Assembly: GCA_900314525.1 (NCBI GenBank)
Contig: OMVN01000011.1
Span: 1-58,684 of the forward strand
Reading direction: 5' to 3'
DNA length: 58,684 nt
DNA from: an uncultured Eubacteriales bacterium
Lineage (GTDB): Bacteria > Bacillota > Clostridia > Lachnospirales > Lachnospiraceae
Both the position numbers and the translations under genes were made by a program. Under the pieces are notes generated by a model. That model saw only the letters and a program-made list of their open reading frames with translations, searched no databases and was not told the DNA's origin. Positions 1-58,684 of the stretch are shown in pieces. The first letter of the stretch is position 1. Every line of letters starts with the position of its first letter.

Positions 1-31
1 CTGGTTCATAGTGTTTACTCATTTGTGACAT
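1..31 (-). CDS. Start of a probable IS3 transposase orfA (10 codons, partial)
   Basis: The minus strand reads MSQMSKHYEP from an ATG at 31-29, nine bases after a perfect AGGAGG. The pattern of a basic stretch followed by HYEP is reminiscent of IS3-family OrfA proteins, whose N-terminus often reads KxYxPEFK before a helix-turn-helix. Only ten residues are visible, so the product is not certain; the strong start signal makes a real gene start likely. Confidence 0.4.
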   Translation of the reverse strand, partial: MSQMSKHYEP

Positions 32-78
32 TCCTCGTTTCCTCCTAAGATTATATCTTATTAGGTCGAGGTGTTACA
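1..78 (-). mobile_element. End of an IS3-like insertion sequence (partial)
   Basis: Read on the minus strand, the first 78 bases start with TGTAACACCTCGACC at the inner edge, followed by a strong AGGAGG ribosome binding site (41-46) and an ATG at 31. IS3-family elements typically end in TGT...ACA with orfA starting about 40-60 bases inside, and this layout matches. The plus-strand boundary GGTGTTACA ends at 78, exactly where readable recombinase coding sequence starts. Most of the element lies outside the window, so family assignment is an inference from the end sequence and ten residues. Confidence 0.5.
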
Positions 79-1550
79 ACTATGTTATATCACAACAATC
101 ATTAGAATTAATTAATATATATAAAGATGATGGATTTACTGGTACAGATTTTGATAGACCAGGATTTCAAAGTCTATATGAAGATATTATAAGCAAAAAA
201 ATAAATTGTATAGTGGTTAAAGATTTATCAAGATTGGGTAGAAATTATCTAGAAGTTGGCAATTTTATTGAGAATATTATACCAAGATATAATTTGAGAT
301 TTATATCAATAAACGAAAATGTCGATTCTTATTTGAAACCAGATTCTATAAAAACATTAGAAATACCTTTTAAAAATCTTATGAATGAAAGCTATTCAAA
401 AGATTCCTCTAATAAAATAAGAACTTCATTAAAAGCATCAAAAAAATCTGGAAACTTCATTACAAATATAGCTCCTTTTGGGTATGTAAAAAATAAAAAG
501 GATATACATAAATTGGAAATAGATAAAGAAGCTGCTGAAATTGTAGAAAAGGTATTTTTATATGCTTTGCGAGGGAATAGTAGAAATCAGATTGTAGATT
601 TATTAAATGAAAACCATATAATTACTCCAAGCATGTTTTTAAATGTTAAAAGAGGGGTAAAAACTGCTACAGTTGCAGATAAATGGACTGTAAGAATGAT
701 AGATTCAATTTTGAAAAATAAGACATATATAGGTTATTCATTACAAAATAAAATAAATAGAATAAGTCACAAGAATCATGGAAAGGTTAATGTTCCAGAA
801 GAAGAATGGATAGTTGATGAAAACCACCATAAACCAATAATTAAGGAAGAATATTTTAATCAAGTACAACATTTGCTATATAGTGGTAATTCAAAATCAA
901 ATAAGAAAGGCGAACTTCCTATTTATTCAGGTTTTTTAAAATGTCGTGACTGCGAAAACTCATTAACAAGAGATAGTCATAAGAATAGAAAAGAAGCTGA
1001 GTATTATTGTTCTTCATACAAAAGGAATAAGACTTGTTCCAAACATTTTACGAAAGAATCAATATTAAACGAAGTTGTCTTAAAATCAATTAATAATTTT
1101 ATAGATATGGTATCGGATATTTCTGATAGAATTAATTCAATATATAGTGAATCTAATAATGAATATATGGAAAATATTAAAAAAATAAAAATTGCTGAAA
1201 TAGAAAAAGAAATAAACAAATATAATAAATTGTTAGATGAAATAATTGAAGATTTTAAAAATGATTATATTTTAAAAGAAGACTTTGATAAATATAATAA
1301 AGAGTATTTATATGAACTTAATAGATTAAGACTAGAAAAAGACAAATTAAATATAAATGAAAAAGATAATTTAGATTTAAAATGGATAAAAAGAATAAAA
1401 GAAGAAGGAAAAATTAAAGAACTTAATAGAAATATATTAAGTAGTTTTATTAATACTATATATGTAAATGAGGATGGTTCAATAGAAATTGTTTTAAAGT
1501 ATGCTAGTCAATATGAAAATGCTATTAAAGCATTAAAATATGCCAAATAA
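79..1550 (+). pseudogene. Large serine recombinase (TnpX/TndX-like), 5' end removed
   Basis: The frame is open from about 79 and reads through YKDDGFTGTDFDRPGFQ and KDLSRLGRN, both signatures of the resolvase catalytic domain. A recombinase domain follows, then a zinc ribbon (CRDC...YYC...KTC, roughly residues 245-275 counted from the GTG at 213) and a long C-terminal coiled coil rich in Lys, Glu and Ile. The GTG at 213 falls inside the catalytic domain and is not a genuine start. The N-terminal segment with the nucleophilic serine is missing, and the break coincides with the IS3-like end at 78. The product should be inactive in DNA cleavage. In family members these enzymes sit at the end of integrative elements and catalyse excision and integration. 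The codon use is very AT-rich (many AAA, ATA, AAT), unlike rbgA next to it, which fits foreign origin. Confidence 0.85.
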
Positions 1551-1619
1551 TATGATATAATTATACATGTATGAGTTTTAATCCTTATTATTAAATCTTG
1601 ATTGAAAGGTGTGATTTAC

Positions 1620-2507
1620 ATGAATAAAAATGAAAAAGATAATTTGTCGGCAAAAATACAAATCAATTGGTATCCGGGTCATATGACCAAAGCAAAACGA
1701 ATGATGCAGGAGGATATAAAATTAATAGATCTGGTTATAGAAATATTAGATGCCAGAGTTCCGTTGAGCAGCAGAAATCCAGATATTGATACATTAGCAA
1801 ATAATAAATCAAGAATAATTATACTTAATAAATATGACTTGGCCGATGAAAAGGTTACTTCGGGATGGGTTAATTATTTTAAGAACAAAGGTTTTTATGT
1901 TGTGACTATTAATTCTAGAAGTGGCCAGGGTGTTAAGAATATAAATAATATAGTAAAAGAAGCATGCCAGAAAAAAATTGAGAGAGATAGAGCGAGAGGA
2001 ATTAAAAACAGACCGGTAAGAGCTATGGTTGTGGGAATTCCAAATGTGGGAAAATCAACATTTATTAATTCATATGCCAAAAAGGCATGTACCAAGACTG
2101 GAAATAAGCCCGGTGTGACGAAGGGAAAACAGTGGATTAAATTAAGCCAGACATTGGAATTATTAGACACTCCAGGAATTTTGTGGCCTAAATTTGAGAA
2201 TATGGAAGTAGGATTAAGATTGGCATTTATTGGTTCTATAAAAGATGAGATAATTAATACCGAAGAACTTGCTATTGAATTAATTAAATTTTTAAAATCC
2301 AATTACCCGGGAGCTATTGGCGAAAGATTTGGTATTGATGAGAATATTGATAACATTTTGATGCTTGATGAAATAGCTAAAACAAGAAAATTATTATTAA
2401 AAGGAAATGAACTTAATGTGGAGAAAGCAGCGGCAGTTTTGATTGATGAGTTTAGAAGTGGTCAGCTGGGAAGAATAAGTTTAGAGAGAGTAGAAAATGA
2501 GCAGTGA
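1620..2507 (+). CDS. rbgA: Ribosome biogenesis GTPase YlqF/RbgA
   Basis: The 295-residue protein is a circularly permuted GTPase: the G4 motif NKYD (residues 70-73) precedes the P-loop GIPNVGKST (139-147) and G3 DTPG (183-186). The N-terminal INWYPGHMTKA is typical of RbgA, which assists late assembly of the 50S subunit. An in-frame TTG lies upstream at 1602, but the ATG at 1620 is preferred because GAAAGGTG (1604-1611) is correctly spaced before it. It heads the row rbgA-rnhB-yraN-pgeF, a common Clostridia arrangement, and its end overlaps rnhB by 11 bases, so the two are probably translationally coupled. The upstream 70 bases separate it from the recombinase remnant. Confidence 0.95.
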   Translation: MNKNEKDNLSAKIQINWYPGHMTKAKRMMQEDIKLIDLVIEILDARVPLSSRNPDIDTLANNKSRIIILNKYDLADEKVTSGWVNYFKNKGFYVVTINSRSGQGVKNINNIVKEACQKKIERDRARGIKNRPVRAMVVGIPNVGKSTFINSYAKKACTKTGNKPGVTKGKQWIKLSQTLELLDTPGILWPKFENMEVGLRLAFIGSIKDEIINTEELAIELIKFLKSNYPGAIGERFGIDENIDNILMLDEIAKTRKLLLKGNELNVEKAAAVLIDEFRSGQLGRISLERVENEQ

Positions 2508-3252
2508 AAAGATTGGTGAGATAAAAAACAGGTTTATCAATGCATCATTCGATGAATATCAGGATTTGTTTGATAAATACAGTGATGATGACAGAAAAGG
2601 CGTAGTTAAGCTAATTGATACATATAAAAAACATCTCATATCATTTGAGAAAGAAAAAAGAAGAATGTATGATATGTTTGAGTATGAAAGAAAATACAGT
2701 AACTGCCAGTATATATGTGGAATAGATGAAGTTGGAAGGGGACCGTTAGCGGGTCCGGTATGCGCAGGTGCAGTAATCCTTCCAAAAGACTGTGATATTT
2801 TATATATTAATGATTCGAAACAGTTATCTGCTAAAAAGAGAGATGAACTGTATGAGGAAATAACTAAGAAGGCAGTTGCATGGAAAATTTTTTACATTGA
2901 CCATAATGTAATTGATGAAATTAATATTTTAAATGCCACATATGAAGCAATGCGCAATGCAATAAATGGACTTCAGGTAAAACCTGACCTTCTGTTAAAT
3001 GATGCAGTCAACATACCAGAAGTTTCCATACCACAGGTACCAATAATAAAGGGAGATGCAAAATCGGCATCTATTGCTGCGGCAAGTATTGTTGCGAAGG
3101 TATCAAGAGACAGATTAATGGAAGAATATGACCGAAAATATCCGGAATATGGATTTGCTAAAAACAAGGGCTATGGTACTAAAGAACATATGGATGCTAT
3201 AAAAAAATATGGACCTTGTGAGATTCACAGGTTGTCATTTCTTAATTTATAA
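2497..3252 (+). CDS. rnhB: Ribonuclease HII
   Basis: The enzyme cleaves RNA strands and single ribonucleotides embedded in DNA duplexes. The 251-residue product has the RNase HII core: GIDEVGRGPLAGPV (first acidic pair), NDSKQLSAKKR, and the segment GDAKSASIAAASIVAKVSRD, followed by the usual YPEYGFAKNKGYGT and a C-terminal HRLSF. An N-terminal extension of about 70 residues precedes the catalytic domain, as is common in Firmicutes. The ATG at 2497 lies inside the last codons of rbgA. Intergenic distance to yraN is 27 bases, consistent with one operon. Confidence 0.96.
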   Translation: MSSEKIGEIKNRFINASFDEYQDLFDKYSDDDRKGVVKLIDTYKKHLISFEKEKRRMYDMFEYERKYSNCQYICGIDEVGRGPLAGPVCAGAVILPKDCDILYINDSKQLSAKKRDELYEEITKKAVAWKIFYIDHNVIDEINILNATYEAMRNAINGLQVKPDLLLNDAVNIPEVSIPQVPIIKGDAKSASIAAASIVAKVSRDRLMEEYDRKYPEYGFAKNKGYGTKEHMDAIKKYGPCEIHRLSFLNL

Positions 3253-3279
3253 TCAAGTAACAGAATAAATGGGGGAAAA

Positions 3280-3630
3280 ATGAATAAAAGAGAAATTGGA
3301 AATATTTATGAGGAGAAGGCGGCAGATTATATTAAATCTCGCGGCCTTGAAGTTGTTGAGAGAAATTTTAACTGCAGATTTGGAGAGATAGATATTATTG
3401 CTTTAGATACTAATCGTAAAGTGATTTTTTTTTATGAAGTAAAGTATAGGAAAAATAATAGATTTGGCACACCATTTGAAGCAGTAGATCAGAGAAAACA
3501 GAATAGAATAATACTTACTTCGAAGTATTATCTGATTAATAATAAAAAATATTCAGATTACAAAGTGTGTTACAGTGTAATAGGTTTTTTTGGAGAAGAG
3601 TTAAAATGCATGGATAATGTTTTTAGTTAG
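3280..3630 (+). CDS. YraN family (UPF0102) endonuclease-like protein
   Basis: This 116-residue protein shows the UPF0102 pattern: an N-terminal GNIYEEKAADYIKSRG, then RFGEIDIIALD and FYEVKYRKNNRFGTPFEAV. The Glu, Asp and Glu-x-Lys residues match the restriction-endonuclease-like (PD-ExK) fold. The cellular role of the family is not well established; it very often follows rnhB, as here. A GGGGG ribosome binding site precedes the ATG. The protein is full length for the family. Confidence 0.9.
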   Translation: MNKREIGNIYEEKAADYIKSRGLEVVERNFNCRFGEIDIIALDTNRKVIFFYEVKYRKNNRFGTPFEAVDQRKQNRIILTSKYYLINNKKYSDYKVCYSVIGFFGEELKCMDNVFS

Positions 3631-3638
3631 GAGAATAT

Positions 3639-4481
3639 ATGAACAAATATCTAGAAGAGAGAATTAATGATAAACTTCCTCTGATTAAGTACAGTCAGTT
3701 TGATAAAGTACCATTTATAGAGCATGGATTTACAACAAGGCTTGGAGGAGTAAGCTCGGGTATATATAAAAGTCTTAATCTGACATTTACAAGAGGGGAT
3801 GACAGTGAAAATGTAATTAAAAATTATGAAATAATAGCAGAAAATATAGGGTGTCAGATTAGTGATTTTGTGGCTTCAGATCAGACACATACAACTAATA
3901 TCAGGATAGTAACCTCGGAGGATAAGGGAAAGGGAATTACGAGGGAAAAGGATTATCATGATATAGATGGTCTTATTACAAATGAGAGTGGAATAGTTTT
4001 ATTTACTTACTTTGCTGACTGTGTGCCACTGTTTTTTGCAGATGAGCAAAAAAAAGTAGTTGCGGTATCACATTCAGGATGGAAAGGAACTGCACACAGA
4101 ATGGGAAAAGTAACCGTTGATACTATGTGTGAAGAGTTTGGATGCAGCAGGGAAAATATAATATGTGCCATTGGCCCATCTATTTGCAAATCTTGTTATG
4201 AGGTCAGTGAGGATTTGATAGAGGAATTTTCAAAAACTTATAGTGAGAATCAGATAAAATCAATATTTGAGGAAAAAGAAAATGGAAAATATCTGCTAGA
4301 CCTTTGGAAGGCAAATGAAATTGTATTAAAGGATGCAGGAATAAAGCCAGAACATATTGAAAACAGAGAAATATGTACATGCTGTAATAAAGATGTTCTG
4401 TTTTCACACCGCGGCCTTAACGGAAAAAGGGGCAATCTTGCGGCTTTCATAGGAATGAAACCTTTACAAAATATGAAATAA
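3639..4481 (+). CDS. pgeF: PgeF/YfiH laccase-domain protein (peptidoglycan editing factor / purine nucleoside phosphorylase)
   Basis: The 280-residue sequence has the family hallmarks: HGFTTRLGGVS near the N-terminus, DQTHTTNI, YFADCVPLFF with the conserved Cys, SHSGWKGTAHR with the metal-binding His, and AIGPSICKSCYEV. The C-terminus has CTCCNKDVLFSHRG. Family members have been described both as purine nucleoside phosphorylases/adenosine deaminases and as a factor correcting mis-incorporated serine in peptidoglycan precursors; which role applies here cannot be told. The start follows yraN by 8 bases with TTAGGAG as ribosome binding site. Confidence 0.92.
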   Translation: MNKYLEERINDKLPLIKYSQFDKVPFIEHGFTTRLGGVSSGIYKSLNLTFTRGDDSENVIKNYEIIAENIGCQISDFVASDQTHTTNIRIVTSEDKGKGITREKDYHDIDGLITNESGIVLFTYFADCVPLFFADEQKKVVAVSHSGWKGTAHRMGKVTVDTMCEEFGCSRENIICAIGPSICKSCYEVSEDLIEEFSKTYSENQIKSIFEEKENGKYLLDLWKANEIVLKDAGIKPEHIENREICTCCNKDVLFSHRGLNGKRGNLAAFIGMKPLQNMK

Positions 4482-4540
4482 CTGATAAACTTGTTGTGTA
4501 TGTTCACATGCAAATAATAGGAAAGCAGGTTGTTTTTTTT

Positions 4541-5920
4541 ATGACAATTGAACATGTAATTAAAGAGGTATCAGAAGATTCCATTGCCTATGAGTTAGAG
4601 ATAGAGCCAGGGGATGTTCTGCTAAAAATAAATGATAAAGAGATAGAAGATGTTTTTGATTATCAGTATCTTGTAGAAGATAGCTACATTGAGGTTCTTG
4701 TCAGAAAAAAAGATGGGGAAGAGTGGCTACTTGAAATTGATAAAGATCCTGATGAAGATCTAGGCATAGTTTTTGAAAATGGGCTGATGGGAGATTATAA
4801 GAGCTGCACAAATAAGTGCATGTTCTGTTTTATTGATCAGATGCCAAAAGGTATGAGGGATACTCTGTATTTTAAGGATGATGATTCAAGATTATCTTTT
4901 CTTCAGGGCAATTATATTACACTTACGAACATGCAAGACAGGGATATAGACAGGATAATAAAATATAATCTTGGTCCAATAAATATTTCTGTTCATACAA
5001 CAAATGAATCTTTGAGATGCAAGATGTTAAATAATAGATTTGCAGGGGAGTCTCTCAGAAAAATAAAAAAACTATATGATGAGGGAATAGAAATGAATGG
5101 TCAGATAGTTTTGTGCAAAGGTGTTAATGATGGGGAAGAACTGAAAAAAACAATAAATGATTTATTTGAATATGCTCCTGTTATGAGGAGTGTTTCTGTT
5201 GTTCCATCAGGCCTTACTAAGTACAGAGATGGATTATATCATCTAGAACCTTTTAACAAGGAAGATGCATGTGAAGTTATAGATATGATTGAAGAATTCC
5301 AGAGAAAGTTTTATGAGAAAATGGATATTCATTTTGTTCAGGCTAGTGATGAATGGTATATTCTTGCAGAGAGAGACTTTCCAAAAGAGGAAAGATATGA
5401 TGGATACATACAGTTAGAAAATGGTGTTGGGATGATGAGACTCTTATGGGATGAATTTACTGAGGCATTGGAAAATACAGATGCAGATGTGATGAACGGA
5501 AGAAAAGAAACAGTCTCTATTGCAACAGGAGTTCTTGCATATGATATGATAAAGGAAATGTCAGACAGAACTGAGAAAAAGATAAAAGGATTAAAGATAA
5601 ACTGTTATAAAATAATAAACAATTTTTTTGGAGAACATATTACAGTTTCGGGGCTTATTACAGCAACAGATCTCTATGACCAGTTAAAAGACAAGGAATT
5701 AGGGAACAGGCTCCTCTTACCAGATAATATCCTTCGAAGTGGAGAAGATGTTTTCCTAGATGATTATACACTTGATGATCTTAGAGAAAAGTTAGGTGCC
5801 AATATTATTATTTCCAAAAACTCAGGGCAGGGATTTATTGATGCCGTAACAGGAAAAGAAAATAATGACAGAACTGATAATGGGAATTTTGTATATATAG
5901 ATGCATATAAAGAGCAATAG
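4541..5920 (+). CDS. DUF512 protein with PDZ-like and radical-SAM-like modules
   Basis: The 459-residue protein starts with a PDZ-like segment ([20 protein letters not shown]) followed by a cysteine cluster C89-x3-C93-x2-C96 in the context [18 protein letters not shown], which resembles a radical-SAM iron-sulfur site. The C-terminal half carries the DUF512 signatures [13 protein letters not shown] and [18 protein letters not shown]. The substrate is unknown. The ATG at 4541 is chosen over an in-frame start at 4496 because the PDZ fold begins directly after it; a GGAAAGCAGG stretch lies upstream, although the spacing is somewhat long. It is nearly always adjacent to der in Clostridia, and here the gap to der is 13 bases. 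Confidence 0.88.
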
Positions 5921-5933
5921 AAAGGATTTAATA

Positions 5934-7265
5934 ATGAGAAAACATATAGTCGCAATAGTAGGAAGGCCAAATGTTGGCAAGTCCACTTTGTTTAATGCTT
6001 TAGCAGGGGACAAAATATCTATAGTTAAAGATACTCCTGGTGTAACAAGGGACAGAATTTATGCTGATGTAAACTGGCTTGATAAGACTTTTACAATGGT
6101 TGATACAGGTGGTATTGAACCTGATTCAAATGATATTATTTTGTCACAGATGAGGGAACAGGCAGAGATTGCCATAGAGACAGCAGATGTAATTGTATTT
6201 TTGACAGATGTGAGGCAGGGACTTATTGATGCAGACGCAAAAGTCGCAGACATGTTAAGAAGAAGTCATAAGCCTGTTGTGCTGGTTGTAAATAAAGTTG
6301 ATAGCTTTGAAAAGATGATGCCAGACGTATATGAATTTTATAACCTTGGAATAGGAGATCCACATCCAATTTCAGCTGCCTCAAGACTTGGCCTTGGAGA
6401 TATGTTAGATGAGGTAATTAGTCATTTTGACAGTGAAATTACTGAAGAAGAAGAGGAAGACGACAGACCTAAAGTGGCAATTGTTGGAAGACCAAATGTT
6501 GGAAAATCATCTATCATTAATAAGCTTATAGGAGAAGATAGGGTAATTGTATCTGATATAGCAGGTACAACAAGAGATGCTGTTGATACAGATGTCAAAA
6601 GAAATGGGAAAGAGTATGTATTTATTGATACGGCAGGACTAAGAAGAAAGTCTAAAATTAAGGAAGAATTGGAGAGATACAGTATTATCAGAACTGTAGC
6701 AGCTGTTGAGAGGGCAGATGTGGTTGTTATGGTAATAGATGCATCTGAAGAGGTTGCAGAGCAGGATGCTAAGATTGCAGGAATTGCTCATGACAGAGGA
6801 AAAGGAATAATTATTGTTGTCAATAAATGGGACGCTGTTGAGAAAAACGACAAGACTATTTATGAACATACAAAAAAAATCAGAGAAATTCTCTCATTTA
6901 TGCCATATGCTGAAATATTATTTGTATCAGCAAAGACTGGACAGAGACTTAACAAACTGTTTGATGTAATTGATATGGTAATTGAAAATCAGACACTTAG
7001 AGTACAGACTGGTGTACTAAATGAAATTATGGCAGAGGCAGTTGCAATGCAGCAGCCACCAACAGATAAAGGAAAGAGACTTAGACTTTATTATATTACT
7101 CAGGTTGCGGTAAAACCGCCTACATTTGTTATATTTGTTAATAGTAAAGAACTTATGCATTTCTCTTACACAAGATATATAGAGAATAAAATCAGGGAAG
7201 CATTCGGATTCAGGGGTACTTCACTTAAATTTATTATAAGAGAAAGAAAAGAGAAGGAAGACTAA
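5934..7265 (+). CDS. der: Ribosome-associated double GTPase Der (EngA)
   Basis: This 443-residue protein has two consecutive GTPase domains. Each has its own P-loop: GRPNVGKST at residues 9-17 and GRPNVGKSS near 185-193, with DTGG and DTAG as the G3 motifs and NKVD and NKWD as the G4 motifs. A KH-like C-terminal domain completes the family layout. Der is needed for 50S subunit maturation. An acidic EEEEED linker joins the G domains. The ATG at 5934 follows AGAAAGGA; an in-frame start at 5901 would overlap the DUF512 gene and adds unrelated residues. plsY starts one base after the stop codon. Confidence 0.97.
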
Positions 7266-7266
7266 A

Positions 7267-7947
7267 ATGGAGAACATAATATACAGAGTTATTTGCATAA
7301 TTATTGGTTATGGGTTCGGATTGTTCCAGACAGCATACATTTATGGTAAATTAAATAATATAGATATCAGAGATTTTGGAAGTGGTAATGCAGGAACAAC
7401 AAATGCAATGAGAACCCTTGGAAAAAAGGCTGGAATAATTACATTTATAGGAGATATTCTAAAGGCGATTATTTGCAGTATACTTATATATTTTGTTTTT
7501 AAAGGGATTGTAAATGACGGACATTTTGTCATGATTTTGAGATTATATGGAGGCGTTGGAGTAATTCTTGGACATAATTTTCCGTTTTACATGGGATTTA
7601 AGGGTGGAAAAGGAGTTGCGGCATCTGCTGGTGTTGTTCTTGGATTATTTGATTTGAAAATAATTATAATTGAAATTGCCTTATTTATTGCTGTAACAGC
7701 AATATCTAAATATGTTTCACTTGGTTCGCTGTGTATTACTGCGGCACTATTTATTGAATTTGTGATATTTAATGAATTAAAAATTTTTGGATTTCACAAT
7801 GACATGCATTTTGGCGGAGCATGGAGAATTGAGACTTATCTGATATTATTCTTTATAGGAGCTCTTGCATGGTACAAACACAGAGCTAATATAGTCAGAC
7901 TTTTAAATGGAACAGAGAGAAAAATAGGAGAAAAGAAAGAGGTGTAA
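7267..7947 (+). CDS. plsY: Glycerol-3-phosphate acyltransferase PlsY
   Basis: PlsY transfers the acyl group from acyl-phosphate to glycerol-3-phosphate, the first step of phospholipid synthesis, at the membrane. The 226-residue protein has about five hydrophobic segments and the three PlsY motifs: GSGNAGTTNAMRTLGKKAG, GHNFPFYMGFKGGKGVA, and a C-terminal YKHRANIVRLLNGTE. It lies one base after der and two bases before gpsA, which makes its substrate, so the pair is likely co-translated. An insertion of about 15 residues (IFNELKIFGFHNDMHFGG) lies before the last membrane segment. Confidence 0.96.
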   Translation: MENIIYRVICIIIGYGFGLFQTAYIYGKLNNIDIRDFGSGNAGTTNAMRTLGKKAGIITFIGDILKAIICSILIYFVFKGIVNDGHFVMILRLYGGVGVILGHNFPFYMGFKGGKGVAASAGVVLGLFDLKIIIIEIALFIAVTAISKYVSLGSLCITAALFIEFVIFNELKIFGFHNDMHFGGAWRIETYLILFFIGALAWYKHRANIVRLLNGTERKIGEKKEV

Positions 7948-7949
7948 TT

Positions 7950-8957
7950 ATGGCAGACATTACTGTATTGGGAGCCGGTGGCTGGGGTATTGCTATAGCA
8001 GTACTTTTAAATAATAATGGACATAATGTTACAATCTGGTCAGCAGTTCCTAGAGAAGTTGAAATGTTAAAGACTAAAAGGGAAAATGAAATAAGTTTAA
8101 AGGGGATAAAAATTTCTGAAAAGATTGAAATCACAGATGATTTAAACTACGCAGTTAAAGATAAAGATATTCTTGTTCTGGCTACGGCATCATCTTATAT
8201 TAGATCTACAGCACATAGATTAAAAGGACTCACAAAACCAGGACAGATTATTATAAATGTTGCAAAAGGAATAGAAGATGAAACATTTATGACAATGACT
8301 GATATTATTGAGAGTGAAATCGAAGATGCTGATGTAACTGTGCTTTCAGGACCAAGCCACGCAGAAGAGGTAGGCAGATGCCTTCCAACAACATGTGTAG
8401 TTGGAGCAAAGACAAAGGAAACAGCACAGTATATACAGAATATTTTTTCATCTCCTGTGTTCAGAGTATATATAAGTCCTGATATTCTCGGAATTGAACT
8501 TGGTGGAGCATTAAAGAATGTAATAGCACTTGCAGCAGGAATTGCAGACGGCCTTGGTTATGGGGATAATACAAAGGCAGCTTTAATTACAAGAGGAATT
8601 ACAGAAATATCCAGATTAGGAATAAAGATGGGGGCAGACAAGCTTACACTTTATGGTCTTTCTGGTATTGGAGACTTAATTGTAACATGTGCAAGTATGC
8701 ATAGCAGGAACAGACGTGCAGGTATACTTATTGGACAGGGATATAGCATGGAAGATGCAATGAAAGAAGTAAATATGGTTGTAGAGGGTGTTTACTGTAC
8801 TAAGGCAGCAGTTGGACTTGCTAGAAAATATGAGGTGAATATGCCTATTATAGAAGGAGTCAACAAAATTTTATTTGAGGGATTAAGCGCGAAAGAAGCA
8901 GTTAATGAACTTATGATGAGAGATAAGACAATAGAACATCCTGAACTTTTATGGTAA
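7950..8957 (+). CDS. gpsA: NAD(P)+-dependent glycerol-3-phosphate dehydrogenase
   Basis: GpsA reduces dihydroxyacetone phosphate to glycerol-3-phosphate for PlsY. The 335-residue sequence begins with a Rossmann motif (GAGGWGIAIAVLL), and contains VAKGIE, LSGPSHAEEV, GGALKNVIALAAG with the catalytic Lys, and TRGITEI. It ends at the usual length. The ATG follows AAGAGGTG and is two bases after the plsY stop. The operon from rbgA probably ends here, since the next gene is a regulator with its own strong GGGGGTG site. Confidence 0.97.
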   Translation: MADITVLGAGGWGIAIAVLLNNNGHNVTIWSAVPREVEMLKTKRENEISLKGIKISEKIEITDDLNYAVKDKDILVLATASSYIRSTAHRLKGLTKPGQIIINVAKGIEDETFMTMTDIIESEIEDADVTVLSGPSHAEEVGRCLPTTCVVGAKTKETAQYIQNIFSSPVFRVYISPDILGIELGGALKNVIALAAGIADGLGYGDNTKAALITRGITEISRLGIKMGADKLTLYGLSGIGDLIVTCASMHSRNRRAGILIGQGYSMEDAMKEVNMVVEGVYCTKAAVGLARKYEVNMPIIEGVNKILFEGLSAKEAVNELMMRDKTIEHPELLW

Positions 8958-8975
8958 ATTTTTGGGGGTGATTTT

Positions 8976-11459
8976 TTGGCGGTAGTAAAAAGATATAATA
9001 CGGAGAAGGTATTTTTTTCAGATAGGATATTAGAAAAACTCAGTTCTATCTCGAATAGCAATCTTACTATTGTCGAGGCACCTACAGGTTATGGAAAAAC
9101 AACAGCAGTAAAAAATCATTTAAATTCCACCGATGAGGATGCAATCTGGATAACAGTAGAAAATGAAGACAGTGACATTTTCTTCGAACAGATTTGCAAT
9201 GTACTGGACAGACTAAAGATTAATGTAATATCTGAATTTAGGAATCTAGGTACACCTAAAGATGCCAAGACAACTAAGAAAATAATTGATTTATTCACAA
9301 AAATTGAACTTCAGGATAATTGTACAATTGTATTGGATAATTTTCAGTTTATAAAAAATAAATATATAAAAGAAATTCTGTCGGCACTTGTTAATTATGT
9401 TAATAATAAAATCAGACTTATTATAATCACTCAAAATGTAACATTTGAACCTCTGATTGAAAAAATAGTAAAAAAAGAGGTCAATTATATTGGTAAATCA
9501 GATTTAGAATTTGATTATGATGATATAACAAGCTATTTCAGAGAATGTGGAATAAGGCTTGGCGATGATGAGGTAAATTATCTTCTTAAATATACGGAGG
9601 GATGGATAAGTGCAATTTATCTTCAGATGCTTTGTTATATAGATAAAAATACATTTGAAATAGATACAGGAATAAATAATCTTGTGTGTACATCTATATG
9701 GGAGAAACTCTCGTTTGATGAACAGAATTTTTTTACAGAGTTATGCATATTTGACAGCTTTTCGTTAAAACAGGCAATTTTTATGGCAAATGATATTTTT
9801 GATTCTGACGAGGTAAAATCGGTTCTAAAATCTAACTCATTTATAAGATATGATCAGAAGGAAAGAAAATATTATATACATGCAGTTCTTAGGTATTTTC
9901 TGATTTCAGAGTTAGACAAGCTTGATGTAATCGACCAGAAGGATATATATCAGAGAGCGGCAGGCTGGTTTGAAAAAAATGAATTGTACTACAGAGCACT
10001 TAAATGCTACTACAAAATTGGAAAATATGATGAAATATATTATATGAATATTTCCATAGATAATCTTTTAAAACACATTGATAAAAGAAATAAAACTATG
10101 TTTTTGAAGATTATTACAAGTTGTTCATATGATGCAAAAAGCAAAAATATAAGAAGCAGCATAGTGTTTTGTATAGTACTTTTTCTTTTTAATGAGATGG
10201 ATTTCTTTGAAAATGAATGTAATGTTATAGAGGAACTGATAGAAAATACAGATTTTATTATTAACAGAGAGAAAGAGCATATGCTTGGAGAAATAGAATT
10301 TGTAAAATCATATCTGCATTACAATAATATAGATAAGATGCAAGACGCTTTTATAAAGGCCTTTGATTATTTAAAATCACCATCTACAGTATTTTCAAAG
10401 AGAATCGGAATTACATTTAGAAACCCATCAGTGTTAGGATGTTATCATTCTAGAAAGGGTGAGTTAGAGGATGAAATAGAAGATTTTGAAGATATGATGA
10501 CAACCTATTACAAAATTACACAGGGGGAAAGTAATGGCGCAGAGGTAATATTCAGGGCAGAGATGCTTTATTACCAGTGCCAGTTTGATGATGCACAGAT
10601 GCTCTGTCATAAAGCTCTGTATTATGCAGATACAAGAGGGCAGGTGCATACGTATATTTCCACAATGCTTTTGATGGCAAAGATAGCAATATTTAATGGC
10701 GATTACGACAATGTTAAATATATTCTTTCAAGCATCAGGAAGAAAGCAAAAGACAGTGGCATGGAAGAATATGTATATATGTCTGATTTATGTGACGGAT
10801 GTATTTATATGATGCTTGGAAAAGAGAATTCTGTCCCATATTGGCTTAAGGATACTCTCACAATAGAAAACAGAAGCTCAGTTTTTACACTTGCATTCTG
10901 TAATATGATATATGGAAAATATTTGATTTGCACCGAGAATTATGAGAAATTTATTGGAATCAGCGGAGCAATGTTAGGATCAATTTTGAAATATAATAAT
11001 ATTTTATATGAAATTTACATATATATTTATATAGCAATTTCAAATTTTAAGGTTGGAAATAGTAAAAAAGCATCAAAATTTTTGTATAATGCATTGGAAT
11101 TGGCATACAAAGATAATATAGTTGTGCCATTTATTGAGAATTACCAATATATTCAGGGTATACATATTGATTCTGAAAATAATGAAATTAATGATTTTAT
11201 GGCCATAATTTCAGAAAAAGAATCTGCTTTCCAGAAAGAATTAAAAGCGGTTACAAATTCATATAAAGAAGATGAGGATTATGGTTTAACCCAGAGAGAG
11301 TTAGAAATTGCAAAATTAGCAGCAAAAAGATATACAAATAAAGAAATAGCAACCAAATTATATATTTCTACGGAGACAGTTAAGAGTACATTGAAATCTA
11401 TATTTGCAAAACTTGAGATTGGTTCGAGAAATGATTTAAAGAACTTTTTTTCGGAATAA
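8976..11459 (+). CDS. MalT-like STAND ATPase, LuxR-family transcriptional regulator
   Basis: This 827-residue protein has an N-terminal P-loop (EAPTGYGKTTAVKNHL, about residues 32-47), a Walker-B-like IVLDNFQFI, a long central helical region that looks like TPR repeats, and a C-terminal LuxR helix-turn-helix: LTQRELEIAKLAAKRYTNKE then ISTETVKSTLKSIF. This is the layout of MalT-type activators, where the effector is sensed by the helical repeats. The effector cannot be read from sequence. The start is a TTG at 8976, five bases after GGGGGTG; no ATG fits. No sugar-utilisation genes lie beside it, so its targets are probably elsewhere. Confidence 0.85.
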   Translation: MAVVKRYNTEKVFFSDRILEKLSSISNSNLTIVEAPTGYGKTTAVKNHLNSTDEDAIWITVENEDSDIFFEQICNVLDRLKINVISEFRNLGTPKDAKTTKKIIDLFTKIELQDNCTIVLDNFQFIKNKYIKEILSALVNYVNNKIRLIIITQNVTFEPLIEKIVKKEVNYIGKSDLEFDYDDITSYFRECGIRLGDDEVNYLLKYTEGWISAIYLQMLCYIDKNTFEIDTGINNLVCTSIWEKLSFDEQNFFTELCIFDSFSLKQAIFMANDIFDSDEVKSVLKSNSFIRYDQKERKYYIHAVLRYFLISELDKLDVIDQKDIYQRAAGWFEKNELYYRALKCYYKIGKYDEIYYMNISIDNLLKHIDKRNKTMFLKIITSCSYDAKSKNIRSSIVFCIVLFLFNEMDFFENECNVIEELIENTDFIINREKEHMLGEIEFVKSYLHYNNIDKMQDAFIKAFDYLKSPSTVFSKRIGITFRNPSVLGCYHSRKGELEDEIEDFEDMMTTYYKITQGESNGAEVIFRAEMLYYQCQFDDAQMLCHKALYYADTRGQVHTYISTMLLMAKIAIFNGDYDNVKYILSSIRKKAKDSGMEEYVYMSDLCDGCIYMMLGKENSVPYWLKDTLTIENRSSVFTLAFCNMIYGKYLICTENYEKFIGISGAMLGSILKYNNILYEIYIYIYIAISNFKVGNSKKASKFLYNALELAYKDNIVVPFIENYQYIQGIHIDSENNEINDFMAIISEKESAFQKELKAVTNSYKEDEDYGLTQRELEIAKLAAKRYTNKEIATKLYISTETVKSTLKSIFAKLEIGSRNDLKNFFSE

Positions 11460-11559
11460 AAAATCCCCCCAAAAAGTGGGTAGTAAAAATAAGTTATTGA
11501 TAGTATGATATGTACATATTAAAGAACAAAATATTGTATTGTAAAGGAGGATGTTATTA

Positions 11560-11871
11560 ATGTCAAGAATAAATGACGTAGAAGCAAGAAAAGGATATAG
11601 ACTTATTATAGAACTACAGGGTGGAAACGTAGTATTCTTAAATATGGCTGATAAGGTAGATACAATTAGATTTTTTGATCTCAAGGATGAGGATTTTTTT
11701 CAGACAGTAGAGACTGACGGATACTCAATATACTGGGATTTTGGAAGAATAAAGCTTGGTCTTACAGAGATTTATGATATGATTAATAAACCTGTAGTAG
11801 CTAGCAAGTTTGCAAATTCGTATGATTATGCACAGGATAAGAATATTGCAAATCAGACAATGGTAGGATAA
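11560..11871 (+). CDS. DUF2442-like small protein
   Basis: The 103-residue product reads VEARKGYRLIIELQGGNVV, then FFDLKDEDFFQTVETDGYSI and YWDFGRIKLGLTEIYDM. The order of a strand that ends in a glycine turn, a phenylalanine-rich centre and a final WxxG...L..IYD is like DUF2442 proteins, a family of unknown function often seen near toxin-antitoxin or mobile genes. An in-frame ATG lies at 11551, but it directly abuts the AAAGGAGG (11543-11550), so the ATG at 11560 with nine-base spacing is chosen. It follows the LuxR gene by 100 bases and ends at a clear terminator. Confidence 0.65.
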   Translation: MSRINDVEARKGYRLIIELQGGNVVFLNMADKVDTIRFFDLKDEDFFQTVETDGYSIYWDFGRIKLGLTEIYDMINKPVVASKFANSYDYAQDKNIANQTMVG

Positions 11872-11886
11872 TATATTCACAAATAA

Positions 11887-11926
11887 AGAGCGGGAAGGCT
11901 GTGGTATGCAGTCTTTTCGCTTTTTT
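11887..11926 (+). terminator. Intrinsic terminator after the DUF2442-like gene
   Basis: AGCGGGAAGGCTG pairs with CAGTCTTTTCGCT (with G-U pairs) around a short TGGTATG loop, followed by TTTTTT at 11921-11926. Confidence 0.85.
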
Positions 11927-11936
11927 ATGTTTTATA

Positions 11937-11965
11937 TTTACTTTTATCATAAGAAGTGATAAAAT
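11937..11965 (+). promoter_or_regulatory. Promoter with embedded palindromic operator upstream of the hydrogenase gene
   Basis: TTTACT (11937-11942), a 17-base spacer and TAAAAT (11960-11965) form a plausible sigma-A promoter. The perfect inverted repeat TTTTATCA-N7-TGATAAAA (11942-11964) fills the spacer and overlaps both elements, which is where a repressor would bind. The regulator is not identifiable. Confidence 0.55.
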
Positions 11966-11999
11966 TTAGTTAATAATTTAACAAAGTGGAGGAACCGTA

Positions 12000-13451
12000 A
12001 TGGTTACAAATGATGCCAATATTTTAAAGATAAAACATGAAGTGCTCTACGAAGTTGCAAAACTGGCGTTTGAAGGTACATTGGAAGAGAAAAAAGACAA
12101 TCTTCCCTTTGATATGTTCCCAGGACCAAAATCCATCTTCCGTTGCTGTGTTTATAAGGAGAGGGAAATCACAAGACAGAGAATCAAACTTGTTGAGGGT
12201 AAGTGCCCAGGTACAAAAGAGAGTAATAATATTGTTCAGGTAATTTCATCTGCATGCGAGGAATGTCCTATTTCGAGATATGTCGTAACTGACAACTGTC
12301 AGAAATGTATGGCAAAGAGATGTCAGCAGGCCTGTAATTTTGGTGCAGTTTCAATGGGAAGAGACAGAGCGTATATAGACCCTTCCAAGTGTAAAGAATG
12401 TGGATTGTGTTCCAAGGCATGTCCATATAATGCTATTGCAGAACTATTAAGACCTTGTAAGAGAAGTTGTCCAGTTGATGCGATTACAATGGATGATAAT
12501 GGTATCTGTGTAATTGATGAGACTAAATGTATCCAGTGTGGTCATTGTATTCACAGTTGTCCATTTGGTGCAATAGGATCTAAAACGTTTATAGTTGATG
12601 TTATAAATGCCATTAAGAGTGATAAGCATGTATATGCAATGCTTGCACCATCAGCAGAGGGTCAGTTTGGAAGTGATATTACAATGGCCAGTTTCAGGAC
12701 AGCCTTGAAAAAAGTGGGATTTGATGATTTATATGAAGTTGGTTTAGGCGGTGATATAACAGCTCTTAATGAAGCAAAAGAATGGGAAGAGGCATACAAA
12801 GAAGGGAAGACACTTACCACTTCATGTTGTACGGCTTTTGTAAACCTTATAAAGCAGCATTATAAAGATAATATAGATGCTGTTTCACATACTGTATCTC
12901 CGATGTGTGCATTGTCTAGAATGATTAAGGCAAAAGATAAGGATGCAGTTACAGTTTTTATTGGTCCTTGTATTGCCAAGAAAAGCGAAGTAATCAATAA
13001 AGAGATTGAGGGAAATGCAGATTATGCTCTGACATTTGGAGAAATAAGGGCAATTATGAGAGCTAAGAATGTTTCATTAGAACCAGAAGAGAATTCTATG
13101 CAGAATGCCACGGTTTTTGGAAAACGATTTGGAAACAGCGGTGGTGTTACAGCTGCTGTAATTGAATGCATGAAAGAAGATGGATTTAATACTGATGAAA
13201 TAAATGTTGTCAAATGTGACGGTGTTGCTGAGTGTAAAAAGGCAATGTTAATGATGAAGGCTGGAAGGCTAGATGCAGATTTTGTAGAAGGAATGGTATG
13301 TGTAGGCGGCTGTGTAGGAGGCCCTAGCAGACATCAGGATGCAAATAAAGCAAAGAAAGCAAGAGATCTTTTGATTTCTCAGGCAGAAGAAAGAAAGGTA
13401 AATGAAAACCTTTCTAATTATGATTTAGAAGGAATATCCATGACAGATTAA
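12000..13451 (+). CDS. [FeFe] hydrogenase, group-B-like, monomeric with ferredoxin domains
   Basis: The 483-residue protein combines an N-terminal cysteine-rich region (CEECPISR...CQKCMAKRC), two [4Fe-4S] binding sets (CKECGLCSKACP and CIQCGHCIHSCP) and a hydrogenase large-subunit domain. The H-cluster motifs are TSCCTAF (Cys276, Cys277), GPCIAKKSE (Cys324) and MVCVGGCVGG (Cys434, Cys438). The second and third motifs resemble group B enzymes rather than the MPCxxK and MACPGGC of group A. Residue 278 is Thr where the classical motif has Pro. Group B enzymes are presumed to exchange electrons with ferredoxin and protons/H2 but are poorly studied. No maturase genes (hydE/F/G) are in the window. 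Start ATG follows GTGGAGGAACC; strong terminator downstream. Confidence 0.85.
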   Translation: MVTNDANILKIKHEVLYEVAKLAFEGTLEEKKDNLPFDMFPGPKSIFRCCVYKEREITRQRIKLVEGKCPGTKESNNIVQVISSACEECPISRYVVTDNCQKCMAKRCQQACNFGAVSMGRDRAYIDPSKCKECGLCSKACPYNAIAELLRPCKRSCPVDAITMDDNGICVIDETKCIQCGHCIHSCPFGAIGSKTFIVDVINAIKSDKHVYAMLAPSAEGQFGSDITMASFRTALKKVGFDDLYEVGLGGDITALNEAKEWEEAYKEGKTLTTSCCTAFVNLIKQHYKDNIDAVSHTVSPMCALSRMIKAKDKDAVTVFIGPCIAKKSEVINKEIEGNADYALTFGEIRAIMRAKNVSLEPEENSMQNATVFGKRFGNSGGVTAAVIECMKEDGFNTDEINVVKCDGVAECKKAMLMMKAGRLDADFVEGMVCVGGCVGGPSRHQDANKAKKARDLLISQAEERKVNENLSNYDLEGISMTD

Positions 13452-13463
13452 TTTTCTTGAATA

Positions 13464-13508
13464 AATACTCCCTAGTGTGCATATTATTATATCACACTAG
13501 GGAGTATT
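13464..13508 (+). terminator. Strong intrinsic terminator after the hydrogenase gene
   Basis: A perfect 16-base-pair stem: AATACTCCCTAGTGTG (13464-13479) with CACACTAGGGAGTATT (13493-13508), 13-base loop, followed by TTATTA. It may work in both directions. Confidence 0.85.
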
Positions 13509-13538
13509 TTATTATAGACTCTCAGGATGGAGGGGAAT

Positions 13539-15020
13539 ATGGACAAAACAAAGGAATTCGATTTGTATAGTGATATTAACAAGCGTACCAATGGAGAAAT
13601 ATATCTTGCTGTAGTGGGGCCTGTGAGAACAGGGAAGTCTACCTTTATAAAAAGATTTATGGATTTAATGGTATTGCCTGAAATGAAGGATGAAAATGTC
13701 AGGGAAAGAACAATGGACGAACTGCCACAGAGTTCAACGGGAAAAACAATAATGACAACAGAACCAAAATTTATTCCTAAGGAAGCTGCAAAAATAGATA
13801 TTTCAAACGACTTGTCAGTTAAGGTAAGACTGATTGATTGTGTGGGATATATGGTAAATGGTGCAGCTGGACATATAGAAAATGATGTAGAGAGAATGGT
13901 AAAAACCCCATGGTTTGAAAATGAGATTCCTTTTACAAAGGCAGCTATGGTTGGAACAAAAAAAGTTATAACGGAACATTCAACAATTGCAGTTGTTATT
14001 ACCACTGACGGTTCATTTGGGGAAATTGAGAGAGAAAACTACATTGCACCAGAAGAGGAGACAATAGCTCAGCTTAAATCATTGGGAAAACCATTTGTTG
14101 TGTTATTGAATTCAGGAAAACCATTCTCAAAAGAGACTAAGGAACTTGCAAACCAGATAGCAGAAAAAAATAAAGCAACAGTAATACCTGTTAATTGTGA
14201 CCAGATAAAAAAAGATGAGATTTATAAAATATTAGAAAGTGTATTATATGAATTTCCTATATCAGCAATTAATTTCGACATACCTAAATGGGTTGAAATG
14301 CTAGATGATGACCATTATTTTAAGAAGTCAATAATTGATCTCATAAGACAGAGTGTCATGGATATAAAAAAAGTTAAAGATATTAGAAAAATCGATGAAA
14401 TGACATCTGAATACATAAAAAAGGCAGAGGTTGAAAATACAGATTTATCAGATGGTAATGTATATGTAAATATAATAATGAATGATGATAAGTACTATGA
14501 TGTATTAAGTGATCTCACAAATTCGGACATTAAGAATGAATATTGTCTTATAAATGCTCTTAAAGATTATTCTGTGCTAAAAAATGAATATGGAAAAATA
14601 AGGGATGCAATGTCAAATGTTAATTTCAAGGGATATGGGGTTGTTGCACCTGGCAAGGATGAAATTATACTTGAAGAACCTGAAATAACTAAGAATGGCA
14701 GCAAATTTGGTATAAAAATAAAAGCTAAGGCTCCATCAATACATATGATTAAAACAGAGGTGCAGACTGAAATAGCTCCTATTGTAGGAAGTGAAGAACA
14801 AGCAAATGATCTGATTAGATATATAAAAGAGAATGGGGAAAAAAGTGAAAACGGAATATTTGAGACAAATATTTTCGGTAAATCCATTGAACAGATTGTG
14901 GAGGATGGAATAAGAAACAAACTTGAAAAATTATCTGATGAAACTCAGGAAAAATTAAAAAACACCTTGGAAAAAATCACCAATGAAAGTAACGGCGGAG
15001 TAATCTGCATTATCATTTGA
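13539..15020 (+). CDS. spoIVA: Stage IV sporulation protein A (spore coat morphogenetic ATPase)
   Basis: SpoIVA polymerises on the forespore surface with ATP hydrolysis to form the base of the coat. The 493-residue sequence starts with FDLYSDINKRTNGEIYLAVV, followed by the Walker A GPVRTGKST (residues 27-35) and the threonine-rich switch region typical of this TRAFAC-class ATPase. The C-terminus GGVICIII matches the conserved membrane/SpoVM-facing tail of the family. Length agrees with Bacillus SpoIVA. The ATG at 13539 has GGAGGGG just upstream; the ATG at 13527 lies before that ribosome binding site and is not used. Its presence argues for a spore-forming or recently spore-forming host. Confidence 0.97.
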   Translation: MDKTKEFDLYSDINKRTNGEIYLAVVGPVRTGKSTFIKRFMDLMVLPEMKDENVRERTMDELPQSSTGKTIMTTEPKFIPKEAAKIDISNDLSVKVRLIDCVGYMVNGAAGHIENDVERMVKTPWFENEIPFTKAAMVGTKKVITEHSTIAVVITTDGSFGEIERENYIAPEEETIAQLKSLGKPFVVLLNSGKPFSKETKELANQIAEKNKATVIPVNCDQIKKDEIYKILESVLYEFPISAINFDIPKWVEMLDDDHYFKKSIIDLIRQSVMDIKKVKDIRKIDEMTSEYIKKAEVENTDLSDGNVYVNIIMNDDKYYDVLSDLTNSDIKNEYCLINALKDYSVLKNEYGKIRDAMSNVNFKGYGVVAPGKDEIILEEPEITKNGSKFGIKIKAKAPSIHMIKTEVQTEIAPIVGSEEQANDLIRYIKENGEKSENGIFETNIFGKSIEQIVEDGIRNKLEKLSDETQEKLKNTLEKITNESNGGVICIII

Positions 15021-15057
15021 TGCATTCGTTGAATTTAATTGGAATTAATAGTATACT

Positions 15058-15085
15058 AAATAGGTCGCAAAAATGCGGCCTATTT
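15058..15085 (+). terminator. Terminator-like hairpin after spoIVA
   Basis: AAATAGGTCGCA pairs with TGCGGCCTATTT around an AAAA loop (12 base pairs with one G-U). Only a short U run follows, so termination strength is uncertain. Confidence 0.6.
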
Positions 15086-15109
15086 GTGATAAAAAGAAAG
15101 AGGATATAG

Positions 15110-16774
15110 ATGATAAAATATTATGTAATAATAGTGACTGTTATATTTGTATTTTTTGTCATTAAGAGTATTAAATATAACAAAAATAGCAGAAAAAAAA
15201 TAAGAGCGGATCTTTTTGATTCTTTTGGTGGCATTCCAAAGCGAGTATATGAAACCGATGAAATAAAAAAAATCAGATATTATTTTGATAAGAGCAGAAT
15301 AGGTGAGTATTATATTGATGAAATTACCTATAATGACCTAGATATAGAAGGTGTGTATAAAAGGATAAATTCTTCAGGCTCAAGCGTCGGAGATGAATAT
15401 CTATATAAAATTCTAAGAATGCCAAAACTTAAAAAAGAAGATATTTTATCAAATGAGAATATGTACAGATATTTTTCTGATAATGAAGAAAGGGCAATTG
15501 ATATACAGGAAATTTTTCTGAGGCTTGGCAGGACAAAAAAAGTTCCGATGTATGAATTTATATACAAATTAGGTGAAATTGAGAATAAAGGCAACTTCAT
15601 TCATTACTTTTGTATATTACTGTTATTATCTAGTGTTCTTTTGTTTTTTCTTAATCCTGTTGTAGGTATTTTTACTTTTTTGGGAGTGCTGATATTTAAT
15701 ATTGGAATTTATTATAGGACAAAAAATGTTATTGAGAATTATTATATATGTTTTAAATACTTAATTAGGATGATTACATGCGGCGAGGAAATAATAAGAA
15801 CTGGTAATCTTGGTATTGAAAAAGAAATTGTAATATTAAAAAATGATACTGAAAAACTTAAGGATATAAAAAAGAGAAGATTTCTGATTTCAGCAGGAAA
15901 TGATGGATCACTTATTAATGTATTTATGGATTATATTAGAATGATTTTCCATTTTGATATTATTAAGTTTAGCCATATGACTAATATCATGAAAAATAAT
16001 ACTGAGGCAATAAATGAATTATATGAAACATTGGGATTAATAGAAACTTCTATATCAGTTGCGTCCTTTAGAAAATCACTTGATAAATACTGTGAACCCG
16101 ATTTTTTAGAGAAGAGAGAAATTGAGGCAGCCAATATTTTTCATCCACTTATAAAATCACCTGTTGCTAATAGCATTAAAGACTCAGAAAGTGTTATTCT
16201 GACGGGATCAAATGCATCGGGAAAATCTACATTTCTAAAGACTATTGCAATCAATTATATATTGGCCCAGTCTATAAATACATGTTGCGCTGAAAAGTTT
16301 GAAATTCAAATATCACAAATATATACATCAATGGCGCTAAGGGATAATTTGTCTAATAATGAAAGCTATTTCATTGTGGAGATAAAATCATTAAAACGAA
16401 TAATTGATTCCATAAATGAAAACATTCCAGTAGTCTGCTTTATAGATGAGGTACTTAGGGGTACTAATACTGTGGAGAGGATTGCATCATCTGCATATAT
16501 TTTAAAGTATATTTCAGGTAAAAATGCACTTTGTTTTGCTGCAACCCATGATATTGAACTGACAACTATGCTGGAAAACTGCTATTCAAATTACCATTTC
16601 GAAGAAAAAATAGAAAACGACGATGTTATTTTTGATTATCTTTTAAAGAGTGGAAAGGCCACTTCTAGAAACGCAATTATGTTGCTTAAATCAATTGGAT
16701 TTGATAATGAGATAGTTAACAATGCGAAGGTAATGGCTGAAAATTTTGTGAGCAGCGGATTATGGAAAATGTAA
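15110..16774 (+). CDS. Membrane-anchored MutS-family ATPase
   Basis: The 554-residue protein begins with a transmembrane segment (about residues 4-21) and has two more hydrophobic segments near 163-205. The C-terminal third is a MutS-type ABC ATPase: LTGSNASGKST (365-374), DNLSNNESYFIVEIKSLK (signature region), Walker B VVCFIDEVLRGTNT (about 440-453) and AATHDIEL. The mismatch-recognition and connector domains of MutS and the Smr domain of MutS2 are missing. Such membrane MutS-like proteins are seen in Firmicutes and Bacteroidetes, but I know of no established role. It sits alone behind the spoIVA terminator, 54 bases before a subtilase gene. Start ATG follows AAAGAGG. Confidence 0.8.
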   Translation: MIKYYVIIVTVIFVFFVIKSIKYNKNSRKKIRADLFDSFGGIPKRVYETDEIKKIRYYFDKSRIGEYYIDEITYNDLDIEGVYKRINSSGSSVGDEYLYKILRMPKLKKEDILSNENMYRYFSDNEERAIDIQEIFLRLGRTKKVPMYEFIYKLGEIENKGNFIHYFCILLLLSSVLLFFLNPVVGIFTFLGVLIFNIGIYYRTKNVIENYYICFKYLIRMITCGEEIIRTGNLGIEKEIVILKNDTEKLKDIKKRRFLISAGNDGSLINVFMDYIRMIFHFDIIKFSHMTNIMKNNTEAINELYETLGLIETSISVASFRKSLDKYCEPDFLEKREIEAANIFHPLIKSPVANSIKDSESVILTGSNASGKSTFLKTIAINYILAQSINTCCAEKFEIQISQIYTSMALRDNLSNNESYFIVEIKSLKRIIDSINENIPVVCFIDEVLRGTNTVERIASSAYILKYISGKNALCFAATHDIELTTMLENCYSNYHFEEKIENDDVIFDYLLKSGKATSRNAIMLLKSIGFDNEIVNNAKVMAENFVSSGLWKM

Positions 16775-16828
16775 CTTAAAATGATTTTTATCATTTAATA
16801 TAATAACCAACTTTCTGGTGGTTGTAAA

Positions 16829-17740
16829 TTGGACAGAGTCAGAAAATTACTGAATGTAGATTTCCTGCAGTCTAAAGGATATCTTGGGAAAAACAGTGTT
16901 ACTGCTGTTCTGGATACAGGAATATATCCTCATCAGGATATAGAGGGAAAGATAATTGACTTTGCAGATTTTGTGAATCACAGAAAACACCCATATGATG
17001 ATAATGGACACGGAACACATGTAGCTGGTATCATAGCAGGTTCAGGTAAATGTTCAAAAGGCAGATACAAGGGAATAGCTCCTGAAAGTAAAATAATTGC
17101 ACTAAAATGCCTTGATGAATCAGGAAATGGAAGTATAAAGGACGCTGTAAATGCAATTGAATATGTTATTGCAAATAAAAATAGATATGGAATTAGAATA
17201 GTAAATATATCAATAGGTTCTGTATTAAAGCAAGGCAGCAGGGGAAATAGTGTAATGATAGATGCAGTGGAGAGACTTTGGAAAGAAGGTCTCGTAGTTG
17301 TGGCTGCAGCTGGGAATAATGGACCAGAAAGGGGAACTATAACTGTGCCAGGATGTGCAAGGAGTATAATTACAGTGGGTTCATATGATTTTGAGGGTAG
17401 TTTAAATAAAAAATCAGGAAAAATATATAATTATTCAGGCAGAGGACCTACCAGCTCCTGTATTATAAAACCAGAAATATTATGTCCAGGTAAAAATATA
17501 GTAAGTCTTAAATCAAATAGCTCAGGATATATTGCAAAAAGCGGAACTTCAATGTCTGCACCCGTATGTACAGGAATACTATCACTTTTCGTTGCAGAAA
17601 ATTCTTATATTAGTAATAAAGAGTTAAAAAAAATATTATATCAAACATCCACGGATCTTAGTCTTGATAAACATTATCAGGGCTGGGGACTTATTAATCC
17701 TTATGAAATAATGATTTCGACAAAAAAACTCAAAAACTAA
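16829..17740 (+). CDS. Subtilisin-like serine protease (S8), probably intracellular
   Basis: The catalytic triad is visible in the 303-residue protein: Asp in AVLDTGIYPHQD, His in DDNGHGTHVAGIIAG and Ser in SGTSMSAPVCTGI, with oxyanion Asn in AAAGNNGPE. There is no signal peptide and no long propeptide, as in the intracellular subtilases (Isp/AprX type). The start is a TTG at 16829 with GGTGG upstream; no ATG lies nearby. The target proteins are unknown. It follows the MutS-type gene by 54 bases and may be co-transcribed. Confidence 0.9.
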   Translation: MDRVRKLLNVDFLQSKGYLGKNSVTAVLDTGIYPHQDIEGKIIDFADFVNHRKHPYDDNGHGTHVAGIIAGSGKCSKGRYKGIAPESKIIALKCLDESGNGSIKDAVNAIEYVIANKNRYGIRIVNISIGSVLKQGSRGNSVMIDAVERLWKEGLVVVAAAGNNGPERGTITVPGCARSIITVGSYDFEGSLNKKSGKIYNYSGRGPTSSCIIKPEILCPGKNIVSLKSNSSGYIAKSGTSMSAPVCTGILSLFVAENSYISNKELKKILYQTSTDLSLDKHYQGWGLINPYEIMISTKKLKN

Positions 17741-17913
17741 TATGAATTAAAAATAATTATGAAAAATAACCATAATTAATATTGAAAAAAATATCTTATC
17801 CTTTAAAATCTTAAATGTAGTTTTTGCTGGTATATAAAAGCCACAGGGCAGCATATACTGGTATAGATAAAATAATTAATAAACCGTTTGGGGTTACAGA
17901 AGGGAGAAACACA

Positions 17914-18543
17914 ATGGTAGATAAGGTTATTGAAAACAACCGTGTAAGTATAACAGGAGAGATTATTTCTGAATTCAGGTTTAGTCATCAGGTATTTGGA
18001 GAAGGGTTCTATATCGTTGATGTATCTGTTAACAGACTTAGTGATATGAGAGATATAGTTCCTCTTATGGTCTCTGAGAGACTGGTAGATGTCACACAGA
18101 ATCTTATTGGTAAAAATGTATTAGTTTCAGGTCAGTTCAGATCTTATAACAAACATGATGGACAGAGAAATAAACTTGTACTTTCCATATTCGTAAGGGA
18201 CTGGCAGCTGATAGAGGAAAATGATGAGTCAGGGAAAACTAATCAGATTTTTCTAGATGGCTTTATATGTAAATCACCAATCTACAGAAAGACTCCACTG
18301 GGTAGAGAAATATCAGACTTACTTGTTGCGGTTAACAGACCATATGGCAAGTCAGACTATATTCCATGTATTGCCTGGGGCAGAAATGCCAGATTTGCAT
18401 CTTCATTTGAGGTAGGCAAACGAATTCAGATATGGGGAAGAGTTCAGAGTAGAGATTATATTAAGAAAATAAATGAAAATGAAACAGAAAAACATACAGC
18501 TTATGAAGTCTCAGTAAGTAAGTTAGAATATGCGGCATCATGA
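17914..18543 (+). CDS. Single-stranded DNA-binding protein with two OB-fold domains
   Basis: The 209-residue sequence holds two SSB-like OB folds: residues 1-100 (VSITGEIISEFRFSH, GKNVLVSGQFRSYN) and 105-205 (FLDGFICKSPIYRKTPLGRE, YIPCIAWGRNARFAS, GKRIQIWGRVQSRDY). The second half matches the canonical SSB motif order; the first is diverged. The acidic Gly-rich SSB tail with terminal DDDLPF is absent, so this is not the main replicative Ssb but a paralogue. The ATG at 17914 is preceded by AGAAGGGAG; a longer in-frame start at 17824 (TTG) has no ribosome binding site. Confidence 0.8.
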   Translation: MVDKVIENNRVSITGEIISEFRFSHQVFGEGFYIVDVSVNRLSDMRDIVPLMVSERLVDVTQNLIGKNVLVSGQFRSYNKHDGQRNKLVLSIFVRDWQLIEENDESGKTNQIFLDGFICKSPIYRKTPLGREISDLLVAVNRPYGKSDYIPCIAWGRNARFASSFEVGKRIQIWGRVQSRDYIKKINENETEKHTAYEVSVSKLEYAAS

Positions 18544-18614
18544 TAAGTTGCAAAAAATATGATTTTATGATATGTTTATGAAAGATTATTAACTTAAACA
18601 TAAGAGGTAAAATC

Positions 18615-19097
18615 ATGAGTAATGGATATGTACAGGTGTTTTGTGGCAAAGGTGAAGGTAAAACTTCAGCTGCAATAGGGAAGACTCTGTTGTGTGCTAC
18701 AGGGGGAAAAAATGCAATTGTTGTTAAATTCATGAAAAAGAAAGATAATGACAGTGAATTTTTAAAAAGACTTGAACCAGAAATCAAAATGTTTCGTTTT
18801 GAAAAAAAAGATATATGTTTTAATGAGCTTTCCGATGAGGAAAAGCATGATGAGATTACAAATATTAAAAATGGGTTGAATTATGCTAAAAAAGTACTCA
18901 CAACTGGGGAATGTGATGTTCTGGTATTGGATGAGGTTCTTGGTTTAGTTGACGAGGGAATTATTGATTCGGAGGAACTTGTTTCAGTTATCAAGACAAA
19001 ATCAGAGGATACCATTATTCTTCTGACAGGTATAAATTTGCCAGATGAACTGAAAAAATATGTTGACTTTGTTTCAAAAATAGAAACTTTGCATTGA
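18615..19097 (+). CDS. cobO: Cob(I)alamin / cobinamide adenosyltransferase, CobA/CobO/BtuR family
   Basis: The enzyme adds the 5'-deoxyadenosyl group to reduced corrinoids. The 160-residue protein has the variant P-loop FCGKGEGKTSAAIG, the KFMKK segment and the Walker-B-like LVLDEVLGLVDEGI followed by ILLTG, all characteristic of the CobO type. It is slightly short at the C-terminus compared with E. coli BtuR. No cobalamin synthesis genes accompany it, so it may serve salvage of external corrinoid. The stop codon TGA (19095-19097) lies inside the -35 hexamer of the downstream lysine-riboswitch promoter. Confidence 0.85.
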   Translation: MSNGYVQVFCGKGEGKTSAAIGKTLLCATGGKNAIVVKFMKKKDNDSEFLKRLEPEIKMFRFEKKDICFNELSDEEKHDEITNIKNGLNYAKKVLTTGECDVLVLDEVLGLVDEGIIDSEELVSVIKTKSEDTIILLTGINLPDELKKYVDFVSKIETLH

Positions 19098-19122
19098 CAT
19101 GTTATTACAGTAGTGATATTAT
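19094..19122 (+). promoter_or_regulatory. Sigma-A promoter of the lysine-riboswitch/dapAB operon
   Basis: TTGACA (19094-19099), a 17-base spacer and TATTAT (19117-19122) are nearly consensus and lie just upstream of the aptamer. Confidence 0.85.
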
Positions 19123-19138
19123 CGTTTTATAAGAATTA

Positions 19139-19318
19139 GTAGAGGTCGCGTGTTAAATTAGTATATCAAATGATATCTCAGGAGATAAGAGATTTTGATA
19201 GAAAGGTTAATTCGCCGAAAGCGGATCTTTCCTGATGGGATTCGTCTTGGGCATATGATTAATAGTTATATGACTGTCATCTATTATAGATGGTGAGCTA
19301 CGACGTATAGTATCGAGA
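19139..19318 (+). promoter_or_regulatory. Lysine riboswitch (L box)
   Basis: The segment carries the conserved L-box blocks in order: GTAGAGGTCGCG (19139-19150), the AGATAAGAG region, GGTTAATTCGCCGAAAGC (GCCGAA at 19214-19219), CTTGGGC (19246-19252), ACTGTCA (19273-19279) and GAGCTAC (19295-19301), whose CTAC pairs with GTAG at 19139 to close P1. With bound lysine, P1 forms and the terminator at 19323-19350 shuts off dapA/dapB. The placement before diaminopimelate/lysine synthesis genes fits this control. Confidence 0.93.
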
Positions 19319-19322
19319 TTTG

Positions 19323-19350
19323 GAGCTAACCATTTGGTTAGCTCTTTTTT
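19323..19350 (+). terminator. Lysine riboswitch expression-platform terminator
   Basis: GAGCTAACC (19323-19331) pairs perfectly with GGTTAGCTC (19336-19344), followed by TTTTTT (19345-19350). The TAGCTC of the right arm can also pair with GAGCTA of the aptamer, providing a possible alternative fold. Confidence 0.92.
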
Positions 19351-19496
19351 ATTTAAAGATAAACGAGGAGCTGCCAGTAAAAGTCTGGAAGAAATTATTT
19401 GAAAGGAAAGGCGCCCGACTTTCAGACTCAGGGCATTTTCACATTTATTTAGGTTATGAATATTATAAATACAAATGTGAAACCATGGTGATTTAT
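19351..19496 (+). other. Structured leader between the riboswitch terminator and dapA
   Basis: No gene is apparent in this 146-base stretch. AAAGTC (19380-19385) can pair with GACTTT (19417-19422), or AGTCTG (19382-19387) with CAGACT (19423-19428); the two pairings exclude each other. CACATTT (19440-19446) pairs with AAATGTG (19473-19479), 17 bases before the dapA start. I do not recognise a known riboswitch. Confidence 0.45.
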
Positions 19497-20396
19497 ATGT
19501 CAATATTTACAGGTGCTGGTGTTGCAATTGTTACACCAATGAATGAAGATGGTAGTATTAATTTTGAAAAATTAGGAGAACATATTGAGTATCAGATAGC
19601 TCATAAAACAGACAGTATTATTATTTGCGGTACAACAGGAGAGTCTGCAACAATGACACATGAGGAACATCTTGCATGTATCAAATTTGCAGTTGAGAAG
19701 GTTGCAGGAAGAATACCAGTAGTTGCAGGAACTGGATCAAACTGTACAGATACTGCCATTTATCTTTCTACAGAAGCAGAGAAGTATGGAGCTGATGCAT
19801 TGCTTGTAGTTACACCATACTACAATAAAGCAACACAGAATGGACTTGTTGCTCATTTTACAAAAGTAGCAGATTCAGTAAATATTCCAATTATTTTATA
19901 TAATGTACCAAGCAGAACTGGATGTAATATTTTGCCTGAAACTGCAATAAAAATTGCTAAAAAGAGCAAAAATGTAGTTGCAATCAAAGAAGCTAGCGGA
20001 AATATGTCACAGGTAGCACAACTTGCCACTTTAGTTAGAAAAGAAGGTATAGATTTTGATATCTACTCAGGAAATGATGATCAGATAGTTCCAATCCTTT
20101 CACTTGGCGGAAAAGGTGTAATATCAGTTCTTTCAAATGTTGCACCTGAAAATACACATAATATTGTTAAATCCTATCTTGACGGTGATGTTGAAACAAG
20201 TCTTAGACTTCAGCTTGAAGCATTTGATCTTATTAAGGCATTATTTAGTGAGGTTAATCCAATTCCAGTTAAGGCTGCTCTCAATATGATGGGAATGGAA
20301 GCAGGAGTTCTAAGAGCACCTCTTACAGAAATGGAACCACAGAATCAGGAGAAGTTAAGACAGGCAATGACAGAGTATGGCATTGTATTAAAATAA
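19497..20396 (+). CDS. dapA: 4-hydroxy-tetrahydrodipicolinate synthase
   Basis: DapA condenses pyruvate with aspartate semialdehyde, the first committed step to diaminopimelate and lysine. The 299-residue protein shows GAGVAIVTPMNEDGSINF, CGTTGESATMTHEEH, PYYNKATQNGL, the catalytic Tyr in LYNVPSRTGCN and the Schiff-base Lys in VAIKEASGN. The ATG at 19497 fits the family N-terminus; longer in-frame reading back to 19320 would run through the riboswitch terminator. A weak ATGGTG serves as ribosome binding site. dapB follows after 28 bases. Lysine controls the pair through the upstream L box. Confidence 0.97.
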   Translation: MSIFTGAGVAIVTPMNEDGSINFEKLGEHIEYQIAHKTDSIIICGTTGESATMTHEEHLACIKFAVEKVAGRIPVVAGTGSNCTDTAIYLSTEAEKYGADALLVVTPYYNKATQNGLVAHFTKVADSVNIPIILYNVPSRTGCNILPETAIKIAKKSKNVVAIKEASGNMSQVAQLATLVRKEGIDFDIYSGNDDQIVPILSLGGKGVISVLSNVAPENTHNIVKSYLDGDVETSLRLQLEAFDLIKALFSEVNPIPVKAALNMMGMEAGVLRAPLTEMEPQNQEKLRQAMTEYGIVLK

Positions 20397-20424
20397 AAAT
20401 CTAATGTCAGGAAAGGAAGAAACG

Positions 20425-21180
20425 ATGATTAATGTAATAATGCACGGATGTAATGGCAGAATGGGACAGGTTATTTCTGAACTTGTAAAAAATGAAGAAG
20501 ATATGCAGATAGTTGCAGGTATTGATGTTGTTGATAATATACAGAATGATTATCCTGTATTTACAGATATTGATAAGTGTGATGTAGCTGCAGATGTGGT
20601 AATAGATTTTTCTTCAGCCAAAGCAATTGATAAACTTATCGCTTTCTGTGAAAAGAACAATCTTCCTGTAGTTCTCTGTTCAACAGGTCTTTCAGAAGAA
20701 CAGATTTATGCTGTTTCAGATTTAAGTAAAAAAGTTGCAGTTCTTCGTTCAGGAAATATGTCACTTGGAATAAATACTGTTATTAAAGTTTTAAAATCAA
20801 TTTCAAAGCAGCTGGCAGATGCTGGATTTGATATTGAGATTGTAGAAAAGCATCACAATCAGAAACTTGATGCACCAAGTGGTACAGCACTTATGCTGGC
20901 TGATTCAATAAATGAACAGTTAAACTGCGAATATGATTACAAATACGACAGAAGTTCTGTCAGAGAGAAACGTCCTAAAAAAGAAATAGGAATTTCTGCT
21001 GTACGTGGAGGAACAATTGTTGGTGATCATGATATAATTTTTGCAGGAACTGATGAAGTAATTGAAATTAAGCACAGAGCATATTCAAGAAAAATATTTG
21101 CTAATGGTGCAATTAATGCAGCAAAATTTTTATCAGGAAAAGAAGCTGGAATGTATGATATGAGCGATGTGTTGGGTTAA
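20425..21180 (+). CDS. dapB: 4-hydroxy-tetrahydrodipicolinate reductase
   Basis: DapB reduces the DapA product with NAD(P)H. The 251-residue protein has the N-terminal Rossmann motif HGCNGRMGQV, the signature EKHHNQKLDAPSGTAL with the catalytic His and Lys, and the loop GTIVGDHDIIFAGTDE. The ATG at 20425 follows AGGAAAGGAAG; the in-frame start at 20404 lies ahead of that site. It is second in the lysine-riboswitch operon. A hairpin at 21203-21260 lies behind it. Confidence 0.97.
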   Translation: MINVIMHGCNGRMGQVISELVKNEEDMQIVAGIDVVDNIQNDYPVFTDIDKCDVAADVVIDFSSAKAIDKLIAFCEKNNLPVVLCSTGLSEEQIYAVSDLSKKVAVLRSGNMSLGINTVIKVLKSISKQLADAGFDIEIVEKHHNQKLDAPSGTALMLADSINEQLNCEYDYKYDRSSVREKRPKKEIGISAVRGGTIVGDHDIIFAGTDEVIEIKHRAYSRKIFANGAINAAKFLSGKEAGMYDMSDVLG

Positions 21181-21202
21181 TTTGCCAGTAATATAAATAA
21201 TA

Positions 21203-21265
21203 AATAACCTCAATCTGGATATATTATTATAGTAAATAAATATTAATTCAGGAGGTTATTTTTTT
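21203..21265 (+). promoter_or_regulatory. Inverted repeat covering the lipoprotein ribosome binding site
   Basis: AATAACCTC (21203-21211) pairs with GAGGTTATT (21252-21260) around a 40-base loop, followed by a T run that abuts the ATG at 21266. The right arm contains most of the AGGAGG site, so the fold would both resemble a dapB terminator and hide the ribosome binding site. Confidence 0.45.
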
Positions 21266-21607
21266 ATGAAAAAAATCAGAGTATTACTTATCACGCTAAT
21301 GATAACAACAATGATGTTTATGGCTGTTGGATGTGGCAATATGAACAAGAATGATAACAATGAAACTTCCACATCATATACAGATGGAGAGACAGGCGAT
21401 GATACGGACAACAATAATAACAACAATAATAATGGTGTTGCAGGAAACGCAGTGAGGGATGCGGCAGATACTGCAGAGGATATCGGTGAAGATGCAGTTG
21501 ATGGAGTGAGAGATATAGGCAGAGATATCAGAGACGGTGCAGATGATATGTCTGACGATGGCACTGATGCAAACAGAAATGTTAACGATGTGACAAGCGG
21601 AAGATAG
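21266..21607 (+). CDS. Small lipoprotein with Asn run and acidic amphipathic repeats
   Basis: The 113-residue precursor has a lipoprotein signal peptide: MKKIRVL, a hydrophobic core rich in Met, Ile and Thr, and the lipobox AVGC with Cys at about residue 23. The mature part includes eight consecutive Asn (about residues 49-56) and then a repeated DxxxDxxRDxxD pattern (AADTAEDIGEDAVDGVRDIG) that can form an acidic amphipathic helix. No family is recognised. The ATG follows CAGGAGG. lgt, which would attach its lipid, lies tail-to-tail 24 bases away. Confidence 0.75.
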   Translation: MKKIRVLLITLMITTMMFMAVGCGNMNKNDNNETSTSYTDGETGDDTDNNNNNNNNGVAGNAVRDAADTAEDIGEDAVDGVRDIGRDIRDGADDMSDDGTDANRNVNDVTSGR

Positions 21608-21613
21608 TGTAAT

Positions 21614-21656
21614 AAAAAAGAAAGTTTAAGTCTAATCACTTAAACTTTCTTTTTTT
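21614..21656 (+). terminator. Bidirectional terminator shared by the lipoprotein gene and lgt
   Basis: AAAAAAGAAAGTTTAAGT (21614-21631) pairs with ACTTAAACTTTCTTTTTT (21638-21655). The right arm encodes the last codons of lgt on the minus strand, so the hairpin is built partly from coding sequence. Confidence 0.85.
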
Positions 21657-22414
21657 AGCAAAAGAAATATTCCCACAGGAATAAGCAAAAGTCCTATTAT
21701 CTGAGAAGTGGAAATTCCAAAAAGCCAGACACCACGATATAAATCACCTCTCAAAAATTCTAGTGAAAATCTTATTACCGAGTATCCTATAAGATAAATT
21801 CCAAGAACATTATAGGATTTTCTTTTCTTTCTTGCATATATTAACAGGATTATAAAAAGAATAAAGTTTAACAATGCTTCTAGAAGCTGTACTGGAAATC
21901 TGGAGGCAGGACCTAAATCCTCAACAAACTGGTTGTATGGAAAATTGACAGCAAATATACCGTGATATTTTATACCATAGCAACAGCCGCCCATAAAACA
22001 GCCAATTCTTCCGAAGGCATGAACAAGGGGAACAGCAGGTGCAATTATATTCATCATAGCCCCGAGATTCAATTTAAACCACTTGCAGTAAAAAGTATAA
22101 CCTAGAAGTGCTCCAATTAATCCTCCATAAAAAACATATCCGCCAAACATGTAGAAAATAACATAAAAAATATTTCCCTTCGATAATCTGTATACATCAG
22201 GAATATCTTTAATTACAGTGATCATGTAGACTAATTTTGCACCGATAATTAATCCTATACATGCAAGAATTGTTGATAAAAGAATATCAAGCTTTGAAAA
22301 ATTATATTTTTTGCACATTAGCGAAGCAACAGCAACACCAAAGAGCAGTCCTATAAAAATAATTGTTCCATAAGCAGGAATAACTAAAGGCCCCAAGTGA
22401 AGTAATGGATGCAT
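21632..22414 (-). CDS. lgt: Phosphatidylglycerol:prolipoprotein diacylglyceryl transferase
   Basis: Lgt transfers diacylglycerol to the lipobox cysteine at the outer face of the membrane. The 260-residue protein has about seven hydrophobic segments, and starts with the typical MHPLLHLGPLVIPAYGTI. The signature region reads HAFGRIGCFMGGCCYG, the cysteine-rich form found in Clostridia, with the essential Arg kept; the C-terminal RFSLEFLRGD is also conserved. The ATG at 22414 is preceded by AAAGGA on the minus strand. The stop codon lies in the loop of the shared terminator. Confidence 0.93.
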   Translation of the reverse strand: MHPLLHLGPLVIPAYGTIIFIGLLFGVAVASLMCKKYNFSKLDILLSTILACIGLIIGAKLVYMITVIKDIPDVYRLSKGNIFYVIFYMFGGYVFYGGLIGALLGYTFYCKWFKLNLGAMMNIIAPAVPLVHAFGRIGCFMGGCCYGIKYHGIFAVNFPYNQFVEDLGPASRFPVQLLEALLNFILFIILLIYARKKRKSYNVLGIYLIGYSVIRFSLEFLRGDLYRGVWLFGISTSQIIGLLLIPVGIFLLLKKESLSD

Positions 22415-22525
22415 ATTAAGTGTCCTTTCTTTATTTAATTTATGAGAAGTGTAGCATATATGATTTTTAGTGTCAAATGATTATATGTGTCATAAAATAA
22501 TATTAAACAATCTGCAGAGGTTACT

Positions 22526-23290
22526 ATGGCAAATCGAGTTGTAATTGATGCTGGACACGGAGGATATGATGCAGGTGCATCATATCAGGGAAGAAAAGAG
22601 AAAGATGACAATTTGAATCTTGCATTAAAGGTGGGAGAAATATTGCTGAAAAACTGCATTGATGTAAGATATACGAGAACAGATGATGTTTATGATTCAC
22701 CATATGAAAAAGCAGTATTTGCAAATAATTCCGGAGCTGATTTGTTTGTGTCTATTCATAGAAATGCATATCTTACACCTAATACTTCAAGGGGTATAGA
22801 AACACTGGTATACAATGATGAAGGAATAAAAGCGAAACTTGCCAGAAATATAAATTCAAATCTTGCAAAACTGGGATTTGATAACAGGGGGGTAATTGAA
22901 AGACCAAATCTTGTGGTGTTAAAGAGGACAAAAATGCCTGCAGTTTTAGTCGAAGCTGGATTTATTGATAATGAGGAGGACAATAAACTGTTTGATGAAA
23001 AATTTGATAAGATAGCAGATGCTATTGCAATGGGAATTATAGATACTATTGGAGGGGGATGTGATGAGAATGAGAGAAAGCTGTATAAAGTATTTGTGGG
23101 GGCATATAATGACAGGGAAGATGCAGATGCACTATTGGATGAATTAAAGGGTATGGGATTTCCGGCATATATAATGTTTGAAGATGGTGTATATAAGGTA
23201 ATGTCAGGGGCATTTGCCATACTTGACAACGCAGTAAAAATGGAAGAAAGACTAAGTTCTATGGGGTATAACACATATATAACCACTTGA
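22526..23290 (+). CDS. N-acetylmuramoyl-L-alanine amidase (Amidase_3) with SPOR domain
   Basis: Residues 1-175 form an Amidase_3 domain: VVIDAGHGGYDAGA (Zn-binding His), SIHRNAY, and PAVLVEAGFIDNEEDN with the catalytic Glu. Residues 190-254 form a SPOR domain (YKVFVGAYNDREDADALL, KVMSGAFAI, ENAVKMEERL-like repeat), which binds glycan strands lacking stem peptides. There is no signal peptide; the protein starts directly with the catalytic fold, like CwlC of Bacillus, a mother-cell lytic enzyme. A role in mother-cell lysis is an inference from this layout and from the sporulation genes nearby. Confidence 0.88.
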   Translation: MANRVVIDAGHGGYDAGASYQGRKEKDDNLNLALKVGEILLKNCIDVRYTRTDDVYDSPYEKAVFANNSGADLFVSIHRNAYLTPNTSRGIETLVYNDEGIKAKLARNINSNLAKLGFDNRGVIERPNLVVLKRTKMPAVLVEAGFIDNEEDNKLFDEKFDKIADAIAMGIIDTIGGGCDENERKLYKVFVGAYNDREDADALLDELKGMGFPAYIMFEDGVYKVMSGAFAILDNAVKMEERLSSMGYNTYITT

Positions 23291-23329
23291 CATTTTATGG
23301 TATATCATTGATAATAAAAAAATAGGTTT

Positions 23330-23354
23330 AAGAGGCTTTTTATAGCCTCTTAAT
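23330..23354 (+). terminator. Hairpin after the amidase gene
   Basis: AAGAGGCT (23330-23337) pairs with AGCCTCTT (23344-23351), loop TTTTAT, weak A/T tail. It could end the amidase transcript. Confidence 0.55.
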
Positions 23355-23391
23355 TATCGAAATATGAAATTTTTACATACAGGAGACTGGA

Positions 23392-24045
23392 ATGATAGAT
23401 TTTAAGAATTGCGAAGGTGTGGTGTTTGACCTTGATGGGACCTTGGTAGATTCCATGTGGGTATGGGAAGATATAGATAATGAATTTTTAGGGAAGCGTG
23501 GCATACCTGTTCCAGATAATTATGTTGATATAATTACTCCAATGGGATTTGAAGAGTGTGCGGATTATACAATTAAAAGATTTGGACTAAAAGAAAGTAA
23601 TGCTGAGGTTATGAATGAGTGGCACAACATGGCCGTGTATTCATATGCAAATAAGGTAAAATTGAAGCCAGGGGTGGAAGACTTTCTAAAATACCTGAGA
23701 GAGAATAATGTTAAGATGTCAATTGCAACAGCAAACAGTCTTGAACTGGTTATTCCTGCTCTGAAAAATAATATGATTGATGGCTATTTTGACAACATAA
23801 CTACGCTTAAGGAAGTGAGTAGGGGAAAGGAATTTCCAGATGTTTACGATCTCAGTACAAGTAGACTGGGGGCAGATAAAAATAAATGTGTGGTCTTCGA
23901 GGATATTATAGAAGGCATAAGGGCAGCCAAACTTGGAGGCTATAAGGTAATTGGAGTTTTTGATAAAAGGGCAGAGGATAAAGTAGAATTACTTAGTTCA
24001 AATGCGGATTATTTTATATACGACTACAAAGAATGTATGGCATAG
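23392..24045 (+). CDS. HAD-family phosphatase (beta-phosphoglucomutase-like)
   Basis: The 217-residue protein has the HAD motifs: nucleophile in [11 protein letters not shown], motif II in SIATAN, the motif III Lys near GKEFPDVY and motif [19 protein letters not shown]. The cap domain is the small helical type of phosphoglucomutase-like members. The substrate is unknown. The gene ends 16 bases before thiC and reads in the same direction, so a phosphatase role in pyrimidine/thiamine phosphate metabolism is possible but only suggested by context. Start ATG follows CAGGAGA. Confidence 0.88.
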
Positions 24046-24061
24046 CATGGAGGAAAGATAT

Positions 24062-25375
24062 ATGAGAGAATATGCAACACAAATGGAAGCGGCCAGAAAA
24101 GGTATTGTAACTAATGAAATGGAAATTGTAGCAGGAAAAGAGAATATAGACATTAATCTTTTGATGAAAAAAATTGCTGAGGGCAAGGTTGTTATTCCTG
24201 CAAATATAAATCATAAGTCCCTGTCACCAGAGGGAATCGGAGAGGGACTAAAAACCAAAATCAATGTAAATCTTGGTATTTCAGGAGATAAAAAAGACTA
24301 TGATCTTGAAATGTCAAAGGTTAAAATGGCATTGGATTTTGGTGCTGAAGCTATTATGGATCTGAGTAATTATGGAAAAACAAATAAATTCAGGGAAAAA
24401 TTAATTGATGTTTCAACAGCAATGATTGGTACAGTTCCAATGTATGATGCAATAGGATATCTGGAAAAAGATCTGCTGGAGATAAAGGCAGAAGATTTCC
24501 TTAAAGTTGTTGAGGCACATGCAGCTCAGGGTGTGGATTTTCAGACGATACATGCTGGAATTAATAAGAGAGCAATTGAAGCATTTAAGCGCTCTGGCAG
24601 AAGAATGAATATTGTATCAAGAGGTGGTTCTCTGCTTTTTGCATGGATGGAAATGACAGGCAACGAGAATCCTTTTTATGAACACTATGATGAGGTATTG
24701 GAAATATTCAGAAAATATGATGTAACAATTAGTCTTGGAGATGCACTTAGACCGGGATGTATAGATGACAGTACTGATGCAGGACAGATTAGCGAGCTTA
24801 TTGAACTTGGAAACCTTACAAAAAGAGCATGGGAAAAGGATGTACAGGTTATGGTTGAAGGACCTGGACATATGGCATTAAATGAAATAGCTGCAAATAT
24901 GAAACTGCAGAAGAGAATTTGTCATGGAGCACCATTCTATGTATTAGGACCACTTGTTACAGATATAGCACCTGGATATGACCATATTACATCTGCAATT
25001 GGAGGGGCAATAGCAGCATCTAATGGAGCTGATTTCTTATGTTATGTAACACCAGCTGAACATTTAAGACTTCCAGATGAGAATGATGTAAAAGAAGGTA
25101 TTATTGCATCTAAAATAGCCGCTCATGCTGCCGATATTGCAAAAGGCATAGAAGGTGCAAGAGATATAGATAATAAAATGAGCGATGCAAGACATAAACT
25201 TGACTGGGAGGAAATGTTTAAATATGCATTGGATTCAGAAAAGGCAAGGAGTTATTATGAAAGCGTTCCTCCTGAAGAGAGACATACATGTTCTATGTGC
25301 GGAAAGATGTGCGCAGTCAGAACTACAAATATGATTCTCGAAGGAAAAAAAGTAGAATTCTGTTCTGAAAAATAA
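24062..25375 (+). CDS. thiC: Phosphomethylpyrimidine synthase ThiC
   Basis: ThiC converts aminoimidazole ribotide into the thiamine pyrimidine HMP-P by radical SAM chemistry. The 437-residue protein is the short form lacking the N-terminal extension of the E. coli enzyme. Recognisable segments are [59 protein letters not shown] and the C-terminal cysteines CSMCGKMC. That cluster is CX2CX3C, one residue shorter than the CX2CX4C of the best-known members. The ATG at 24062 follows TGGAGGAAAG. No thiamine pyrophosphate riboswitch is visible upstream, and no other thi gene is present. Confidence 0.96.
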
Positions 25376-25388
25376 AAAGAGGTCATAA

Positions 25389-26813
25389 ATGAAAAAATAT
25401 ATTAACGAGATAAGCAAAAATAAAAATTTAGAAAGCAATCTTCCAATCTATGCCAGTTATATGATGGATTTGTATAATAAGAGGGCAGGAGTAGAATTTG
25501 CCATGGACTATTATACATTTCAGGGAATGATATCTGATAATGTAACTAAGGATGATTATCTTTTAAAATATACAAAAGAATTTAATGATATTATAGCTAA
25601 TTACGTATTAAATATTATTGTTGATGATGGCAGAGAGCAGGCTATAGCTAAGATAGACAGCCTCAGAAATAATGTGTATAATGTAGTAGAAGTGCTTACG
25701 TGTTATGCAGATATTTTTGCAAGATATGAATATGTTATAAATAGGTGTGAATATTTATTTAATGAGATAAAGACAAACTCAAAATATACAGATGAGGATT
25801 TTACAAGGGAGGTAATGCAGTATATTTTCTCAGAGGAAGATAATGCTGTAGTAAATTCCAGAATTTGTGAGATTATTTCAGAACTTCCGCTTAGAATGAC
25901 TAAGAATAAATTCTTTGAACTTTTAGATGGAGGAATGAGCGTATATAAAGATACAGACAAAATAACAATAGATGATTTTATATATTCTGTAGAGACATCT
26001 GCAATGCTAAAAATGCCAGAAAATATGGAACATTATACAGAATTATTTGAAATATATAATGAAATTAAGGCTATAGATTATAAGAATATTACTGAAAAAG
26101 AGTACAGGGACACTGCGGAAAAATTAAATTTTGCAGCCGATTATATAGAGAGAGCCACAGATATCTTTATGATTCTCCAGGGACTTATCAATAAGGCATA
26201 TGTAATGGTTATAGCTGCACCATATGTGGATACAGAAGATAAAGAAGTAAAAAATTCCGTGGATATAATCAGAAATATTAACGAGAATTTTTATAATGAT
26301 GAATTTATTACACTGGAAGAAAAAATAACAGATAACTTTATTTTTTTGGAAGGAGTTCCAGAAAAAATTCAGAATATTATTCAGTCTGCAGAATATGTGT
26401 TGGATGATGTGAAAAAAGACAAGCTGAATATTGTTAAAAATATTATGGCTGACAAGATTTATCTTGGATTGTTTCTGTGTGAAAAACTTCTAAGTGACAG
26501 TTTATTTATCAATTTGTCAGCTGAATATAATATTTTTGAAGAAAAAACTGTTGATAAGAATGATGAAACAGACATAACTGAGTATTTAAGGGAAAAACAG
26601 GATAAACTTATTACAGAACTTACAGAATTCTTTAACAGTAACCAGAAAATTGTAAATAAGTCAGTAATGTCTCTAGTGTTGTCAAAACTTCCTGTATTTT
26701 TCAATAATATAACAGAAGTGCAGGATTATATTTATAATTCACTGAATAATTGCACAAATAAAGCAGAAAAGGCAGCGTGCATTGAAATTATCAATGGGTT
26801 AATGGAAAACTGA
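25389..26813 (+). CDS. Unknown helical protein
   Basis: The 474-residue protein is acidic, mostly helical by composition (many Glu, Lys, Ile, Asn), and has no signal peptide, no clear membrane segment, no cysteine cluster and no nucleotide-binding motif. I do not recognise a family. The start ATG follows AAGAGGTC and is 13 bases after thiC, while the next gene begins nine bases after its stop, so it sits in a likely operon with thiC and the following small protein. No function is proposed. Confidence 0.7.
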   Translation: MKKYINEISKNKNLESNLPIYASYMMDLYNKRAGVEFAMDYYTFQGMISDNVTKDDYLLKYTKEFNDIIANYVLNIIVDDGREQAIAKIDSLRNNVYNVVEVLTCYADIFARYEYVINRCEYLFNEIKTNSKYTDEDFTREVMQYIFSEEDNAVVNSRICEIISELPLRMTKNKFFELLDGGMSVYKDTDKITIDDFIYSVETSAMLKMPENMEHYTELFEIYNEIKAIDYKNITEKEYRDTAEKLNFAADYIERATDIFMILQGLINKAYVMVIAAPYVDTEDKEVKNSVDIIRNINENFYNDEFITLEEKITDNFIFLEGVPEKIQNIIQSAEYVLDDVKKDKLNIVKNIMADKIYLGLFLCEKLLSDSLFINLSAEYNIFEEKTVDKNDETDITEYLREKQDKLITELTEFFNSNQKIVNKSVMSLVLSKLPVFFNNITEVQDYIYNSLNNCTNKAEKAACIEIINGLMEN

Positions 26814-26822
26814 GGTTAGAAT

Positions 26823-27134
26823 ATGAGATGGTATAAGAATCTTTATATGGGTAAAAAAGCAAAAAAAAGAAAGCGAAAAATAATGAGAAGTATTAAAAAT
26901 GGAAAACCATTTCCAGGTTCTTATGTAGTTACTCTGCCCGAAAATAATAAAAATTCTTTAGACATATATCCATCTTTGATATTGCTACAGAATTATTACA
27001 AAAATAAAGATTATTATATTATTGGAATTGGATTTGGAAGAAGTGAAACATTAGAAGTTGTTCAGGAAATAGTTATGGATTGCTATAATAAAACAGGTCA
27101 GTTTCTTGTGGAAAAAATGATTCAGAGTGCATGA
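26823..27134 (+). CDS. Small protein resembling Lachnospiraceae hypotheticals
   Basis: The 103-residue protein begins MRWYKNLYMG, followed by a very basic stretch (KKAKKRKRKIMR), then alternating strands and helices: YVVTLPE, YYIIGIGFGRSETLEVVQEI and VMDCYNKTGQF. I recall similar short proteins as conserved hypotheticals in Lachnospiraceae, but that is memory and not a search. The basic N-terminus could contact nucleic acid or membrane; there is no direct evidence. It has a GAGG site and lies nine bases after the preceding gene. Confidence 0.65.
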   Translation: MRWYKNLYMGKKAKKRKRKIMRSIKNGKPFPGSYVVTLPENNKNSLDIYPSLILLQNYYKNKDYYIIGIGFGRSETLEVVQEIVMDCYNKTGQFLVEKMIQSA

Positions 27135-27160
27135 AAATATAGGAATGGGATAGAATAAGC

Positions 27161-28183
27161 ATGATACACATTTTACTTACAATTTTAAAAATAATTGGTA
27201 TTATTCTGCTCGTGATTATCGGGCTTATTTTGGCTATTCTTTTATGTGTTCTGTTTGTGCCAGTAAGATATAAAGCAAAGATAGATTATCAAGAGGGAAA
27301 ACCGGATATATCGGTAAACGTATCATACTTCCTCCACGCAATTTCAGTAAATGCTGTGTACCGTGATAAAAAAATATCAAAGGTACTTAAAATATTTGGA
27401 TTCAAGACAAAATTTCTTGGGGATTCAGATGAAGCTGATGATAATTCCCGGGATGGGGAGGACATTTTTGAGGAGATAAAAGAGGAAAAGAAAAAACGCT
27501 TCTTAAAGAAAGATCTGTCAGGAATAAAGAGAAATAAGCAATCAGATGAAATTGAAGAAGACTACATTATGCCTGTTTATGAAGATAAAAAAGAGATAAA
27601 AGAAGATAAGTCTGAAATTACTCCAAAAGAAGAAATGCAAGATATTAATATTTCTGAAAATGAGGAAGAAGAATATCTATGGCCATTTTCAAAATATTTT
27701 GCAAAAATAAAGAAAATAATAGAAAAAATAAAATTTAAAATATCAGGTATTTGTGGTAAAATAAAAGTAGTACTAAGTAAGCTTATTTCACTAAAAGACA
27801 AGCTTTCTTCGTTGATTGCTAAATTAAAAAACATAAAAGAATTTATTGATGATGAGAATAACAGAGAACTGTTTTCATTTTTATGGGAACAGTTAAAGGG
27901 CGTTCTTTCATATGTTTCTCCAAGAAAGATAAGGGGATATATCAAATTTGGATTTGAAGATCCTTCCACTACAGGAAAGACACTTGGAGTCATATATATG
28001 ATTTTAAAGGGCGATAAAAAAGGATTTGTAATCAGTCCTGATTTTGATAATAAAATACTGGATACAAAAATGCAGATAAGTGGAAGAATAAGAATATATC
28101 GACTTCTTATTGTGGCATTAAAAATATATAAAAATAAGAATTTCAAGGTGTTCCTTGAAAGGAGGAGGAAAAATGGAAAATAA
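27161..28183 (+). CDS. DUF2953 membrane protein (YtfI-like)
   Basis: The 340-residue protein starts with one strong membrane segment (about residues 5-32) followed by FVPVRYKAKIDY, the DUF2953 opening. A Lys/Glu-rich central insert (about 90-180) looks disordered. The C-terminal half has FGFEDPSTTGKTLGVIYM and a final RLLIVALKIYKNK. In Bacillus the homologue ytfI lies before ytfJ and the same order is seen here, with an 11-base overlap. The function is not established. Confidence 0.85.
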   Translation: MIHILLTILKIIGIILLVIIGLILAILLCVLFVPVRYKAKIDYQEGKPDISVNVSYFLHAISVNAVYRDKKISKVLKIFGFKTKFLGDSDEADDNSRDGEDIFEEIKEEKKKRFLKKDLSGIKRNKQSDEIEEDYIMPVYEDKKEIKEDKSEITPKEEMQDINISENEEEEYLWPFSKYFAKIKKIIEKIKFKISGICGKIKVVLSKLISLKDKLSSLIAKLKNIKEFIDDENNRELFSFLWEQLKGVLSYVSPRKIRGYIKFGFEDPSTTGKTLGVIYMILKGDKKGFVISPDFDNKILDTKMQISGRIRIYRLLIVALKIYKNKNFKVFLERRRKNGK

Positions 28184-28568
28184 GAACAATACATTTGACA
28201 ATACAGTTGAATCGTTATTTAAAGGAATGGAGAGTTTCATCACAAGCAAGACTGTAGTAGGCGATGCAATTACAGTGGGTGATACAATTATTTTACCATT
28301 AATTGATGTTTCATTTGGAGTAGGTGCTGGTGCTGCAAACGCTGAGAAAAAGAACAATGGCGGCGGTGGTATGGGAGGCAAGATGTCTCCAAGTGCTGTT
28401 CTTGTAATAAAAGATGGTGTTCCTAAGCTTGTTAACATTAAAGAACAGGATGGAATGACTAAGATTCTTGATATGGTTCCAGGTTTAATTGACAAATTTA
28501 CTAAGAAAGATTCTGGCGATGAAGAAAATAAAGATGACGAAGAACAGGAAATATCAATAGATAATTAA
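28173..28568 (+). CDS. ytfJ: Sporulation protein YtfJ / GerW family
   Basis: GerW is a spore protein needed for normal germination in Bacillus. The 131-residue protein has the family segments ITSKTVVGDAITVGDTIILP and VSFGVGAGAA, a Gly-rich loop GGGGMGG, and SPSAVLVIKDG, followed by an acidic C-terminal tail. The ATG at 28173 follows AAAGGAGGAGG; the longer in-frame start at 28155 reads through that site. It overlaps the DUF2953 gene, as in the ytfI-ytfJ pair. Confidence 0.93.
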   Translation: MENKNNTFDNTVESLFKGMESFITSKTVVGDAITVGDTIILPLIDVSFGVGAGAANAEKKNNGGGGMGGKMSPSAVLVIKDGVPKLVNIKEQDGMTKILDMVPGLIDKFTKKDSGDEENKDDEEQEISIDN

Positions 28569-28594
28569 TGACGTTTTTTTAGAGTCAAATCATA

Positions 28595-28666
28595 AAAACC
28601 ACAGGTTCCGGCATATTATATACAAAAGGTGTTTTTTGGAGCTATATGCGCAGAATCTGTGGTTTT
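28595..28666 (+). promoter_or_regulatory. Inverted repeat spanning the start of the 45-residue membrane protein
   Basis: AAAACCACAG (28595-28604) pairs with CTGTGGTTTT (28657-28666), and the pairing extends with one mismatch to about 16 bases. The loop of roughly 50 bases contains the ribosome binding site and ATG (28646). The right arm is followed by ATTTTG, so it also resembles a terminator for ytfJ. Confidence 0.5.
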
Positions 28667-28783
28667 ATTTTGTTTTGGATATCAATTGGAATCGCAATAG
28701 GGCTATACCTTGGGGTGAGCTTTTGTTCGATTCTTTTTATTATTATATGTCTGATATTAGGTTATAATTTATTTTGCAATTAA
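28646..28783 (+). CDS. 45-residue membrane protein
   Basis: The open frame reads MRRICGFILFWISIGIAIG and continues through a second hydrophobic stretch (CSILFIIICLILGYNLFC) to a TAA at 28781. It contains two membrane segments with a short turn. GGAG lies four bases upstream of the ATG. I recall similar short CGFILFW proteins in Clostridia; function unknown. The stop is followed after 10 bases by the rluF start, so the two may be co-translated. It is too short for common gene finders and could be missed. Confidence 0.65.
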   Translation: MRRICGFILFWISIGIAIGLYLGVSFCSILFIIICLILGYNLFCN

Positions 28784-28793
28784 GAGGTTTATT

Positions 28794-29570
28794 ATGTCAC
28801 AGAAGAAGATTTTGACAGAGGAAAAAGATTTAACAGATAATGGAATAAGGCTGAATAAGTACCTTAGTGATTCTGGAATCTGTTCCAGAAGAGGTGCAGA
28901 TAAGCTTATCGAAAACGGTAAAATTATCGTTAATGGTAAGACTGCATTGATGGGACAGAGGATAAAAAAGGGTGATAAAGTTGTTTATGAAGGAAGGGAG
29001 ATTAAGCTTTATGAGAAGCTTATTCTGCTTGCATTTAATAAACCAAGAGGAATTGAGTGCACTACAAATACTGATACAAAAAATAATCTTATAGATTATC
29101 TGAATTATGGAAGAAAAGTTTTCTATATTGGCAGATTAGACAAGGACTCCCATGGTTTGCTGCTTTTGACCAATGATGGAGATTTGTGTAATATGATTGC
29201 CAAGTCAGTTAATAATCATGAAAAAGAATATATCGTAAGAGTAAATAAAAAAATAGATAATGATTTTATACAGAAAATGTCGGGCGGGGTACAGATATTA
29301 GATACAACAACAAAAAAATGCAAAGTAAAGAAAATAGATGATTACACATTTAATATCATATTAACTCAGGGTCTGAACCGTCAGATAAGAAGAATGTGTG
29401 AGGCTCTGTCATACAAAGTGATAGACTTAAAAAGAATCAGGGTTATGAATATTAAACTGTCTAATCTTCCTGAAGGAACCTATAGGGAGGTTAGTTCAGA
29501 GGAATATGACACACTGAGAAAAAATCTTAAAAATAATAAGCTGGGAGAAAAAAATGAGTCAGGAAAATAA
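28794..29570 (+). CDS. rluF: 23S rRNA pseudouridine synthase RluF
   Basis: RluF modifies U2604 of 23S rRNA. The 258-residue protein has an S4 RNA-binding domain (IRLNKYLSDSGICSRRGADK), the catalytic Asp in GRLDKDSHGLLLLTNDGD, NNHEKEYIVRV, the KKCKVKK segment and QGLNRQIRRMCEALSY. NHEKEY and KCKVKK separate it from RluB and RsuA. The ATG at 28794 follows AAGAGG. ligA starts 17 bases before its stop in another frame, implying translational coupling. Confidence 0.92.
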   Translation: MSQKKILTEEKDLTDNGIRLNKYLSDSGICSRRGADKLIENGKIIVNGKTALMGQRIKKGDKVVYEGREIKLYEKLILLAFNKPRGIECTTNTDTKNNLIDYLNYGRKVFYIGRLDKDSHGLLLLTNDGDLCNMIAKSVNNHEKEYIVRVNKKIDNDFIQKMSGGVQILDTTTKKCKVKKIDDYTFNIILTQGLNRQIRRMCEALSYKVIDLKRIRVMNIKLSNLPEGTYREVSSEEYDTLRKNLKNNKLGEKNESGK

Positions 29571-31527
29571 GGAAATTCTAAGAATTAAAGAACTGGTAGC
29601 GCAGTTAAATGAGGCATCTAAAGCCTATTATCAGGATGGTAAAGAAATTATTTCTAACTTTGAGTATGATAAATTATATGATGAACTTGATAAACTTGAG
29701 AAAAGTACAGGCTTTATAATGTCTGACAGTCCTACAATCAATGTCGGATATGAAGTGCTTAGTAATCTACCAAAAGAAAGACATGAGAGTCCAATGTTGT
29801 CCTTGAATAAGACAAAATCTGTAGATGAACTGTCTAGTTTTATAACTGGACATGATGGAGTAATTTCGTGGAAACTGGACGGTCTCACAGTTGTACTCAC
29901 ATATAATAATGGTGTTCTTGTTAAGGCTGTTACAAGAGGAAATGGAGAAATTGGAGAGGTTATAACAAATAATGCGAAAGTTTTTAAAAATATACCTCTT
30001 AAAATTAAATATCAGGGAGAATTGATAATCAGGGGTGAAGCTGTAATCAAATATTCAGATTTTGATAGGATAAATGAACTTATTTCGGATGCTGATGCGA
30101 AATATAAAAATCCAAGAAATCTCTGCTCTGGCTCGGTAAGACAGTTAAATAATAAAATTACAGCAGAGAGGAATGTGAATTTCTTTGCATTTGCTCTGAT
30201 TAAAGCAGAGGGCACAGATTTTGAAAATTCAATTTGCAGACAATTTGAATGGTTAGAGGGACAGGGATTTGAGGTTGTTGAACACTTTAAAGTAAATTCT
30301 GATACAATTCCTGGAAAAGTGGAATATTTTTCTGAGGCAATAAAAACAAATGATTTCCCATCAGATGGTCTTGTGCTTATGTTTGATGATATTGAATATG
30401 GAAAATCACTGGGAAATACCGCAAAGTTCCCTAGAAATGGGATAGCTTTTAAGTGGCAGGATGAGACTGCAGAGACTATATTAAAATATATAGAGTGGAG
30501 TGCATCAAGAACAGGGCTTATAAACCCAGTAGCAGTATTTGATCCAGTAGAACTTGAGGGGACGACTGTAACAAGAGCCAGCGTACACAATATAAGTGTG
30601 TGCGAAAATTTAAAATTAGGAGAGGGAGACCATATAACAGTATACAAAGCTAATATGATTATTCCTCAGATTGCACAGAATTTAACAGGAAGTGGATTGA
30701 AAAAAATTCCAAAAATATGTCCTGTTTGTGGAAAGGAAACTTCAGTAAAGGAAGAGAATGGAATTAAATATCTTTACTGTTTAAATACTTTATGTCCTGC
30801 AAAATTAATAAAGAAATATACTTTATTTGCAAGTCAGAATGCGCTTAATATAGATGGAATGTCTGAGGAAACGATGGAGAAATTTATTGACAGTGGTTAT
30901 ATAAAGGAATTTGCAGATATTTATAAGTTAGACAGATACGAAGAAGAAATAGTAAATACAAAAGGATTTGGAAGAAAATCATTTGACAATTTCATTGCCT
31001 CAATAAACAAATCAAGAGAAACACAGATGTACAGAATTATTTACGGATTGGGAATTCTTAATGTTGGACTTACAGGGGCAAAGGTTTTAAGTAAAGCATT
31101 TAATAATAATATGGATGGTCTGCTTAATGCCGATAAGGAAAGACTGATGCAAATTGACGGGGTTGGAGAAACAATTGCCGATTCTTTTATTGAATACTTT
31201 AAAAATGAAAAGAATCTTCTGGAATTTAAAAATGTTTTAAAAGAACTGACCATTATACAGGAGGTAGAATCACAGGACAATGAGTTTATTAGTGGTAAAA
31301 CTTTTGTAATTACAGGTTCCTTAGAATATTTTAATAATAGAGATGAGGCCAAAGAAATAATTGAAAAACTTGGAGGAAAAGTGACAGGTAGTGTTACTAA
31401 AAAGACAGATTATCTTATTAATAATGATATCAATTCTTCGTCATCAAAAAATAAAAAAGCAAAGGAACTTGGAATACCAATTATTACCGAGAGTGATTTT
31501 ATCAATTTGTCAGGAGTTGAAAAATAA
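29554..31527 (+). CDS. ligA: NAD+-dependent DNA ligase LigA
   Basis: LigA seals nicks in replication and repair. The 657-residue protein has the full family set: the Ia domain (EASKAYYQDGKE), adenylation site K107-L-D-G110 in SWKLDGL, TRGNGEIGE, OB fold, a C4 zinc finger (CPVCGKE...CLNTLCP), HhH repeats and a C-terminal BRCT domain (SGKTFVITGSLEYFNNRDE, LGGKVTGSVTKKTDYLI). It begins within the end of rluF with GGGAG as binding site. No domain is missing. Confidence 0.97.
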   Translation: MSQENKEILRIKELVAQLNEASKAYYQDGKEIISNFEYDKLYDELDKLEKSTGFIMSDSPTINVGYEVLSNLPKERHESPMLSLNKTKSVDELSSFITGHDGVISWKLDGLTVVLTYNNGVLVKAVTRGNGEIGEVITNNAKVFKNIPLKIKYQGELIIRGEAVIKYSDFDRINELISDADAKYKNPRNLCSGSVRQLNNKITAERNVNFFAFALIKAEGTDFENSICRQFEWLEGQGFEVVEHFKVNSDTIPGKVEYFSEAIKTNDFPSDGLVLMFDDIEYGKSLGNTAKFPRNGIAFKWQDETAETILKYIEWSASRTGLINPVAVFDPVELEGTTVTRASVHNISVCENLKLGEGDHITVYKANMIIPQIAQNLTGSGLKKIPKICPVCGKETSVKEENGIKYLYCLNTLCPAKLIKKYTLFASQNALNIDGMSEETMEKFIDSGYIKEFADIYKLDRYEEEIVNTKGFGRKSFDNFIASINKSRETQMYRIIYGLGILNVGLTGAKVLSKAFNNNMDGLLNADKERLMQIDGVGETIADSFIEYFKNEKNLLEFKNVLKELTIIQEVESQDNEFISGKTFVITGSLEYFNNRDEAKEIIEKLGGKVTGSVTKKTDYLINNDINSSSSKNKKAKELGIPIITESDFINLSGVEK

Positions 31528-31545
31528 ACATAAATATATTATAAT
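31517..31545 (+). promoter_or_regulatory. Sigma-A promoter of metA
   Basis: TTGAAA (31517-31522), 17 bases and TATAAT (31540-31545). The -35 overlaps the last codons of ligA. No SAM riboswitch or T box fits in the 40 bases before the start. Confidence 0.75.
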
Positions 31546-31583
31546 GCCAACTGTAGTAGAAAAATAAAGGAGAGGTGATTAGA

Positions 31584-32501
31584 TTGCCAATTAGAGTTAA
31601 AGCAGATTTGCCGGCTAAGGCAGTAATAGAAAGTGAAAATATATTCATCATGGATGAGACCAGGGCTATTGGCCAGGATATCAGACCACTTGAGATAGGA
31701 ATCCTTAATCTTATGCCTCTGAAACATGAAACAGAAATACAATTGTTAAGATCATTATCCAATACACCATTGCAGGTAAATGTAACTTTTGTACATATTG
31801 CATCTCATGTATCAAAGAATACACCAGCAAGCCATCTGAATCAGTTTTATTCTACATTTGATGAGATAAGACATAAGAAGTTTGATGGATTTATGATTAC
31901 AGGTGCACCACTTGATGACTATTCATTTGAGGAAGTTGATTACTGGGAAGAAATGAAAGAAATCATGGAATTTACCAAGAAAAATGTGACTTCCACAATA
32001 CATATCTGCTGGGGAGCTCTAGCAGGCTTGTATTATCACTATGGTATAAATACAAGAAGAATAGGTCATAAGAGATTTGGAATATATGAACACGATGTTG
32101 TTCACAGAAAGGTGCCTCTTATGAGAGGATTTGATGATGTTTTCTTAATGCCTCATTCAAGACATATAGAGTCAGTATTTGAAGAGATTTGGGACAACGA
32201 TGAATTAAATGTGGTTGCTGAGTCAAAAATTGCAGGTCCTTCAATTATTATGGCTCATGATGGAAAACAGATTTTTGTAATGGGACATCCTGAATATGAC
32301 AGGATGACACTTGATATAGAATATAAGAGAGATATTGCAAAAGGGCTTAAGATAGAAGTACCAAGAAATTATTATAAGGACGATAATCCTGAGAATACAC
32401 CACTGCTTACATGGAGAGCACATGCAAATGCTCTTTATACAAACTGGCTCAATTATTATGTATATCAGAATACACCTTATGATATTGAATCCATAGACTA
32501 A
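31584..32501 (+). CDS. metA: Homoserine O-acyltransferase MetA
   Basis: MetA acylates homoserine for methionine synthesis. With the TTG at 31584 as residue 1, the catalytic residues fall on the same numbers as in E. coli MetA: Cys142 (HICWGA), His235 and Glu237 (MGHPEYD). This supports the TTG start, which has GGAGAGGTG six bases upstream; the in-frame GTG at 31575 lies inside that site. Residue 111, known to set the acyl donor (Gly for succinyl-CoA, Glu for acetyl-CoA), is Asp here (GAPLDDYSFEEVDYW). The remainder of this motif looks like acetyl-type enzymes. Length 305 residues is normal. Confidence 0.94.
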   Translation: MPIRVKADLPAKAVIESENIFIMDETRAIGQDIRPLEIGILNLMPLKHETEIQLLRSLSNTPLQVNVTFVHIASHVSKNTPASHLNQFYSTFDEIRHKKFDGFMITGAPLDDYSFEEVDYWEEMKEIMEFTKKNVTSTIHICWGALAGLYYHYGINTRRIGHKRFGIYEHDVVHRKVPLMRGFDDVFLMPHSRHIESVFEEIWDNDELNVVAESKIAGPSIIMAHDGKQIFVMGHPEYDRMTLDIEYKRDIAKGLKIEVPRNYYKDDNPENTPLLTWRAHANALYTNWLNYYVYQNTPYDIESID

Positions 32502-32511
32502 AGGAGAAATC

Positions 32512-32898
32512 ATGACACATTTAGAAATTGCACATTCCCTGAGGAATGGTGAAAAAGTATATAATTGCGGACAGACTCTTGTTATGACCTATAGCAAAGA
32601 ACTTGGGATGACTAAAGAGGATGCCATGAATGCCGGCAGATTTTTTGGAGCGGGGATGCTTCATGGAGGAACTTGTGGGACAATCAGTGCAGCAATGCTG
32701 ATACTAGGTAAATTAAATGCATCACCTCAGGATGCATCTCGTATTGTGAATGAATTCAAAGAATCGCATAAATCTACACAGTGCTGTGAACTTCTAAAAA
32801 TGTCAAGAGAAAATGGCATTTCCAAGAAAGTTCACTGCGATGGATTGATATATGAGATGATTGAGAAAATTGATGAATGTATCAAAAATGCTGATTAA
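32512..32898 (+). CDS. C_GCAxxG_C_C family redox-type protein
   Basis: The 128-residue protein has the cysteine pattern of this family: NCGQTLVMTYS, GGTCGTISAAMLILG, QCCELLK and HCDGLIYEMI. The GCAxxG box is diverged (GTCGTISA). Family members may bind a metal or act in thiol redox reactions; the role is unproven. It begins 10 bases after metA with AGGAG, so it is likely co-transcribed. Its last 17 bases overlap the end of the convergent flippase gene. Confidence 0.82.
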   Translation: MTHLEIAHSLRNGEKVYNCGQTLVMTYSKELGMTKEDAMNAGRFFGAGMLHGGTCGTISAAMLILGKLNASPQDASRIVNEFKESHKSTQCCELLKMSRENGISKKVHCDGLIYEMIEKIDECIKNAD

Positions 32899-34180
32899 AA
32901 ATTTTTCTCGTTGTATATGACAGCAGTATTAACGAATTTATAAAATTGCAAATTAGAAAACTTATTATATAGCCTGCTATTCCAATAGCAGGCATTAATT
33001 TTATAATAATAAATATTTCAAGCAATACTGTAAAAATACCAGCTCCAAAGGTTACTGATGTCTTACCCAGACCATTTATAATACTTGACATAGTCTGATT
33101 TAAATAAATAAAAGGACAGATTATTCCAAGTTTATTAATATATTCCCCAGCCAGACTGTTATGTAACAAATAAATCCCTATGTATTCCCCAAATATAATA
33201 AATATTAAGGAACAGATAAGACCAAAGATAACACAGAACCAGATTGACTTTTTTGTAAGCAACCTTATTTTTTTTATATTTCCATTGCTGTCTGCAGATG
33301 AAATTTCTGGAAGAAGAAGCAGGGAGTATGAGTTAATTAGTGCTCCAGGAAATAAAATAAATGGAATTACAAGTCCTAAAATTATACCATAGATGCTTAG
33401 GGATTCCTTTGATGATAACCCGTATACAATTAAAAGACTTGGGATTAGTATGTTTTGAATACTCTGTAATATGCTGAGCATCAGCCGGTTTAAAGATACT
33501 GGTACGGATAATTTTATCACCCGTCTTATCTCTGAAAGTTTTATTGTCAAAAAACTGTAATTTCCAGTCCTGTATAATTTAAAAATGCAAAATGCACAGG
33601 CAGCAATTTCGCCGCAAAGAGAACCAAAAATTGCACATTCTGGACCAGGGAAAATACTATTGTATTCCAAAAATAAAATGCTTAGAATTATTGCCACAAT
33701 CCTTGTAAGCTGCTCTATTATCAGAGAAACAGACGTTATCTTTGTACTTTTGTTTCCGATGAAGAAGCTGCATATACATGAATGTATACTTGTAAGGGGG
33801 ACTATGGCTGCCAGATAATATATAAGTGATGAACAGCGTGGCTCTAGCAGGATATTTTGGCATATATATTTATTATAAATAATTAGCAGTGCTGATAAAA
33901 GCAGGGACAAGACAAAAGAAATAATGAATCCAGAGTACAAATAATTTCCTCTGCTTTTCTCTGACGCAGTAAGTTTTGAAATGGCAGTTTCTATTCCAGA
34001 GCAGGAAATAGCATAACATATTATCTGAACGGGAAAAATCAGCTGATATATTCCCATTCCCTCTGCACCAATTTTCGATATCAGGAATATTCTAATAAAA
34101 AAGCCTGAAATTCTTGTTATATATGAGGCAGCAGTCAGAATAAGCATGCCTCTGACAATTCTATTCTTTAAAATATTCAT
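32882..34180 (-). CDS. SpoVB-like polysaccharide/lipid flippase (MOP superfamily)
   Basis: The 432-residue protein is strongly hydrophobic with about 12-14 membrane segments. The N-terminal motif SYITRISGFFIRIFLISKIG followed by GAEGMGIYQLIFP is typical of SpoVB/PST-type exporters, which move lipid-linked saccharides across the membrane. In spore formers SpoVB acts in cortex formation; whether this copy does so is not shown. The ATG at 34180 matches the family start; a longer frame to 34276 adds 32 residues unlike relatives and enters the region upstream of nifS. The binding site is weak (AAAAAGAA). Confidence 0.82.
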   Translation of the reverse strand: MNILKNRIVRGMLILTAASYITRISGFFIRIFLISKIGAEGMGIYQLIFPVQIICYAISCSGIETAISKLTASEKSRGNYLYSGFIISFVLSLLLSALLIIYNKYICQNILLEPRCSSLIYYLAAIVPLTSIHSCICSFFIGNKSTKITSVSLIIEQLTRIVAIILSILFLEYNSIFPGPECAIFGSLCGEIAACAFCIFKLYRTGNYSFLTIKLSEIRRVIKLSVPVSLNRLMLSILQSIQNILIPSLLIVYGLSSKESLSIYGIILGLVIPFILFPGALINSYSLLLLPEISSADSNGNIKKIRLLTKKSIWFCVIFGLICSLIFIIFGEYIGIYLLHNSLAGEYINKLGIICPFIYLNQTMSSIINGLGKTSVTFGAGIFTVLLEIFIIIKLMPAIGIAGYIISFLICNFINSLILLSYTTRKIFNQHF

Positions 34181-34247
34181 ATTTAAAATTCTTTTTTTTA
34201 GATTATATGATATAAAAATTAAAATATTCAAAAATAGGGGGAATATC

Positions 34248-35420
34248 GTGATATATATGGATAATGCAGCAACCACAATGACTAAAAAAGAGGTTGTGGA
34301 TGAAATGCTTAAATATTTTTATATACTTTATGGAAATCCATCCAGCGTTTATGAATTTGCAGGGGAAAGCAGAAATGCTATAGAAAATGCAAGAAAAGTA
34401 CTTGCGGGAACAATTAATGCCACACCAGATGAGATATATTTTACATCTGGAGGAACGGAGTCTGATAACTGGGCATTGAGATCAGTGGCCAAAACATGTA
34501 AAAATAAGGGAAAACACATTATAACAAGCAAAATTGAACACAGTGCCATTTTAAACACCGCAAAGAATTTGGAAGATTTGGGATATGAAATTTCATATAT
34601 TGACGTTGACGAATATGGTATGATAAAATTGCAACAGTTAAAAGATATGATAAGAAGTGATACTATTCTGATATCTGTAATGGCAGCCAATAATGAAGTT
34701 GGAACTATAGAACCTATACACGAAATTGGAAAAATAGCAAAAGATAATGATATTATTTTTCACACAGATGCTGTTCAGAGTTACGGTCATATACCAATGG
34801 ATGTAAAAAAAGATAACATAGATCTGCTCAGTGTCAGTGCACATAAATTTAACGGCCCCAAAGGAATAGGATTTTTATATATTAATAAAAGGTTAGATAT
34901 GGTTCCGCTGATTTTTGGAGGTGGACAGGAAAAGGGACTAAGGGCAGGAACTTATAATGTACCATCAATTGTTGGAATGGCAAAGGCAGCACAGATTTCA
35001 TTAAATAATCAGACTGTAAAGATAATGGAATTGAAGAATAAGAGGAATTATTTTATTAAAAGGGTTTTAAAGGAGATTCCGTATTCCAGATTAAATGGAA
35101 CGCTACTTAACAGATTACCAGGTAATATAAATTTTGCATTTCAATTTGTAAGTGCATCAGAACTTCTTGCAATGTTAGACATTAACGGTGTATGTGCATC
35201 ATCTGCATCTGCCTGTCAGAGTGAATCAGGTAAGCCCTCACATGTATTGAAAGCAATGGGACTGAGTGAGGAATTATCAGGGTCATCAGTAAGATTTTCC
35301 ATTTCGGATGATACAACATATGATGATATAAATTATGTAGCAGATAAATTAAAAGAACTAATAGCAGAAATGAGAAAGGATAACGAAATAATCAGGTACT
35401 ACAATGGAAATAATAAATAA
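34248..35420 (+). CDS. Cysteine desulfurase (NifS/IscS type)
   Basis: The PLP enzyme removes sulfur from cysteine. The 390-residue protein opens with IYMDNAATTMTKKEV, has the PLP-contact regions FTSGGTESDN and HTDAVQ, the PLP Lys in SAHKFNGPKGIG and the catalytic Cys loop SSASACQSESGKPSHV. The start is a GTG at 34248, six bases after AGGGGG, giving the usual N-terminus before DNAATT. It overlaps mnmA by 17 bases, so its dedicated sulfur acceptor is probably MnmA, like Bacillus YrvO-MnmA. No iscU lies nearby. Confidence 0.93.
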   Translation: MIYMDNAATTMTKKEVVDEMLKYFYILYGNPSSVYEFAGESRNAIENARKVLAGTINATPDEIYFTSGGTESDNWALRSVAKTCKNKGKHIITSKIEHSAILNTAKNLEDLGYEISYIDVDEYGMIKLQQLKDMIRSDTILISVMAANNEVGTIEPIHEIGKIAKDNDIIFHTDAVQSYGHIPMDVKKDNIDLLSVSAHKFNGPKGIGFLYINKRLDMVPLIFGGGQEKGLRAGTYNVPSIVGMAKAAQISLNNQTVKIMELKNKRNYFIKRVLKEIPYSRLNGTLLNRLPGNINFAFQFVSASELLAMLDINGVCASSASACQSESGKPSHVLKAMGLSEELSGSSVRFSISDDTTYDDINYVADKLKELIAEMRKDNEIIRYYNGNNK

Positions 35421-36504
35421 ATTAGATAAGAAAGTTGTTATAGGTATGTCAGGTGGAGTAGATTCATCGGTGGCGGCATATTTATTGAAAGAACAGGGAT
35501 ATGATGTAACAGGAGTTACAATGCAGATTTGGCAGAATGATAAAGAATATGATCCTTCACTGGAGGGTGGATGCTGTGGACTGAGTGCAGTGGATGATGC
35601 CAGAAGAGTTGCGGAAATGCTGGATATACCATATTATGTAATGAATTTCAGAAAAGAATTTGAAGAGAGAGTAATCAAGGATTTTATTAATGAGTATACA
35701 AAGGGAAGAACACCAAACCCATGTATAATGTGCAACAGATATGTTAAATGGGAATCACTTCTTAATAGGAGCCTGTCAATTGGAGCTGATTATATAGCAA
35801 CAGGACATTACGCAAGAATTGAACATTTAAAAAATGGAAGGTATACTATAAAAAATTCTGTAACTGCTGCAAAAGATCAGACATATGCCTTGTATAATCT
35901 TACACAGGATCAGCTTAGTCACACACTTATGCCGATAGGCGAATATACCAAAGATGAAGTGAGAAAAATTGCAAGGGATATAGGCCTATATGTAGCAAAA
36001 AAACCAGACAGTATGGAAATATGTTTCGTGTCAGATAATAACTATGCTGGTTTTATTGAAGAAAACTCGGATAAAGAGATTGTAAAAGGAAATTTTGTAG
36101 ATAAAGATGGAAATATCCTGGGGACTCATAATGGAATTATTCATTATACAATTGGTCAGAGAAAAGGGCTTGGATTGTCCCTTGGTCATCCTGCGTTTGT
36201 GACAGAAATAAGGCCTGAGACAAATGAAGTTGTAATAGGGGAAAATGCGGATATATTGAAAAAAACAGTAGTGTGTGATAATATCAATTACATGTCTGTG
36301 ACCGAAATTGATACTGATAAGATTTATAACGCAAAAATCAGATACAATCACGGCGGATCTAAGTGTAAACTTAGAATAGAAGATGGTCGTCTTTATGCTG
36401 ACTTTATAGAACCAGTAAGAGCTGCAACACCAGGACAGGCACTTGTTGTATATGATGGAGAATATGTTGCATTAGGCGGTACAATAATAGAAGGAATAGA
36501 TTAA
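35404..36504 (+). CDS. mnmA: tRNA-specific 2-thiouridylase MnmA
   Basis: MnmA inserts sulfur at position 2 of the wobble uridine in Lys, Glu and Gln tRNAs. The 366-residue protein has the PP-loop GMSGGVDSSVAAYLL, the first catalytic Cys in GRTPNPCIMCN, YIATGHYARI, KDQTYALYNL, the second Cys in MEICFVSD and YTIGQRKGLG. The ATG at 35404 lies in the end of the desulfurase gene. The next gene starts three bases after its stop. Confidence 0.97.
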   Translation: MEIINKLDKKVVIGMSGGVDSSVAAYLLKEQGYDVTGVTMQIWQNDKEYDPSLEGGCCGLSAVDDARRVAEMLDIPYYVMNFRKEFEERVIKDFINEYTKGRTPNPCIMCNRYVKWESLLNRSLSIGADYIATGHYARIEHLKNGRYTIKNSVTAAKDQTYALYNLTQDQLSHTLMPIGEYTKDEVRKIARDIGLYVAKKPDSMEICFVSDNNYAGFIEENSDKEIVKGNFVDKDGNILGTHNGIIHYTIGQRKGLGLSLGHPAFVTEIRPETNEVVIGENADILKKTVVCDNINYMSVTEIDTDKIYNAKIRYNHGGSKCKLRIEDGRLYADFIEPVRAATPGQALVVYDGEYVALGGTIIEGID

Positions 36505-36507
36505 AAT

Positions 36508-37536
36508 ATGAGTGATGAATTAAAAAGTACAAACAAACCAAAAGTTGCACTTAAAAATGCCAGAAAGAAAACAGCAAAGTTTATAAAGCTCCTGATAGAA
36601 TGTATTACATATAAAGTTGTTCTTTTTATACTTATGATGCTTTATGTTATGTATGTTTTTAATGGATATAAAACAAATGTTCAAAAACAAATTAACAAAA
36701 ATACCGAAGAGCATCTGACAACTCTTGTAAAAGAATCATTAGAGAAAATAAATATCAAAATAAATGATGAGTACATTGTTATGAATACAATAGCACAGTA
36801 TTATGGTGATGATATTGATAAAGAAATTACAAAACAGATTTTTGATAATTCTTTAGAGGGACACTCATTTGAAGGAATTACATTAATTGATAATACCGGG
36901 AATCAAATTGTATCTGCAGGAGTTAATGGAAATCTAGATGAAGAATTTATAATGGAAACATTGGCAGGCAAGAACAGTATTTCGAATATTTACAGTGTTA
37001 ATGAAAAGGATGAGTTCTTAAGCCTTGGTGTTCCAATCAGAAATGATGAAAATGAAGTTAAGGATATCCTTGTGTGCAATTATAATATCAAGACATTGAC
37101 AGAAATTCTTGATACATCAACATTTGGAAAACTTGGAACAACATTTATTGCACAGGAAGATGGAACACTTGTTGCACGACCTGAAGCTGTAAATAAAAAT
37201 ACAAACTTGTTTAAACTACTTGACTCTATTAATGATGACGACAATGAGTCAATAGTGAAATTGAAAAAATACATTAAGAATGGTCAGTCAGGAGTTATTA
37301 CATATGGTAAGGGTAAAAAGAAGACATATATGTGTTACAATGTTGTACCTGAGACAAATTGGTATTCAGTCTCAATAGTTTCGGCTAATACAATTGAACC
37401 AGTTGCAAAAAATGTTTCGAATCTTGCTATGGATTTTCTGATTGATATGGGAGTAATAGTTATGGTTTATGTGGTAGTTACACTTGCCATAGATATGACT
37501 ATATTAAAGAAAAAGAAGATTGATGAAGAAAAATAG
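36508..37536 (+). CDS. Membrane Cache-domain sensor protein without an output domain
   Basis: The 342-residue protein has a basic N-terminus, a membrane segment at about 34-52, an extracellular dCache-like domain (ITLIDNTGNQIVSAG, SLGVPIRNDENEVKDIL, TFIAQEDGTLVARPE, YNVVPETNWYSVSIVSA), and a second membrane segment at about 310-330. It ends with a short basic tail KKKKIDEEK. Proteins of this type normally continue into a kinase, GGDEF, EAL or chemoreceptor domain; none is present. It begins three bases after mnmA. A structured RNA-like element directly follows. Confidence 0.82.
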   Translation: MSDELKSTNKPKVALKNARKKTAKFIKLLIECITYKVVLFILMMLYVMYVFNGYKTNVQKQINKNTEEHLTTLVKESLEKINIKINDEYIVMNTIAQYYGDDIDKEITKQIFDNSLEGHSFEGITLIDNTGNQIVSAGVNGNLDEEFIMETLAGKNSISNIYSVNEKDEFLSLGVPIRNDENEVKDILVCNYNIKTLTEILDTSTFGKLGTTFIAQEDGTLVARPEAVNKNTNLFKLLDSINDDDNESIVKLKKYIKNGQSGVITYGKGKKKTYMCYNVVPETNWYSVSIVSANTIEPVAKNVSNLAMDFLIDMGVIVMVYVVVTLAIDMTILKKKKIDEEK

Positions 37537-37550
37537 AGAAGTAATTTAAT

Positions 37551-37665
37551 AAAAGCTGCACTGAATTTCAACGGGAGATACATCTCAATTATTATGAGAT
37601 TAGCAGAGGAAATGTCTGCTAATGACCTTATTGAATCTCCAATGAAAAAACAGTGCAGCCTTTTT
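37551..37665 (+). ncRNA. Multibranched structured RNA candidate (or elaborate terminator)
   Basis: Four nested stems can form: P1 GCTGCACTG (37555-37563) with CAGTGCAGC (37651-37659); P2 GGAGAT (37574-37579) with ATCTCC (37635-37640); P3 ATCTCA (37582-37587) with TGAGAT (37595-37600); P4 TAGCAGA (37601-37607) with TCTGCTA (37615-37621). P2, P3 and P4 make a three-way junction and P1 closes the whole, followed by TTTTT (37661-37665). I recognise no known riboswitch or ribozyme. The region is also open in the frame of the Cache gene beyond its TAG stop. Confidence 0.45.
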
Positions 37666-37724
37666 AAGTTTTTAGGATGTAATTATAATAAAATACATAT
37701 AATATTTTTTAGAAGTACAGTTTT

Positions 37725-38531
37725 TTAGTCGAGCTTTATAAATTCAGGTTTGCGTTTATTAAATTTTGTATAATATCTGAAACCGGCATTTTTTAATATA
37801 CTGGCAGCATCTTTGAATCTGTAACCAATGTAATTACATTGATGCGCATCTGAACCCGCAGTGATTATTTCTCCACCAAGTTCCCTGTACCTTTTTATTA
37901 TTTCGAAACAAGGGTTAGGTTCTTTAAGCCCTGATTTATATCCGCTGGTATTAATTTCAATTCCCTTTCCCATATTAATTAATTTTTTTAATATATTATC
38001 CAGAATATCTTTATATTTTATGTAACTGTAATTTTTGTCCTTGTTTGGAGAATAGCGAACAACATAATCAATGTGTCCATATACGTCAAAATTACTGCAT
38101 GTTTCCAGATTATTAAGAATTGATTCAAAATATTCCATAAAAGCCTGGTCATCTGTCTTATTATTAAAAAAATCTGGATAGTATGGATCCTTTCCATTAA
38201 CAAGATGAGAAGAGCCAATAACAAAATCAAAATCAGCTGAGTTAATAAAATCATCGAGCCTGTGATTTTTGTCAGGTTCTAAACCAGTTTCGATTCCCTT
38301 TTTAATTTTTATTTTATTTCTGTACTTGTATGATAATTCATCAATTATATCAGAGTATGCTACAGGGTTTATTTCATATAATATACCGTCGGCCATAAAA
38401 TCAAAATCCTGATGATCGGTAATACATATTTCTGACAGTCCGGATGAAATTGCAAATTCAGCTATATTATCAAGGGACTCTGTGCTGTCACCTGAGAAAT
38501 ATGAGTGTATATGGTAATCTGATAAATTCAT
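37725..38531 (-). CDS. PHP-domain phosphatase, histidinol-phosphatase (HisJ/HisK) family
   Basis: The 268-residue protein has the PHP motifs: DYHIHSYFSGDS, ICITDHQDFDF, KKGIETGLEP, FDFVIGSSHLV, VYGHIDYVVRY and TAGSDAHQ, which bind a trinuclear metal centre. HisJ-type enzymes dephosphorylate histidinol phosphate, but related PHP phosphatases with other substrates exist and no his genes lie here. The ATG at 38531 follows AAAGGAGG on the minus strand. It is divergent from gap, 236 bases away. Confidence 0.85.
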   Translation of the reverse strand: MNLSDYHIHSYFSGDSTESLDNIAEFAISSGLSEICITDHQDFDFMADGILYEINPVAYSDIIDELSYKYRNKIKIKKGIETGLEPDKNHRLDDFINSADFDFVIGSSHLVNGKDPYYPDFFNNKTDDQAFMEYFESILNNLETCSNFDVYGHIDYVVRYSPNKDKNYSYIKYKDILDNILKKLINMGKGIEINTSGYKSGLKEPNPCFEIIKRYRELGGEIITAGSDAHQCNYIGYRFKDAASILKNAGFRYYTKFNKRKPEFIKLD

Positions 38532-38643
38532 TATATGCCTCCTTTAAATAGTGTAATATATATAAACTATTAGTATATTATCATATTACAGTATTAAATT
38601 CCAACAAATGTAATAGTACATCCAAAAATTGGAAAATTAATAC

Positions 38644-38672
38644 TTGATATTTTTAATTAAATTAGGTACAAT
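38644..38672 (+). promoter_or_regulatory. Sigma-A promoter of gap
   Basis: TTGATA (38644-38649), 17 bases and TACAAT (38667-38672), leaving a leader of about 90 bases before the gap start. Confidence 0.7.
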
Positions 38673-38767
38673 ACCCTTAGGTTAAATTTTGAGACATGGC
38701 ATATTATGTCTAACGTCAAATTTTTAACAAACTTTTCAAAATTAATAACTTTAGGAGGAACTAGAAA

Positions 38768-39784
38768 ATGGCAGTAAGAGTTGCAATTAATGGTTTTGGC
38801 CGTATTGGTCGTCTTGCATTCAGACAGATGTTTGGAGCAGAAGGATATGAAGTAGTAGCTATCAACGATTTAACAAGTCCTAAGATGTTAGCACACTTAT
38901 TAAAGTATGATTCATCACAGGGTAAATATGAGCATGCTGATGAAGTTTCAGCTAGCGATGATTCAATCACAGTTTGTGGTAAAGAAATCAAAATCTATGC
39001 TTTCCCAGATGCTAACAATTGCCCATGGGGAGATTTAAAAGTAGACGTTGTATTAGAGTGTTCAGGATTCTATACATCAAAAGAAAAAGCACAGGCTCAT
39101 ATCAATGCAGGTGCAAGAAAGGTTGTTATCTCAGCTCCAGCTGGAAACGATCTTCCTACAATCGTTTACAACACAAACCATGAGACATTAAAAGCTGATG
39201 ACACAATCATCTCAGCAGCTTCATGTACAACAAACTGTTTAGCACCTATGGCTGATGCTCTTAACAAATTTGCAGCAATCCAGTCTGGTATCATGGTAAC
39301 AATCCATGCTTACACAGGTGATCAGATGACACTTGATGGACCACAGAGAAAAGGTGATTTAAGAAGATCTAGAGCAGCTGCAGTTAATATCGTACCTAAC
39401 TCAACAGGTGCTGCAAAAGCTATCGGTCTTGTTATTCCAGAATTAAATGGAAAATTAATCGGATCTGCTCAGCGTGTACCTACACCTACAGGTTCTACAA
39501 CAATCTTAACAGCAGTTGTTAAAGGTGCTGACGTTACAGTTGATGCTATCAACGCAGCAATGAAAGCAGCAGCTAACGAATCATTCGGATACAACGAAGA
39601 TGAAATCGTTTCAAGCGATATCGTTGGAATGAGATTTGGTTCATTATTCGATGCTACACAGACAATGGTTAACAAAGTAGCTGACGACTTATACGAAGTT
39701 CAGGTTGTTTCTTGGTATGATAACGAAAACTCATACACAAGCCAGATGGTTAGAACAATCAAATACTTCTCAGAATTAGCTTAA
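38768..39784 (+). CDS. gap: Glyceraldehyde-3-phosphate dehydrogenase
   Basis: The enzyme oxidises glyceraldehyde-3-phosphate to 1,3-bisphosphoglycerate with NAD+. The 338-residue protein has the Rossmann start [16 protein letters not shown], Asp in VAINDL (NAD preference), catalytic Cys in [13 protein letters not shown], and the C-terminal [15 protein letters not shown]. Codon use is shifted to C-ending codons (AAC, ATC, TTC) and TTA, as expected for very high expression. AGGAGG precedes the ATG. It has its own promoter and terminator before pgk; no cggR regulator gene is next to it. Confidence 0.98.
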
Positions 39785-39805
39785 TTTTGAATAGTTAAGA
39801 TCCTA

Positions 39806-39842
39806 GAGCGGGTCCGGTCTTTTTTGGGTCGGGCTCGTTTTT
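39806..39842 (+). terminator. Bulged intrinsic terminator after gap
   Basis: GAGC and CCGGTC pair with GGTCGG and GCTC (bulge GGGT on the left arm, TTTTTT loop), followed by GTTTTT. Confidence 0.75.
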
Positions 39843-39921
39843 AGTAATGCTAATATGCTATTTGCGAATTTCAGAATTTGTGAATAAGTTATAATTTTAT
39901 ATCTATGAAAGGAGCAGGATT

Positions 39922-41121
39922 ATGCTTAATAAAAAGTCAGTTGATGATATCAACGTAAAAGGAAAAAGAGTTTTAGTAAGATGTGACTTCAACGTACCTC
40001 TTGATGCTGATTTAAATATCACAGATGAGAATAGATTAGTTGCAGCTCTTCCTACAATCAAAAAATTAATCTCAGATGGAGGAAAAGTTATTCTTTGCTC
40101 ACATCTTGGAAAACCTAAGGGAGAGCCAAAGCCTGAATTATCTTTAGCACCAGTTGCTAAGAGATTAACAGAATTACTTGGACAGGAAGTAAAATTCGCT
40201 GCTGACGCTACAGTAGTTGGCGAAAATGCAAAAGCTGCAGTAGCTGCAATGAACGATGGTGATGTTGTTCTTTTAGAGAATACAAGATACCGTGCAGAAG
40301 AGACAAAGAATGAAGATGCTTTCTCTCAGGATTTAGCAAGCCTTTGTGATGTATTTGTAAACGATGCATTTGGAACAGCTCACAGAGCTCATTGTTCAAA
40401 TGTTGGTGTTACAAAATATGTTGACACAGCAGTTGTTGGATATTTAATGCAGAAGGAAATAGATTTCCTTGGAAATGCAGTAGATCATCCAGTAAGACCA
40501 TTTGTAGCTATTCTTGGTGGAGCTAAAGTTTCATCTAAGATTCCAGTAATTGAAAACTTATTAAATAAAGTAGATACACTTATCATCGGTGGTGGTATGG
40601 CTTATACATTCATGGCAGCACATGGTGAAGAGGTTGGTAAATCTTTACTTGAGGAAGATTACAAACAGTATGCACTTGACATGGAAGAAAAAGCTAAAGC
40701 TAAGGGTGTTAAATTATTAATCCCTATTGATACAGTAGTAGCTGATGATTTCTCTAATGATGCAAACTCTAAGATTGTTGAAAGAGGAGAAATTCCAAGT
40801 GATATGGAAGGTCTTGATATTGGACCAAAGACAAGAGAATTATTTACAGAAGCAATTAAGGGTGCTAAGACAGTTGTTTGGAACGGACCAATGGGATGTT
40901 TCGAAATGCCAAACTTTGCAAAGGGTACAATAGCTGTAGCTAAGGCTTTAGCAGAACTTGAAGATGCTACAACAATCATCGGTGGTGGTGATTCAGCAGC
41001 AGCTGTTAATAACCTTGGATTTGGTGATAAGATGACTCACATTTCTACAGGTGGTGGAGCTTCACTCGAATTCCTTGAAGGTAAGGAACTTCCAGGTGTT
41101 GCTGCAGCAAATGACAAATAA
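39922..41121 (+). CDS. pgk: Phosphoglycerate kinase
   Basis: Pgk makes ATP from 1,3-bisphosphoglycerate. The 399-residue protein has [67 protein letters not shown] and GGGDSAAAV. Length matches the family. The ATG at 39922 follows GAAAGGAGC. A TATAAT at 39890-39895 may be its -10, but no good -35 is seen. tpiA follows after 29 bases with no terminator, so the two are probably co-transcribed. Confidence 0.98.
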
Positions 41122-41150
41122 GATTTAAGTAATTAAGGAGATATATTATT

Positions 41151-41900
41151 ATGCGTAAAAAGATAGTTGCCGGAAACTGGAAAATGAATAAAACTCCAAG
41201 TGAGGCAGTAGCTTTAGTAAATGAATTAAAACCATTAGTTGCCAATGAAGATGTTGATGTAGTATTCTGCGTACCTGCAATTGATATTATTCCTGCAATG
41301 GAAGCTGCTAAGGGATCAAACATCGTTATTGGTGCTGAAAACATGTATTTTGAAGAGAGCGGAGCATACACAGGCGAGATTTCTCCAAGTATGTTAACAG
41401 ACGTTGGTGTTAAATATGTTATAATTGGACATTCAGAGAGAAGAGAATATTTTGCAGAGACAGATGAAACAGTTAACAAAAAAGTTTTAAAAGCTTTTGA
41501 GCATGGTATTACACCTATCGTTTGCTGTGGTGAGACATTAACACAGAGAGAACAGGGTATTACAATTGACTGGATTCGTCAGCAGATTAAGATTGCTTTC
41601 TTAAATGTTACAGCAGATCAGGCTAAGACAGCTGTTATAGCTTACGAGCCAATCTGGGCAATTGGCACAGGTAAGACAGCTACATCTGATCAGGCAGAGG
41701 AAGTTTGTGGTGCAATTCGTGAGTGCATCGCTGAAATATATGATGATGCTACAGCAGCAGAAATCCGTATCCAGTATGGAGGATCTGTTAATGCAGGAAA
41801 TGCAGCAGAATTATTTGCAAAACCTGACATCGACGGAGGACTTGTTGGTGGTGCTTCATTAAAAGCAGATTTTGGAAAGATTGTTAATTATAATAAATAA
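41151..41900 (+). CDS. tpiA: Triosephosphate isomerase
   Basis: TpiA interconverts the triose phosphates. The 249-residue protein has Lys in AGNWKMNKT, His in [11 protein letters not shown], the catalytic Glu in [11 protein letters not shown] and the phosphate loop YGGSV. It follows pgk with TAAGGAG as binding site and ends at a strong terminator. Confidence 0.98.
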
Positions 41901-41920
41901 ATTATATATAATATAATTTG

Positions 41921-41953
41921 GACCGGTTTTCGTAGGAAGACCGGTCGTTTTTT
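41921..41953 (+). terminator. Intrinsic terminator after tpiA
   Basis: GACCGGT (41921-41927) pairs with ACCGGTC (41940-41946), followed by GTTTTTT. Confidence 0.9.
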
Positions 41954-41955
41954 AA

Positions 41956-41984
41956 TTGACGTCAAATTTATTTAATGATATATT
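41956..41984 (+). promoter_or_regulatory. Sigma-A promoter of gpmI
   Basis: TTGACG (41956-41961), 17 bases and TATATT (41979-41984), directly after the tpiA terminator. Confidence 0.8.
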
Positions 41985-42017
41985 AGTACAGGAATTAAAA
42001 GTAAAGGAGACGATAAA

Positions 42018-43571
42018 ATGAGTAAAAGACCAGTAGTTTTAATGGTACTCGATGGTTATGGTATAAATGAGAAGACAGAGGGTAATGCCATTGCACAGGC
42101 AAATACTCCTGTTATGGACAAGTTAATGAAAGAATGTCCGTTTGAAAAAGGTAATGCCAGCGGACTTGCAGTTGGACTTCCTGATGGACAGATGGGAAAT
42201 TCTGAAGTTGGACATATGAATATAGGTGCAGGAAGAATAATTTATCAGGATCTTACAAAGATTACAAAAATGATTGCTGATGGAGATTTCTTTGAAAATG
42301 AGGGATTATTGAAGGCTGTAAAGAACGCAAAAGATAATAATAAAGACCTTCATTTATTTGGTTTATTATCAAATGGTGGTGTTCACAGTCACAACACACA
42401 TCTCTATGCATTACTTGAGTTAGCTAAGAGAAATGGTCTTGAAAATGTATATGTTCACTGTTTCTTAGATGGAAGAGATACAGCACCTACATCAGGCAAG
42501 GGATTTATTGAAGAATTAGAATCAAAAATGAAGGAAATTGGTGTTGGTAAAATTGCATCAATACATGGACGTTATTATGCTATGGATAGAGATAATAACT
42601 TTGACAGAGTTCAGAAAACATATGATGCTCTTGTTCTTGGAGAAGGAAACAAGGCTGACAGCGCAGTTGCAGCTATCACAGATTCATACAACAACGACGT
42701 TACAGATGAATTTGTAATCCCAACAGTTATATGTAATGATGGAAAAGCTTTAGCAACAATTAAAGAAAATGATTCAGTTATATTCTTTAACTTCAGACCT
42801 GACAGAGCAAGAGAAATAACAAGAGTTTTATGTGATAATAATTTCCCATCAGATGGAGTAAACTTTGAGAGAAAGGTTCCATTCTTTAACCTTACTTTTG
42901 TTTGCTTTAAGGATTATGATGAGACAATTCCAAATAAGACAATTGCTTTCCCTAAGGAAAATGTAGTCAACACATTTGGTGAATGGCTTGAGAAAAAAGG
43001 TAAAACACAGCTTAGAATCGCAGAAACAGAAAAATATGCACATGTAACATTCTTCTTCAATGGTGGTGTAGACAATCAGGCAACACATGAAGACAGAACT
43101 TTAGTTAATTCACCAAAGGTAGCAACATATGACTTACAGCCAGAAATGAGCGCTCCTGAAGTAAGCGAGAAGCTTGATGCTGCAATTACATCTGGAAAAT
43201 ATGATGCAATTATTATTAACTTTGCAAACCCAGATATGGTTGGACATACAGGTGTTATGGAAGCTGCAATTAAAGCTGTTGAGAGAATTGATCAGTGTGT
43301 AGGAGCTGCAGTAGAGGCAGTTAAGACAGCAGGCGGAGCATTATTTATCTGTGCAGATCACGGTAATGCAGAACAGATGGTTAATTACGAGACTGGCGCA
43401 CCACATACAGCTCATACTACAAATCCAGTTCCTTTCATCCTTGTTAATGCAGATCCATCAATTAAATTAAGAGAAAATGGTGCTCTTTGTGATATAGCAC
43501 CTACATTACTTGAGTTAATGGAGATGGAAATACCAGCAGAAATGACAGGTAAATCACTTATAGTTAAATAA
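42018..43571 (+). CDS. gpmI: Cofactor-independent phosphoglycerate mutase
   Basis: This metal-dependent enzyme converts 3- to 2-phosphoglycerate. The 517-residue protein has the metal site VLMVLDGYG, the phosphoserine in MGNSEVGHMNIGAGR, HCFLDGRDTAPTSG, NFRPDRAREI, NFANPDMVGHTG and CADHGNAEQM. Length matches the family. AAAGGAG precedes the ATG. It has its own promoter and terminator; enolase is not in the window. Confidence 0.98.
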   Translation: MSKRPVVLMVLDGYGINEKTEGNAIAQANTPVMDKLMKECPFEKGNASGLAVGLPDGQMGNSEVGHMNIGAGRIIYQDLTKITKMIADGDFFENEGLLKAVKNAKDNNKDLHLFGLLSNGGVHSHNTHLYALLELAKRNGLENVYVHCFLDGRDTAPTSGKGFIEELESKMKEIGVGKIASIHGRYYAMDRDNNFDRVQKTYDALVLGEGNKADSAVAAITDSYNNDVTDEFVIPTVICNDGKALATIKENDSVIFFNFRPDRAREITRVLCDNNFPSDGVNFERKVPFFNLTFVCFKDYDETIPNKTIAFPKENVVNTFGEWLEKKGKTQLRIAETEKYAHVTFFFNGGVDNQATHEDRTLVNSPKVATYDLQPEMSAPEVSEKLDAAITSGKYDAIIINFANPDMVGHTGVMEAAIKAVERIDQCVGAAVEAVKTAGGALFICADHGNAEQMVNYETGAPHTAHTTNPVPFILVNADPSIKLRENGALCDIAPTLLELMEMEIPAEMTGKSLIVK

Positions 43572-43602
43572 ATAACACATCATAGTTATTTCAGAAATAC
43601 AA

Positions 43603-43636
43603 AGAACCTCAATCGTTTGATTGAGGTTCTCTTTTT
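43603..43636 (+). terminator. Intrinsic terminator after gpmI
   Basis: AGAACCTCAATC (43603-43614) pairs perfectly with GATTGAGGTTCT (43619-43630), followed by CTTTTT. Confidence 0.92.
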
Positions 43637-43656
43637 GTCAGAATTAATATAATATA

Positions 43657-44520
43657 CTATTTATTTTTCTTTTTTTTTCTGAAAATAAAATTATGAATAC
43701 TTTCAAAATACAGTGCAAAATATGAATTTATCTCGGCACCGATAAACATCAGAAACATGCAAAAATACATCCATAACATAAATAATACTATTGTAGCAAG
43801 ACTTCCGTAAGTATACGAGAAGTTTGAAAAATTATTTATATACAGTGAAAGTATATAGGAAAGCAGTGTCCATGCAATTGCTGAAAAAATGGAACCGGGA
43901 ATAACAACAACAGTTGTGTTTTTTGATGTTATTCGTTCTATTTTATAGACGGCAATAAAAAATAGTGTTAACAGAGCCGTTATAAGTATAATTCGATTAT
44001 CCATAAAGACTGAGATAACTACAGCAGCTTTGGGAAAATCCTTTTCTATGGCATGAAAGATCTGATTTCCAAATACTAATAAAAGCATTGTAATTATAAT
44101 CACCGAAACAAAGATTAGTGTGTACAATGCGGCTATAGTTCTAAACAGAAAATAGTTTCTATTATCTTCATTGTGATAAACGGAGTTCAGACCGTTAATT
44201 ATAGCCATTACACCTTTTGCTGCAGCCCAAACTGTAAGAATTATGGATATTGATAGATATGTTCCGCTGTCTTTTGCAAATAATTCATTTAATATTTCGC
44301 CTATTAAGGGTTCAAAAGGTTTTGGCAGGATATCTATAATTGTTGAGTACAAAAAGTCCTGACTTATTGGTAAAAATCTTACTAGAGTCAGAAGAAGAGA
44401 TAAAAAAGGCATAAATGACATAAATAGAAAGAATGCAGCCTGTGCAGAGTAAGCACCTACATTATCCTTTGTAACGCGGTCGATGAAACCTTTTATCTCA
44501 AGAAAAAATTCAGAAATCAC
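43657..44520 (-). CDS. YihY/BrkB family membrane protein
   Basis: The 287-residue protein has six membrane segments and the family motif NVGAYSAQAAFFLFMSFMPF near the N-terminus, WAAAKGVMAIINGLNSVYH in the middle and YGSLATIVLFMLWMYFCMF near the end. A Lys-rich tail closes it. The family was once annotated as ribonuclease BN, which is incorrect; the transport or structural role is unknown. The start is a GTG at 44520 with AGGAG eight bases upstream on the minus strand. Confidence 0.9.
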   Translation of the reverse strand: MISEFFLEIKGFIDRVTKDNVGAYSAQAAFFLFMSFMPFLSLLLTLVRFLPISQDFLYSTIIDILPKPFEPLIGEILNELFAKDSGTYLSISIILTVWAAAKGVMAIINGLNSVYHNEDNRNYFLFRTIAALYTLIFVSVIIITMLLLVFGNQIFHAIEKDFPKAAVVISVFMDNRIILITALLTLFFIAVYKIERITSKNTTVVVIPGSIFSAIAWTLLSYILSLYINNFSNFSYTYGSLATIVLFMLWMYFCMFLMFIGAEINSYFALYFESIHNFIFRKKKKNK

Positions 44521-44643
44521 TGTATAATCTCCTATTCAAGTTAATTAAATAAAACCTAAAATATTCTATCATGAATATTTTGGTAAAGCAATATAATTAG
44601 AAAGGAATTGTTTAGCTCATTTTAATAAATATGGCAAAGTTAA

Positions 44644-44672
44644 TTGAAAATTATACTAAATTATGAGATAAT
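44644..44672 (+). promoter_or_regulatory. Promoter of the GlgB-like gene
   Basis: TTGAAA (44644-44649), 17 bases and GATAAT (44667-44672), about 40 bases before the start codon. Confidence 0.65.
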
Positions 44673-44714
44673 ATCAATATATTTATGCAAAATAATATTT
44701 GGAGGTACATGTAA

Positions 44715-47216
44715 ATGTTTGATAAACTATATGGGATGATGAATTGGCCTCTTATCGAGGGAATAGAGTACACAGATATTGATAATCCAAGTGATTTGCT
44801 TGGACAACATGTTATAGAAGATGGACTCCTTATACAGTCTTTTGTTCCTGATGCGGATAAGGTTTCCGTAAAATATGCAGGAAAATTATATGAAATGTAT
44901 AAAATGGATGATGACGGTTTTTATGCTACAATATTAGATTCAGATAAAACCGTTAAATATAAACTAGAAATAGAAAAAGATGGAAAGACAACTGAAGTTT
45001 ATGATGCATATTCATTCTATCTTCCAGACAGAATGAGTGATTACAAGAAATTCAATGCTGGAATTGCATATGACGCGTATGAATTTATGGGAGCACATCA
45101 TGTTACTGTATCAGGAGTGGATGGTGTGAGATTTGCAGTATGGGCTCCAAATGCACTTAGAGTTAGTCTTGTGGGTGACTTTAATAACTGGGATGGTCGT
45201 ATATATCAGATGACAAAAGTTGCTGATACTGGTATTTTTGAAATCTTTGTTCCTGAATTAAAGGCTGGATCACTTTATAAATTCGAGATAAAGAAAAAGG
45301 GCGGAGAAAATATATTGAAATCTGACCCATATTCATTTGAAATAGAAAAACAGGAAGATGGTGCTTCAATTGTTCCAGAAAAGAATGATTTTAAATGGAG
45401 CGATGTGTCATGGTTAAAGAAGAGAAATGGTTATAACCCAGCAGCAGAACCAGTATCTATATATCAGATAGGTTCAGGTGACTTTATGACAGATGAAAAA
45501 TCAACATACAGAGATATTGCCAAGAAATTATCTGATTATGTCACAAAGATGGGATATACTCATGTTGAATTCCTTCCAATAGTGAGAGCTGTTGAAGATA
45601 ATGATACATACATTCCAGATTTTATGTATGTAATGGATGATAAATTTGGCACAAAAGAAGACTTTATGTATATGATAGATTATCTTCATTCTAAGGGAAT
45701 AGGTGTAATACTTGACTGGACGCCTACAAGTTTTGCAAATTCACTTAACGGATTATCATATTTTGACGGCTCATGTTTATATGAAAGTGAAAATCCAAAG
45801 AGAGCTATTAATCCTAGAACTGGTGCACATATGTTTAATTATGGCAGAGCAGAGGTAACTAATTATCTTTTAGCGAATGCCTTTATGTTAATTGACTCAT
45901 ATCATATTGATGGATTAAATATAGTAAATATACCAGAGATGCTTTATCATGATTACAACAGAAATCCTGGTGAATGGGAGTCAAATATTTATGGTGGAAC
46001 TCAGAATCTTGAGGCTATTGAGTTTTTAAAACATTTCAATTCAATAATTCACAAATTAAGAGAAGGCGTAATTACTATCACAGATGATAATTCTGGATTC
46101 CCTGATATGACTGGTGTGGTAAGCGAGGAATGTATAGGTTTTGATCTTAAATTTAACAATGAATGGAAAAATGATTTCTTAGGATATATGGCTGTACCAG
46201 CATATTTAAGAGAATCAAGATATAATGAGTTATCTCTTAGTATGGTATACCAGTACAGTGATAATTTTGTAGTTGGATTTAATTCAAAAGAATTTGCAAA
46301 TGGAAACCAGTCTATGATTAGCAGAATGGCAGGAGAGACAGAGGAGCGTAAGTTCAACAATATGAAGCTTGCCATTTCTTACGAATATGTGTATCCTGGC
46401 AAGAAACTTATATTTGCAGGACAGGACATGGCAACATATGAAGAATGGAACAAAGAAAAACCTCTTAATTTTGACATTTTAGAAGAAGATAAATTTAAGA
46501 ATATAAACAATTTAGTTAAAGAATTAAATAAATTATATGCAGGTGAGAAAGCACTGTTCGAACTTGACAATGATGCGGAAGGATTTGAGTGGATAAATAA
46601 TATTTCTGCAAGAGAGAGTGTACTTACTTTTGTAAGAAGAGGTAAGAATCCTGATGATATGCTTTTAGTTGCATGTAATTTTGATGCAGTAGATAGATCA
46701 GATTATAAGATTGGAGTTCCTTTAAGAGGTAAATACAAAGAGATATTTAACTCGGATAGCAAGAATTTTGGTGGTAATGGATTTGTAAACCCTAGATTAA
46801 AGCAGTCAAAGACAGATGAGTGTGATGGCAGGGAAGAATCTGTTAGAGTTAATCTCGCTGGACTTAGCGTCTCTGTATTTAAGTTCTCAAAAGCAGATGT
46901 AAAATTAGCTGATAACAAGACAGCAAAGGCAAATACAAAGACTGTTACAAAGAAAGCTGCAGAAACAAAGGATACAAAGAAAGAACCTGTAAAAAAGCCA
47001 ACAACAAGAAAAAAAGCTTCTGCAAAGAAAACTGTTGATAAAAAAGATACAGTTAAGCCAGAAGTAACAACAGAAGTTAAGTCAGAGTTACCAAAAAAGG
47101 AAGCAGCAAAGACAGTAACTGTAAAAAAAGAAGCAACAGTGAAAAAAACATCAGCAGTAAAAAAAACAGAAGCTAAAAAGACAGTAAAAGAGACAAAAAA
47201 TAAGACAGCTAAATAA
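44715..47216 (+). CDS. GlgB-like (GH13) pseudoenzyme with lysine-rich tail
   Basis: The 833-residue protein has the domain order of a glycogen branching enzyme: a CBM48-like N1 module (1-100), a second CBM48 (FAVWAPNALRVSLVGDFNNW, about 135-220), a GH13 barrel and an all-beta C domain. The catalytic residues are missing. Region I reads DWTPTSF instead of DWVPAHF; region II reads DGLNIVNI (399-406), with Val404 at the nucleophile Asp and Asn402 at its Arg; region III has TDD (Asp457) for AEE; region IV has DN (516-517) for HD. The GSWGYQ segment is gone. Residues from about 727 form a Lys/Ala/Thr-rich tail. It probably binds glucan without cleaving it; this is inference. RBS TGGAGG. Confidence 0.88.
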   Translation: MFDKLYGMMNWPLIEGIEYTDIDNPSDLLGQHVIEDGLLIQSFVPDADKVSVKYAGKLYEMYKMDDDGFYATILDSDKTVKYKLEIEKDGKTTEVYDAYSFYLPDRMSDYKKFNAGIAYDAYEFMGAHHVTVSGVDGVRFAVWAPNALRVSLVGDFNNWDGRIYQMTKVADTGIFEIFVPELKAGSLYKFEIKKKGGENILKSDPYSFEIEKQEDGASIVPEKNDFKWSDVSWLKKRNGYNPAAEPVSIYQIGSGDFMTDEKSTYRDIAKKLSDYVTKMGYTHVEFLPIVRAVEDNDTYIPDFMYVMDDKFGTKEDFMYMIDYLHSKGIGVILDWTPTSFANSLNGLSYFDGSCLYESENPKRAINPRTGAHMFNYGRAEVTNYLLANAFMLIDSYHIDGLNIVNIPEMLYHDYNRNPGEWESNIYGGTQNLEAIEFLKHFNSIIHKLREGVITITDDNSGFPDMTGVVSEECIGFDLKFNNEWKNDFLGYMAVPAYLRESRYNELSLSMVYQYSDNFVVGFNSKEFANGNQSMISRMAGETEERKFNNMKLAISYEYVYPGKKLIFAGQDMATYEEWNKEKPLNFDILEEDKFKNINNLVKELNKLYAGEKALFELDNDAEGFEWINNISARESVLTFVRRGKNPDDMLLVACNFDAVDRSDYKIGVPLRGKYKEIFNSDSKNFGGNGFVNPRLKQSKTDECDGREESVRVNLAGLSVSVFKFSKADVKLADNKTAKANTKTVTKKAAETKDTKKEPVKKPTTRKKASAKKTVDKKDTVKPEVTTEVKSELPKKEAAKTVTVKKEATVKKTSAVKKTEAKKTVKETKNKTAK

Positions 47217-47231
47217 TATGGAGATTTATAT

Positions 47232-48167
47232 ATGTTACCTGTAAATGTGCTTTTAGAAGCAGCGACAGAAGTTACAACGGAAACTACGGCACAGATAGAA
47301 GAAACAACGGGATTTGTTCAAGATCCTGCTAAAACAGTAGAAAAAGCAAGTAAAATAATAACAGAGTTTAATAAGATACTGCCAACAATAATAAATTTTG
47401 GTATTAATCTATTAATTGCACTTATTATATTTATTGTAGGAAGATTTTTTATTAAATTTTTACTTAAGGTTACTAGAAGATTTTTAGAAAGAACGCGATT
47501 AGAAGTCACAGTACTGAGATTTTTAATATCTTTAGAGAGAGCAATATGTTATGTTATCCTTGTTATGATAATGCTTGAGACTGTTGGCATTAAAACCACA
47601 TCATTTCTTGCTCTGCTTACAACTACAGGTCTGGCAGCAGGTCTTGCACTGCAAGGAAGTTTATCAAATTTTGCCGGTGGAGTACTGATATTGATTATTA
47701 AACCATTTAAAGTTGGAGATTATATAGAGTGTGTTGATATGGAAGGAACAGTTGAAAAAATTGATTTGTTCTATACATCATTAATTAGTTATGATAACAG
47801 ACTAAAAGTTATACCAAATGGTATTTTATCAAATAACACAATCTGCAACTGGACTGCATTTGATATTAGAAGAGTTGATTTCAAGTTTGGTGTGAGTTAC
47901 GACACCGATATAACAAAGGCAAGAAAGGCAATTGAAAGTGCTGCCTCTAAATGTGAAAAACTTTTTAAGGATAAACCAATAAAGACATTTGTATCAAGTC
48001 TTGATGAGAGTCAGGTGACTCTAGGACTTTTTGTATGGGCAAAGTGTGACAACTATTGGGATGTTAAGTTTGAAATAAATGAATCAGTAAAGAATAAACT
48101 TGATGAAGAGGGTATAGAAATACCATTTAATCAGATTGTAGTACATAATGTAAAAGATGGTGAATAA
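47232..48167 (+). CDS. mscS: Small-conductance mechanosensitive channel (MscS family)
   Basis: The 311-residue protein has a poorly conserved Thr/Glu-rich N-terminus, three membrane segments (about 52-77, 97-118, 123-150), and the pore helix region TTTGLAAGLALQGSLSNFAGG followed by the beta-domain IKPFKVGDYIECVDMEGTVEKI and VIPNGILSNNTICNW. It opens on membrane tension to release solutes during osmotic downshock. It starts 15 bases after the GlgB-like gene with GGAG, so both may be transcribed together, ending at the bidirectional terminator. Confidence 0.94.
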   Translation: MLPVNVLLEAATEVTTETTAQIEETTGFVQDPAKTVEKASKIITEFNKILPTIINFGINLLIALIIFIVGRFFIKFLLKVTRRFLERTRLEVTVLRFLISLERAICYVILVMIMLETVGIKTTSFLALLTTTGLAAGLALQGSLSNFAGGVLILIIKPFKVGDYIECVDMEGTVEKIDLFYTSLISYDNRLKVIPNGILSNNTICNWTAFDIRRVDFKFGVSYDTDITKARKAIESAASKCEKLFKDKPIKTFVSSLDESQVTLGLFVWAKCDNYWDVKFEINESVKNKLDEEGIEIPFNQIVVHNVKDGE

Positions 48168-48181
48168 AAACAGATTTTAAT

Positions 48182-48233
48182 AAAAAAACCATAACTTAAG
48201 GAATAATATGATTCCATAAGTTATGGTTTTTTT
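48182..48233. terminator. Bidirectional terminator between mscS and argH
   Basis: AAAAAAACCATAACTTA pairs with TAAGTTATGGTTTTTTT, and an inner GGAAT/ATTCC extends the stem. A and T runs flank both sides, serving the convergent genes. Confidence 0.92.
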
Positions 48234-48247
48234 AATGTATAGTAATT

Positions 48248-49624
48248 CTAAGATTCTGCCAGATATTTCTCGTTAATTTTAATTACGTTTTCCATTGCCT
48301 TTATACCAGGAGCACCTATGGTTAAACGTTTTTCAACACATGTCTTCATACTGATTGCTTCGTATATATCTTCCTCAAATACTGGGCTGATTGCCTTGAA
48401 TTCATCAAGAGACATATCGTCAAGAGCAATTCCCTTATCAATGCAGAATAATACAAGCTGACCAACAATGCCGTGAGCATCTCTGAATGGTACTCCGTGA
48501 TTTACGAGATAATCTGCAGCATCAGTTGCATTTGTGAATCCGTTCTTTGCACTGTTTTCCATAATATCTTTATTGAATTTCATAGTAGCTATCATGCCAG
48601 TGAACAAGCTAATACAGCCTTTAACTGTATCAATAGCATCAAAAGTTAATTCTTTATCTTCCTGCATATCCTTATTATATGCAAGTGGAAGACCCTTCAT
48701 TGTAGTTAATATTGACATTAATGCACCGTAAACTCTGCCAGTCTTACCCCTAACAAGTTCTGCAATGTCAGGATTTTTCTTCTGAGGCATGATACTGCTG
48801 CCTGTGCTGTACGAATCATCTATTTCAACAAATCTGTATTCATTAGTATTCCAGATTATAATTTCTTCACTGAATCTACTTAAATGCATCATAATGGTTG
48901 AGAGTGCACTTAAAAATTCAATAACATAATCCCTGTCTGCAACTGAATCCATACTATTTAATGTTGGTCCGTCAAAATCAAGTAATTTTGCTGTAAGTTC
49001 TCTGTCTAATGGATATGTAGTACCAGCAAGGGCACCTGAACCTAATGGGCAATAGTTCATTCTCTTGTATATATCTGAAAGTCTCTGTCTGTCTCTCTTG
49101 AACATCTCAAAATATGCACCAAAGTGATGAGCCAATGTGATTGGCTGTGCTTTTTGGAGATGTGTAAATCCTGGCATAAAAGTAGCAGTATTATCTTTCA
49201 TTATCAAAAGAATTTCATTTAAAAGAGCTTTCAGAAGTTCATCTGTTTCCTTAACTTCATCTCTTGTATAAAGTTTCATATCAAGTGCAACCTGGTCATT
49301 ACGACTTCTGCCTGTGTGAAGCTTTTTGCCTGTATCACCGATTCGCTCAATTAATGTTTGTTCTACAAAACTGTGTATATCTTCAGCAGTAGGATCAATC
49401 TCTAAATTTCCTGATTCAACATCATTTAAAATTCCTGTTAAACCTTCTACAATTTTATCTTTTTCCTCATCAGTCAATATTCCTGAAGAAGCTAACATTG
49501 TAACGTGTGCAATGCTTCCTCTGATATCCTGTTTATAAAATTTCTGATCAAATGAAATTGATGCATTAAAATTATGAACTAATGCATTTTCTTCTTTGGT
49601 GAAACGTCCACCCCATAATTTCAT
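48248..49624 (-). CDS. argH: Argininosuccinate lyase
   Basis: ArgH splits argininosuccinate into arginine and fumarate. The 458-residue protein starts [20 protein letters not shown], has [30 protein letters not shown], the superfamily signature [12 protein letters not shown] with the catalytic Ser, and [10 protein letters not shown]. All family regions are present. No argG or other arg gene lies nearby. The ATG at 49624 follows GGCAGGA on the minus strand; a terminator separates it from htpG. Confidence 0.97.
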
Positions 49625-49687
49625 ACTAAAATCCTGCCTTTCGTAAATTAATCAAGACGATTATAACATAAAATGACAAAACTGTGT

Positions 49688-49721
49688 AAAAAAAATCCGG
49701 TATTTGGGTAAATACCGGATT
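49688..49721 (-). terminator. Intrinsic terminator after htpG
   Basis: On the minus strand AATCCGGTATTT pairs with AAATACCGGATT around ACCC, followed by a run of T (49688-49695 complement). Confidence 0.92.
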
Positions 49722-49733
49722 ATAAATTTATTA

Positions 49734-51731
49734 TTATTTAGTAAGTAAAGTCATTATCTTATTACTGCGCTCTATAAACTTAGTCATTTCATCTGGACTT
49801 AACTGTTTATGGCTGATTAATGCAAGGTCAAAGAGCTGCTCACAAATCATGTTTGTGTTTTCGTTTTCTTTGTTATTTAGTACATATTTAACAAGACTGT
49901 TATTTGCATTTAATACAAGAGTAATGCTGTTGTCCATTGGCATTCCCATACCTGCCATTCCGTACATTTTCATCATATCCTGCATACGTCTGTTTTCCTC
50001 AGACATTGTAACCATAGAAGAAATATTTTCGTTTTTAAGTGACTCAACTTTAACGTCAAGATTCTTATTATTTAATGCATTCTGGAATATTTCTGTAAGA
50101 GATTTTGCATTTTCTTTGAATTCATCACTTTCAGTATCCATAGAGCTATCTTTGAATGATTCATTTAAATCAGAATCTATTCTTAAGAATTTAACACCTT
50201 CATTTTTTCTTTCAAGGTGTGTGATAAATGGTTCATCAATGCTGTGACCAAGCATTACCGCATCAATTTTTTCCTCACGGAACATATTAATATACTGGCT
50301 CTGGGCAACTTCATCTGTGTAATAGAAGATAGTGTCTTTGTGTTTTTCTTCGTTTTCTTTGAGAGCTTCAACAAGTGTGAGATATTTGCCATCTAAGTTC
50401 TTGAATAAGATGTAATCATTTATCTTTTCACAGAATTTTTCATCTTTTAAGCAGCCATATTTGATAAATGGGCTAATATCATCCCAGTACTTTTCGTAGG
50501 ACTCCTTATCAGTTTTACACATACCAGTTAACTTATCGGCAACTTTCTTTGTGATGTAGTCGGAAATTTTCTTTACGAAGCCATCATTCTGAAGGGCACT
50601 TCTTGAAACGTTAAGAGGTAAATCGGGACAGTCAATAACACCCTTTAATAACATAAGAAATTCTGGAATTACTTCTTTGATATTATCAGCGATAAATACC
50701 TGATTGTTATATAATTTTATTGTTCCCTCTATAGTGTCGTACTGTGTATTCAATTTAGGGAAGTAAAGGATACCTTTTAAGTTAAATGGATAGTCCATGT
50801 TAAGGTGTATCCAGAAAAGTGGTTCTTTGTAATCTGCAAATACTTTGGTATAGAAAGATTTGTAATCCTCGTCTGTACATTCATTAGGATGTTTTGTCCA
50901 AAGAGGAGTAGTATCATTAATTGCTACTGGACGTTTCAAAATCTTAGCCATATTTCTGGCAGGAGATATTTCTTTCATCTCTTTAGATCCATCTTCTTTT
51001 GTAACTTCTTCTGTCTTTGCCTCTTCAGTGTATTTTTCTATTACAGTGTCCTTATCAGTAACCTTATCTTCTTCGATATTTTCGTATTGAGGCTCAGCCT
51101 TTGCATCTTCAAGATAGATTTCAGTTGGCATGAAAGAACAGTATTTTGAAATTACTTCGTTTGCACGATAATTGTTGGCAAATTCAAGACTTTCTTCATT
51201 TAAATAAAGAGTAATAGTAGTACCACGCTCTGTTTTGTCAGAATCACTCATATCAAATTCTGTACCACCATCACATTCCCAGTGAACAGCTTTTGCGCCA
51301 TCTTTGTAAGAAAGTGTATCAATAGTTACCTTGTCTGAAACCATGAAAGCAGAGTAAAAACCAAGACCAAAATGACCAATAATCTGATCTTCATTTGTCT
51401 TGTCTTTGTATTCATTTAAGAATGCTTCAACACCTGAGAAAGCAATCTGGTTAATGTATTCGTTTACTTCGTCAGCTGTCATACCGATACCATTATCAAT
51501 AAAAGTAAGTGTTTTATCCTCTGAGTTAGTTACTACTTTAACTTTAAACTCAGTATCAGAGGGGATAGAGTATTCACCCATCATATCAAGTTTCTTTAAT
51601 TTAGTAATTGCATCGCAGCCGTTAGATATTAATTCTCTGAAAAATATATCATGGTCTGAGTATAACCATTTCTTTATAATAGGGAAAATATTCTCGCTGT
51701 TAATTGAAAGATTTCCATGTGTATTAGCCAT
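49734..51731 (-). CDS. htpG: Molecular chaperone HtpG (Hsp90)
   Basis: The 665-residue chaperone has the GHKL ATPase motifs FFRELISNGCDAITKL, DNGIGM and IGHFGLGFYSAFMV, followed by the middle domain (LFWIHLNMDYPFNLKGILYF, LPLNVSRSALQ) and the dimerisation domain. A charged linker of Glu, Lys and Thr lies at about residues 220-260. The ATG at 51731 follows GGAGG with nine-base spacing; an earlier in-frame start at 51746 lies before that site. A sigma-A promoter and a perfect CIRCE site lie upstream, so HrcA control is expected. Confidence 0.97.
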   Translation of the reverse strand: MANTHGNLSINSENIFPIIKKWLYSDHDIFFRELISNGCDAITKLKKLDMMGEYSIPSDTEFKVKVVTNSEDKTLTFIDNGIGMTADEVNEYINQIAFSGVEAFLNEYKDKTNEDQIIGHFGLGFYSAFMVSDKVTIDTLSYKDGAKAVHWECDGGTEFDMSDSDKTERGTTITLYLNEESLEFANNYRANEVISKYCSFMPTEIYLEDAKAEPQYENIEEDKVTDKDTVIEKYTEEAKTEEVTKEDGSKEMKEISPARNMAKILKRPVAINDTTPLWTKHPNECTDEDYKSFYTKVFADYKEPLFWIHLNMDYPFNLKGILYFPKLNTQYDTIEGTIKLYNNQVFIADNIKEVIPEFLMLLKGVIDCPDLPLNVSRSALQNDGFVKKISDYITKKVADKLTGMCKTDKESYEKYWDDISPFIKYGCLKDEKFCEKINDYILFKNLDGKYLTLVEALKENEEKHKDTIFYYTDEVAQSQYINMFREEKIDAVMLGHSIDEPFITHLERKNEGVKFLRIDSDLNESFKDSSMDTESDEFKENAKSLTEIFQNALNNKNLDVKVESLKNENISSMVTMSEENRRMQDMMKMYGMAGMGMPMDNSITLVLNANNSLVKYVLNNKENENTNMICEQLFDLALISHKQLSPDEMTKFIERSNKIMTLLTK

Positions 51732-51773
51732 TATTATTACCTCCAAAACTATAATAATTTATCTCTAGGGGTA

Positions 51774-51802
51774 ATTCTAATACGGTAAAAATAAAAAGTC
51801 AA
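51774..51802 (-). promoter_or_regulatory. Sigma-A promoter of htpG
   Basis: On the minus strand TTGACT (51802-51797), 17 bases and TAGAAT (51779-51774). The CIRCE element starts eight bases upstream of the -35. Confidence 0.85.
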
Positions 51803-51809
51803 GAGAAAA

Positions 51810-51836
51810 TTAGCACTCTATCAAAAAGAGTGCTAA
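51810..51836. promoter_or_regulatory. CIRCE element (HrcA operator)
   Basis: TTAGCACTC (51810-51818), nine bases, GAGTGCTAA (51828-51836): a perfect match to the CIRCE consensus bound by the heat-shock repressor HrcA. The right half contains the stop codon of the adjacent minus-strand gene (51833-51835). Confidence 0.95.
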
Positions 51837-52312
51837 CAAAAATCAGAAAGGAGATTTAGAATGTAAGAATCATAGGATTTTTCTAAGGATTTATCTAATG
51901 TAAACACTTTTAATGAGCAACCAGTTGTAATAGTAACCTGGCCATTTTCATATGAGATGTTTAAATATAATTCGTTTACATTATCAGATATGAAATCTAT
52001 CTTATTATCAGAAATAATCTGACGTATTATCTGTTTATCAAGGGCGAATATTATTTTGAATTTTACAGGTGGTTTTGTACCCTTAATGATATTAAAACAA
52101 ATTGGACGCAGATCTTTCCATTGTGAAAATTTTTTTTCTGATAAATCACAAAATTCTTCTTCAGAATAGAAATACTTATTTAGATGACCATCAATGGTGA
52201 AAGTGTTATAAGTCTTTATACTTGCCTCAGCAGTTAGAAAATTGTCAAAAAATGTATCTATAAATAATTTTGACATAAAATCATGAGTATTATTTATTTT
52301 TTCTGAAATCAT
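51833..52312 (-). CDS. DUF5721-like protein
   Basis: The 159-residue protein reads NTHDFMSKLFIDTFFDNFL, then EASIKTYNTFTIDGHLNKYF and WKDLRPICFNIIKGTKPP, and VKFKIIFAL. This pattern recalls DUF5721, a family of about 160 residues I know from Lachnospiraceae; no function is established. The ATG at 52312 follows TGAGGAAGG on the minus strand. Its stop codon lies in the CIRCE site of htpG, so read-through transcription into htpG is possible and HrcA could also act as a roadblock. Confidence 0.75.
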   Translation of the reverse strand: MISEKINNTHDFMSKLFIDTFFDNFLTAEASIKTYNTFTIDGHLNKYFYSEEEFCDLSEKKFSQWKDLRPICFNIIKGTKPPVKFKIIFALDKQIIRQIISDNKIDFISDNVNELYLNISYENGQVTITTGCSLKVFTLDKSLEKSYDSYILNLLSDFC

Positions 52313-52389
52313 TTTGTACCTTCCTCACACATTATATTCATTTATTTTACCATATCTTATGATTAAATCAATCAGTGATATGTTATCTG

Positions 52390-52418
52390 TTGCAGAAATC
52401 GGTATTTAGTGTTATATT
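52390..52418 (+). promoter_or_regulatory. Promoter of the purO-AICAR transformylase pair
   Basis: TTGCAG (52390-52395), 17 bases and TATATT (52413-52418). No purine riboswitch is visible in the short leader. Confidence 0.65.
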
Positions 52419-52461
52419 CATAGTGATAAATATTCGTTTATTCAAAGGAGGATAACAAATA

Positions 52462-53175
52462 ATGAAAATGATTTCTGTTTCAAAGGAATTACAGGAGAAT
52501 TCTTATCCTGGCAGAGGAATTATTATTGGAAAGACAAAGGACGGAAGCAAAGCAGTAACAGCTTATTTTATCATGGGCAGAAGCGAGAACAGTCGTAACA
52601 GAGTGTTTGTAACAGAGGACGAAGGAATTCGCACACAGGCATTTGATCCATCAAAATTAAGTGATCCTAGCCTTATAATTTATGCACCAGTAAGAGTTCT
52701 TGGTAATTTTACTATTGTTACCAATGGTGATCAGACAGATACTGTTTACGATGGAATGAAACAGGGAATGAGCTTTGAAGAATCATTGAGAAGCAGAGAG
52801 TTTGAACCAGATGCACCTAATTATACACCTAGAATTTCAGGATTATTACATGTTGAAAACGGAAGTTTTAACTATGCAATGTCAATTTTAAAGAGCAATA
52901 ATGGTAATCCAGATCAGTGTAACAGATATACATTTGCATATAGCAATCCAGTAAACGGAGAAGGCCACTTCATTCACACATATATGGGTGACGGAAATCC
53001 ACTTCCAAGTTTTGAGGGAGAACCTGAACTTGTTGAAATTAGCGATTCTATAGATGAATACACAGATATGTTATGGAATTCATTAAATCAGGACAACAAG
53101 GTTTCATTATTTGTAAGATATATAGATATAGCTACAGGCAAATATGAGAGCAAGATTGTAAATAAGAATAAATAA
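52462..53175 (+). CDS. IMP cyclohydrolase (PurO type)
   Basis: The enzyme closes FAICAR to IMP, the last step of purine synthesis. The 237-residue protein shows NSYPGRGIIIGKTKDGSKAV, AYFIMGRSENSRNRVF, YAPVRVLGNFTIVTNGDQTD and ISGLLHVENGSFNYAMSILK, characteristic of the IMP_cyclohyd (PurO) fold first known from archaea. The next gene provides the preceding transformylase step, so together they replace the bifunctional PurH. The ATG at 52462 follows AAAGGAGG with ten-base spacing. Confidence 0.9.
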   Translation: MKMISVSKELQENSYPGRGIIIGKTKDGSKAVTAYFIMGRSENSRNRVFVTEDEGIRTQAFDPSKLSDPSLIIYAPVRVLGNFTIVTNGDQTDTVYDGMKQGMSFEESLRSREFEPDAPNYTPRISGLLHVENGSFNYAMSILKSNNGNPDQCNRYTFAYSNPVNGEGHFIHTYMGDGNPLPSFEGEPELVEISDSIDEYTDMLWNSLNQDNKVSLFVRYIDIATGKYESKIVNKNK

Positions 53176-53192
53176 TACAAAAGGAGATTTTC

Positions 53193-54371
53193 ATGAAAGA
53201 ATTAGAATTAAAATATGGTTGTAACCCTAATCAGAAACCATCAAAGATTTTTATGAATGATGGAGAACTTCCAATTGAAGTTTTAAATGGAAAACCTGGA
53301 TACATCAATTTTCTTGATGCATTTAACGGATGGCAGCTTGTAAATGAATTAAAGAGAGCAACAGGCATTCCAGCAGCTACATCTTTCAAACATGTATCAC
53401 CAGCTGGTGCAGCAGTAGGCCTTCCACTTAATGATGTAGAGAAGAAAATCTACTGGGTAGATGATATGGATATGGAATTTACTCCACTTGCAAATGCATA
53501 TGCAAGAGCAAGAGGTGCCGACAGAATGTCTTCATTTGGTGATTTTATTTCATTATCAGATGTGTGTGATGTTCCAACAGCAATGCTTATAAAGAGAGAA
53601 GTTTCTGATGGAGTTATTGCTCCAGGATATGAGCCAGAAGCACTTGAAATATTAAAGGCTAAGAAGAAGGGAAATTATAATGTAATCAAAATTGATCCTT
53701 CATATAAGCCAGCTCCTGTAGAGCACAAAGAAGTTTTTGGAATCACATTTGAGCAGGGAAGAAATGAACTTAAGATTGATGAGGAAATGCTTGAAAATAT
53801 TGTAACTAATAATAAAGAAATTCCAAAAGAAGCAAAGATTGATTTAATAATTTCATTAATTACATTGAAATATACACAGTCTAATTCAGTATGTTATGCT
53901 AAGGGCGGACAGGCAATAGGTATCGGAGCAGGACAGCAGTCACGAATTCACTGTACAAGACTTGCAGGTTCTAAGGCTGATAACTGGTTCTTACGTCAGT
54001 CACCTAAGGTACTTGGACTCCAGTTTGTTGATAAAATCGGAAGAGCAGACAGAGATAATGCAATCGATTTATATATCGGTGAGGATTATATGGATGTATT
54101 AGCTGATGGAGCATGGGAGAATATTTTTAAAGTAAAACCTGAAGTATTCACAAAAGAAGAAAAGAGAGCATGGCTTGACCAGATGCAGGATGTTGCACTT
54201 GGATCAGATGCATTCTTCCCATTTGGAGATAATATTGAGAGAGCACATAAGAGTGGTGTTAAGTATGTAGCTCAGCCTGGCGGATCAATAAGGGATGATA
54301 ACGTAATTGACACATGTAATAAATATGATATGGCAATGTGCTTTACAGGAATCAGACTTTTCCACCACTAA
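53193..54371 (+). CDS. AICAR transformylase (stand-alone PurH C-domain type)
   Basis: The 392-residue protein formylates AICAR with 10-formyl-THF. It starts with LKYGCNPNQKPS, has TSFKHVSPAGAAVG with the catalytic Lys-His pair, ARARGADRMSSFGDFIS, YTQSNSVCYAKGGQAIGIGA, GQQSRIHC and DAFFPFGDNI. The N-terminal cyclohydrolase domain of PurH is missing, and the preceding gene supplies that activity. It starts 17 bases after purO with AAAGGAG and ends at a terminator. Confidence 0.93.
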   Translation: MKELELKYGCNPNQKPSKIFMNDGELPIEVLNGKPGYINFLDAFNGWQLVNELKRATGIPAATSFKHVSPAGAAVGLPLNDVEKKIYWVDDMDMEFTPLANAYARARGADRMSSFGDFISLSDVCDVPTAMLIKREVSDGVIAPGYEPEALEILKAKKKGNYNVIKIDPSYKPAPVEHKEVFGITFEQGRNELKIDEEMLENIVTNNKEIPKEAKIDLIISLITLKYTQSNSVCYAKGGQAIGIGAGQQSRIHCTRLAGSKADNWFLRQSPKVLGLQFVDKIGRADRDNAIDLYIGEDYMDVLADGAWENIFKVKPEVFTKEEKRAWLDQMQDVALGSDAFFPFGDNIERAHKSGVKYVAQPGGSIRDDNVIDTCNKYDMAMCFTGIRLFHH

Positions 54372-54395
54372 AATTAAAATATAAATATTTATATA

Positions 54396-54434
54396 GAGAT
54401 GAACAGATGCAAGTCATTATGTTCATCTTTTTTT
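54396..54434 (+). terminator. Intrinsic terminator after the AICAR transformylase gene
   Basis: GATGAAC (54398-54404) pairs with GTTCATC (54421-54427), followed by TTTTTTT (54428-54434). Confidence 0.88.
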
Positions 54435-54453
54435 GAAAAAATTAAAATTGTTA

Positions 54454-54482
54454 TTGACATTATAATAGAAAAGGTGTTATAT
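54454..54482 (+). promoter_or_regulatory. Sigma-A promoter of clpB
   Basis: TTGACA (54454-54459), 17 bases and TTATAT (54477-54482). Neither a CIRCE nor a CtsR heptad repeat is visible around it. Confidence 0.75.
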
Positions 54483-54524
54483 ATGATGTAGAACAAACAA
54501 GATATCAGAGAGGAGGACAAGAAT

Positions 54525-57110
54525 ATGAATATAAATAAATTTACTCAGAAGTCAATGGAAGCAGTAAATGGTACAGAGAAGATTGCATATGAGTATGGTA
54601 ATCAGGAGATTGACGAGGAGCATTTTCTCTTAAGCCTTCTTACAATTGACGACAGCCTTATTTTGAAACTTATTGAAAAAATGGGAATTAATAAGGAACA
54701 GTTTATAAATGAAATTAAGTCGTATCTTTCGAAGAAAGTTAAGGTATCTGGCGGAGATTTAAGAATCAGCAACGATCTTAATAAAGTTCTCATCAGCGCA
54801 GAGGATGAAGCAAAACAGATGGGAGATGATTATGTTTCTGTTGAGCATCTGTTTCTTGCAATGATAAAATTTCCGAACAAACAGATTAAGGAATTGTTTA
54901 CTCAGTTTGGAATAGGCAGAGAGAGATTTCTTCAGGTACTGGCCACAGTAAGGGGAAATCAGAGAGTTACAACTGATAATCCTGAAGGAACGTACGATAC
55001 ATTAACCAAATATGCAACTAATCTTGTTGAGAGAGCGCGAGCACAGAAATTAGATCCTGTAATAGGAAGAGATGCAGAAATTAGAAATGTTATTAGAATA
55101 TTATCAAGAAAGACAAAGAATAATCCTGTATTAATTGGTCAGCCAGGAGTAGGCAAGACTGCAGCAGTTGAGGGTCTTGCGCAGAGAATAGTCAGAGGTG
55201 ACGTGCCAGCGGGATTAAAAGACAAGAAACTGTTTGCACTTGATATGGGAGCATTAGTGGCAGGTGCCAAATATAGAGGTGAATTTGAGGAACGTCTTAA
55301 AGCTGTGCTTGATGAAGTTAAGAAGAGTGATGGACAGATTATACTGTTTATAGATGAACTTCATACTATTGTTGGTGCAGGAAGAACAGAAGGATCAATG
55401 GATGCTGGAAATATGCTAAAACCATTGCTTGCAAGGGGTGAACTTCACTGCATAGGCGCCACAACGCTGGATGAATACCGAAAATATATTGAAAAAGATG
55501 CGGCTTTAGAGAGAAGATTCCAGCCAGTTATGGTGGATGAACCAACTGTGGAAGATACAATCTCAATTTTAAGAGGATTAAAAGAGAGATATGAGGTATT
55601 TCACGGAGTTAAGATTACAGACTCGGCATTGGTGAGCGCAGTTACATTATCATCAAGGTATATTACAGACAGATTTTTGCCAGACAAGGCTATTGACCTA
55701 GTTGATGAGGCGTGTGCTCTTATTAAGACAGAATTAGATTCTCTTCCTACAGAATTAGATGAATTAAAGCGAAGAGTGATGCAGTTAGAGATTGAGGAGA
55801 CTGCACTTAAGAAAGAGGATGACAGACTAAGTAAGGAGAGACTTGAAACACTTCAGAAGGAACTTGCTGAATTAAGAGATGATTTAAAGACAAAAATGGC
55901 TAAATGGGACAGTGAAAAAGAAAGTGTCGAGAATCTGTCAAAAATCAGAGAAAAAATTGAAAATGTAAATAATCAGATACAAATAGCAGAGAGAAACTAT
56001 GATTTGGAAACTGTTGCCAGACTTAAATATGGTGAACTTCTTAATTTAAATAAGCAGTTAGAGACTGAAGAAGAAAGGGTTAGAGATAATAAGTTATCAC
56101 TTGTACATGAGGCAGTTACTGAAGATGAAATAGCAAGAATTATTTCAAGGTGGACAGGAATACCTGTAGCAAAACTGACGGAATCAGAGAGAAATAAGAC
56201 TCTGCATCTTGATACAGAACTTCATAAAAGAGTAATTGGACAAGATGAAGCAGTTACTAAAGTAACGGAGGCCATTATGAGATCAAAAGCAGGTATAAAA
56301 GATCCTGGCAAGCCAATTGGTTCATTTCTGTTTTTGGGACCTACAGGAGTTGGTAAGACAGAACTTGCAAAATCACTTGCTGAAAATCTATTTGACAATG
56401 AATCAAATATTGTGAGAATTGATATGAGTGAATATATGGAGAAACATTCTGTATCAAGACTTGTGGGAGCTCCTCCGGGATATGTAGGTTATGATGAGGG
56501 AGGTCAGTTAACAGAAGCAGTCAGAAGAAAACCATATAGTGTTGTGCTATTTGATGAAATTGAAAAGGCACATCCCGATGTATTTAATATTCTGCTTCAG
56601 GTTTTAGATGACGGAAGAATCACAGATTCTCAGGGAAGGACTGTTGATTTTAAGAATACAATATTAATTATGACCTCTAACCTTGGATCTTCATATTTGT
56701 TAGATGGAATAGATGAAAATGGTAATATTTCAGAAAATGCTGTTAATATGGTAAATTCAGAATTAAGGAGCCATTTTAAGCCTGAATTTATTAACAGATT
56801 AGATGAAATAATAATGTTTAAACCACTGACAAAAGATAATATTTCAAAAATAGTCGATATTTTAATGAAAAATCTGAACAAGAGAGTTGCTGATAAGGAA
56901 TTAAAGATTACATTAACAGATAATGCAAAGCAGTATATTACAGAGAATGGATTTGATCCTGTATACGGAGCTAGACCATTAAAGAGATATCTCCAGAAGA
57001 ATGTAGAAACAATGTCAGCTAAAATGATTCTTTCAGGTGATATAGACGCAGGTGATGAAATTATAATAGATTATGATGGAAATTCACTTGTATCAAAAAT
57101 AAAAAAATAA
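54525..57110 (+). CDS. clpB: ATP-dependent disaggregase ClpB
   Basis: ClpB, with DnaK, extracts proteins from aggregates. The 861-residue protein has the N-terminal repeat domain ([24 protein letters not shown]), first AAA+ module with GQPGVGKTA, the middle coiled-coil domain (about 400-530, [16 protein letters not shown] and following), second AAA+ module with GPTGVGKTE and [19 protein letters not shown]. The coiled coil separates it from ClpA/ClpC. GAGAGGAGGAC precedes the ATG. A terminator follows. Confidence 0.97.
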
Positions 57111-57123
57111 GTTTTTAATATTT

Positions 57124-57153
57124 GCCCTCTGACTTTTTGCCAGAGGGTATTTT
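57124..57153 (+). terminator. Intrinsic terminator after clpB
   Basis: CCCTCTG (57125-57131) pairs with CAGAGGG (57141-57147), followed by TATTTTG. Confidence 0.85.
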
Positions 57154-57236
57154 GCGTAAATATATGACTGTATAACTATAATAAAAAAATAAATCCTGGG
57201 AATAATATTAATAAATATTTTAAAAGGAGAAATAGC

Positions 57237-57953
57237 TTGAAAGAAATATTATATATAATAATTTTGTCATCGTCATCTCTTGTTGTTTTATTTTTTCTCA
57301 CAAAGCTCATGGGAAATAAGCAGTTATCACAGCTGAATGTTTTTGATTATATAAATGGGATTACAATTGGATCAATCGCAGCTGAAATGGCCACATCGGT
57401 GGACGACGGTTTTGAAAAACCTTTGGTGGCAATGCTTGTATATGGCTTGTTTTCAGTGATTCTTTCTTATGTGAGTCAAAAATCATATAAATTAAGAAAG
57501 TTTATAAGTGGTAAGCCCTATCTTCTTATATATGGAGGTGTCATATATAAGGAAAATCTAAAGAAGGCAAAACTTGATTTATCTGAATTATTAGTACAAT
57601 GCAGGGTAAATGGTTATTTTGATATATCAGACATTAAAGTTGCTATTCTTGAAGAAAATGGCAAAATAAGTTTTCTTACTAAAGAGAAATACAGACCCCT
57701 CACACCTGATGATGTAAAAATCATACCAAAGGAAGACAATATAATGTCAAATATTATTATAGATGGAAAAATAATGTACAGAAATTTATCAGCAATTGGA
57801 AAAAATAGTAAATGGCTTGACAATCAATTAAAAGCCAAGGGTATTAAGGATTATAATAATGTTGCGTTGGCGATGTGTGATAAAAACGATAATTTCATGG
57901 TTTTTAAGGTATCAAACAAGAAAAATATGAAGGAAGAGGATATGATTATCTAA
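57237..57953 (+). CDS. DUF421 (YetF/YrbG-like) membrane protein
   Basis: The 238-residue protein has three N-terminal membrane segments (about 5-22, 40-55, 65-82) with the family motif LTKLMGNKQLSQLNVFDYI followed by GITIGSIAAE, then a cytosolic domain with GKPYLLIYGGVIYKENL and LSELLVQCRVNGYFDISDIK. The family is common in spore formers; function unknown. The start is a TTG at 57237, seven bases after AAAGGAG. Its last eight bases overlap the convergent Cys-rich gene. Confidence 0.9.
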   Translation: MKEILYIIILSSSSLVVLFFLTKLMGNKQLSQLNVFDYINGITIGSIAAEMATSVDDGFEKPLVAMLVYGLFSVILSYVSQKSYKLRKFISGKPYLLIYGGVIYKENLKKAKLDLSELLVQCRVNGYFDISDIKVAILEENGKISFLTKEKYRPLTPDDVKIIPKEDNIMSNIIIDGKIMYRNLSAIGKNSKWLDNQLKAKGIKDYNNVALAMCDKNDNFMVFKVSNKKNMKEEDMII

Positions 57954-58314
57954 AACCTTTATATCTTTTCTGCCTTCTTTTGTATATTTCATCAGCCATA
58001 AGCACTTTGATTATATCTTTTAAATAACACTCTTCCGTACATTTTTTTCCATATTTACAATTACATTTGGCAAGACAGCATATATCATTACATTTTTTTG
58101 TAAACATAACATTGTCTGGACATTCGTCATATATCATGCTTCCTGGATAATCAAGTTTGTCGCATTCCCTAGATACAAGTGTTTTTAGTTCTTTTAATTC
58201 ACCTGGAAACAGGGAGTTTAGCTGTTCTAGTTCCCTTCTGTATAAAATGGCATCCATAGATAAATCTGCCACACTCCATTTGTTTTTATATTGATTCAAA
58301 CCTTGGATATTCAT
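57946..58314 (-). CDS. Cys-rich conserved-type small protein
   Basis: The 122-residue protein starts MNIQGLNQYKNKWSVADLSM, followed by helical DAILYRRELEQLNSLFPGEL and a cysteine-rich part: RECDKLDYPGSMIYDECPD, then CNDICCLAKCNCKYGKKC and TEECY. Eleven cysteines, several as CC or CxC, could bind a metal cluster or zinc. I recall hypotheticals of this kind with WSVADLS in Lachnospiraceae, but cannot assign a function. The ATG at 58314 has a weak AGAGGAATT upstream on the minus strand. Confidence 0.72.
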   Translation of the reverse strand: MNIQGLNQYKNKWSVADLSMDAILYRRELEQLNSLFPGELKELKTLVSRECDKLDYPGSMIYDECPDNVMFTKKCNDICCLAKCNCKYGKKCTEECYLKDIIKVLMADEIYKRRQKRYKGFR

Positions 58315-58648
58315 AATTCCTCTAATATACTTTTTGATATTATACTCAAAATAATATTATTTTGACACTGAAAATACTTTAATTTAATAGTAGTAAAAAT
58401 AACCAAATAATTATAAATATTATAATTAATATTGTATAATTATACGAAAATTATAAAAAAAATGTAAAATTGACTATTTTCATGTATTTTCCTCTAGTAA
58501 TTTAGTAGTAGTGTCAAATGATACCACCATTTTTCTATATATTTTCTTTATTTCAAAGGGATTTGTACAAAAAAAGTGACTACCACCCTAAATAACCAGT
58601 ATAATTGAATCTGCGAAAAAACAATATCCGGATAGAAAGGTAATCACT
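58315..58648. other. AT-rich intergenic stretch before the right-end element
   Basis: No gene is visible in these 334 bases. The stretch 58380-58470 is extremely AT-rich. GTAGTAGTGTCAAATGATACC (near 58506-58526) and AAGTGACTACCACCC (near 58577-58591) might belong to an insertion-sequence end, but no clear terminal repeat can be set from one side only. Confidence 0.4.
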
Positions 58649-58684
58649 ATGGACATTATAATGTATTTGATTCAATTAATTCAA
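58649..58684 (+). CDS. Start of a probable transposase gene (12 codons, partial)
   Basis: An ATG at 58649, eight bases after GAAAGG, opens the frame MDIIMYLIQLIQ, which runs off the window. The Leu/Ile/Gln pattern recalls the first helix of transposases seen in Lachnospiraceae insertion sequences, and an assembly contig ending in a repeated element would explain the position. Twelve residues cannot prove this. Confidence 0.35.
   Translation, partial: MDIIMYLIQLIQ

Follow-up and report, generated by a model that had tools for sequence, protein, structure and literature searches.

A glycogen branching enzyme homologue with a destroyed catalytic centre, encoded next to mscS in Lachnospiraceae

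A glycogen branching enzyme (GlgB) homologue whose catalytic centre is destroyed and whose other domains are kept is encoded within a 58,684-nucleotide stretch of DNA from an uncultured Lachnospiraceae bacterium (hereafter the window). Judged from sequence, active sites of this GlgB type have been lost repeatedly and separately in the family, which points to a second, non-enzymatic job for the protein.

The gene (44715..47216; this and all features below lie on the + strand unless stated) starts with ATG and, stop included, forms an open frame for 833 amino acids. A preliminary description of this DNA had also reported an intact frame, but its end at 46890 cuts off a 109-residue tail. The product is a GlgB by homology (Pfam, NCBIfam, AF2), with a predicted GlgB fold and its domains in GlgB order: a GlgB N-terminal domain (PF22019, GlgB_N; residues 14–99, 44754..45011), a CBM48 carbohydrate-binding module (PF02922; residues 125–207, 45087..45335), a GH13 (beta/alpha)8 barrel with a destroyed active site, whose boundaries we set at about residues 216–620 (45360..46574), and an alpha-amylase C-terminal beta domain (PF02806; residues 626–724, 46590..46886) bearing the motif NPRLKQSKTDECDGR. 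Among 28 rows compared, this motif occurs in dead and several active long-type copies and in 0/3 short copies. The alpha-amylase catalytic Pfam model matches best over residues 266–335, and the barrel fold is predicted to be intact by an AF2 model and structural comparison (alignment against Foldseek's top 1000), in keeping with the earlier claim that CBM48 and the barrel framework remain. The protein ends in a Lys-rich, low-complexity tail (46887..47213; 35 K, 1 R, 20 T, 14 A and 14 D+E), the last 80 residues of which are the most basic C terminus among the 52 mechanically called ORFs of at least 100 aa in the window. Fifteen nucleotides after the stop begins mscS, encoding a mechanosensitive channel (47232..48167; Pfam).

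Upstream of the gene, GGAGG at 44701..44705, 9 nt before the ATG, is by position a putative ribosome-binding site, and 44644..44672 matches a sigma-70-like consensus (TTGAAA-17-GATAAT), its second hexamer preceded by TG. The "good promoter" claimed earlier thus exists as a consensus match, but promoter-like sites around the gene are no more numerous than in shuffles (17 versus 20.6). No Rfam family was found in 43500–48500. A BrkB-family membrane protein (PF03631; 43657–44520, − strand) is encoded divergently from the gene; in 8 loci, every one with a degenerate GlgB copy, its relatives likewise precede that copy on the minus strand. Also upstream, the ORFs at 38768–43571 form a run that we take to be GAPDH, PGK, TIM and phosphoglycerate mutase. 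Farther downstream, the final steps of purine synthesis are split between two genes at 52462–54371 in place of one fused PurH: an IMP_cyclohyd gene (PF07826; 52462–53175), presumably archaeal PurO-like, and an AICARFT gene (53193–54371) whose protein covers profile positions 76–311 of the bienzyme model.

We placed the catalytic positions by aligning the protein with the intact GlgB of this genome and with bacterial branching enzymes of solved structure (Vibrio vulnificus 9u77, Cyanothece 5gqu and E. coli 1m7x). The triad that defines the enzyme, nucleophile Asp, acid/base Glu and transition-state Asp, is replaced by V404, D457 and K525. The SWGYQ motif is lost (residues 295–303, 45597..45623); the region I His is Ser339 (45729..45731); in region II the Arg two residues before the nucleophile is Asn402 and the nucleophile itself Val404 (45918..45926); the acid/base Glu is Asp457 (46083..46085); and the transition-state His-Asp pair is Ser524-Lys525 (46284..46289), SHDE having become NSKE. 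The alignment bears out what the preliminary description said of Val404, Asp457, the region I His-to-Ser change and the loss of GSWGYQ. It moves the His-Asp pair, placed there at Asp516-Asn517, because the YSDNF at that point aligns to FSENF of active enzymes. Set against bacterial GH13 GlgB, then, the window protein has lost nucleophile, acid/base and transition-state residues. It passes the cut-offs of the GlgB equivalog models TIGR01515 and NF008967 but scores 632.1 bits on NF003811, below a cut-off of 741 that the genome's intact GlgB exceeds at 859.5.

A copy without the nucleophile is present in each of the 10 searched genomes of the genus. All 10 copies also lack the region I His and the transition-state His, and nine lack the acid/base Glu (L014 retains it) and nine the transition-state Asp (L016 retains it). 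Because the same residues are missing across these copies, their loss is not a chance event, and since the isolate Lachnospiraceae bacterium RM5 has the copy (L074, identical with L016), neither is it an artefact of metagenome assembly. In the closest genus pair (L010 and L011, core 90.5% identical), NG86 dN/dS is 0.041 at a dS of 1.2, and 0.048 for the barrel alone; the same two genomes give 0.034 for the intact short GlgB and 0.044 for a third GH13 protein. Four degenerate pairs span 0.041–0.078, with dS saturated in two. We discarded a tree-wide codon-model omega (0.020 for the genus) because synonymous sites were saturated, and give dN/dS for pairs only. The tail evolves fast (dN/dS 0.36, 43% identity). 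None of the 10 genus frames has a stop before the tail; one ends at a contig edge, and a TAA flagged in L010 is that copy's own C-terminal stop. In a 16-row dead clade, 41 of the 42 lost positions that are invariant in active enzymes fall in the barrel, and 35 positions are near-fixed (at least 15/16) yet unlike the active consensus. The copy thus shows purifying selection and an intact frame across species, as a selected pseudoenzyme should. The dN/dS comparison among homologues that the preliminary description had proposed came out low, the substitutions concentrate in the active site of the barrel instead of scattering as random decay, and the selected, non-enzymatic role suggested there holds as far as these data can tell.

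The genome, 99.66% complete, contains an intact short GlgB, GlgA, two phosphorylases (GlgP) and GlgC, with a second GlgC-like copy scoring below that model's cut-off. All of these glycogen genes sit on contigs other than that of the window, and a separate glgB with intact motifs, for which the preliminary description had suggested looking, is thus present. As far as genes tell, the cell is still able to make glycogen. The only MscS-domain match found in the genome is the window's own (47232–48167), and one MscL was found. Within the genus, 9/10 genomes have the group-2 (short) copy and 9/10 the third GH13, with motifs kept in all 18; the third GH13 of L032 has an internal stop in the fetched frame. 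Outside the genus, another GlgB with intact motifs (where readable) accompanies the degenerate copy in 28/28 genomes searched, two of these partner loci being partial (L322, and L323, which is without the GYQ region); the search left out the genomes of degenerate contigs L070, L071, L073, L079, L093 and L109. In three genomes (G018, G101 and G196) what matches the short GlgB best is a further N-domain copy lacking mscS; each of these genomes carries an intact and a degenerate long copy. A single GlgB match was found in 0/30 genomes with a degenerate copy versus 17/95 with intact long copies only (Fisher p 0.012, among the matches listed, with at most three candidates scored per genome and the 17 single-match genomes read by eye). 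Catalytic loss, as these genomes read, appears to follow redundancy. Several glgB homologues in a single genome are already on record for gut bacteria, Blautia obeum and Dorea longicatena among them (PMC10395257).

We collected 208 distinct cores of N-domain ("long") GlgB from the family, excluding before counting identical cores (18, plus 5 loci at the copy-number step), cores under 600 aa and matches beginning only after residue 60. A first contig scan with the window protein as single query had found no relative. The nucleophile is lost in 38 cores, the acid/base residue in 27 and the transition-state Asp in 33; at least one triad residue is gone in 43/208 (L245 counted by a gap) and all three in 20/208. 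Adding the transition-state His, which L223 alone lost in isolation, gives 44/208 with at least one of four residues lost. Seven of the 44 lost a single residue, and these may have kept activity. The sources of the 208 cores include 80 contigs chosen as best matches to a dead-copy query, so 44/208 is no unbiased frequency; a draw across the family gave 25 degenerate among 113 loci (among the matches listed). Of the 38 copies without the nucleophile, only 2 have Glu in its place; the residues seen otherwise are V, N, A, S, T, H, C, I and G.

The degenerate copies do not share one origin. Although a quick tree unites the 16 dead rows from the window's genus and its sister lineages in one clade (SH-aLRT 100), the remaining degenerate rows fall outside it, and a tree holding 19 degenerate representatives together was rejected (lnL difference 293, AU p 6e-31). 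Judged by its starred branches, a 50-row tree requires 5 label changes or more, and a FastTree of 211 rows needs 4–5; the number of events is approximate given the long branches in play. Three of the 19 representatives (L219, L223 and L254) lost one residue only, and one change fewer is needed without L219.

At positions at least 95% invariant in 164 intact long copies, the 44 degenerate copies (any of the four residues lost) retain 0.99 in the N-domain (8 positions), 0.92 in CBM48 (36) and 0.98 in the C-domain (12), against 0.67 in the barrel (147). The window protein itself keeps 8/8 N-domain positions and 92% of the 36 in CBM48. In nine intact short paralogues retention is 0.94 in CBM48, 0.91 in the barrel and 0.64 in the C-domain. 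No other result argues as strongly as this double dissociation for a second function of the long type, seated outside its active site.

Two further features mark the long type. Scoring mscS as following when a same-strand match starts within 600 nt, we found it after 141/204 long copies with enough DNA (30/42 degenerate, 111/162 intact), as the very next ORF in 137/204 and at a median gap of 21 nt in mscS-bearing loci. It follows 0/16 of the genus's short paralogues (18 copies in all, 16 of them scored), and the GlgB-mscS pair is kept in 9/9 genus loci with downstream DNA. In those nine loci we did not see the family's usual upstream block (ser genes, a DUF1015-like gene and ilv genes, named by reading the sequences), L010 holding almost no upstream DNA. 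As a gauge of passive synteny with this block, among 161 loci with enough flank the block accompanies 59 of those with mscS and 28 of those lacking it, and is missing from 48 and 26, respectively. A tail of at least 20 aa is found in 166/204 long copies, comprising 132/162 intact and 34/42 degenerate ones; eight of the 42 degenerate copies thus fall short of this length. We do not uphold a tight link between tail and mscS, the association being weak (p 0.049, uncorrected for phylogeny). Since both features are common to intact and degenerate copies, the basic tail and mscS neighbour are probably older than the catalytic losses. In the best 23 loci from other families of the order (out of the 30 best-scoring loci; two of the 23 with less than 400 nt downstream), GlgB is intact in 23/23, the tail has 5 residues or fewer in 23/23 and mscS follows in 1/23, though lower-scoring matches there have frames of up to 861 aa and may carry tails. 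Tail and mscS neighbour accordingly appear, by these comparisons, to belong to a whole GlgB type of Lachnospiraceae, of which the window gene has the N-domain, the C-domain motif, the basic tail and mscS next. Four N-domain copies with intact residues (L225, L238, L239 and L247) have tails under 20 aa and no mscS, and in the tree they sit close to the base of the long type. The nine intact short GlgB of the genus (L007, L017–L024) also end in basic, K/R-rich stretches of 16–28 residues, so basic ends may be general for branching enzymes here.

We tentatively propose, at a confidence not far below even, that the dead GlgB is a glycogen-binding, non-enzymatic scaffold, anchored by its Lys tail and forming one operon with mscS. 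From the residue loss we infer that the homologue no longer branches; the non-enzymatic function would go back to the ancestor of this Lachnospiraceae GlgB type, when that copy was still catalytically active. CBM48 and the N- and C-domains would hold the protein on glycogen, the tail may serve as its anchor on something anionic, be it membrane lipid, nucleic acid or polyphosphate, and a shared operon with mscS would tie glycogen placement or handling to osmotic state. Several observations weigh against this scaffold: 63/204 copies are without mscS and adjacency can be passive synteny, the tail diverges fast and associates only weakly with mscS, and some degenerate copies have no such tail. Moreover, many conserved barrel residues are lost, and the cleft may therefore no longer hold glucan. 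A broader and more speculative version, which we consider unlikely, is a GlgB of two functions, whose non-catalytic role is to keep glycogen at a site or in a condition that MscS senses or shares; the polymer would take part in turgor control, and the chemistry would be repeatedly discarded, and the scaffold kept, where another GlgB branches. The cytoplasmic domain of MscS reportedly binds FtsZ, according to one study. In E. coli, glycogen reportedly forms condensates, and the cell does not sense these as part of its cytoplasmic space (PMC12706056). Together these make a glycogen–MscS link plausible without showing it.

Alternatively, the dead subunit could join intact GlgB, GlgA or GlgP, modulating their activity or recruiting them to the particle. 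The intact GlgB in all 28 genomes searched outside the genus, the intact group-2 copy in nine of the ten within it and the excess of single matches among genomes without a degenerate copy fit such a regulatory partner; however, any loss of catalysis would call for such a backup just as much and the glycogen genes found lie on other contigs, and we regard this possibility too as unlikely. Plants offer a parallel: isoamylase ISA2 is a non-catalytic GH13 paralogue of the debranching family that acts in complex with ISA1, and one paper reportedly treats noncatalytic functions of both. Like ISA2, the window protein is a paralogue, by sequence non-catalytic, kept beside an active one in glucan metabolism; a complex would here be hypothetical.

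Rather unlikely, in our estimate, is neofunctionalisation away from glucans, in which the protein would be a protein- or nucleic-acid-binding factor with its tail directed to RNA or DNA and CBM48 serving as a protein interface. The model for this is plant MKIP1 (PMC13172542), a class III branching enzyme and plastid splicing partner of MatK, which is the nearest precedent: it combines lost catalytic residues with a conserved fold and CBM, and its Lys/Glu-rich, largely disordered insertion is needed for function. The window tail (35 K of 109) and the 35 near-fixed positions of the dead clade speak for a similar course. The conserved CBM Trp residues of MKIP1 are not needed according to the same text (PMC13172542), the strongest counter-example to glucan binding, and conservation of CBM48 is hence no proof of it. 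The two proteins also differ, since MKIP1, as described there, keeps the acid/base Glu and transition-state His and has its charged region as an internal insertion instead of a C-terminal tail (PMC13172542). No such insertion (~150 aa after the CBM) is present in the window protein, whose CBM48 ends at 207 and whose barrel matches by 266, and none appears in its alignment to the Cyanothece enzyme. The window case is bacterial, recurrent and adjoins mscS. Against the MKIP1-like course, tails of at least 20 aa also occur in most catalytically intact copies and are therefore not tied to a new role, and the intact short paralogues have basic ends too.

Direct, glycogen-independent modulation of the MscS channel would account for the conserved pairing, and across 8 genus genomes the dead core (53–69% identity to the window protein) diverges somewhat less than MscS (43–67%) and more than short GlgB (78–90%). 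Alpha-amylase folds are known as non-enzymatic partners of membrane transporters from rBAT and 4F2hc, GH13-fold pseudoenzymes that are membrane-anchored, eukaryotic SLC3 subunits of amino-acid transporters; these are not of branching enzyme origin, and the window protein is a candidate channel partner only. We think such modulation improbable, as intact enzyme versions share the mscS neighbour, many copies are without it and MscS works alone in other bacteria. Relaxed decay of a redundant enzyme into a pseudogene would fit the finding of degenerate copies only in genomes with another GlgB, where searched, and the faster protein divergence of the dead copy relative to short GlgB; it is very improbable in view of the purifying dN/dS of the four pairs, the genus frames free of premature stops and the almost unchanged non-catalytic domains. 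An enzyme of altered chemistry, with different residues at work in the former pocket, can hardly be credited: the barrel is constrained and predicted folded, yet no carboxylate is a recurrent substitute for the nucleophile.

Dead branching enzymes are already documented in plants; among the best matches in the open-licence literature, we found neither a bacterial dead branching enzyme nor this pair. The window protein is also a warning for annotation, as it passes two GlgB equivalog cut-offs without catalytic residues. That one GlgB type has repeatedly lost the same active site yet kept its other domains is evidence from nature for a job beyond catalysis, and the intact, partly degenerate and fully dead GlgB provide ready comparison sets for finding it. 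Should the link to MscS prove functional, a major family of gut and rumen bacteria would couple its glycogen handling to osmotic protection.
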